A DNA stretch of 35,319 nt, taken from assembly GCA_947302975.1 (NCBI GenBank), contig CAMYXA010000008.1, positions 1 through 35,319 of the forward strand. The letters run 5' to 3'. This stretch comes from an uncultured Candidatus Saccharibacteria bacterium. Lineage in GTDB: Bacteria > Patescibacteriota > Saccharimonadia > Saccharimonadales > Saccharimonadaceae. Below, piece after piece: positions 1-35,319 of the stretch (the stretch's first letter is position 1; each line of letters begins with the position of its first letter). Under the pieces are notes generated by a model, which saw only the letters and a list, made by a program, of their open reading frames with translations, ran no database searches and was not told the DNA's origin. The position numbers and the translations under genes were made by a program.

Positions 1-70
1 AAACGCTAGAGCATGAAAACAAAATGTTTAGGATAAAATTATTCCTCAAACGAAAAGTTTGTTTTGACAT
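1..70 (-). CDS. N-terminal fragment of a glycine-rich surface protein paralogue (copy A, cut by window edge)
   Basis: Reading the minus strand from an ATG at 70 gives 23 codons before the window ends: MSKQTFRLRNNFILNILFSC followed by SSV. This matches the first 23 residues of the two full paralogues at 252-2513 and 31209-34289. It is the start of the same secretion signal: a basic RLRNN patch and then a hydrophobic stretch. The upstream region 71-251 carries the family's usual leader and promoter, so this looks like an intact gene start rather than a scar. Whether the rest of the gene is intact cannot be seen. It lies directly downstream of copy B, giving a tandem pair. Confidence 0.85.
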   Translation of the reverse strand, partial: MSKQTFRLRNNFILNILFSCSSV

Positions 71-138
71 GTTTTTATTTCCCTTTTTTGGTTTTGCTCT
101 GTTTGTTTTTAGGCCGTATAACCTTACACTCTATCCTT

Positions 139-167
139 ATTAAAGCATAAGAGTTTTTGTATGTCAA
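139..167 (-). promoter_or_regulatory. Sigma70-type promoter of surface protein copy A
   Basis: On the minus strand TTGACA (167-162) is followed by a 17-nt spacer and TTTAAT (144-139). The predicted transcript has a leader of roughly 60 nt before the ATG at 70. The same arrangement recurs before copies B (2580-2608) and C (34356-34384), which supports function. It sits between the terminator of copy B and the start of copy A, so each copy appears to be its own transcription unit. Confidence 0.8.
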
Positions 168-206
168 TAGTATTCTTATAGGTGATAAGCCCCTTTTCAT
201 TTCACA

Positions 207-247
207 AAAAACAGGACTGTAGTCGTCTTAGACAACAAGTCCTGTTA
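207..247 (-). terminator. Rho-independent terminator of surface protein copy B
   Basis: A 9-bp inverted repeat, AACAGGACT (210-218) with AGTCCTGTT (238-246), starts just after the TAG stop of copy B. On the minus strand the hairpin is followed by a run of T. A nearly identical hairpin follows copy D at 34427-34463. Confidence 0.85.
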
Positions 248-251
248 TTTT

Positions 252-2513
252 CTAGTCTGCAATCAAGGTAATTTTTGCGTAACCGCTACCTGAGTTTCCG
301 GTCATGGTTGAGGCGCCATCTTGTGTCGGCATCGATGCGTCGCCGGCAATAGTACTACCGTTTGTCACCCCGTCGATGTACGATGAACCGCCACCGCCAC
401 CATCACCATAGCTTCCGTTAAATGAATTTCCGCCGCCGCCGCCATACCAGCCGCCACCGCCGCCGCCATTTTGAGGATATGGATATGTTTGTAAATCTTC
501 GTTTACTTTGCAGAATGACCCGCCTGTGCCACCATAGCCAAAACCACCACGTGTATTATATCTTGAAGAATCAGCAGCCCAACCATCCCAGTGAGAACCA
601 GACCTTCCACCCGCTGCTGTTTGCGAGCCACCCGCCGTAGTAGATGAACCAGCAGGCCATCCGTTTCCGCCATTTCCGCCTGACAGACCCCCGCCTGCAC
701 CAGCCCAGGAACCACCTCCCCCACCGCCACCGCCACCAGCTGCGACAATTTTGACCGACGATGTTGCACTGCTATAATTTCTCAATTCTCCAGTACCAAC
801 TAAAGATGTGGCTATATGGGTAGCTCCACCACCGCCACCCCCACGGGTACTATATGCATTACTTCCGCCGGACCCGCCACCATTCCAGCCACCGCTTCCG
901 GTTCTACCGACCCCACCAACACCGATGTACAAGGTATTGCTAGTTGTTAGGACTAAGGTACCTGTAGAATATCCACCTTTCCCAATTGATCCGCCACCCG
1001 ATTCTCCATTCGGCCCACCAGAAGCACCCCACACCTCAAGCTTGTAGGTACCAGCGCATGGGACAGCAAAACTGACTGAAGCTCCGGTATAACCAAAGGT
1101 CCAAGCATGATTCAGGTCATAATTGCATACTCGTCCGCCATCTGCGAAAATCACCGCATTAGATTTTGGCATGGTGAATGTGGTACTTATCGCGGTCGAA
1201 TTAGCGAACGAACCAGCCGTTCCACTCTTTTGTTCCCATCCCCTAAATGGCTTTTCGCCAGTTGAGACTGCGGAAATTGGCACTTCCTGGCCCCAGCGAT
1301 AAGTTCCGGCGCCGCTAACCGATGTAATGAATTGATTGTAATTAATAGTCAGCTCATAGGTATTCCTCGGCAGATCTAGAGACAATACAGCATCTTCATC
1401 TGGAGTAACAGTAATAGTTTGCGATTGGTAATCTGCTACAGATTTGGTGTAGGAACAGGTTTCGCCATGAGTAATGGTTTCTGTTAGATCTGGATCCTGA
1501 ACATATTCGTCCGGATAGGTTCCGTCTGCGTTCTGGAGACGATATTGTTTGGTGCAGGTATGATTCGCTGCAATTACTTTAATACCGTCCTCAGCTTCAT
1601 AACTTTTGCCAAGACGTGGGATATTTAGGGCCACATTATGCTCATCGCTGGAAAGACCAGCAGGAAGAGTACAGGTTACAGTGAGCGGGTCGTAATTAGC
1701 GATATCGAGATCTCCGCAGATGTTTCCGCCAACAGTCGCAGTTACGGTGCCAACTTCGCGTGAAGTACTAAGAGAAGTTGTGATAGTGATGGTTACTGGT
1801 TCATAGTTTTCCATGAAATCGTTTGGAGAAACAGTTAATTCACCATTTGTAATAGACGAAATGTCCGTCATGGAAGTATAAACAACGTTTGCGATGTAGT
1901 GACCTGCGGCAATACTAGAATCCACCTTAGCGCCGTAATAGACACTGGTTGTATCATCGGTAGCTACACCTTCGTGTTCGTGGATTAATTGTTCTTCACC
2001 AATCACTGGGAGAGCGGCGAACTTAGCTGTTGAGGATGGAGAGGCTGGGTCGTAAGTAGCGTCAAAGTTGCTGAGACCTGGAACAGCATAGCCCCATGAA
2101 GATGATGAATCACTGGTGAGAGCTGCTGGAGAATCGAAAGTGCCGGAGGTGGCCGCAATCTTTTTGCCGGCTACGTCATTGCGGGAATCGCCGTTGAGGT
2201 AAATATCATTGTGATCTCCATCCACTGAAACATAAAGTTTATAACCAGATGGGGAGTTGGTTGAGCTAGTAATAACGTCTTCAACCATAGCTACAGTTCC
2301 GGCAGAGGTTGGGTTAACTTGGAGACTAATGTCCGAAACTGCGTTTACGGAGATTGTGTATAGGTCTGGGTCTATGAGGGCTTCGGCCTGTTTCTCTGGG
2401 TTATACGGCGGAACAAAAGTGAGCAAACCAAAAAGGGCTAGCGAAACGCTAGAGCATGAAAACAAAATGTTTAGGATAAAATTATTCCTCAAACGAAATG
2501 TTTGTTTTGACAT
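252..2513 (-). CDS. Secreted glycine-rich surface protein (copy B, 753 aa)
   Basis: Large exported protein, no enzymatic motif seen. Residues 1-45 look like a signal peptide: basic RLRNN, a hydrophobic segment and an AEA cleavage-type site at 43-45. A beta-rich N-terminal region (about 50-375) contains a GYKLYVSVDGDHNDIYLNGD stretch of a style common in CPR surface proteins. Residues about 384-460 (NTYELTINYN to TFTMPKSNAVIFADGG) resemble the divergent InlB B-repeat family (Flg_new_2). From about 490 to the end is a glycine-rich domain, opening with EVWGASGG and closing with MTGNSGSGYAKIT, resembling ALK/LTK-type or phage-fibre Gly-rich domains. No LPxTG signal or C-terminal membrane anchor is visible, so surface retention is unexplained. 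Start chosen because it matches copies A and C. Role in attachment to other cells is inference. Confidence 0.85.
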   Translation of the reverse strand: MSKQTFRLRNNFILNILFSCSSVSLALFGLLTFVPPYNPEKQAEALIDPDLYTISVNAVSDISLQVNPTSAGTVAMVEDVITSSTNSPSGYKLYVSVDGDHNDIYLNGDSRNDVAGKKIAATSGTFDSPAALTSDSSSSWGYAVPGLSNFDATYDPASPSSTAKFAALPVIGEEQLIHEHEGVATDDTTSVYYGAKVDSSIAAGHYIANVVYTSMTDISSITNGELTVSPNDFMENYEPVTITITTSLSTSREVGTVTATVGGNICGDLDIANYDPLTVTCTLPAGLSSDEHNVALNIPRLGKSYEAEDGIKVIAANHTCTKQYRLQNADGTYPDEYVQDPDLTETITHGETCSYTKSVADYQSQTITVTPDEDAVLSLDLPRNTYELTINYNQFITSVSGAGTYRWGQEVPISAVSTGEKPFRGWEQKSGTAGSFANSTAISTTFTMPKSNAVIFADGGRVCNYDLNHAWTFGYTGASVSFAVPCAGTYKLEVWGASGGPNGESGGGSIGKGGYSTGTLVLTTSNTLYIGVGGVGRTGSGGWNGGGSGGSNAYSTRGGGGGGATHIATSLVGTGELRNYSSATSSVKIVAAGGGGGGGGGSWAGAGGGLSGGNGGNGWPAGSSTTAGGSQTAAGGRSGSHWDGWAADSSRYNTRGGFGYGGTGGSFCKVNEDLQTYPYPQNGGGGGGWYGGGGGNSFNGSYGDGGGGGSSYIDGVTNGSTIAGDASMPTQDGASTMTGNSGSGYAKITLIAD

Positions 2514-2516
2514 GTT
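2326..2516. repeat. 191-bp block identical to 34102-34292
   Basis: By direct reading, 2326-2516 matches 34102-34292 base for base with no indel. It covers the start and first about 62 codons of copies B and C. Immediately outside the block the sequences differ, including many synonymous changes further into the gene. The sharp edges suggest gene conversion or strong local selection rather than simple duplication age. Confidence 0.85.
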
Positions 2517-2579
2517 TGTATTCCCTTTTTGGTTTTGCTCTGTTTGTTTTTAGGCCGTATAACCTTACACTCTACCCTT

Positions 2580-2608
2580 AGTAAAGCATAAGCGTATCAA
2601 AAAGTCAA
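2580..2608 (-). promoter_or_regulatory. Promoter of surface protein copy B
   Basis: Minus-strand TTGACT (2608-2603), 17-nt spacer, TTTACT (2585-2580). It has the same spacing as the promoters of copies A and C but a diverged -35 side, because the family repeat ends here and the ligA stop codon follows at 2614. No separate ligA terminator is visible, so ligA read-through into copy B is possible. Confidence 0.7.
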
Positions 2609-2613
2609 GTAGT

Positions 2614-5582
<2,969 letters not shown>

Positions 5583-5602
<20 letters not shown>

Positions 5603-6461
5603 GCTCAAGCCTTTCGATGCGTTTCTCAATTGGAGGGTGCGTACTAAACAGATTGCTTAAGAAACCTTTTCGAAGAGGATTGTTGATGTAGAGGGCCGAC
5701 ATGGCAGCGTTTTGACGATGCATTGGCTGTGATTGGGACTGAAGTTTTTTGAGGGCAGAAATCATCCCTTCTGGATAGCGGGTAATATTCACAGATGAAG
5801 CGTCGGCAAGATATTCCCTCTCGCGAGAAACTGCAAGCTGAGCAATCATGGCACAGAACGGAGCAAATACTGCGACGAGGATCATTAGGGCAGCGCCAAC
5901 CGGGCTACGTTCTTCGTCGCGACGGCGACTACCATAGAACAACATCCTCGAGGCGAGGTCAGCAAAGAGACCAACGACACAAACGAGGCCAAAGACGATC
6001 ATCGAAACACGGATGTCATAGTTTTTGACGTGAGACATCTCGTGAGCCATGACAGCGGTTAGCTCTTTGTCGTTCATAATATCGAGGAGGCCGGTGGTTG
6101 CGGCAACGATTGCATGTTCCGGATTGCGGCCAGTGGCAAAAGCGTTCGGAGCCGGATCATCGATAATATAGACCTTCGGCATCGGGAGACCAGTTGTGAT
6201 GCTGAGGTTTTCAACAGCGTTATAGAGTCTTGGACAGTCCTTTTTTGTAATCTCTCTCGCGCCAGTCATGGCAATAGCGGCAGAGTTCGCGAAAAAATAC
6301 TGGATGGCGGCATATCCGATTGCAACAATAAGCGTCCAAAGTGCAATCGTCCAATCATTAAAATACCAGGCAAAAAGACAAGAAATCGCGCCAATAAAAG
6401 CTATGAAACCGAGCATTAGAAAAACGGTTTTCCTCTTATTGGCAGCGATTTGCTTGTACAT
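5583..6461 (-). CDS. htpX: HtpX-type membrane zinc metalloprotease (M48)
   Basis: Membrane-bound protease that degrades misfolded membrane proteins. The zinc motif HEMSH is at residues 140-144, and the third ligand is probably the glutamate of REYLAD near 216. Two N-terminal hydrophobic helices (about 13-60) and two more between about 150 and 212 flank the catalytic site, the usual HtpX layout. The length of 292 is typical. An AAGGA ribosome site precedes the ATG at 6461, only a few nucleotides after the lemA stop. The lemA-htpX pairing is a known recurrent gene neighbourhood. Confidence 0.95.
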
Positions 6462-6468
6462 GTTTTCC

Positions 6469-7047
6469 TTAGAACTTTACTTCTGGAGCCTTTTTGACGG
6501 CTTCTTTTTCAGATTCGTCAACATCATAGAATTCACGTTTCTTGAAGTGACCGAGCATGTTATTAACAACGTTTGATGGGAACATCATGATCTTGGAGTT
6601 GAGTTCCTTAACGCCGGCGTTGTAGAAGCGACGTGCAGCTTGGATTTTATCTTCAGTGTCAGTAAGGTCTGAAGAAAGTTGCATAAAGTTAGCGTTGGCC
6701 TTGAGGTCTGGATAAGACTCAGAGATAGCCATGAGGCGAGAAAGTGCTCCAGTAAGGGACTTATCAGCCTCAGCAGTTGAAGCGACAGAGCGTGCGCCCA
6801 TCATCTTAGCGCGAGCCTCAGAGACAGCTTCAATGGCTTTGGATTCGTGCTTTGCATAGCCTTTGACGGTCTCGACGAGATTTGGGATCAAATCTGCGCG
6901 GCGCTTGAGTTGGACGGTGATGTCTGACCAAGCTTCTTCGACACGTGTGTTTAATTTTACTAGGCCGTTATAGCAAGCAATGATGCAGATTAAAATAAGT
7001 ACTACAACTGCAGCTATAGAAAGGCCGATAATTAGTCCTGTAGACAT
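6469..7047 (-). CDS. lemA: LemA family membrane protein
   Basis: A 192-residue protein with one N-terminal membrane helix (about 5-26) followed by a long helical domain. Typical LemA blocks are present: NTRVEEAWSDITVQLKRRAD, LIPNLVETVKGYAKHE, and YPDLKANANFMQLSSDLTDT, then ARRFYNAGVKELN. The molecular role of LemA is not well defined; the gene commonly sits next to htpX, as here. An AAAGGAG ribosome site lies 6 nt before the ATG, and a TTGAGT/TATAAT promoter lies upstream. First gene of the four-gene operon ending in ligA. Confidence 0.95.
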   Translation of the reverse strand: MSTGLIIGLSIAAVVVLILICIIACYNGLVKLNTRVEEAWSDITVQLKRRADLIPNLVETVKGYAKHESKAIEAVSEARAKMMGARSVASTAEADKSLTGALSRLMAISESYPDLKANANFMQLSSDLTDTEDKIQAARRFYNAGVKELNSKIMMFPSNVVNNMLGHFKKREFYDVDESEKEAVKKAPEVKF

Positions 7048-7069
7048 TTTTTCTCCTTTTTATGTATCT

Positions 7070-7098
7070 ATTATACACGTTTCTTAGCATAAACTCAA
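7070..7098 (-). promoter_or_regulatory. Promoter of the lemA-htpX-ligA operon
   Basis: Minus-strand TTGAGT (7098-7093), 17-nt spacer, TATAAT (7075-7070). Transcription would begin near 7063, leaving a short leader with an AAAGGAG ribosome site before lemA. Confidence 0.8.
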
Positions 7099-7109
7099 AT
7101 TGGGCGAAA

Positions 7110-7148
7110 CCAAAAATCCCGACTCTAAGGGGGGTTAAAGTCGGGATT
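7110..7148 (-). terminator. Terminator after tRNA-Gly
   Basis: A 10-bp perfect stem, AATCCCGACT (7115-7124) with AGTCGGGATT (7139-7148), and a T run on the minus strand. It lies 3 nt beyond the encoded CCA of tRNA-Gly and separates it from the lemA promoter. Confidence 0.85.
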
Positions 7149-7150
7149 AC

Positions 7151-7227
7151 TGGTGCGAATGAAGAGACTCTAACTCTCGACCTCTTCCTTGGCAAGGAAG
7201 CGCTCTAAACAACTGAGCTACATTCGC
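7151..7227 (-). tRNA. tRNA-Gly (GCC) with altered D-loop/T-loop contact
   Basis: Cloverleaf reads GCGAATG acceptor, GCTC/GAGC D-stem, CTTCC/GGAAG anticodon stem with loop TTGCCAA (anticodon GCC), variable AGGTC, and T-stem GAGAG/CTCTT; CCA is encoded. Oddities: the D-loop is AGTTGTTTA, giving G18 then U19 instead of G18G19, and the T-loop is TTAGAGT, giving A56 instead of C56. The two changes compensate, replacing the G19-C56 tertiary pair with U19-A56. The other five tRNAs here keep G19 and C56. A TGTTATAAT extended -10 box lies 10 nt upstream (7238-7246). Confidence 0.93.
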
Positions 7228-7270
7228 ATGTGGACTAATTATAACATACTTTCCTAAAAAACTGCAACAT

Positions 7271-7299
7271 TTGACTTTTAAACGAAAGCGTGATATAAT
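7271..7299 (+). promoter_or_regulatory. Promoter of the 133-residue orphan gene
   Basis: TTGACT (7271-7276), 17-nt spacer, TATAAT (7294-7299), followed about 30 nt later by an AAAGGAGG ribosome site. One of the stronger promoters in the window. Confidence 0.85.
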
Positions 7300-7347
7300 T
7301 ATAGATGGAGGCACTTGCCTTAGAACATTTAGAAAGGAGGGGTGAAG

Positions 7348-7749
7348 ATGGTTATTCAGCGCGGCCTAGAATTCTCGTTCGTGAATAGTGACGACCTGAC
7401 AAAAGATGATCTTGAGTTCTTCATTATGCATGTCAAAGACCTGAGCAATTGGTCCGAAGATGAACTGGTTATTCTCGTGCTGCGACTCTATGAATTTAAC
7501 TTCTTAACTCCGCCTCGAAAAAGAGATAGGCGATCTAAGACGTTCACTAGGAGCGCATTCGTCATTTTTAAACGCATGGCGAACGCCGGAGTCGACAAGG
7601 ATTTGGTCATACGCGAGCTGATTGAGTATGGCTGGTGGGACTTAATCCAGAACGAGCGCTATCGGAAAAAATTTAAAAAACTCGGTTATGAAACGAGAAA
7701 AGAAAAAATTTTGGAGAAGTATCCACATCTCAAGAACGACTGCGTTTAA
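7348..7749 (+). CDS. Hypothetical protein, 133 aa
   Basis: Not recognised. The ATG at 7348 is preferred over a GTG at 7342 because the AGAAAGGAGG site (7331-7340) is then 7 nt away rather than 1. The protein is soluble, without signal or membrane helix, and looks mostly helical. An acidic first half (SDDLTKDDLEFFIMHVKDL, SNWSEDELVILVLRLYEF) is followed by a basic middle (PPRKRDRRSKTFTRSAF) and a basic C-terminal third with a WWD motif (IEYGWWDLIQNERYRKKFKK). The basic patches would allow nucleic-acid binding, but that is a guess. It has its own promoter and terminator. Confidence 0.8.
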   Translation: MVIQRGLEFSFVNSDDLTKDDLEFFIMHVKDLSNWSEDELVILVLRLYEFNFLTPPRKRDRRSKTFTRSAFVIFKRMANAGVDKDLVIRELIEYGWWDLIQNERYRKKFKKLGYETRKEKILEKYPHLKNDCV

Positions 7750-7751
7750 AC

Positions 7752-7781
7752 CAAGGGAGCCTTTAGGGGTTCCCTTTTTCA
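7752..7781 (+). terminator. Terminator after the 133-residue gene
   Basis: AAGGGA pairs with TCCCTT around a loop containing a short inner GCC/GGG stem, followed by a T run. It starts within a few bases of the TAA stop at 7747-7749. Confidence 0.8.
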
Positions 7782-7790
7782 TTTTTAGTA

Positions 7791-7818
7791 GTGACAAATC
7801 TGATTTTTATGTTACAAT
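7791..7818 (+). promoter_or_regulatory. Promoter of the antiporter-EamA pair
   Basis: GTGACA (7791-7796), 16-nt spacer, TACAAT (7813-7818). Transcription would start near 7825, giving a leader of about 27 nt with no evident Shine-Dalgarno before the ATG at 7852. Confidence 0.65.
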
Positions 7819-7851
7819 AAACTTAACCATTATCAAAACAAACATCAAAAA

Positions 7852-8826
7852 ATGGAAATAGCGCTACAAATACTTATTCTTGTCGTCGGGTTTATCCTTC
7901 TTATTAAGGGTGCCGACATTTTGATTTCCGGCGCGTCTTCCATTGCGGCGAATTTTAAGGTCTCGAAGATGTTGATTGGGCTCACAATTGTGGCCTTCGG
8001 CACCAGTGCGCCTGAGCTTGCAGTTTCGATTTCCTCCCTAATTTCCGGGAAAACTGACATGCTACTTGGTAACGTGATTGGTAGCAATATTATGAACGTG
8101 CTGCTTCTTCTTGGGGTTGGCGCATGCATTTGTCCGATTATCATCCGTAAGAACACAGTCAAGAAAGAGCTGCCGATTCTACTTTTGATTTCGACCGCCC
8201 TCATTATTCTCTTCCTCGATATCAACCTTGCCGGCGGGTTTGCTAATGAAATCACCCGCGCCGATGCAATCGTCTGCATCCTCTTCTTCTGTATTTTTCT
8301 CTATTACCTCATCGTGATGGCCCGAAAGGACAAGTCGGCGAAGAAAGAAAAGAACGAAAAGCCACAATACAAACTCGGCAAGTCGTTTATTATTACAATT
8401 CTCGGTCTTATCGGGATTGTCGGTGGTTCGCAACTCGTTGTGAGTAGCGCCTCAAATATCGCCTCTTCCATTGGAATTTCTGAACGTTTGATTTCTCTTA
8501 CCATTGTGGCACTCGGGACGTCTCTGCCAGAACTCATGACTACGATCGTGGCCGCAAAGAAGAAAGAAACCGACCTTATCGTCGGAAACATTATTGGTAG
8601 CAATATCTTTAATATTTGTGTCGTGATGGGTATTCCGGTGGCGATTTTTGGCACCATCACCCAGGGTAGTTTTGAAATTATCGACCTTGTCATGCTCGGA
8701 GCTTCAACTGTTCTGCTCTATCTATTTTCAAAAACCCGCAAGAAGATCTCCAGAATTGAAGGGTTTATTATGCTCGCCTTATTTGCTGCGTATTATGGAT
8801 TTATAATCTACGGAGCTTTGGCATGA
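7852..8826 (+). CDS. Calcium/cation antiporter (CaCA family, YrbG-like)
   Basis: Predicted inner-membrane Na+/Ca2+ or H+/Ca2+ exchanger. Two inverted alpha repeats carry the family signatures: VAFGTSAPELAVSISSLISG near 48-67 with GNVIGSNIMN, and VALGTSLPELMTTIVAA near 219-235 with GNIIGSNIFN. The glutamates in the two PEL motifs are the expected ion-binding residues. About ten hydrophobic helices are split by a charged cytoplasmic linker (RKDKSAKKEKNEKPQ). The length of 324 is typical. No Shine-Dalgarno is seen. The stop overlaps the next gene's start by 4 bp (ATGA), so the two are coupled. Confidence 0.93.
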   Translation: MEIALQILILVVGFILLIKGADILISGASSIAANFKVSKMLIGLTIVAFGTSAPELAVSISSLISGKTDMLLGNVIGSNIMNVLLLLGVGACICPIIIRKNTVKKELPILLLISTALIILFLDINLAGGFANEITRADAIVCILFFCIFLYYLIVMARKDKSAKKEKNEKPQYKLGKSFIITILGLIGIVGGSQLVVSSASNIASSIGISERLISLTIVALGTSLPELMTTIVAAKKKETDLIVGNIIGSNIFNICVVMGIPVAIFGTITQGSFEIIDLVMLGASTVLLYLFSKTRKKISRIEGFIMLALFAAYYGFIIYGALA

Positions 8827-9752
8827 TTTGGTTGGTTCTAGTTGCTATCTCCGTTGTTCTTAATACGATGATTTTGTATCTTGATAATTATATCGGCGAC
8901 GTGCATTTTAAGGGCAAACATTCTGTTGGCTCCAAGACCTTTTACGGTTGGCAATATGTCTTCTTCGCCATTTCAATGTTCTTCATTTTCCAGATCGACC
9001 TCGCAGCCAATCCAGTTTGGGTTTATTTTGCGATTATTGGAACTGGCCTCATTGCCAGCGTCGCTAGTATCGCATATTACCGTGCGCTTGAGATCGAAGA
9101 TTCGACCAACATCGCAATCTTCATCCAGCTTGCACCAGTATTTTATCTTATCTTTGGATGGTTCCTACTTAATGAACGCTTCAGTCCGATGCAATTCGTG
9201 TCGTTTGCAGTTATCTTGATGGCGCCATTTCTTATTGTGGCAAAAACCCGCAAGAATCGCCGTCAGGCCAAACTTCGCGCGATTGCCCTTGCGGCAACCT
9301 ATGTAATTATTTCCGTGCTCGGCAATATTCTGTTCGTAAAAGTCAACGGGAGTGTTGACATTGAATACACGACCGCTATCACTTTCTTGTTCGTCGGTAA
9401 GGGTGTCGGTAATATTTTGGTCACCCACGTTCTAAATCGAAAGTGGAACGAGCGTTATCATTATGTGGTCAAGTCAACAAACGGAAAGGTTTATCTCCCA
9501 CTTTGTATTGATGGTTTCCTCTGCCTCTTTGCTGATTTCACCTATCGCTTGGCGCTTCTTTCCGCTCCGGCCGTGGCGCTCGCGTCAGCAGCTTCCGATT
9601 CGACTGAACCAATCGTCGTCTTTATCTTCGGTATCATTCTCACCCTCATTAATCCAAAATTCGGTCGCGAGAAACTCGACAAGAAAACCGTTCTGGTTCA
9701 CATTGGTGCAACACTACTTGTTGCCGCTGGCATTGCGTTGATGCAGATATAA
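8823..9752 (+). CDS. EamA/DMT-family transporter-like membrane protein
   Basis: A 309-residue protein with about ten membrane helices in two halves, the usual EamA duplication. The family-like end of the first half reads YYRALEIEDSTNIAIFIQLA then PVFYLIFGWFLLNERFSPMQ; the second half has LLSAPAVALASAASDSTEPI. Such proteins export or import small metabolites; the substrate cannot be told. Translationally coupled to the antiporter by an ATGA overlap. Confidence 0.85.
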   Translation: MIWLVLVAISVVLNTMILYLDNYIGDVHFKGKHSVGSKTFYGWQYVFFAISMFFIFQIDLAANPVWVYFAIIGTGLIASVASIAYYRALEIEDSTNIAIFIQLAPVFYLIFGWFLLNERFSPMQFVSFAVILMAPFLIVAKTRKNRRQAKLRAIALAATYVIISVLGNILFVKVNGSVDIEYTTAITFLFVGKGVGNILVTHVLNRKWNERYHYVVKSTNGKVYLPLCIDGFLCLFADFTYRLALLSAPAVALASAASDSTEPIVVFIFGIILTLINPKFGREKLDKKTVLVHIGATLLVAAGIALMQI

Positions 9753-9756
9753 AAAA

Positions 9757-9770
9757 GAGGTGCCGGAATT
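9757..9770 (-). repeat. Partial copy of the tRNA-Cys 3' end
   Basis: On the minus strand AATTCCGG is joined directly to CACCTC. The genuine tRNA-Cys 3' arm at 9790-9807 reads the same with four extra bases (TCGG) between the two parts. The copy lies about 33 bp downstream of the tRNA and is followed by a T run. It is shorter and less exact than the copies beside tRNA-Arg(UCG) and tRNA-Ser, so chance is possible. Confidence 0.5.
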
Positions 9771-9787
9771 TTTTTTGTCAAAAAAAA

Positions 9788-9861
9788 TGGAGGTGCCGAC
9801 CGGAATTGAACCGGTGTACGCGGTTTTGCAGACCGCTGCGTAACCACTCCGCCACAGCACC
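9788..9861 (-). tRNA. tRNA-Cys (GCA)
   Basis: Acceptor GGTGCTG/CGGCACC with discriminator U and encoded CCA, anticodon loop CTGCAAA (GCA), D-loop with GG, T-loop TTCAATT. The structure is canonical. A TATAAT box (9871-9876 on the plus strand as ATTATA) ends 9 nt before the mature 5' end, so the precursor leader would be only a few bases. Confidence 0.95.
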
Positions 9862-9883
9862 ACACTATATATTATATATAGTA

Positions 9884-10864
9884 TCACAGATCGATGTTTT
9901 TTATAACAGGTTCTTTGACTTTTGAAAGTTTATCGGCTTTTGCCATCAAGGCAGCAACTTGATCTTCCTTGGCGCGAAGCTTTTCAATCGTGTAATTCTT
10001 CTTAATGCTCTGGAGCTCATTATAATATCCGGACCACTTTGCAGCCTTCCAGAAAAGATCTTCGCCATCAAGGCCATCGCATTGCCATGGCTTCTTGAAC
10101 AAGTTGTAGTGGACAATCTTAGCGCCCTTTGGAGCACCGGTCTTGATTGGCGAGGCATTCCATTTTTCATCCAAATGATAAATCTGGCCACGACAAATCA
10201 CATTGAGATAGTCCTGATCTGGAGCAACGAGGCTTGCGTCGTATTTGTCCATAATTTTGACCATGCGGGAGAGGAATTTCATTCTACGGAGCTTCTTTAG
10301 GTCGAGCAAAAGAACGCCTGAGTTTACATATTCACTTGGCGGGACGCCCAAAGCATGCTCGACATAACTGCTGAACACTGGAATATTGACCACTTTTGGA
10401 TCAACAAGTGCCGCAACGGCGTTATCGCCCATGTCTAGATCAAAGAGCTCGGCAACGTCACCAGTCACGACCGTATCGCTATCGATATAGATGGCGCGAG
10501 CATACTGAGGATAGAGGCGAGCGATGAACGTACGATAGAAATAAATCGCTGACGAGAAGAAATCGCCGCTGCCAGTCTTTTTCGAGCAGTGTTTGATGAT
10601 GGTGCGAAGATAGAGGTTGTGCGAAATGCGATGGAATTGAATCTCAACATTCTTGGTGACAAGATTGCGAAGTTTGAGGTAATTATGAAAATTCATGCCA
10701 TCATGCAAAATAATCACGCGATAATAACGATTTGGGTTAGAATTTTTGATTAGTGAAGCAATCGAGACGGCAACATACGGCGCAAAATCATTGCTGATCG
10801 TGTAAAAAACCGGGACGACTTCAACTCTTTTTAGTAGACTTTTTCCTGTATTGAATATACTCAT
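9884..10864 (-). CDS. Family 8 glycosyltransferase
   Basis: Predicted cytosolic or membrane-associated sugar transferase using a nucleotide-sugar donor, probably for envelope glycans. The GT8 hallmarks are visible: an N-terminal VPVFYTISNDFAPYVAVSIA segment, the metal-binding DSD in YIDSDTVV near 128, VNSGVLLLDLKKLR, PDQDYLNVI, and the HYNLFKKPW motif after LDEKWNAS. A lysine-rich helical tail follows the catalytic domain. The ATG at 10864 has an AGGAAG ribosome site 7 nt away, although this start lies 44 bp inside the preceding plsC-like gene. The overlap implies co-expression. The acceptor is unknown. Confidence 0.9.
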   Translation of the reverse strand: MSIFNTGKSLLKRVEVVPVFYTISNDFAPYVAVSIASLIKNSNPNRYYRVIILHDGMNFHNYLKLRNLVTKNVEIQFHRISHNLYLRTIIKHCSKKTGSGDFFSSAIYFYRTFIARLYPQYARAIYIDSDTVVTGDVAELFDLDMGDNAVAALVDPKVVNIPVFSSYVEHALGVPPSEYVNSGVLLLDLKKLRRMKFLSRMVKIMDKYDASLVAPDQDYLNVICRGQIYHLDEKWNASPIKTGAPKGAKIVHYNLFKKPWQCDGLDGEDLFWKAAKWSGYYNELQSIKKNYTIEKLRAKEDQVAALMAKADKLSKVKEPVIKNIDL

Positions 10865-11657
10865 ATGTGTTCTTCCTAGAATATTTTACCATACTGTCGT
10901 AAGCTTTTTTGGCTAAATCGGCACGATTCTCGTCGTCGTTTTTCTTTGGATCAGGATAGAAAGGACCGTCGATATAGACAATCATATCTGGGCGAGCCTG
11001 GCCTTTTTTCTTCGACTTATGGTAGGTTGTGGTCATAGTAAAAATTGGCACGTTGTTTCGAACTGGATACTTAAATGAGCGGTCGCCAGCCGGGAATTTG
11101 CGGATGCCAGTGTAGTACGGCCAGACGTGGGCCTCTGGATAAATCACGAGGCAGTTGCCCTGCTTGATGCGGGTGTCGATAGCGGCGTGGAATTCAGCTT
11201 TTTGCTCAGCGTTTTTACCTAGAGGCAAGGCGCCAAGGTATGGCAATAGTTTTCCGACAAATGGAACGTCCAGGTTAGCTGGTGAACAAATTGTGTAGAT
11301 ATGACGATCCGCGACAAGTGCTGGCGACAAAAGGTCGTGGAATGGGTTGGTGTGGTTTGCATAGATGACATAGCCGGTTTTCTTGGCTTTTTTGATCACC
11401 TTGCGATTCTCCATCTTCATGTGGAGATAAAATCTCGCATACCACCTAGCGAATAGCTTGAAAATATAATAAAGAATTATTCCGTAAAGCTTGGCAAAAG
11501 GGTTCTTTTTGATGTATTTATAGCCATCATAGAGCTCAACCTTGTTATGGGTCTTTTCCTGCTCCTCAGTCTTAATCGGGTCATCTTCGGTCGATTCGTA
11601 ATAAAAAAACCGCTCTTCTTCGGGCAGATCTTTTTCAAACATTGCAGCTTTGGCCAT
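10821..11657 (-). CDS. PlsC-type 1-acyl-glycerol-phosphate acyltransferase homologue
   Basis: Predicted membrane acyltransferase of the LPLAT superfamily, which adds an acyl chain to a phospholipid precursor or other lipid. Following a charged N-terminus and a hydrophobic stretch (LYGIILYYIFKLFARWYARF), the active-site region reads YANHTNPFHDLLSP. The histidine and aspartate are five residues apart rather than the usual four. The second motif is VIYPEAHVW in place of the classic FPEGTRS, and a later segment FPAGDRSFKYPVRNNVPIF fits the fold. An AAAGGA ribosome site precedes the ATG at 11657. It overlaps the GT8 gene by 44 bp; the pair may make a glycolipid, which is inference. Confidence 0.85.
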   Translation of the reverse strand: MAKAAMFEKDLPEEERFFYYESTEDDPIKTEEQEKTHNKVELYDGYKYIKKNPFAKLYGIILYYIFKLFARWYARFYLHMKMENRKVIKKAKKTGYVIYANHTNPFHDLLSPALVADRHIYTICSPANLDVPFVGKLLPYLGALPLGKNAEQKAEFHAAIDTRIKQGNCLVIYPEAHVWPYYTGIRKFPAGDRSFKYPVRNNVPIFTMTTTYHKSKKKGQARPDMIVYIDGPFYPDPKKNDDENRADLAKKAYDSMVKYSRKNTYEYIQYRKKSTKKS

Positions 11658-11674
11658 TTTTTCCTTTCTGTTTG

Positions 11675-11749
11675 TGGCAGGGCCAGTTGGAATCGAACCA
11701 GCATTGTACCCTTAGAGGGGGTATGTCCTATCCGTTGAACGATGGCCCC
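11675..11749 (-). tRNA. tRNA-Arg (UCU) with C33
   Basis: Acceptor GGGGCCA/TGGCCCT (G1-U72 pair), D-stem GTTC/GGAC, anticodon stem TACCC/GGGTA with loop CCTCTAA, T-loop TTCGATT, encoded CCA. The anticodon is UCU. Oddities: position 33 is C where U is nearly universal, and the T-stem GCTGG/CCAAC has one C-A mismatch. It lies 18 bp upstream of the plsC-like start, so that gene may be co-transcribed. No 3'-end copy is seen downstream. Confidence 0.9.
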
Positions 11750-11762
11750 ATGCCATACATAT

Positions 11763-11771
11763 ATTATATCA
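11763..11771 (-). promoter_or_regulatory. Extended -10 promoter of tRNA-Arg(UCU)
   Basis: Minus-strand TGATATAAT, ending 13 nt before the mature tRNA 5' end. It overlaps the region just beyond the pilB stop at 11774 and could also drive the plsC-GT8 pair. Confidence 0.65.
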
Positions 11772-11773
11772 TA

Positions 11774-13396
11774 CTAGACGACGCGAGACACTTCCTCGAG
11801 GGTAGTTTGGCCGCGGAGAGCAGCAATAATGCCCTTTTGCTCGAGGGTGAGCATGCCATTTTTCTTGGCACATTTTTCGACAGATTCAACATTGATATCC
11901 TTGAGGTCGCCACGAATGAGTGCTTGGATATCTTCGGAAACGATGAGTTGTTCCATGAGAGCCATACGGCCAGAAAATCCGAAGACGTTTTCTGGGGTTT
12001 TGACGGCGTCATAGAGGGTGATGTTCTCTAGGTTAATTCCCTCTAGTTTGTCTTTTGGAACATCGGACAAAATTGCGCGGATATAATTCGCCTCGGCAGC
12101 AGTGGCTGGGCGGGCCTTCTTCGAATCGGCGAGCTTACGCACGAGGCGCTGAGCAATGATAAGACGAATTGAACTCGAGAAGATTGGATTTGCGCCGGTC
12201 ATGTCGATAATGCGGGAGAATGCGGCAGCAGAAGAGTTGGCATGGAGGGAGCTGAGCACCAAGTGGCCAGTGATTGAGGCCTGGATTGCGGCCCTTGCGG
12301 TGTCCACATCGCGGATCTCGCCGACCATGACAACGTCAGGATCAAGACGAAGCACTGAGCGAAGCCCCTCAGCAAAGGAGCCACCATTGTTGGTTTCGAC
12401 TGGAATTTGAGAAATCCCGGTGATGCTATATTCGATTGGGTCTTCGAGCGTGATGATTTTACGATCGGTCGTGTTTAGTGCATTCAAAATTGAATAGAGG
12501 GTGGTTGACTTTCCGGAGCCGGTTGGGCCCACCATCAAGACAAGACCGCGTGGATGATAAATAACGTCGTCGATTTCCTGCTTTTCTTCCTTTGTGATAC
12601 CGAGGAAGTCGAGATTAAGAAGTGATTCATCAAAGTTGAACAAACGAAGCACGGCATCTTGGCCATACATAGTCGGAATAGTTTCGACACGAATATTGAG
12701 GACATGCGAAGTCCCACTAGAAAAGATTTCTTTTTGCATGTGGCCAGATTGCGGCTTGTTTGAAGCGGTCGATACGCTAGCGCGAGAGCTGAGCTCACCA
12801 AGTAAAATACGATAACGATCACGGCTGATATTAGCAACCGGATGAAGGATACCATCAACGCGCATGCGAATACGAATTTCGGTGCGGAGGTTTTCGATAT
12901 GAATATCGGAAGCCTTGAGTTTGTCGGCCTGGTCAATTAAAAAGTCGAAGATTTTTTCTGGCGAAACCTGAGCGAGAGTCTGAGAGACGGAAGCGATGGT
13001 TTCAGAATCACCTTCGTCAGCAATTTCGATATCGTCGTAATGAACCTCTTTTGGAGGATCATAGCGCAGCATGAAAACGTTGTAGGCCGATTCGGAAATT
13101 AGAAACAAATCGATACGTTCGCCACGGTCGTTATAATCTTGGCGAGTTTGGCGAATCCAGTTGTTTGGAGTTTGGCTCGTGATCATGACCTGATAGTGGG
13201 TTTCACCACCACCTTTTTGGAGCGGGATCACTTTTTCAGTGTGCATGACTTCTTTAGTGAGGAAATCCGGAACTAGTGGGATTTCGTTTTCGAATTCCCT
13301 AGTGTCGAGGTATGGAAAACCAAGGATGCGGGCACGGTTTTTAGTTGCCGCCTCTTCATTCTCGCGACGCTTCTGCTGGATTTCCTGTTCGTCCAT
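11774..13396 (-). CDS. pilB: Type IV pilus/type II secretion ATPase (PilB/GspE family)
   Basis: Cytoplasmic hexameric ATPase that powers pilus extension or secretion. Seen in order: an N-terminal MshEN-like segment, the central region with DIHIENLRTEIRIRMRVDGI, Walker A GPTGSGKSTT near 290, the Asp-box region TLEDPIEYSITGISQ, Walker B DPDVVMVGEIRD, and the His-box GHLVLSSLHAN. The tetracysteine zinc motif often found in PilB/GspE is absent; only one cysteine is seen near the C-terminus. The ATG at 13396 is chosen over an upstream in-frame ATG at 13444, because a TGCTATAAT promoter lies exactly 6 nt before 13396 and would exclude the longer form. No pilC, pilT or pilD is adjacent. With the pilin-like and ComEC genes it suggests a pilus/DNA-uptake machine. 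Confidence 0.93.
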   Translation of the reverse strand: MDEQEIQQKRRENEEAATKNRARILGFPYLDTREFENEIPLVPDFLTKEVMHTEKVIPLQKGGGETHYQVMITSQTPNNWIRQTRQDYNDRGERIDLFLISESAYNVFMLRYDPPKEVHYDDIEIADEGDSETIASVSQTLAQVSPEKIFDFLIDQADKLKASDIHIENLRTEIRIRMRVDGILHPVANISRDRYRILLGELSSRASVSTASNKPQSGHMQKEIFSSGTSHVLNIRVETIPTMYGQDAVLRLFNFDESLLNLDFLGITKEEKQEIDDVIYHPRGLVLMVGPTGSGKSTTLYSILNALNTTDRKIITLEDPIEYSITGISQIPVETNNGGSFAEGLRSVLRLDPDVVMVGEIRDVDTARAAIQASITGHLVLSSLHANSSAAAFSRIIDMTGANPIFSSSIRLIIAQRLVRKLADSKKARPATAAEANYIRAILSDVPKDKLEGINLENITLYDAVKTPENVFGFSGRMALMEQLIVSEDIQALIRGDLKDINVESVEKCAKKNGMLTLEQKGIIAALRGQTTLEEVSRVV

Positions 13397-13402
13397 GACT
13401 AT

Positions 13403-13411
13403 ATTATAGCA
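13403..13411 (-). promoter_or_regulatory. Leaderless extended -10 promoter of pilB
   Basis: Minus-strand TGCTATAAT is followed by 6 nt and then the ATG at 13396, so transcription is expected to begin at or next to the start codon. No Shine-Dalgarno is present. It diverges from the promoter of the 34-residue gene at 13457-13465, which has the same geometry. Confidence 0.75.
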
Positions 13412-13456
13412 TAAGCGATTTAGTTTGATATCATAGTTTTGCATATCGCAAAAGTA

Positions 13457-13465
13457 TGTTATAAT
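13457..13465 (+). promoter_or_regulatory. Leaderless extended -10 promoter of the 34-residue gene
   Basis: TGTTATAAT followed by 6 nt and then the ATG at 13472. An in-frame ATG at 13466 touches the -10 box and would lie upstream of the expected transcript start, so 13472 is preferred. Confidence 0.75.
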
Positions 13466-13471
13466 ATGCGC

Positions 13472-13576
13472 ATGGCAAGAAAAGCAGCTAAGAAAGTTAT
13501 TGCAAAACTAAACCGCAATAACAATCACAAACACAGCGACAAAAGAAAACATGTCAATCTTAAAGATGGTCGCTAA
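13472..13576 (+). CDS. Small basic protein, 34 aa
   Basis: Reads MARKAAKKVIAKLNRNNNHK then HSDKRKHVNLKDGR and TAA. About a third of the residues are Lys or Arg, with several Asn and His; there is no hydrophobic segment. It does not match a ribosomal protein I recognise. Support for it being real: an extended -10 promoter exactly 6 nt before the ATG and a strong terminator starting 3 nt after the stop, so it forms a complete isolated unit of about 135 bp. The composition suggests binding to RNA, DNA or the ribosome; that is inference. Confidence 0.7.
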   Translation: MARKAAKKVIAKLNRNNNHKHSDKRKHVNLKDGR

Positions 13577-13578
13577 AA

Positions 13579-13605
13579 AATAACCGCTACATAAGCGGTT
13601 ATTTT
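13579..13605. terminator. Bidirectional terminator between the 34-residue gene and pyrG
   Basis: A 10-bp perfect stem, AATAACCGCT (13579-13588) with AGCGGTTATT (13594-13603), a 5-nt loop and T runs on both strands. It serves the small gene on the plus strand and pyrG (stop at 13612) on the minus strand. Confidence 0.9.
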
Positions 13606-13611
13606 TTTGTT

Positions 13612-15246
13612 CTATTTGATAGTCTTGATGAATTCCATGAATAACGGATGCGGATTCAGTGGACGAGACTTAAACTCTGGGTGAGCCTGAGTTGCGACGA
13701 AGAATTTATTTTCTGGCACTTCCACAAATTCGACAAGCTTTCCGTCCGGAGAAAGACCCGATACTTTCACGCCACCCTTTTCGATTGCAGAAAGGAATTC
13801 CTGATTAACTTCATAGCGATGACGGTGCCTTTCGACAACTTCATAACCATCTTTGGTTTTTTCACCCCAGCCGTATTCTTTATAAATGCCTTCAACTTTG
13901 GAGCCTTTCACAAGTTTTGCCGTGTAGTCGCCGAGCCTCATAGTTCCGCCAGTTGATTCCTTACCCTTTTGATCCGGCATAATATAAATGACATTGTTTT
14001 TATCTTCCGCTGACGCACCAAATTCTTCCGAATTGGCATTCTTGACTCCGCCGATTCTGGCGGCAGCGATACAGGCAACCTGCATACCAAGACAAAGTCC
14101 GAGATATGGTTTGTCGTTTTCGAGCGCATAGGTTGCAGCAAGAATCTTGCCGTCCGTGCCTCTTGCGCCGAAACCGCCAGGAACAACAATTCCATCGAGA
14201 GCATCGAGGGTCTTTTTGCGATCTTTTTCGGACATATTAGCCAGGCCTTCAGCATCGATCCATTCGATGTTGACGCCAGTATCATTCCAGGCTGCGGCAG
14301 CTTTCAAAGATTCCGTGACACACATGTAGGTGTCTTCGTTTCCGACATATTTTGCAATGAGGCCAACATTAACTTTTTTGGCATGCTTCTTGGCGCGTTT
14401 TTCGGAAAACTTTTTCCATTCAGTCATGTCTGGTTCGCTTTCGTCGCCAATGAAGTCGTTGACGATTTCGAGAACACCAGATTTTAGAACGTTGAATGGC
14501 ACATCATAAACTGAATCAATGTCCGGCAAGTTCAAAACTGCGTCGCCGGAAATGCCGGAGAAGGCAGCAATTTTTTCACAGATAGATTTTTGGCATGGTT
14601 TCTCGGTACGAACACATACGATGTCTGGAATAATACCAAAGCCGCGAAGATCTTTGAGGGCGTTCTGAGCTGGTTTGGTTTTTAATTCTTTTGAAGTATT
14701 AATAAATGGAACATAGACGACTGAAACATAGAGACAGTTGCGACGACCAACTTTGTTCGCAAAAAGCCTAATGGCCTCGATGAATGGCAAGCCTTCATAG
14801 TCGCCAACGGTGCCACCAATTTCGACAATATGAACATCGCTATTTTCGGAAGCTTTTTCGATTTTTTCCATCACGAGGTTCGTGAAGTGCGGGACGAGCT
14901 GGACGGTCTTACCATGAAAACCACCGGCGCGCTCTCGCTCGATAAGTTCTTTATAGATGGAGCCGGAAAGCGTGATTGAATACTTTGAAGTTTCGAAATC
15001 AAGGAAGCGTTCGTAGTGGCCAAGGTCAAGGTCTGTCTCGACGCCGTCGTGAGTGACATAACATTCGCCGTGCTCGACTGGGTTCAAAAGTCCGGCGTCG
15101 ACGTTGAGATAAGGGTCACATTTTTGCATTGTGACATGATAGCCTTTTGCCTTAATGATGGCACCGATGCTTGCTGCCGTAATACCTTTGCCAACTCCGG
15201 ACAAAACACCACCCGTGACAAAGATGTATTTACATTTACTTTTCAT
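13612..15246 (-). CDS. pyrG: CTP synthase
   Basis: Converts UTP to CTP using ATP and glutamine. The length of 544 is normal. The N-terminal synthetase domain begins with the P-loop-like VTGGVLSGVGKGITAASIGA and contains CDPYLNVDAGLLNPVEHGE and EIGGTVGDYEGLPF. The glutamine amidotransferase domain has GGFGARGTDGK, the nucleophilic cysteine in YLGLCLGMQ near 384, and the His-Glu pair in TQAHPEFKSRP. A perfect AAGGAGGTG ribosome site precedes the ATG at 15246. Transcribed alone, ending at the bidirectional terminator. Confidence 0.98.
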   Translation of the reverse strand: MKSKCKYIFVTGGVLSGVGKGITAASIGAIIKAKGYHVTMQKCDPYLNVDAGLLNPVEHGECYVTHDGVETDLDLGHYERFLDFETSKYSITLSGSIYKELIERERAGGFHGKTVQLVPHFTNLVMEKIEKASENSDVHIVEIGGTVGDYEGLPFIEAIRLFANKVGRRNCLYVSVVYVPFINTSKELKTKPAQNALKDLRGFGIIPDIVCVRTEKPCQKSICEKIAAFSGISGDAVLNLPDIDSVYDVPFNVLKSGVLEIVNDFIGDESEPDMTEWKKFSEKRAKKHAKKVNVGLIAKYVGNEDTYMCVTESLKAAAAWNDTGVNIEWIDAEGLANMSEKDRKKTLDALDGIVVPGGFGARGTDGKILAATYALENDKPYLGLCLGMQVACIAAARIGGVKNANSEEFGASAEDKNNVIYIMPDQKGKESTGGTMRLGDYTAKLVKGSKVEGIYKEYGWGEKTKDGYEVVERHRHRYEVNQEFLSAIEKGGVKVSGLSPDGKLVEFVEVPENKFFVATQAHPEFKSRPLNPHPLFMEFIKTIK

Positions 15247-15287
15247 ACAAGCACCTCCTTAGCTCACTTTTTTTAAAACACTTTTTT

Positions 15288-15316
15288 ATTATACACATGA
15301 AATAAAAAATGGTACA
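15288..15316 (-). promoter_or_regulatory. Probable promoter of pyrG
   Basis: Minus-strand TATAAT (15293-15288) with a weak TGTACC (15316-15311) 17 nt further upstream. The -35 candidate lies inside the duplicated tRNA-Arg tail. Read-through from tRNA-Arg(UCG) is an alternative source of pyrG mRNA. Confidence 0.5.
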
Positions 15317-15330
15317 CCCGGAGGGACTCG
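15304..15330 (-). repeat. 27-bp copy of the tRNA-Arg(UCG) 3' end
   Basis: This segment is identical to 15369-15395, which is the CCA end, the acceptor 3' strand and part of the T-arm of the neighbouring tRNA plus the following T run. The copy is 65 bp downstream of the original. On the minus strand its GAGTCCC pairs with a GGGACTC 11 nt before it, giving a 7-bp hairpin ahead of the tRNA-like tail. Confidence 0.9.
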
Positions 15331-15374
15331 CGCAAAGCCAGAGTCCCGCTGGACTGAGATAATTCTAAAAAAAA

Positions 15375-15451
15375 TGGTACACCCGGAGGGACTCGAACCC
15401 ACGACACCTTGTTCCGAAGACAAGTGCTCTAATCCACTGAGCTACGGGTGC
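15375..15451 (-). tRNA. tRNA-Arg (UCG)
   Basis: Acceptor GCACCCG/CGGGTGT, D-stem GCTC/GAGC with GG in the loop, anticodon stem CTTGT/ACAAG with loop CTTCGGA (anticodon UCG), T-loop TTCGAGT, encoded CCA. The T-stem GTGGG/CCCTC holds one T-T mismatch. An AT-rich TAAAAT-type -10 lies about 14 nt upstream. A 27-bp copy of its tail follows downstream. Confidence 0.93.
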
Positions 15452-15566
15452 ACATTTCTCTAATATTTTACCACAGTCGACTGGTAATAGTCTAAAACCA
15501 CCGAGTAATTCTTCTTTCGAATTGATATTTTTGTTTTAAATTTTAAAAAACAATTTCTATGCTTAA

Positions 15567-15872
15567 TTATTTTGATTTTTCTTTAATAATTCTATCATAT
15601 TCATCGTCAGGAAGTACGGCGCACACTCCTCTTCCATAAAATTTAACATAATCATGAGAGAAAAAAGCAGTTTTTTGTCCGTATTTGAAATCAAGAATAC
15701 AATTACATTTATGCAATTTCGCAGAAAAAGTTAATCTATTTTTTACATTATTTAAATTTTTCATTTGAGCGCCTATCCCATTTAAGTTAGTCTTAATTTT
15801 GGTTTTTCTAACTGCTTTAGGATTATCGCCCTCAACGAATACAATATCTTTGTATACTGTTGTGTACGCCAT
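15567..15872 (-). CDS. Hypothetical protein, 101 aa
   Basis: Not recognised. A soluble, basic protein beginning MAYTTVYKDIVFVEGDNPKA, with three cysteines in the middle and later part (HKCNCIL, GRGVCAV) and a lysine-rich C-terminus. No signal or membrane helix. Its ATG overlaps the stop of the DUF4177 gene by one base (TAATG), so the two are translationally coupled. The local DNA is visibly more AT-rich than the flanking pyrG and suf genes, and the pair sits next to a tRNA gene, which would fit acquisition by transfer. Confidence 0.75.
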   Translation of the reverse strand: MAYTTVYKDIVFVEGDNPKAVRKTKIKTNLNGIGAQMKNLNNVKNRLTFSAKLHKCNCILDFKYGQKTAFFSHDYVKFYGRGVCAVLPDDEYDRIIKEKSK

Positions 15873-16075
15873 TATTCAACATCTCTTTCTAGGATAATTA
15901 CCAATTCTTGTCTTGCACCAATTCCCAGAAAAATTCCTGGAATGTCGGCTGTCGCAGCAGTTGCAACTCTCCATCCCTGTTGAGCATAACTATTTAAAGC
16001 TGCCCCTAATCTTTCTGGGCTAAATTTTCCAGAAAACCACTTATCTTTTTGAGTTAAGACCTTATATTCTTTCAT
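15872..16075 (-). CDS. DUF4177 domain protein, 67 aa
   Basis: The sequence MKEYKVLTQKDKWFSGKFSP, then LGAALNSYAQQGWRVATAAT and RQELVIILER, fits DUF4177, a small domain of unknown role often found beside membrane or regulatory proteins. The ATG at 16075 is preferred over an in-frame TTG at 16090 because GGGAG lies 8 nt upstream of it. First gene of a two-gene unit with the 101-residue protein; a TATAAT box lies at 16114-16119. Confidence 0.85.
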   Translation of the reverse strand: MKEYKVLTQKDKWFSGKFSPERLGAALNSYAQQGWRVATAATADIPGIFLGIGARQELVIILERDVE

Positions 16076-16113
16076 TACGAATTCTCCCAATCACATAATG
16101 TATCTTCTATTTA

Positions 16114-16119
16114 ATTATA
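16114..16119 (-). promoter_or_regulatory. -10 box of the DUF4177 pair
   Basis: Minus-strand TATAAT about 39 nt before the ATG at 16075. No clear -35 is seen. The rest of the 16120-16299 stretch is AT-rich and shows no gene or convincing RNA structure. Confidence 0.5.
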
Positions 16120-16299
16120 ACTAAGATTGCCATTTTATGTTCTAAATTACCAAAAAATACTTGTCTAGCGGATTTTTGACTTCAAATTACCTAAAAATTT
16201 TAATCGGCCAAATCCTCGAAATCCCTTGCATTTATTGACTTTGAGTGATTATTCACCGCAATAAATTTTATACTTGCGTCCACTCCCGCATGGAGATGA

Positions 16300-16305
16300 T
16301 ATAAT
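16300..16305 (+). promoter_or_regulatory. -10 box of the suf operon
   Basis: TATAAT about 55 nt before sufC. The -35 is poor (TTGCGT at 16274-16279 is 20 nt away), suggesting an activator or an unusual promoter. No clear Fe-S regulator site could be identified by eye. Confidence 0.5.
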
Positions 16306-16359
16306 TATGATACTGCTTCTCGGAGGCCTTGGTCTTCGATCTAAATACTGGAGTGTTTT

Positions 16360-17109
16360 ATGACAAAAATATTACAAATCAACGACCTCTTTGCTGGGCT
16401 CGAGGAAAAGGAACTCCTGCACGGCATTTCACTAAATATTAAACCAGGCGAGACCCATATTCTCATGGGGCCAAATGGCGCCGGAAAATCCACGCTCGGG
16501 CATGTGATTATGGGAAACCCGTCCTATGAAGTTACGAGCGGACAGATTTTGTTCGAGGGTGAGGATATTACGGAGCTTTCGGCGGACAAGCGTGCCAAGA
16601 AAGGTATCTTTCTTTCCTTCCAAAGCCCGATTGAAGTCCCTGGGATTACACTTTCGAATTTCTTGCGCAGTGTGATCGAAAGCAATCCAGATCGCCATGC
16701 TGAAATTCTGAATTTTAAGGACCGTCTAGAAGAAAACATGAAGGTTCTTAAAATGGATCCGAAATATGCCAAACGAGATTTAAACGTCGGTTTTTCTGGC
16801 GGCGAGAAAAAGAAAGCTGAGATATTGCAGCTTCTAATGCTAAACCCGAAACTCGCGATTTTGGATGAGACCGATTCTGGGCTTGATGTAGACGCGATGA
16901 AGACGATTCTGTCGGGAGTCGAACGATTCCAGAAAGATAAAACGCGTGCAATGATTATTATCACTCATAACACCAAGATTTTGGAAAAAGTACATTTTGA
17001 TAAAATTCATGTTCTGGTTGATGGAAAAATTGCAAAGAGTGGTGGCGCAGAAATTATCGACGAGATCAATAAGTCAGGCTTTGAAGGTTATTTGGCGGAC
17101 AAAAAATGA
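16360..17109 (+). CDS. sufC: SufC, ATPase of the Fe-S cluster scaffold
   Basis: ABC-type cytosolic ATPase that drives the SufBCD scaffold. Walker A is GPNGAGKST, the signature is FSGGEKKKAEILQLL, Walker B is LAILDETDSGLDVDAM, and the switch histidine is in IIITHNTK. The length of 249 is typical. GGAG lies 7 nt before the ATG. Its stop overlaps sufB by 4 bp. First of a tightly overlapped sufC-B-D-SU set. Confidence 0.97.
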   Translation: MTKILQINDLFAGLEEKELLHGISLNIKPGETHILMGPNGAGKSTLGHVIMGNPSYEVTSGQILFEGEDITELSADKRAKKGIFLSFQSPIEVPGITLSNFLRSVIESNPDRHAEILNFKDRLEENMKVLKMDPKYAKRDLNVGFSGGEKKKAEILQLLMLNPKLAILDETDSGLDVDAMKTILSGVERFQKDKTRAMIIITHNTKILEKVHFDKIHVLVDGKIAKSGGAEIIDEINKSGFEGYLADKK

Positions 17110-18515
17110 AAAAGAAGACACAAGTATCAGACGTAGACACCAGTCGCTATGACTTTTATTTTGACGAAGAACCAAAAGACATGTTAAAAAGCGGTGTCAC
17201 ACCAGAAATAATTGACGAGATTTCCAAAGAAAAGAATGATCCAGAGTGGATGCGGGAATTTCGCCAGAATGCACTAAGAATCTACAATGAGATGCCGACG
17301 GCAGATTGGTGGCCGCCTCTCGATGGACTCGACATGTCCGAAATCGTAACCTACATTCGCTCGAAAGTGCGCATGAAGAATAAGTGGGAGGATGTGCCGG
17401 AGAATATCAAGAACACGTTCGAGCGTCTCGGGATTCCGCAGGCGGAACGCGAATCGCTATCGGGCGTGGGAGCACAATATGACTCCGAGCTGGTTTATCA
17501 TAACATGCGCGAAGAAGCGAGAGCTGATGGCGTAGTTTATATGGATATCGAAGGAGCGATGCGCGATAAACGTTATGAAAAAATGATTCGAGATTATTTC
17601 ATGAAGCTCGTGCCGGTTGATGACCACAAGTTTGCGGCGCTTCATGCGGCAGTGTGGTCTGGTGGGTCGTTTGTCTATGTGCCAAAAGGAGTGCATGTTG
17701 AATATCCATTGCAGTCATATTTTAGACTTAATGCAATGGGCGCCGGACAATTTGAGCACACCTTGATTATTGTGGATGAAGACGCGTATCTACATTTTAT
17801 CGAGGGCTGCTCGGCGCCAAAGTATTATAAGGCCTCCCTTCATGCTGGATGTGTAGAAATCTATGTGAAAAAGAATGCCACAATGCGTTTTTCATCAATC
17901 GAAAACTGGTCTAAGAATATGTACAACCTAAACACCAAGCGCGCGATTGTTGAGGAAGGCGGAAAAATCGAGTGGATTTCTGGGTCTTTTGGTTCACATA
18001 CCTCTAGTCTTTATCCAATGAGTATTTTGAACGGCAAGGGTGCACGTGCTGAGTTTACCAGCATTTCGTTTGCAGGCGCGGGACAAAATCTCGACACTGG
18101 CGCAAAAATTATTCATGCCGCGCCGGACACATCGTCATACATGAACACACGCTCAATTTCAAAAAGTGGCGGGATTAATACTTTTCGCAGTATCGTAAAG
18201 GTAACGAAAAAGGCTCGCGGAAGTAAATCCTCCGTAAGCTGCGAGTCACTCATGCTTGATTCTCTTTCTAAGTCCAATACCATTCCAGTGATGGATGTTC
18301 AGACGAGTTTTGCCGACGTTGGCCACGAAGCCAAGATTGGCCGCATTGGCGACGATGAAATTTTCTATCTCACCTCGCGTGGACTTAGCGAAGAAGAGGC
18401 CAAGGCGCTGATTGTCCGCGGGTTCTGTGATGACGTTTCAAAGGAACTACCAATCGAATACGCGATGGAAATGAACAATTTGATTAGCATGGAAATGGAA
18501 GGGAGTATAGGATGA
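17106..18515 (+). CDS. sufB: SufB, Fe-S cluster scaffold subunit
   Basis: Core of the SufBCD scaffold on which clusters are assembled. The length of 469 is usual. Typical SufB features: the N-terminal PEWMREFRQNALRIYNEMP region, the beta-helix core with SIENWSKNMYNLNTKRAIVE and SGSFGSHTSSLYPMSILNGK, and a C-terminal SRGLSEEEAKALIVRGFCDD. Overlaps sufC and sufD by 4 bp each, so translation is coupled. Confidence 0.97.
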   Translation: MKKKTQVSDVDTSRYDFYFDEEPKDMLKSGVTPEIIDEISKEKNDPEWMREFRQNALRIYNEMPTADWWPPLDGLDMSEIVTYIRSKVRMKNKWEDVPENIKNTFERLGIPQAERESLSGVGAQYDSELVYHNMREEARADGVVYMDIEGAMRDKRYEKMIRDYFMKLVPVDDHKFAALHAAVWSGGSFVYVPKGVHVEYPLQSYFRLNAMGAGQFEHTLIIVDEDAYLHFIEGCSAPKYYKASLHAGCVEIYVKKNATMRFSSIENWSKNMYNLNTKRAIVEEGGKIEWISGSFGSHTSSLYPMSILNGKGARAEFTSISFAGAGQNLDTGAKIIHAAPDTSSYMNTRSISKSGGINTFRSIVKVTKKARGSKSSVSCESLMLDSLSKSNTIPVMDVQTSFADVGHEAKIGRIGDDEIFYLTSRGLSEEEAKALIVRGFCDDVSKELPIEYAMEMNNLISMEMEGSIG

Positions 18516-19519
18516 AAATTAACCATCTTTCTGTTCCGACTTGGGATAAATGTAGTGTAAATGAAGTCGAAGTTCCGCTCGGTAGCGTGTTGCCGTTTGA
18601 ACCGACTGCAGATTTGCCATCCGGAGTTTTGGCTGAAGTTTCTAATGAGCCTTGCAAGATTTCGACTGGTTGTGGCGAAGAATTTTCTCACGCACTTCAA
18701 AACTTACCAAAGCAAGTTTTCACGGTTTCTAAAAAATGCTCCTCAGCGCTTCGTTTGGATTTCGATTTCAAGAAATCTACCAGCGGTTCCAGGATTCAGA
18801 TTCATACCCTGCCAAATTCTGAGCTTGAAGTTGTGATGAACTATTCTTCTTCGGATTCCGGGACTGGCGCGGTACAGATTGAGATTATGGCAGATGATAA
18901 TTCAAGGATTAATCTCGTGCAAGTCGTTGATGCTGGGAAGAATTCTATGCTCATTAATGATATTGGCATGACGATTTCCACAAATGCCAAAGTCACGCTC
19001 ACGCAGGTATACCTTAACGGCGCGAAGATGTACGGCGGGGCCCACGCGGAACTTCTCGGCGAGGGCGCGAAGTTTGACTGTAATACCGGTTATAACCTTA
19101 AAGATTCGCAGCTACTTGATCTGAATCTCGTCGCGATTCACCGCGGCAAAAAGTCCGTGAGCGACATCAAGGTTCGCGGAACATTGTCCGATAAATCTGA
19201 AAAAATCTATCGCGGGACGATTGATTTTAAGACCGGTGCGTCCGGCTCAAAAGGTGCTGAAAGCGAGGAAGCCCTACTCCTTGATGAAACAGTAGCTAGC
19301 AAAACAGTTCCACTCATTCTCTGTACGGAAGATGACGTTGAGGGTGCGCACGGAGCGTCGATTGGACGACTAGACGAGAAGGTTGAATATTACCTAAAAT
19401 CACGCGGCCTTAGCGAAAAACAGATTCGCAAGTTAATGGCGAAAGCCAAGATTGAGGCGACGATCAAAAATGTGCGTGATAAAATGGCATTAGATAGGAT
19501 TCGGGAGCTGATTAAGTAA
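18512..19519 (+). CDS. sufD: SufD, Fe-S cluster scaffold subunit
   Basis: Partner of SufB in the scaffold. A 335-residue beta-helix protein with the SufBD C-terminal signature: LLLDETVASKTVPLILCTED followed by HGASIGRLDEKVEYYLKSRG and LSEKQIRKLM. The N-terminal half is shorter and more diverged than in proteobacterial SufD. Its TAA shares a base with the ATG of the next gene (TAATG). Confidence 0.93.
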   Translation: MKINHLSVPTWDKCSVNEVEVPLGSVLPFEPTADLPSGVLAEVSNEPCKISTGCGEEFSHALQNLPKQVFTVSKKCSSALRLDFDFKKSTSGSRIQIHTLPNSELEVVMNYSSSDSGTGAVQIEIMADDNSRINLVQVVDAGKNSMLINDIGMTISTNAKVTLTQVYLNGAKMYGGAHAELLGEGAKFDCNTGYNLKDSQLLDLNLVAIHRGKKSVSDIKVRGTLSDKSEKIYRGTIDFKTGASGSKGAESEEALLLDETVASKTVPLILCTEDDVEGAHGASIGRLDEKVEYYLKSRGLSEKQIRKLMAKAKIEATIKNVRDKMALDRIRELIK

Positions 19520-21108
19520 TGTTTCCATTCAAAGAAAAATATCCGGAGCTTCATTATTTAGATAATGCCGCAACAACCGAAAAGCCGGAGGCGGTTATTC
19601 TTGCGATGGATCAATTTTATCGCGAGAAAAATGCCAACCCGCTCCGAGGAATTTATCAGCTCAGCATTGATGCTACCGCCGAATTTGAGGCGGCGCGCGT
19701 TGCCGTGCGAGATTTTGTAAACGCTAAGGAGGCTGCCGAAATAATCTTTACGAAGAGCGCAACCGAGAGTCTAAATCTCGTGGCGTTTTCGTATGGCTCG
19801 ATGCTAGAACCTGGCGACGAAATTTTGATTGCGATCACGGAGCATCATAGCAATTTCCTGCCGTGGCAAAGACTCGCGAAAGATAAAAGCTTGAACTTGA
19901 ATTTTATATATTGCAACAAAGATGGTTCGATCAGTCCCGAGATGCTTCGCGAGAAACTGACACCGAGGACAAAACTTTTTGCCGTCACGCAAGTATCGAA
20001 CGTGCTCGGCATGGTTTATGACATAAAAAAGTTTGCTGAGATTTGCCATGAAAATGGGACGGTGATTGTTTGCGACGCGGCGCAAAGCGTGGCGCACATG
20101 CCGATTGATGTCCAGGATCTCGATGTAGATTTCTTGGCATTTTCGGGACACAAGATGTATGGCCCGACCGGAATTGGCGTACTTTTTGGAAAGCGCGAGC
20201 TGCTAGAAAAAATGCCACCATTTCTTCTTGGTGGCGGAATGGTGGATTTTGTGAGCGAGGCTGATGCACATTTTTCACCGCTTCCGCAAAAGTTTGAAGC
20301 TGGAACGGTTGATGCGGCAGCTGCCGTGGGTTTGCATTCTGCTATAGATTTTATTCGCGAGACTGGTTTTTCTAAAATCATGGAGCACGAAAAAGATTTA
20401 ACCAAGCTTCTTCTTGATGAGTTATCAAAAATCCCACAAATAAAAATTTTGGGGTCGAAGAATCCGGACGAGCATCTTGGTATTGTTTCGTTTAATGTTT
20501 CCGGCGTGCATCCACATGATGTTGCGTCGTTTCTTGATTCGAAAAATATTGCCGTGCGAGCCGGACATCATTGTGCGCAACCACTAATTAATTTTCTTGG
20601 CGAAAATTCTGCCGTGAGGATTAGCATTGGCATTTACAACACAAAAGGTGATATAATGAGTCTCGCCGCAGCGCTAGGAGAGCTTCCGAAAACAGATTAT
20701 GACGAAGTTTTAAATGAGCACAATCTGTTCCCGGCTCATAAGCACGAACTTCCTTCGGCAAATTTCGATAAGGAAGGCATCAATCCATCATGTGGAGATG
20801 ATATTACTCTTCATCTCAAAATCGAGGATGGGGTGATTCGTGATGGAAGTTTCACTGGCAATGGGTGTGCAATTTCGCAAGCTTCGACTGATATTATGCT
20901 TGATCTCGTGATTGGAAAACCGGTTGATGAAGCAAAAAAGCTTGCGGGCTTGTTCATTAAAATGATTAATAACAATATTAATAATGACGAACTTAGTTTG
21001 CTAAAAGATGCGGCTGCACTCGAAAACATTTCGAAGATGCCGGCGCGTGCAAAGTGCGCAACACTAAGTTGGCATACCATGGAGGATATATGTCAGAAAC
21101 AAAACTAA
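19519..21108 (+). CDS. SufS-SufU fusion: cysteine desulfurase joined to its sulfur acceptor
   Basis: Residues 1 to about 395 are a complete class-V PLP cysteine desulfurase: YLDNAATTEKPEAVI at the start, the PLP lysine K212 in AFSGHKMYGPTG, and the catalytic cysteine C352 in RAGHHCAQPL. Residues about 400-529 are a complete SufU: NPSCGDD (C425, D427), GNGCAISQAST (C450) and RAKCATLSW (C513), the expected zinc-ligand and acceptor set, with 25 residues between the first two cysteines as in Bacillus SufU. SufS and SufU are usually separate proteins, and in that system sulfur passes from the SufS persulfide to SufU. The fusion joins both steps in one chain at 1:1 ratio. No stop or frameshift lies between the parts. 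Confidence 0.95.
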   Translation: MFPFKEKYPELHYLDNAATTEKPEAVILAMDQFYREKNANPLRGIYQLSIDATAEFEAARVAVRDFVNAKEAAEIIFTKSATESLNLVAFSYGSMLEPGDEILIAITEHHSNFLPWQRLAKDKSLNLNFIYCNKDGSISPEMLREKLTPRTKLFAVTQVSNVLGMVYDIKKFAEICHENGTVIVCDAAQSVAHMPIDVQDLDVDFLAFSGHKMYGPTGIGVLFGKRELLEKMPPFLLGGGMVDFVSEADAHFSPLPQKFEAGTVDAAAAVGLHSAIDFIRETGFSKIMEHEKDLTKLLLDELSKIPQIKILGSKNPDEHLGIVSFNVSGVHPHDVASFLDSKNIAVRAGHHCAQPLINFLGENSAVRISIGIYNTKGDIMSLAAALGELPKTDYDEVLNEHNLFPAHKHELPSANFDKEGINPSCGDDITLHLKIEDGVIRDGSFTGNGCAISQASTDIMLDLVIGKPVDEAKKLAGLFIKMINNNINNDELSLLKDAAALENISKMPARAKCATLSWHTMEDICQKQN

Positions 21109-22424
21109 AATATTTTGGCACCGACGGCATTCGTCGCGAGGCTGGATTTTTCACGCCAGCCTTTTTGCAAAAGGTTGCAAAAGGTCTCGTGAATTACGGC
21201 GGCGAGAATATTAAGGTCCTCCTTGGTGGCGACACGCGTGAATCTTCCGAGGAAATCATTCAGAATCTTTCCGAGGCATTTGAAACACTTGGCGTCGAAT
21301 ATGGAACGGTAGGCGTTTTGCCAACTCCAGCCATCGACTACGCATTTTATGAAATGGGATTTGATTTTGCGATCGATGTGACCGCTTCACACAACCCATA
21401 CACCGACAACGGTCTGAAATTCTTTGAACGCGGGAAAAACTGTGGCGAGTCAATTTCCGAGGCAGGCTGCCTTGCGCTTGAAAATGCAATTGAAAATGAG
21501 CACGAGTTCGAGGCCGTAGCCACTTCCCTTCGCGAAGACTTGCACGACGAGGCCGTTTCGCTTTATCGCGAACATCTTTTGGATTACATTAACCGTCAAG
21601 ATTTGTCTGGACTTAAAATTGCTATGGACTGCGCCGATGGTGCAACGAGTGTCATCAATAAAACTGCGCTCGAATCACTTGGCGCTGAAGTTACGCTCAT
21701 TCATGCCGATTCAAGTTATGGAAAAAACATTAACGATGGTTGCGGCAGTACTCATATTGAAGCTTTGACTGAGCTTGTTAAAAATGGCGACTTCAATTTT
21801 GGCATCGCTTTTGATGGCGATGGTGACCGCGCATTACTCGTTGATGCCGGGGGAAATCTTATTGATGGTGACCAAGTGATCGTGATTGTTGCCGAGGCGC
21901 TTAAACTCAAATCTGTCGTCGTGACTGTTTCTTGCAACCAAGGTATTTTGAACTGGGCTAAGGATAACAATATCGATATTGAGGTTACGCCAGTTGGGAA
22001 CCATCACGTTTATGCCGCGATGCACGAGAAAGGTGCGTTGGTTGGCGGCGAGCAAAATGGCCATATCCATCTTCCAAATGAAACCTGCAGCGACGGTTTA
22101 CTCGTTTCGATGATGATTGCGAAGATTATGAAGGATAGCGGGCTAAGCCTAAAAGAACTCGCATCTTCCATGACGAAACTTCCCCAAGCCGAAACTAAGA
22201 TTAGCGCCGATCCAGGTCAAAAGGAATTGTTAAAGTCTTCCGATGAGGTGAAAAAGATTTTGATTAAATATGATGCTGAGTTCAAGAACTTTGGTGGCAG
22301 AATTTTGGTTCGTCCAAGCGGCACCGAAAACATTGTGCGTATTGTGGTTTGGGGTGAGAATCTAGAAAAAATCACTGAGCTCATGAATGGGCTTGCGTCT
22401 GAGCTCGAAAAAGCCATCGCCTAA
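21090..22424 (+). CDS. glmM: Phosphoglucosamine mutase
   Basis: Interconverts glucosamine-6-phosphate and glucosamine-1-phosphate for peptidoglycan precursor synthesis. The ATG at 21090 is chosen over an in-frame upstream start at 21054 because GGAGG lies just before it and the protein then begins MSETKLKYFGTDGIRREAG, the family start. The phosphoserine loop is TASHNP (S100), the metal loop is FDGDGDRAL, the sugar loop has GGEQNGH, and the C-terminal phosphate site is RPSGTENIVRI. It has 444 residues. It overlaps the SufSU gene by 19 bp, so it is read from the suf transcript. Other hexose-phosphate mutases are possible but the FGTDGIR start favours GlmM. Confidence 0.93.
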   Translation: MSETKLKYFGTDGIRREAGFFTPAFLQKVAKGLVNYGGENIKVLLGGDTRESSEEIIQNLSEAFETLGVEYGTVGVLPTPAIDYAFYEMGFDFAIDVTASHNPYTDNGLKFFERGKNCGESISEAGCLALENAIENEHEFEAVATSLREDLHDEAVSLYREHLLDYINRQDLSGLKIAMDCADGATSVINKTALESLGAEVTLIHADSSYGKNINDGCGSTHIEALTELVKNGDFNFGIAFDGDGDRALLVDAGGNLIDGDQVIVIVAEALKLKSVVVTVSCNQGILNWAKDNNIDIEVTPVGNHHVYAAMHEKGALVGGEQNGHIHLPNETCSDGLLVSMMIAKIMKDSGLSLKELASSMTKLPQAETKISADPGQKELLKSSDEVKKILIKYDAEFKNFGGRILVRPSGTENIVRIVVWGENLEKITELMNGLASELEKAIA

Positions 22425-22436
22425 ATTACTGGGGGG

Positions 22437-22464
22437 TTGAATTTCTTTGCTCGTCCGCTAAGAT
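22437..22464 (+). promoter_or_regulatory. Leaderless promoter of the ComEC-like gene
   Basis: TTGAAT (22437-22442), 16-nt spacer, TAAGAT (22459-22464), then exactly 6 nt to the GTG at 22471. There is no Shine-Dalgarno. Same -10-to-start distance as pilB, the pilin-like gene and ruvB. Confidence 0.65.
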
Positions 22465-22470
22465 TTTGGC

Positions 22471-23637
22471 GTGCGCAAATTCATTCATAGCTCATACTTT
22501 TTCGTCGCGTTCATTGTTGGCGTGATTGTTGGAATTTTTCTAGTCGTGATTTTTCGTTGGAACTTTTTTGCTTCGCCATTTTGGATTGTTCCGGCCTTGA
22601 TGCTGTTTTCTTATTCTTTAATTTACCCTGCTCGCGGACTTATCATAGTTTCGTTTCTTGCCGGGATGATTGTTGGGTTTGTGCGCGCGGTACCCTCGCT
22701 TTCTTCTGGGCCAGCCGAGTTTGAGCAGTGGAGTTGGCTAATGAATATTCAAGAATGGTTTCGAGCGAGGATTTTTAAAATGATTCCAGAACCAAATTCG
22801 AATCTTGGAGAAGCGTATCTTTTAGGCGTTAAGGATAGCCTGCCGAACGATTTAGTCCAGGCACTTCGGACGATCGGGCTTTCACATATCGTAGTGGCGA
22901 GCGGAACGCATCTTTCGATTTTGACCGGAGCCGTGAAAAAGGTTTTTGGAAAGATTTCACGGTTTGCTGGACTTTTATATTCCTTGCTTTTCATCCTGCT
23001 TTTTGTCGTGATGATTGGCTGGACGCCGTCGATTCTTCGCGCCGGGATCGTTTCGGCTCTGTCGACACCAGCGTGGTTTGTCGGACGAAAATTTTCGGCA
23101 TGGCGAATCGTATTAATTGCAATGGCAATAACTTTGCTATTTGATCCGACGTTTGTTACGAACATGGGTTGGCAGTTATCGTTCGCTTCGTTTGGTGGGA
23201 TCATGATTCTTGCACCAAAGGTGACGAAGTTTTTCTATGGCGACAAGAAGCCGAATTTTGTCGCAAAGTCCATCATCACCTCCTCGGTCGCTACGATTGT
23301 TACGCTCCCGATTACGATTTTTTATTTTGGGTCGTTTTCGCTTATAACGATTCTTGCCAACCTAATTATTTTGCCGACGCTACCTTTTGCGATTGGACTT
23401 CTTTTTATGACTGGGATCCTGGCCGACATTCCCGGGATTGGCGTGACGATTGCATTCGTTACGACTCGCTTGCTCGATTTTCATATTTTGATCGTGAATT
23501 TTTTGGCTAGCCAGAAATATTTTCTTGTTGAAGTGCCAAAAAGGAATGGGTGGGTGTTTTTAATATACGTTCCAATCGTTTTGTTATTTTTTATTCAGAT
23601 TGTTTCTCACAGAAAGCGCCAACATCTACTGCACTAG
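22471..23637 (+). CDS. comEC: ComEC/Rec2-type DNA uptake channel, competence domain only
   Basis: Predicted inner-membrane channel for single-stranded DNA during transformation. The competence-domain core is visible in SLPNDLVQALRTIGLSHIVV followed by ASGTHLSIL near 145-155, then GWTPSILRAGIVSAL and a row of hydrophobic helices, about ten in total. At 388 residues it is about half the usual length: the C-terminal metallo-beta-lactamase domain is missing and the N-terminal OB-fold region (DUF4131) is not evident. The GTG start at 22471 is supported by the promoter 6 nt upstream. Confidence 0.88.
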   Translation: MRKFIHSSYFFVAFIVGVIVGIFLVVIFRWNFFASPFWIVPALMLFSYSLIYPARGLIIVSFLAGMIVGFVRAVPSLSSGPAEFEQWSWLMNIQEWFRARIFKMIPEPNSNLGEAYLLGVKDSLPNDLVQALRTIGLSHIVVASGTHLSILTGAVKKVFGKISRFAGLLYSLLFILLFVVMIGWTPSILRAGIVSALSTPAWFVGRKFSAWRIVLIAMAITLLFDPTFVTNMGWQLSFASFGGIMILAPKVTKFFYGDKKPNFVAKSIITSSVATIVTLPITIFYFGSFSLITILANLIILPTLPFAIGLLFMTGILADIPGIGVTIAFVTTRLLDFHILIVNFLASQKYFLVEVPKRNGWVFLIYVPIVLLFFIQIVSHRKRQHLLH

Positions 23638-23663
23638 CTCTCTTATTTTCTGCCAGTTTTCTG

Positions 23664-23692
23664 TTGGCTAATCTCCGGAAATATGTTAAAAT
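23664..23692 (+). promoter_or_regulatory. Promoter of yebC
   Basis: TTGGCT (23664-23669), 17-nt spacer, TAAAAT (23687-23692). A GGAGA ribosome site follows before the ATG at 23731. Confidence 0.65.
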
Positions 23693-23730
23693 AATTGTAA
23701 GTTTTTAATACATTTTTTGGAGAAAATAAT

Positions 23731-24432
23731 ATGTCAGGACATAGTAAGTGGGAGACCACAAAACGCCAGAAGGCCGTTGTCGACGCAAAGCGTGGTGCTT
23801 TGTTTACTAAGATTGGCAACCAGATCGCAATCGCGGCTCGCGCTGGCACCGACCCAGCCATGAACCCATCACTCGCAATGGTGCTTGAAAAAGCTCGCCT
23901 TGCCAACATGCCAAAGGCTAATATTGAGCGCGCAATCGCTCGCGTGGCCGATAAATCCGCTGCAGCACTCATCGAAGAAGTCTACGAAGCATACGGCCCA
24001 GGCGGGGTTGGTATCGTGATCGAAATCGCAACCGACAACAAAAACCGCACCATGCCAGAAGTTCGCCATACACTTGATAAAAATGGCGGCCGCATGGCTG
24101 ATCCGGGTTCCGTTATGTTCCAATTCTCCCGCAAAGGCGTGATTATGATTTCCGAGAAGGGCGAGGACGCTCTTATGTCCGCACTCGACGCTGGCGCCGA
24201 AGATGCGTCCGAAGAAGAAGACGGTATCGAAATCTTTACTGCCGCATCTGACCTCATGAAGGTGCGTGCTGCTCTTATTGAAGCAGGACTCACCGTTACC
24301 TCCGCCGAACTTAAATATGTTCCAAATAATTATGTTCCAGTCGAAGGCGATGATGCCGAGAAGCTCGAAAAACTGCTCGACGCCGTTGACGATTTGGACG
24401 ACGTGGTAGCTGTTTATACGAACGCAGAATAA
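23731..24432 (+). CDS. yebC: YebC/PmpR family protein
   Basis: The family includes DNA-binding regulators and, by more recent work, factors that help ribosomes through proline stretches. Begins MSGHSKWETTKRQKAVVDAK, the standard family opening, then LEKARLANMPKANIERAIAR, YGPGGVGIVIEIATDNKNRT and GSVMFQFSRKGVI. The length of 233 is normal. The stop is one base from the start of the CDF gene, so the two form an operon. Confidence 0.96.
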   Translation: MSGHSKWETTKRQKAVVDAKRGALFTKIGNQIAIAARAGTDPAMNPSLAMVLEKARLANMPKANIERAIARVADKSAAALIEEVYEAYGPGGVGIVIEIATDNKNRTMPEVRHTLDKNGGRMADPGSVMFQFSRKGVIMISEKGEDALMSALDAGAEDASEEEDGIEIFTAASDLMKVRAALIEAGLTVTSAELKYVPNNYVPVEGDDAEKLEKLLDAVDDLDDVVAVYTNAE

Positions 24433-24433
24433 A

Positions 24434-25528
24434 ATGAATCGTAGCAAAAGTATCGTCAAAATCAGTATTATCGGGATCATCGTTAATTTGATTTTGGTGG
24501 CTACAAAAGCGACCGTCGGTATCCTGAGTGGCTCCGTGGCCGTGGTGCTTGATGCGGTCAATAACTTTACTGACGCATTGTCGTCAATCGTGACGATCCT
24601 AGGTGTTTTCCTATCTCAAAAACGACCAGACAAAAAACACCCATTCGGCTATGGCCGTATTGAATATTTCTCTGCTCTTGTTGTTTCCCTCATTGTGCTT
24701 GCCGCTGGCGTGACCGCGATTAAAGAGTCGGTTGATAAAATTATTAACCCGGGTGACGCGGATTATTCCGTGGTTTCCCTTGTTATCATTGGCGCAACCG
24801 TGCTCGTGAAGCTTTTCTTTGGGCGCTTTGTTTTGAAGCGCGGCAAGGAACTTAATTCTAGTAGCCTGAAAGCTAGTGGAGTTGACGCAATTTCGGACGC
24901 GGCGCTTTCATCTTCGGTTCTTGTTGGCGCATTGATTAGCTTTATCTGGAATGTCAGCCTTGAAGGCTATATCGGCATCCTGATCTCCATCGTGATTATC
25001 AAAACGGCGATTGAGATTTTGCGCGATGCAATTAGCGACATTATCGGTTCCGGCGTTGATGCAGAGCTAATGAAGAAGGTCCAGAATCGTATCAAGAAAT
25101 TTGACGACGTGCAGGGTGTTTATGATTTGACACTCCATAATTATGGCCCAAACAAAATTATCGCAAGCGCGCATATCCAGATCGACGACGAGATGCGCAC
25201 GGGTGAGATTCATAATTTGTCCCGCAAGATTGAAACTGCAATTTATAACGAGTTCGGGATTATCCTAACGATTGGTGTTTATGCCGCGAATGAAGACGGC
25301 GAGTTCAAAGATATCAAAAATAGTATCGAGGAGATCCTGAAGGGATATGAGACGTTGAAACAGATGCACGGTTTTTATGTTGATGCCGAGAAGAAGGCAA
25401 TTTCGTTTGATTTGATCTTTGATTTCGAGGAGCGTAATGCCCGCGAGAAGATTGCAGAAATCAAAAAGAAAATTCACGAGGCTTATCCAAAATACAGCAT
25501 ATCCATTGTTCTCGACGCCGATATATGA
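24434..25528 (+). CDS. Cation diffusion facilitator (CDF) metal transporter
   Basis: Inner-membrane exporter of Zn2+, Fe2+, Mn2+ or a similar ion in exchange for protons. Six helices. The metal site is suggested by DAVNNFTDALSS in helix 2 and ASGVDAISDAALSS in helix 5, with HPFGYGRIEY after helix 2, all family signatures. The helix-2 site has D-N-D rather than the Zn-typical H/D arrangement, so the ion is uncertain. A cytoplasmic dimerisation domain (YDLTLHNYGPNKIIASAHIQ) follows, then an additional ferredoxin-like repeat of about 80 residues (KQMHGFYVDAEKKAISFDLI), making it longer (364) than minimal CDFs. Confidence 0.93.
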   Translation: MNRSKSIVKISIIGIIVNLILVATKATVGILSGSVAVVLDAVNNFTDALSSIVTILGVFLSQKRPDKKHPFGYGRIEYFSALVVSLIVLAAGVTAIKESVDKIINPGDADYSVVSLVIIGATVLVKLFFGRFVLKRGKELNSSSLKASGVDAISDAALSSSVLVGALISFIWNVSLEGYIGILISIVIIKTAIEILRDAISDIIGSGVDAELMKKVQNRIKKFDDVQGVYDLTLHNYGPNKIIASAHIQIDDEMRTGEIHNLSRKIETAIYNEFGIILTIGVYAANEDGEFKDIKNSIEEILKGYETLKQMHGFYVDAEKKAISFDLIFDFEERNAREKIAEIKKKIHEAYPKYSISIVLDADI

Positions 25529-25534
25529 TATAAT
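25529..25534 (+). promoter_or_regulatory. -10 box of tRNA-Ser
   Basis: TATAAT, preceded by TGA (extended -10, which doubles as the CDF stop codon), ends only 7 nt before the mature tRNA 5' end at 25542. The primary transcript may therefore start at or within a base of the mature end. Confidence 0.7.
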
Positions 25535-25541
25535 AATTCGT

Positions 25542-25628
25542 GGAAGGGTGGCCGAGTGGTTGATGGCACTGGTCTTGAAAACCAGCAAGTTAATAGCTTC
25601 GCAGGTTCGAATCCTGTCCCTTCCGCCA
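25542..25628 (+). tRNA. tRNA-Ser (UGA)
   Basis: Acceptor GGAAGGG/CCCTTCC with encoded GCCA, anticodon stem CTGGT/ACCAG with loop CTTGAAA (UGA), a long variable arm typical of serine tRNAs, T-loop TTCGAAT. Canonical G18G19 and C56. Followed immediately by an extended hairpin, a miniature tRNA-like copy of its own ends, and a terminator. Confidence 0.96.
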
Positions 25629-25667
25629 AAATAGGTGGACAAAAGCTTGCTTTTGTTTAGCTATTTT
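25628..25667 (+). other. Two-step hairpin directly after tRNA-Ser
   Basis: AAAATAG (25628-25634) pairs with CTATTTT (25661-25667). Inside an asymmetric-looking GTGG/TTAG internal loop, ACAAAAG pairs with CTTTTGT around CTTG. It begins at the last base of the tRNA CCA and lacks a T run, so it is unlikely to be the terminator; it may guide 3' processing. Confidence 0.65.
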
Positions 25668-25670
25668 GAA

Positions 25671-25706
25671 GGAAGGGCATGGATCCCTATCCTGTCCCTT
25701 CCGCCA
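25671..25706 (+). other. Miniature tRNA-Ser remnant (acceptor minihelix ending in GCCA)
   Basis: GGAAGGG (25671-25677) and CCCTTCC (25696-25702) reproduce both strands of the tRNA-Ser acceptor stem, followed by GCCA. The 18 nt from 25689 to 25706 are identical to the tRNA's own 3' end (25611-25628). Between the strands only 18 nt remain, containing a GGAT/ATCC mini-hairpin. It looks like a tRNA-Ser copy with a large internal deletion, lying in the same predicted transcript as the real tRNA. Confidence 0.85.
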
Positions 25707-25718
25707 GGAGGAAATAAA

Positions 25719-25750
25719 AAAGGACCCGAAATCGGGTCCTTTATTTTGTT
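25719..25750. terminator. Bidirectional terminator after the tRNA-Ser locus
   Basis: A 10-bp stem (AAAGGACCCG with CGGGTCCTTT, loop AAAT) with T runs on both strands. It ends the tRNA-Ser transcript and, on the minus strand, the 25757-26347 gene. Confidence 0.9.
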
Positions 25751-25756
25751 CTCTGC

Positions 25757-26347
25757 TTAGAAGAGATCGGAGGGCTTTTCACCCCATAAAATACAGATAA
25801 GAGGGAGACACAGTAATGCGAGGACAAGCCCAGGAGCTTTCTTTGCGACCCCCATGAATCTCACAGGATTCTTGATTCTCCTTCTGAAGTTCGGCGGCCC
25901 CACTACTTTGACGTGAGGTAATCTGTCCCATAGCATCCACCAATCTGACTTATGGAATGGCAGCCGCATACATCTTGAGGCTACGCCAAGGGCAACAAGA
26001 TGATCGAAGGTTATGAGAATTCGATGGTCGCTGGGATTTTTTAAATCAAATCCAAACGGCATCATCCAATCGGGGATAGCATAGCGATATGGAGCGCCGA
26101 AGTGATTATGCCTAAATTGGCTCGGCATACAATCCACTATCTCCCAGATCCGGTTGCTCATTTCCATGACTTTTCCCTTGTCGAAGACATGTGGCTCTGG
26201 TTCTATTGTTTTTACATAGATTACGTTGCCAATCTCAAGGCTACCAGTAACGAGCCTTTTGACCTTTTTGGGCACATCGCCTACATCAACTAAACACCTA
26301 CGATAGATCTGGTCAATGCTCGATGAAAAATCGACTAAGTCTGCCAA
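25757..26347 (-). CDS. Hypothetical protein with C-terminal membrane helix, about 196 aa
   Basis: Not recognised. A TTG at 26347 is the likely start because a perfect AAGGAGGTG ribosome site lies about 8 nt upstream, inside a longer frame that could open at a GTG at 26377. The protein starts MADLVDFSSSIDQIYRRCLV (with TTG read as Met). The middle is rich in aromatic residues and histidine (MPSQFRHNHFGAPYRYAIPD, KSDWWMLWDRLP). A single hydrophobic helix near the end (APGLVLALLCLPLICILW) would leave a short tail, suggesting a tail-anchored protein. It lies 80 bp downstream of a second unknown gene in the same direction. Confidence 0.75.
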   Translation of the reverse strand: MADLVDFSSSIDQIYRRCLVDVGDVPKKVKRLVTGSLEIGNVIYVKTIEPEPHVFDKGKVMEMSNRIWEIVDCMPSQFRHNHFGAPYRYAIPDWMMPFGFDLKNPSDHRILITFDHLVALGVASRCMRLPFHKSDWWMLWDRLPHVKVVGPPNFRRRIKNPVRFMGVAKKAPGLVLALLCLPLICILWGEKPSDLF

Positions 26348-26374
26348 TAATACCACCTCCTTATTCGTGGTGTA

Positions 26375-26411
26375 CACTGCTTTGCGAGCCCGGGCCGAAG
26401 CCCGGGCAGTG
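26375..26411 (-). other. Very stable UUCG-capped hairpin between two orphan genes
   Basis: On the minus strand GCCCGGGC, TTCG, GCCCGGGC form an 8-bp all-GC stem (26388-26407) with a C(UUCG)G loop, one of the most stable RNA tetraloops. An outer CACTG/CAGTG pairing is an alternative extension. It has no T run, so it is not a standard terminator; it may protect the upstream message from exonucleases or tune expression of the 25757-26347 gene. Confidence 0.75.
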
Positions 26412-26428
26412 GATCACTGTGGAAAGAC

Positions 26429-26791
26429 TTATTCCTTAAAAGTAATGCGGCCTTTACGTTTTTTCGAATTATAATAAGCCTGGAATCTATAAGGCTTATA
26501 ATTTACATTACTTTCCTCGAGTGAATCCAGATCCGCGTTACAATTCCCCTCCAGATTAAAACTCTCTCCGGAGTTGTCCTCATATTCAATACTAGTAATA
26601 CTGATGTCGGAAATCGCCATCGGAATATAAGTATTATTACGATTGTCCGAGGGCAATGCGGAGGTTATTGCCACTTCAAAGAGGATAGGGATCCTTGCTG
26701 TATCGGTATGCGCGTACTTACATGCATCGAACAGTGCGTCCCTATTCGGTCCAGCCATGATTTCATAATACTCTGTCTTATTGGTATTCAT
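26429..26791 (-). CDS. Hypothetical protein, 120 aa
   Basis: Not recognised. An acidic, asparagine- and serine-rich soluble protein starting MNTNKTEYYEIMAGPNRDAL. The middle has beta-like segments (ARIPILFEVAITSALPSDNR, PMAISDISITSIEYED) and the end is basic (NSKKRKGRITFKE). One AGGAGG site lies 6-7 nt before the ATG at 26791, downstream of a consensus promoter and a leader of nearly 80 nt with a hairpin. Strong expression signals for an unknown protein; probably one operon with the 196-residue gene. Confidence 0.75.
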   Translation of the reverse strand: MNTNKTEYYEIMAGPNRDALFDACKYAHTDTARIPILFEVAITSALPSDNRNNTYIPMAISDISITSIEYEDNSGESFNLEGNCNADLDSLEESNVNYKPYRFQAYYNSKKRKGRITFKE

Positions 26792-26847
26792 ACGAATACC
26801 TCCTTTCTTAATGTGCTCCCAGGTGCATACGCAAGATGGGCTGTTTT

Positions 26848-26869
26848 ACTAACCCACTATTAGGTTAGT
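26848..26869 (-). other. Leader hairpin of the 120-residue gene
   Basis: ACTAACC and GGTTAGT form a 7-bp inverted repeat just downstream of the -10 box, within the first bases of the predicted transcript. It could be a repressor operator or a 5' stability hairpin. Confidence 0.6.
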
Positions 26870-26875
26870 GTTATT

Positions 26876-26904
26876 ATTATACAATACTTATCTATGTTTG
26901 TCAA
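26876..26904 (-). promoter_or_regulatory. Perfect consensus sigma70 promoter of the orphan pair
   Basis: Minus-strand TTGACA (26904-26899), 17-nt spacer, TATAAT (26881-26876). The only fully consensus promoter found in the window. Confidence 0.88.
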
Positions 26905-26939
26905 AGTGATATGATGCTGTGTCTAATGAGATTTGCCAT

Positions 26940-26961
26940 AAAAAAATCGGCAAATCGCCGA
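26940..26961 (-). terminator. Terminator of the CAU tRNA
   Basis: TCGGC/GCCGA stem with a 5-nt loop followed by a T7 run on the minus strand, 12 nt after the tRNA CCA end. Confidence 0.8.
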
Positions 26962-26972
26962 GCTTTTGTCTA

Positions 26973-27049
26973 TGGTGGTACCGGGTGGTCTTGAACCACC
27001 GACCTTGGGCTTATGAGTCCCACGCTCTAACCAGCTGAGCTACGGTACC
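26973..27049 (-). tRNA. tRNA with CAU anticodon (elongator Met or Ile2)
   Basis: Acceptor GGTACCG/CGGTACC, D-loop AGCTGGTTA, anticodon loop CTCATAA (CAU), T-loop TTCAAGA, encoded CCA. The perfectly paired position 1-72 and lack of three consecutive G-C pairs next to the anticodon loop argue against the initiator. Position 31-39 is an A-G mismatch. Distinguishing Met from lysidine-modified Ile2 needs comparison with the genome's other CAU tRNAs. Confidence 0.9.
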
Positions 27050-27083
27050 ATAAAGACGATATAATTATTGTATCATATTTTGG

Positions 27084-27092
27084 TGTTATAAT
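27084..27092 (+). promoter_or_regulatory. Leaderless extended -10 promoter of the pilin-like gene
   Basis: TGTTATAAT followed by 6 nt and the ATG at 27099; no Shine-Dalgarno. Same geometry as pilB, ruvB and the 34-residue gene. Confidence 0.75.
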
Positions 27093-27098
27093 AAAGAT

Positions 27099-27488
27099 AT
27101 GAAAAGAAAATCCGGTTTTACTATATTAGAAATCTCAATTGTTGCCTTTTTTGCAACCCTTCTTGTCATTCTATTCTTCGTCCAAAAGGCCAACATCGAC
27201 GCAATGGAACGCGACGAGGATCGTAAAACCGCGATCAACGCTATGTATTATGCGCTCGAGGAAGGATATTATCCAACCCATGGTTATTATCCGGAATCAA
27301 TCTCTGAAGATAATCTAAAAATGATCGATCCAGCACTCTGGACCGACCCACTTGGCTACAATCTCGGAGCCGAGCTTAGTTCATACTTCTACGAACCGGC
27401 AGACTGCGTTGAGGGTAAATGTAAAGAATATACCCTAAAAGCAGTCCTCGAAAAAGAAGATATCTATATTAAAAGAAATCGAAATTAA
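27099..27488 (+). CDS. Type IV pilin-like protein
   Basis: A 129-residue protein with a class III signal: basic MKRKSG, cleavage after Gly6, then FTILEISIV with the conserved Glu at mature position 5, and a hydrophobic helix up to about residue 29. The globular part has a helical stretch (ERDEDRKTAINAMYYALEEG) and a C-terminal pair of cysteines (CVEGKC) that could form a D-region disulfide. The length and form fit a minor pilin or pseudopilin. It converges with the PH-domain gene; their stop codons overlap. Likely a component of the pilus powered by the PilB at 11774-13396. Confidence 0.9.
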   Translation: MKRKSGFTILEISIVAFFATLLVILFFVQKANIDAMERDEDRKTAINAMYYALEEGYYPTHGYYPESISEDNLKMIDPALWTDPLGYNLGAELSSYFYEPADCVEGKCKEYTLKAVLEKEDIYIKRNRN

Positions 27489-28075
27489 TTTTCTTCTTCA
27501 GCTTTGTTGTTTAGGCGGTTTCTGGCAGTGCGGATTAATTTTGTGATGCCGTTTAGTTCGTCACCACCGATACTATCGGTATATTGAAGAGTGTAGGTTG
27601 TTTCATCACCGACGGTTGAAAGGCGAAGAGTGCCGATATTGATGAGCTTGTGGAAGATACTGTTTTGACGGAAGCTTGCGTCTTCGATCGAAGAGAGATC
27701 AATCACGTTTTTTGAGGTTGCAACAGGAGAAAGCATGATGTATTGAATCACGCGGCGGTTTGTGATGTAAAGCTTGTTACAGCTGAAGACCTTGGTGGAG
27801 ATAAGACCACCAACAACTGCTGCAACGGCCAAAGTTCCGATAATCAACAAGAGGAAGTTTGTCCCCATGTTATCAAAACTGCTCATACTGGATTTAGCGA
27901 CAAAAAAGACGAAAATTAGAGAAAGAATAATAAATGCAACGCTACCCCAGATTAGAAAATAACACTTGTTTGAACGAGAAAAAGCATATTCAACATATTC
28001 GCCATCTTCCAGCTTGAGGGCTGGGAAGTCTTTTTTGCTGCGCTCGTGGCGGATATTGGCTAGAGTATCATCCAT
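27485..28075 (-). CDS. Membrane protein with bacterial PH domain
   Basis: A 196-residue protein with a charged N-terminus, two membrane helices (about 40-62 and 75-97) and a bacterial PH-like domain (bPH2/DUF304 style) in the second half: KLYITNRRVIQYIMLSPVAT, DLSSIEDASFRQNSIFHKLI and IGTLRLSTVGDETTYTLQY. Role unknown; such proteins are common membrane components. The ATG at 28075 follows the ruvB TAG by one base and has AAGGAG inside the ruvB end, so it is the second gene of the ruvB unit. Confidence 0.85.
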   Translation of the reverse strand: MDDTLANIRHERSKKDFPALKLEDGEYVEYAFSRSNKCYFLIWGSVAFIILSLIFVFFVAKSSMSSFDNMGTNFLLLIIGTLAVAAVVGGLISTKVFSCNKLYITNRRVIQYIMLSPVATSKNVIDLSSIEDASFRQNSIFHKLINIGTLRLSTVGDETTYTLQYTDSIGGDELNGITKLIRTARNRLNNKAEEEN

Positions 28076-28076
28076 A

Positions 28077-29138
28077 CTAGTGACTCCTTTTCTTAATTAT
28101 ATCATTTTTGGACACTTTTGACAAGTGATTCTTCCCTTTTTCGGTCACGACTCGGCCGCGCGGAGTACGGGCAAGAAGGCCCAGCTGCAAGAGGTATGGT
28201 TCATAATAATCTTCAATAGTGGAGGCTTCGTCGCCAGTCAAGGCGGCAATAGTCGTGAGGCCGACTGGGCGGTCGCCATAATTTTCGATCATGAGCTCCA
28301 TCATGTTGCGGTCGGCTGGGTCGAGACCGAGGTCGTCGATTTCCATAAGTTCGAGAGACTTTTCGGCAATAACCTTATCAATGAAGCCGTCGCCGTTCAC
28401 GTCGGCATAGTCGCGGACACGTTTGAAGATGCGGTTTGCGATACGCGGAGTGAGGCGGGAGCGGGTCGAGAGGAGCTCGGTCGCAGCATCATCGATGCGG
28501 GTATTCAAAATTCCAGCAGTGCGGTTGATGATTTCTTTGATTTCTGGTTGCTTATAATATTCAAGGCGATGAATGATACCGAAGCGATCACGGAGCGGAC
28601 CGGCGAGAGAGCCAGTACGAGTGGTTGCTCCAATGACGGTGAATTTCGGGAGATCAAGACGGACGCTGCGCGCGGCTGGACCTTTGCCGATGACGATGTC
28701 TAGCTTATAGTCTTCCATGGCGGAATAGAGAACTTCTTCGACGGCGCGGCGGAGACGATGAATCTCATCAATAAAGAGGACGTCGCCATCTTTGAGATTC
28801 GTCAGAATACTAGCGAGGTCCCCAGCACGTTCGATGGCTGGGCCAGAAGTAACACGGAGCGAGGCACCAAGTTCGTGGGCAATAACGCCAGCCATGGTGG
28901 TTTTACCGAGACCTGGAGGACCATATAATAATATATGGTCTAGAGTGGTGCCATCGTTTCGTTTTTTGACGGCGTCGATCGCGAGCTTCAAATTGCTCTT
29001 TAGGCGTTCTTGTCCAATATACTCTGAAAAAGTGGTTGGGCGGAGGCTAATTTCGATTTTTTCCTCATCGGAATCAGAACCAGCGATGGTCGGTTCGACC
29101 AGGCGGTCTCTTTTAAAATCATTCTGCCTCTCTATCAT
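28077..29138 (-). CDS. ruvB: RuvB, Holliday junction branch migration ATPase
   Basis: Hexameric AAA+ motor that moves Holliday junctions together with RuvA. The length of 353 is usual. Walker A is [13 protein letters not shown] near 77, Walker B is [10 protein letters not shown], sensor 1 is [11 protein letters not shown], and the arginine finger region is GPLRDRFGI. The C-terminal winged-helix DNA-binding domain has [18 protein letters not shown] and [11 protein letters not shown]. ruvA and ruvC are not in the window. The start at 29138 is supported by a TGATATAAT box 6 nt upstream, predicting a leaderless mRNA. Confidence 0.97.
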
Positions 29139-29144
29139 ATCTCT

Positions 29145-29153
29145 ATTATATCA
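29145..29153 (-). promoter_or_regulatory. Leaderless extended -10 promoter of ruvB
   Basis: Minus-strand TGATATAAT, then AGAGAT (6 nt) and the ATG. No Shine-Dalgarno is present between. Confidence 0.75.
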
Positions 29154-29181
29154 CGGAATCCTTTACTTTAATTTTTACGTT

Positions 29182-29208
29182 TTGGCGCTCTTGACAAATG
29201 AGTGCTAG
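29182..29208 (+). promoter_or_regulatory. CIRCE operator 1 (HrcA site) over the dnaK -35
   Basis: TTGGCGCTC, 9 nt, GAGTGCTAG: three mismatches to the CIRCE consensus TTAGCACTC-N9-GAGTGCTAA. The 9-nt spacer contains the TTGACA -35 box, so HrcA bound here would block RNA polymerase directly. The hrcA gene itself is not in the window. Confidence 0.8.
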
Positions 29209-29219
29209 TTTACTACAAT
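29191..29219 (+). promoter_or_regulatory. dnaK promoter
   Basis: TTGACA (29191-29196), 17-nt spacer, TACAAT (29214-29219). Lies between and overlapping two CIRCE-type operators. Confidence 0.88.
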
Positions 29220-29228
29220 AGAGGCATA

Positions 29229-29255
29229 TTAGCAGTCTCATGCGTAGAGTGCTAA
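29229..29255 (+). promoter_or_regulatory. CIRCE operator 2 at the dnaK transcript start
   Basis: TTAGCAGTC, 9 nt, GAGTGCTAA: one mismatch to the CIRCE consensus. It starts about 10 nt after the -10 box, so it lies at the transcript start and in the leader, where CIRCE normally sits. Confidence 0.92.
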
Positions 29256-29273
29256 AAGAAAAGGAGAAAAAAT

Positions 29274-31163
<1,890 letters not shown>

Positions 31164-31174
31164 TCTACAAATAG

Positions 31175-31204
31175 AAATAACCCCCGCGAGGGGGTTATTT
31201 TTTT
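31175..31204. terminator. Bidirectional terminator of dnaK and surface protein copy C
   Basis: An 11-bp perfect stem, AAATAACCCCC (31175-31185) with GGGGGTTATTT (31190-31200), a GCGA (GNRA) tetraloop and a T run on the plus strand; weaker T-rich sequence on the minus side. Copy C ends at 31209 on the minus strand. Confidence 0.92.
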
Positions 31205-31208
31205 GGTG

Positions 31209-34200
31209 TTAATTGCCGAGATAGGTGAGTTTTGCGTAGCCACTACCGGAGTTACCAGTCATGGTCCCTGCTCCGTCGTGGGTTGGCATAGATTCATTTC
31301 CGGATTTTGAAGACGTAGACGTAATTGATTCACTAAAGTAGCTCGTACCACCAGTACTGCCGGAGCCACCAACATATCCGCCGCCTCCGCCAGAGTAGCC
31401 AGCTTCACCACCGATGTGGAATGAGGAGCCGCTTGCTGAAATGTTGGTTCCGACTGGAGATACGGTAACGCCACCAGCACCACCAACTACACTATTTTCA
31501 ATATATTCACCATCATTATCGTAGTTGGTTCTTCCATATCCGCCAGAACCGCCACCAGCTACGATCATTACATTCGATGCACTAAGAGTTGGTAAAGTAC
31601 CATCTGCTGTTGCTATGTGTGTTGCACCACCACCAGCACCACCACCTCGACATAGGCCGAGTGGGGTTTCGACGTGGCCACTTGTGCCACCGTTAAATCC
31701 GCCCACAGCATCCCTATACGTGGTCGATGTGCCTGCACCAGCACCACCTACGCCAACATAGAGGTAACTACCAGCTGTTAGATATACATTTCCCGTGACA
31801 TAGCCACCGCGCCCACCAGCAATAGTGTGACCGATTGGGTTTGCGGTGCCACCGGATGCGCCCCACAATTCAACTTTATATGTACCACTTGTAGGGACCC
31901 TTACACCCTCAACATAACCCTGATAATCAAAGCCTTTATTCTGAGCGCCCCATCTTGCGTATAGGCGCATGTTCTCTTTTATGACTGAAGTAGTGGTTAC
32001 TAGCGTTTTATATGTAGTATCAGTATACCAGCCCCAGAAGAATTCACCGTCTTTAGTAGGCACTGGCATATCGCCCATTATATTATTGTTTAGATCGAGT
32101 GTCTTACTTGCGATATCGACGTTTCCGCCGTTAGCGTCGAATACGACTTGATAAGCTTCACCAATGAACGTGATTTTGGCGTAACCGCTACCACTATTTC
32201 CAGTCATAGTTCCCGTTCCGTCGTGAGTCGGCATAGCAGAGTTCCCGCCAGCAAACGATGTTTCTCTCACGCTTGAGGCAAAGTAGCTTGTTCCACCAGC
32301 ACTTCCTGAACCGCCTACATATCCGCCCCCTCCACCGGCGTAGCCCGATCCGCTAGTACGATATGTTGATCCGTTTGGCGACATAGTAGTTCCGACTGGT
32401 GACACGGTAGTTCCACCAGGTTTACCAGTTGCGGAGCTATCAATACCTTCGCCGTCATCACTATAGGCAGTTTTTACATATGCAGCAGTTCCGCCGCCAG
32501 CTACTATTAATACATCTGATGCGCTAAGAGTAGGCAAAGCGCCGTCTGCTACTGCCACGTGCGTCGCACCACCGCCACCACCGCCGCCATGACACAAGCC
32601 AGTTGGAGTCTCGGTGTGGCCACCAGCACCACCGTTCCATCCGCCAGCAGCATTCCTATTCGTGGTTGATCCACCTGCACCGGCACCACCAACACCAATA
32701 TAAAGAGTATCGTCAGTGGTCAGAACTATATTTCCAACGGCATAGCCACCACGTCCGCCAGCAATCGAGTGACCAAGCGCGGATGCGCTACCGCCAGATG
32801 CACCCCATGCTTCAATCTTGTAGGCACCGACGCATGGAACGTCGAATGATTCTGGAGCTCCGGTATATCCAAATGTCCACGTATGGTCTGGATCGTAGTT
32901 GCACGTTCGTCCGCCATCCGCAAAGATAACCGCGTTTGATTTTGGCATAGTAAACGTTGTGCTTATAGCAGTCGGTTCAGCGAATGAGCTTGTTTCGCCG
33001 CTCATTTGTTCCCATCCCCTAAATGGCTTTTCGCCAGTTGAAACTGCTGAAACCGGAACTTCTTCTCCCCAGCGATAGGTTCCTGCACCGCTCACTGAAG
33101 TGATAAATTGGTTATAATGAATGGTTAGCTCGTAGGTATTTCTTGGGAGATCGAGAGATAAAGTAACATCTTCGTCTGGGGTGATAGTCGTGTTTTGACC
33201 TTGATAACCATCAACGCTCTTTGCGTATGAACAGGTCTCGCCATGTGCGATAGTTTCTGTTTCTTCAGTATCCTGAGTGTATTCGTCCGGATAAGTTCCG
33301 TCTGCATTTTGGAGACGATACTGTTTAGTACAGGTATGGTTCGATGCGGACACTTTAATGCCGCCTTCCGATTCGTAGCTTTTGCCAAGACGTGGGATAT
33401 TTAGCATTACGTCATGCCTAGAGTTTGATAAGCCTGCTGGTAAAGTACAAGTTACAGTAAGTGGGTCGTAATTAGCGATATCGAGATCTCCGCAGATGTT
33501 TCCGCCAACAGTTGCAGTTACGGTGCCAACTTCACGAGAAGTACTCAATGAGGTTGTAATAGTGATCGTTATTGGTTCGTAGTTTTCTGTAAAGTCGTTT
33601 GGAGAAACTGTGAGCTCGCCATTTGTGATGGATGAAATGTCTGTCATAGAAGTGTAGACAACGTTGGCAATATAGTGTCCTGCAGCAATATTGGAATCCA
33701 CTTTTGCTCCGTAATAGACACTGGTGGTGTCATCCGTAGCAATGCCTTCGTGTTCGTGGATCAGTTGCTCTTCGCCAATGACCGGAAGTGCTGCAAACTT
33801 AGCGGAAGAAGATGGTGAAGTTGCATCATATGCAGTGTCGAAGTTGCTGAGACCTGGAACCGCATAGCCCCAGGAAGACGTGGAGTCATCCATAAGAGAG
33901 GATGGTGAATCGAAAGTGCCAGAAGTTGCAGCAATCTTTTTGTCGGCTACGTCATTGCGGGAATCGCCATTAAGATAAATATCATTGTGATCTCCGTCCA
34001 CTGAAACGTAGAGTTTATAGCCGGATGGAGAGTTTGTGGAGCTCGTGATGACATCCTCAACCATTGCAACGGTGCCAGCAGCGGATGGATTTACTTGGAG
34101 GCTAATGTCCGAAACTGCGTTTACGGAGATTGTGTATAGGTCTGGGTCTATGAGGGCTTCGGCCTGTTTCTCTGGGTTATACGGCGGAACAAAAGTGAGC

Positions 34201-34289
34201 AAACCAAAAAGGGCTAGCGAAACGCTAGAGCATGAAAACAAAATGTTTAGGATAAAATTATTCCTCAAACGAAATGTTTGTTTTGACAT
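31209..34289 (-). CDS. Secreted glycine-rich surface protein with two Gly-rich domains (copy C, 1026 aa)
   Basis: Paralogue of copy B, near-identical at the signal peptide and alike up to about residue 480, including the divergent InlB-like segment (NTYELTIHYNQFITS to FADGG). The first glycine-rich domain (about 493-705) opens with EAWGASGG and ends MTGNSGSGYAKITF. A classic Listeria-Bacteroides repeat follows (about 712-778: YQVVFDANGGNVDI, then FFWGWYTDTTY and LYARWG). A second glycine-rich domain (about 805-1026) opens with ELWGASGG and again ends MTGNSGSGYAKLTY. So it is copy B plus one linker repeat and one additional Gly-rich cassette. No sortase signal or C-terminal anchor. Probably surface-exposed; a role in adhesion to a host cell is inferred. 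Confidence 0.87.
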   Translation of the reverse strand: MSKQTFRLRNNFILNILFSCSSVSLALFGLLTFVPPYNPEKQAEALIDPDLYTISVNAVSDISLQVNPSAAGTVAMVEDVITSSTNSPSGYKLYVSVDGDHNDIYLNGDSRNDVADKKIAATSGTFDSPSSLMDDSTSSWGYAVPGLSNFDTAYDATSPSSSAKFAALPVIGEEQLIHEHEGIATDDTTSVYYGAKVDSNIAAGHYIANVVYTSMTDISSITNGELTVSPNDFTENYEPITITITTSLSTSREVGTVTATVGGNICGDLDIANYDPLTVTCTLPAGLSNSRHDVMLNIPRLGKSYESEGGIKVSASNHTCTKQYRLQNADGTYPDEYTQDTEETETIAHGETCSYAKSVDGYQGQNTTITPDEDVTLSLDLPRNTYELTIHYNQFITSVSGAGTYRWGEEVPVSAVSTGEKPFRGWEQMSGETSSFAEPTAISTTFTMPKSNAVIFADGGRTCNYDPDHTWTFGYTGAPESFDVPCVGAYKIEAWGASGGSASALGHSIAGGRGGYAVGNIVLTTDDTLYIGVGGAGAGGSTTNRNAAGGWNGGAGGHTETPTGLCHGGGGGGGATHVAVADGALPTLSASDVLIVAGGGTAAYVKTAYSDDGEGIDSSATGKPGGTTVSPVGTTMSPNGSTYRTSGSGYAGGGGGYVGGSGSAGGTSYFASSVRETSFAGGNSAMPTHDGTGTMTGNSGSGYAKITFIGEAYQVVFDANGGNVDIASKTLDLNNNIMGDMPVPTKDGEFFWGWYTDTTYKTLVTTTSVIKENMRLYARWGAQNKGFDYQGYVEGVRVPTSGTYKVELWGASGGTANPIGHTIAGGRGGYVTGNVYLTAGSYLYVGVGGAGAGTSTTYRDAVGGFNGGTSGHVETPLGLCRGGGAGGGATHIATADGTLPTLSASNVMIVAGGGSGGYGRTNYDNDGEYIENSVVGGAGGVTVSPVGTNISASGSSFHIGGEAGYSGGGGGYVGGSGSTGGTSYFSESITSTSSKSGNESMPTHDGAGTMTGNSGSGYAKLTYLGN

Positions 34290-34292
34290 GTG
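34102..34292. repeat. 191-bp block identical to 2326-2516
   Basis: Right-hand partner of the perfect repeat described at 2326-2516; same orientation, 31,776 bp apart. As a long direct repeat it could mediate recombination across the housekeeping segment between. Confidence 0.85.
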
Positions 34293-34355
34293 TTTGTTCC
34301 CTTTTTGATTTTGCTCTGTTTGTTTTTAGGCCGTATAACCTTACACTCTACTCTT

Positions 34356-34384
34356 ATTAAAGCATAAGAATTTTTGTATGTCAA
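34356..34384 (-). promoter_or_regulatory. Promoter of surface protein copy C
   Basis: Minus-strand TTGACA (34384-34379), 17-nt spacer, TTTAAT (34361-34356), same as copy A. The leader is about 60 nt and closely matches that of copies A and B. Confidence 0.8.
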
Positions 34385-34423
34385 TATTATTCTTATAGGT
34401 GATAAGCCCCTTTTCATTTCATA

Positions 34424-34463
34424 AAAAACAGGACTGTAGTCGTCTTAGACAACAAGTCCTGTT
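34424..34463 (-). terminator. Terminator of surface protein copy D
   Basis: AACAGGACT (34427-34435) pairs with AGTCCTGTT (34455-34463), followed on the minus strand by a T run. Same hairpin as after copy B. Confidence 0.85.
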
Positions 34464-34468
34464 ATTTT

Positions 34469-35319
34469 CTAGTCTTCGAGAAGGGTAATTTTTGCATGAC
34501 CAGCGCCAGTGTTGCCAGTCATCGTACCGGTACCATCATGTGTTGGCATAGATGCATTGCCAGCAATGCCCTCACTGTTCAACAAACCGAGGTCAACATT
34601 TAAATATCCAGATCCGCCGCCACCGCCAGAATCCTGTTTCACGCCGCCGGCTGTTCCACCATACCAGCCACCACCACCGGCTCCGGTGTAGTGCGGATGA
34701 GAGTCGTTGTTATCCCAATATGTTCCAGGTTGGCCACGACCAAACGCATATCCTGAGGTTTGGGTTCCTCCGCGGCCAGGATTCACACCGCCACCGCCAA
34801 GCCCATTTTCTCCTCCACCAGCACCGCCACTTCCAGACCAGTATGCTGCAGAGCCGCCGCCACCAGCAACAAGATAGACGTATTCTATTGCGGTTGCTGG
34901 ATTATTATATGATTGAAGTGTCGTGAATGTATCATTATTTTTCTTTAGTGCGATATGTGTAGCTCCTCCACCAGAGTAGGTCACATACCAACCGTTAGGA
35001 GAATCGTACGAAGAATTATAGGTCCCGCCGTTGTAGCCATTATTATAGCCCCCAACAACAACCTTTAGAACTGCGCCGGTTTCTAAAGAAACGTTTCCGG
35101 CAGAGTAGCCTCCTTTACCAGATGCACTACCAGTATCAGTACAGTATCCTTGCGCACCCCAGACTTCTAATTTGTATGTTCCGACACAAGGCACCGGGAA
35201 TTCCTCCGGAGAGCCTTTGTATGAGAATTCCCAAGATTCTCCCGGTTCATAGTCGCAGTAGCTACCACCATCGGCAAAGATTGTAGCGTCGGACTTTGGC
35301 ATGATAAATGAGGTTTCGA
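34469..35319 (-). CDS. Glycine-rich surface protein, C-terminal part (copy D, cut by window edge)
   Basis: The frame stays open to the window edge, encoding 283 complete codons before the TAG. An internal ATG at 35302 is not the true start: the residues before it (ETSFI) align with the same place in copies B and C. It shows the end of the InlB-like segment (MPKSDATIFADGG), the CDYEPGESWEFSYKG and VPCVGTYKLEVWGAQG lead-in, and one glycine-rich domain ending MTGNTGAGHAKITL. Its Gly-rich core is clearly diverged from those of B and C, while the ends of the domain are conserved. Confidence 0.88.
   Translation of the reverse strand, partial: ETSFIMPKSDATIFADGGSYCDYEPGESWEFSYKGSPEEFPVPCVGTYKLEVWGAQGYCTDTGSASGKGGYSAGNVSLETGAVLKVVVGGYNNGYNGGTYNSSYDSPNGWYVTYSGGGATHIALKKNNDTFTTLQSYNNPATAIEYVYLVAGGGGSAAYWSGSGGAGGGENGLGGGGVNPGRGGTQTSGYAFGRGQPGTYWDNNDSHPHYTGAGGGGWYGGTAGGVKQDSGGGGGSGYLNVDLGLLNSEGIAGNASMPTHDGTGTMTGNTGAGHAKITLLED

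Follow-up and report, generated by a model that had tools for sequence, protein, structure and literature searches.

Avoidance of the G19-C56 elbow pair, with pairing kept, in tRNA-Gly(GCC) of a Saccharibacterium and its class

The tRNA-Gly(GCC) of this Saccharibacterium lacks the G19-C56 elbow pair and retains Watson-Crick pairing between positions 19 and 56 as U-A. Our preferred explanation, held tentatively at a probability of roughly 40%, is that this is an essential elongator tRNA reading GGC and GGU in which pair 19-56 must stay Watson-Crick and must not be G-C. The ribosome, RNase P, T-box riboswitches and some synthetases all make contact with the G19-C56 pair. It has been called universally conserved (PMC10495418). 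We found no description of a natural bacterial swap of 19-56 with compensation in the open-access literature; the sequences themselves are public.

The gene and its surroundings comprise the following features, numbered in the window (the whole stretch of 35,319 nucleotides that was analysed):

7151 to 7227, minus strand: tRNA-Gly(GCC) gene with encoded CCA and discriminator A73 (ARAGORN and Rfam RF00005)
7206 to 7214, minus strand: its D-loop, AGUUGUUUA (ARAGORN bracket structure)
7209, minus strand: U19, canonically G19, in the D-loop A14-G15-U16-U17-G18-U19-U20-U20a-A21
7167 to 7173, minus strand: its T-loop, UUAGAGU (ARAGORN bracket structure)
7171, minus strand: A56, canonically C56, pairing with U19, in the T-loop U54-U55-A56-G57-A58-G59-U60
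7115 to 7148, minus strand: intrinsic terminator with a 14-bp stem and T-rich tail, directly 3' of the tRNA (folding z = -5.35)
7238 to 7243, minus strand: putative TATAAT-like -10 element, 11 bases upstream of the tRNA 5' end (proposed from reading the sequence)

Both ARAGORN and Rfam called the tRNA complete (7151/7154-7227, minus strand), and its RF00005 score of 70.1 bits (threshold 29) was the highest among the window's tRNAs. The D-loop AGTTGTTTA and T-loop TTAGAGT yield G18, U19, U54, U55, A56, G57 and A58: G18, U54 and A58 are at their usual places, while 19 is U and 56 is A. The first-pass annotation had reported a compensated U19-A56 pair here and G19 and C56 in the window's five other tRNAs, and both observations were borne out, with both bases changed and Watson-Crick pairing kept. 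With the strong terminator immediately after it, the tRNA gene brings its transcript to an end there; a scan for a -35 box upstream found no good one. The glycine identity set G1-C72, C2-G71, C35 and C36 (PMC9976931) is present in full. The bacterial discriminator U73 is absent, its place being taken by A73 (window position 7154), which also occurs in the genome's other Gly tRNAs (L019, L039) and in those Gly(GCC) of relatives that were read. Among bacterial Gly tRNAs U73 is the norm, with A73 in 239 of 232,109 (PMC6097841).

The source genome is 91% complete, with about 9% missing, and contains 44 tRNAs, of which a single one has the anticodon GCC. A second tRNA-Gly(GCC) with G19-C56, whose presence the first-pass annotation had left as a question, does not occur among the 44. 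GGC and GGU together account for 52.5 per 1000 codons and 76% of Gly codons, and tRNA-Gly(GCC) is their only G34 tRNA, carrying the third highest codon load by anticodon. As the sole Gly(GCC) gene found and the sole G34 reader of these codons, it is very probably a working, main translation tRNA; judged from codon usage and the lack of another G34 reader, it is very likely expressed, charged and used on ribosomes. The claim that the swap is specific to tRNA-Gly holds within the window and fails genome-wide, where tRNA-Ala(UGC) and tRNA-Ala(CGC) are A19-U56. G19-C56 is kept in tRNA-Ala(GGC), tRNA-Gly(UCC) and tRNA-Gly(CCC). The last of these (L039:3-77 of the source genome) has C55 in place of U55, so pseudouridine 55 is not possible there; C55 is also present in Cys tRNAs of some Clostridia.

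A pattern search for Gly(GCC) covered 245 genomes of the class, with a match in 204 and none in 41. Among the matches listed, each Gly(GCC) is either U19-A56 or A19-U56, and most genomes have one copy. A looser second pattern applied to the 41 unmatched genomes gave matches that were mostly not tRNA. A covariance model was run on 31 genomes, three of them from another family; in the 28 unmatched genomes belonging to the class it recovered Gly(GCC) in 15, mostly with U38 and all with a non-G-C elbow, and found none in the rest. Five congeners that are 94-99% complete (G132, G238, G251, G262 and G271) yielded no Gly(GCC) by pattern or covariance model, reflecting either an assembly gap or a diverged gene.

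Pair 19-56 was coded in 76 genomes of the class, giving U-A in 47, A-U in 29, and neither G-C nor a mismatch in any. The covariation of 19 and 56 that the first-pass annotation had proposed looking for in relatives is essentially perfect, without exception, and no relative was seen with only one of the two changes. In the congener G175 the tRNA body is identical over positions 8-61 except at 19 and 56, both of which have changed; altogether three bodies, otherwise identical over 8-61, were each found in both states of the pair. The joint change in an identical body, with no single-change genome, argues against chance or sequencing error.

The same pair also varies in tRNA-Ala. In the sampled genomes of the class it is G-C or A-U there, always matched, so that G-C is evidently within mutational reach at 19-56. 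Of 85 Ala(UGC) matches within the genus of the source genome, 84 carry A-U or U-A; the remaining one, from G215, differs strongly in its body and may lie on a contaminating contig. When TAGC-type tRNAs were surveyed in 45 class genomes, almost every one without C56 was Gly(GCC) or Ala, both of which read GC-rich boxes; a Gly(CCC) and a Val(GAC) made up the remainder.

Related behaviour in the class is shown by 19-56 of tRNA-Ala and by 18-55 and 54-58 of tRNA-Cys. The class tRNA-Cys toggles between G18-U55 (37) and A18-G55 (31); mixed forms are absent, the tree implies about 19 changes, and A54-U58 replaces U54-A58 in seven of the A18-G55 forms. The tRNA-Cys of relatives concerned are those on L046, L050, L051, L053, L075 and L104; the window's own tRNA-Cys (9788-9861) is normal.

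In the sample of other Patescibacteria 15 Gly(GCC) genes matched; G19-C56 is present in 14 of them and A19-U56 in the remaining one. Sporadic swaps were also seen in G355, G407 and G373, from other classes of Patescibacteria, and in G073 and G063: A19-U56 in tRNA-Gly, tRNA-His, tRNA-Ala(CGC) and tRNA-Val(GAC), and U19-A56 in a Gly(CCC), both bases being changed every time. Beyond the phylum, GTDB contigs were scanned for Gly(GCC) genes whose position 56 is A or U and whose discriminator is not A, giving at least 113 stretches. The matches listed come from Clostridia, Bdellovibrionota, Flavobacteriales (Bacteroidota), Labilibaculum, Cytophagales, SAR86 and other Gammaproteobacteria, and Peregrinibacteria, and include the named strain Labilibaculum filiforme 59.16B, which carries the double change. 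Among them, all 112 Gly(GCC) read by ARAGORN are A19-U56, and all 98 other tRNAs on those stretches have C56. One match, assigned to Saccharospirillaceae, shares its tRNA sequence with a Flavobacteriales match and may be mis-binned. The occurrence of A19-U56 in Gly(GCC) of several phyla, next to tRNAs with C56, indicates that the swap is recurrent and tied to Gly(GCC); it is not peculiar to CPR.

The history of the pair was followed on a tree of a single gene, rpoB, from 76 class genomes and two outgroups. By parsimony, pair 19-56 changed about 19 times within the class, a count that horizontal transfer of tRNA alleles may have inflated, the true number then being lower. Pair 28-42 of the same tRNAs, which sits in a plain helix and not in the elbow, served as control; it is TA in 48, AT in 15, GC in 11 and CG in 4 (the two outgroups included) and shows 24 changes. 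Forcing the elbow pair to the control pair's relative rates costs 15.4 log units (2dlnL = 30.7), and simulations at control-pair rates produced tips entirely free of G-C in 0 of 300 runs at each of three rate scales. The data support selection for a 19-56 pair in Gly(GCC) that stays Watson-Crick and is not G-C.

The main rival is neutral drift after an ancestral loss, a possible account in which constraint is relaxed: an ancestor lost G19-C56, only pairing is selected, A-U alleles drift or are transferred, and G-C has not re-arisen. It accords with a nearly saturated number of flips on the rpoB tree, where 20 changes compare with a mean of 24.8 after shuffling, as expected under allele transfer, with the identical tRNA bodies carried by distant families, and with the tRNA-Ala(UGC) of the genus, which is likewise off G-C and toggles between A-U and U-A. 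It must contend, however, with the frequent G-C of the control pair and with the absence of G-C from 76 tips, unmatched in any of 900 simulations. Moreover, a return to G-C by way of G.U would need transitions only, whereas the observed flips are two transversions, and G-C has been lost from the same tRNA in other phyla too.

An antideterminant role is unlikely. Here, by lacking G19, C56 or both, Gly(GCC) would avoid a factor that reads them; the factor might be a synthetase or an editing domain, C-Ala of AlaRS being one example, or else an RNase or an enzyme that modifies the T-loop. Such a factor would tolerate A-U and U-A alike; the AlaRS of A. fulgidus does contact G19-C56 (PMC6451123), and the genome encodes TruB. 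Against this, the genome's AlaRS has no C-Ala and the enzyme is short throughout the phylum as sampled, TruB takes a pyrimidine at 56 (53-GUUYRANYC-61, PMC7912444), so that A56 forms would escape it and A19-U56 forms would not, and tRNA-Ala in the same genome also has the swapped pair.

Several specific candidates were considered and rejected. The AlaRS of the source genome (L141:10070-12025) is 651 aa long and stops after the editing domain. Loss of C-Ala as the cause fails because a short AlaRS is found in nearly all sampled Patescibacteria, yet the swap is rare in other classes; the loss is thus at most permissive for tRNA-Ala. Escape from TruB leaves the A-U forms unexplained, as its consensus accepts U56 (PMC7912444). 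Avoidance of DTD was dismissed because a search of the genome with an approximate E. coli query sequence found no DTD homologue, and DTD is not expected to act beyond the acceptor stem (PMC6097841). Contact of the elbow with a bacterial (alpha-beta)2 GlyRS does not apply either: the genome's GlyRS is of the dimeric type, and the alpha-subunit motif was not found.

A dedicated non-ribosomal tRNA, like the peptidoglycan tRNA-Gly of staphylococci that the first-pass annotation had offered as a parallel, is highly improbable. This is indeed a glycine tRNA with an altered elbow; however, elbow pairing is kept, the gene is single-copy in most class genomes among the matches listed, and the parallel does not fit the only Gly(GCC) found, which as sole G34 reader of GGC and GGU serves the third most used anticodon. 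The idea is already contradicted unless a second Gly(GCC) lies unseen in the missing 9% or so of the genome. An artefact of sequencing, binning or annotation, which the incomplete assembly behind the window might invite, can be set aside as refuted by the double change in many independent class genomes and other phyla.

For the preferred reading, selection for a pair that is Watson-Crick and not G-C, the property under selection would be a weaker, more dynamic elbow, which A-U would provide in either orientation. Close relatives differ in the orientation of the pair, which makes a base-specific reader of 19-56 unlikely. The elbow contributes to both accommodation and translocation (PMC10495418, PMC4810234), and its destabilisation alters translocation and frameshifting (PMC4810234). 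The strong codon-anticodon pairing of tRNA-Gly and tRNA-Ala has to be balanced (PMC6720975, PMC10853795, PMC7566577). Our best guess at the mechanism is that a weaker elbow offsets strong codon pairing: it would tune accommodation and translocation of a tRNA that pairs with GC-rich codons and carries the smallest amino acid, and so may lower miscoding or frameshifting when GGC and GGU are decoded, a form of balancing that is known from pair 32-38 of tRNA-Ala and tRNA-Gly. It is quite possible, though we hold it with less confidence than the requirement itself, that G19-C56 in Gly(GCC) is actively selected against in several lineages, the elbow serving to tune individual isoacceptors, with its strength adjusted to that of the codon-anticodon pairing. 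The Pro and Arg tRNAs, which also read GC-rich boxes, keep G19-C56, and this counts against tuning; allele transfer could also remove part of the statistical weight. G19-C56 persists in the Gly(GCC) of many bacteria, so the requirement for a non-G-C pair is not universal.

Avoidance of G19-C56 across a class, in a heavily used glycine tRNA and with pairing kept, amounts to a natural experiment on the role of this pair, and matched natural variants with the same tRNA body and either U-A or A-U are available. It suggests that tRNA models would do better to score 19-56 as a covarying pair than as fixed bases. If the tuning proposal is true, an elbow pair taught as universal is an isoacceptor-specific tuning element.

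Compared with a canonical bacterial elongator tRNA-Gly(GCC), the tRNA shares the cloverleaf, anticodon, encoded CCA, G1-C72, C2-G71, C35, C36, G18 and U54-A58; it differs in having U-A (A-U in relatives) instead of G-C at 19-56, and A73 instead of U73. Staphylococcal non-proteinogenic peptidoglycan tRNA-Gly is likewise a glycine tRNA whose D-loop and T-loop are altered. It is an additional copy reserved for that purpose and its elbow pairing is disrupted, whereas here a single Gly(GCC) stands among 44 tRNAs and the pair is compensated; the parallel fails because this Gly(GCC) is the sole G34 tRNA for GGC and GGU and is heavily used. Eukaryotic tRNA-Ala, with unusual 15/48 and 54/58 pairs (Westhof et al. 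2020, PMC7566577), offers a similar isoacceptor-specific remodelling of tertiary pairs in GC-rich boxes; the portion of that work drawn on here concerns other pairs in another tRNA, in eukaryotes only, and does not describe 19-56. In mitochondrial tRNA-Ser(UGA), engineered A19:U56 or C19:G56 established that pairing and not base identity suffices for mitochondrial SerRS to recognise the elbow (PMC10412605). Since A19:U56 restored aminoacylation there, a swapped pair still builds the elbow; those were engineered mutants in one tRNA, whereas the swap in Gly(GCC) is a natural evolutionary state.
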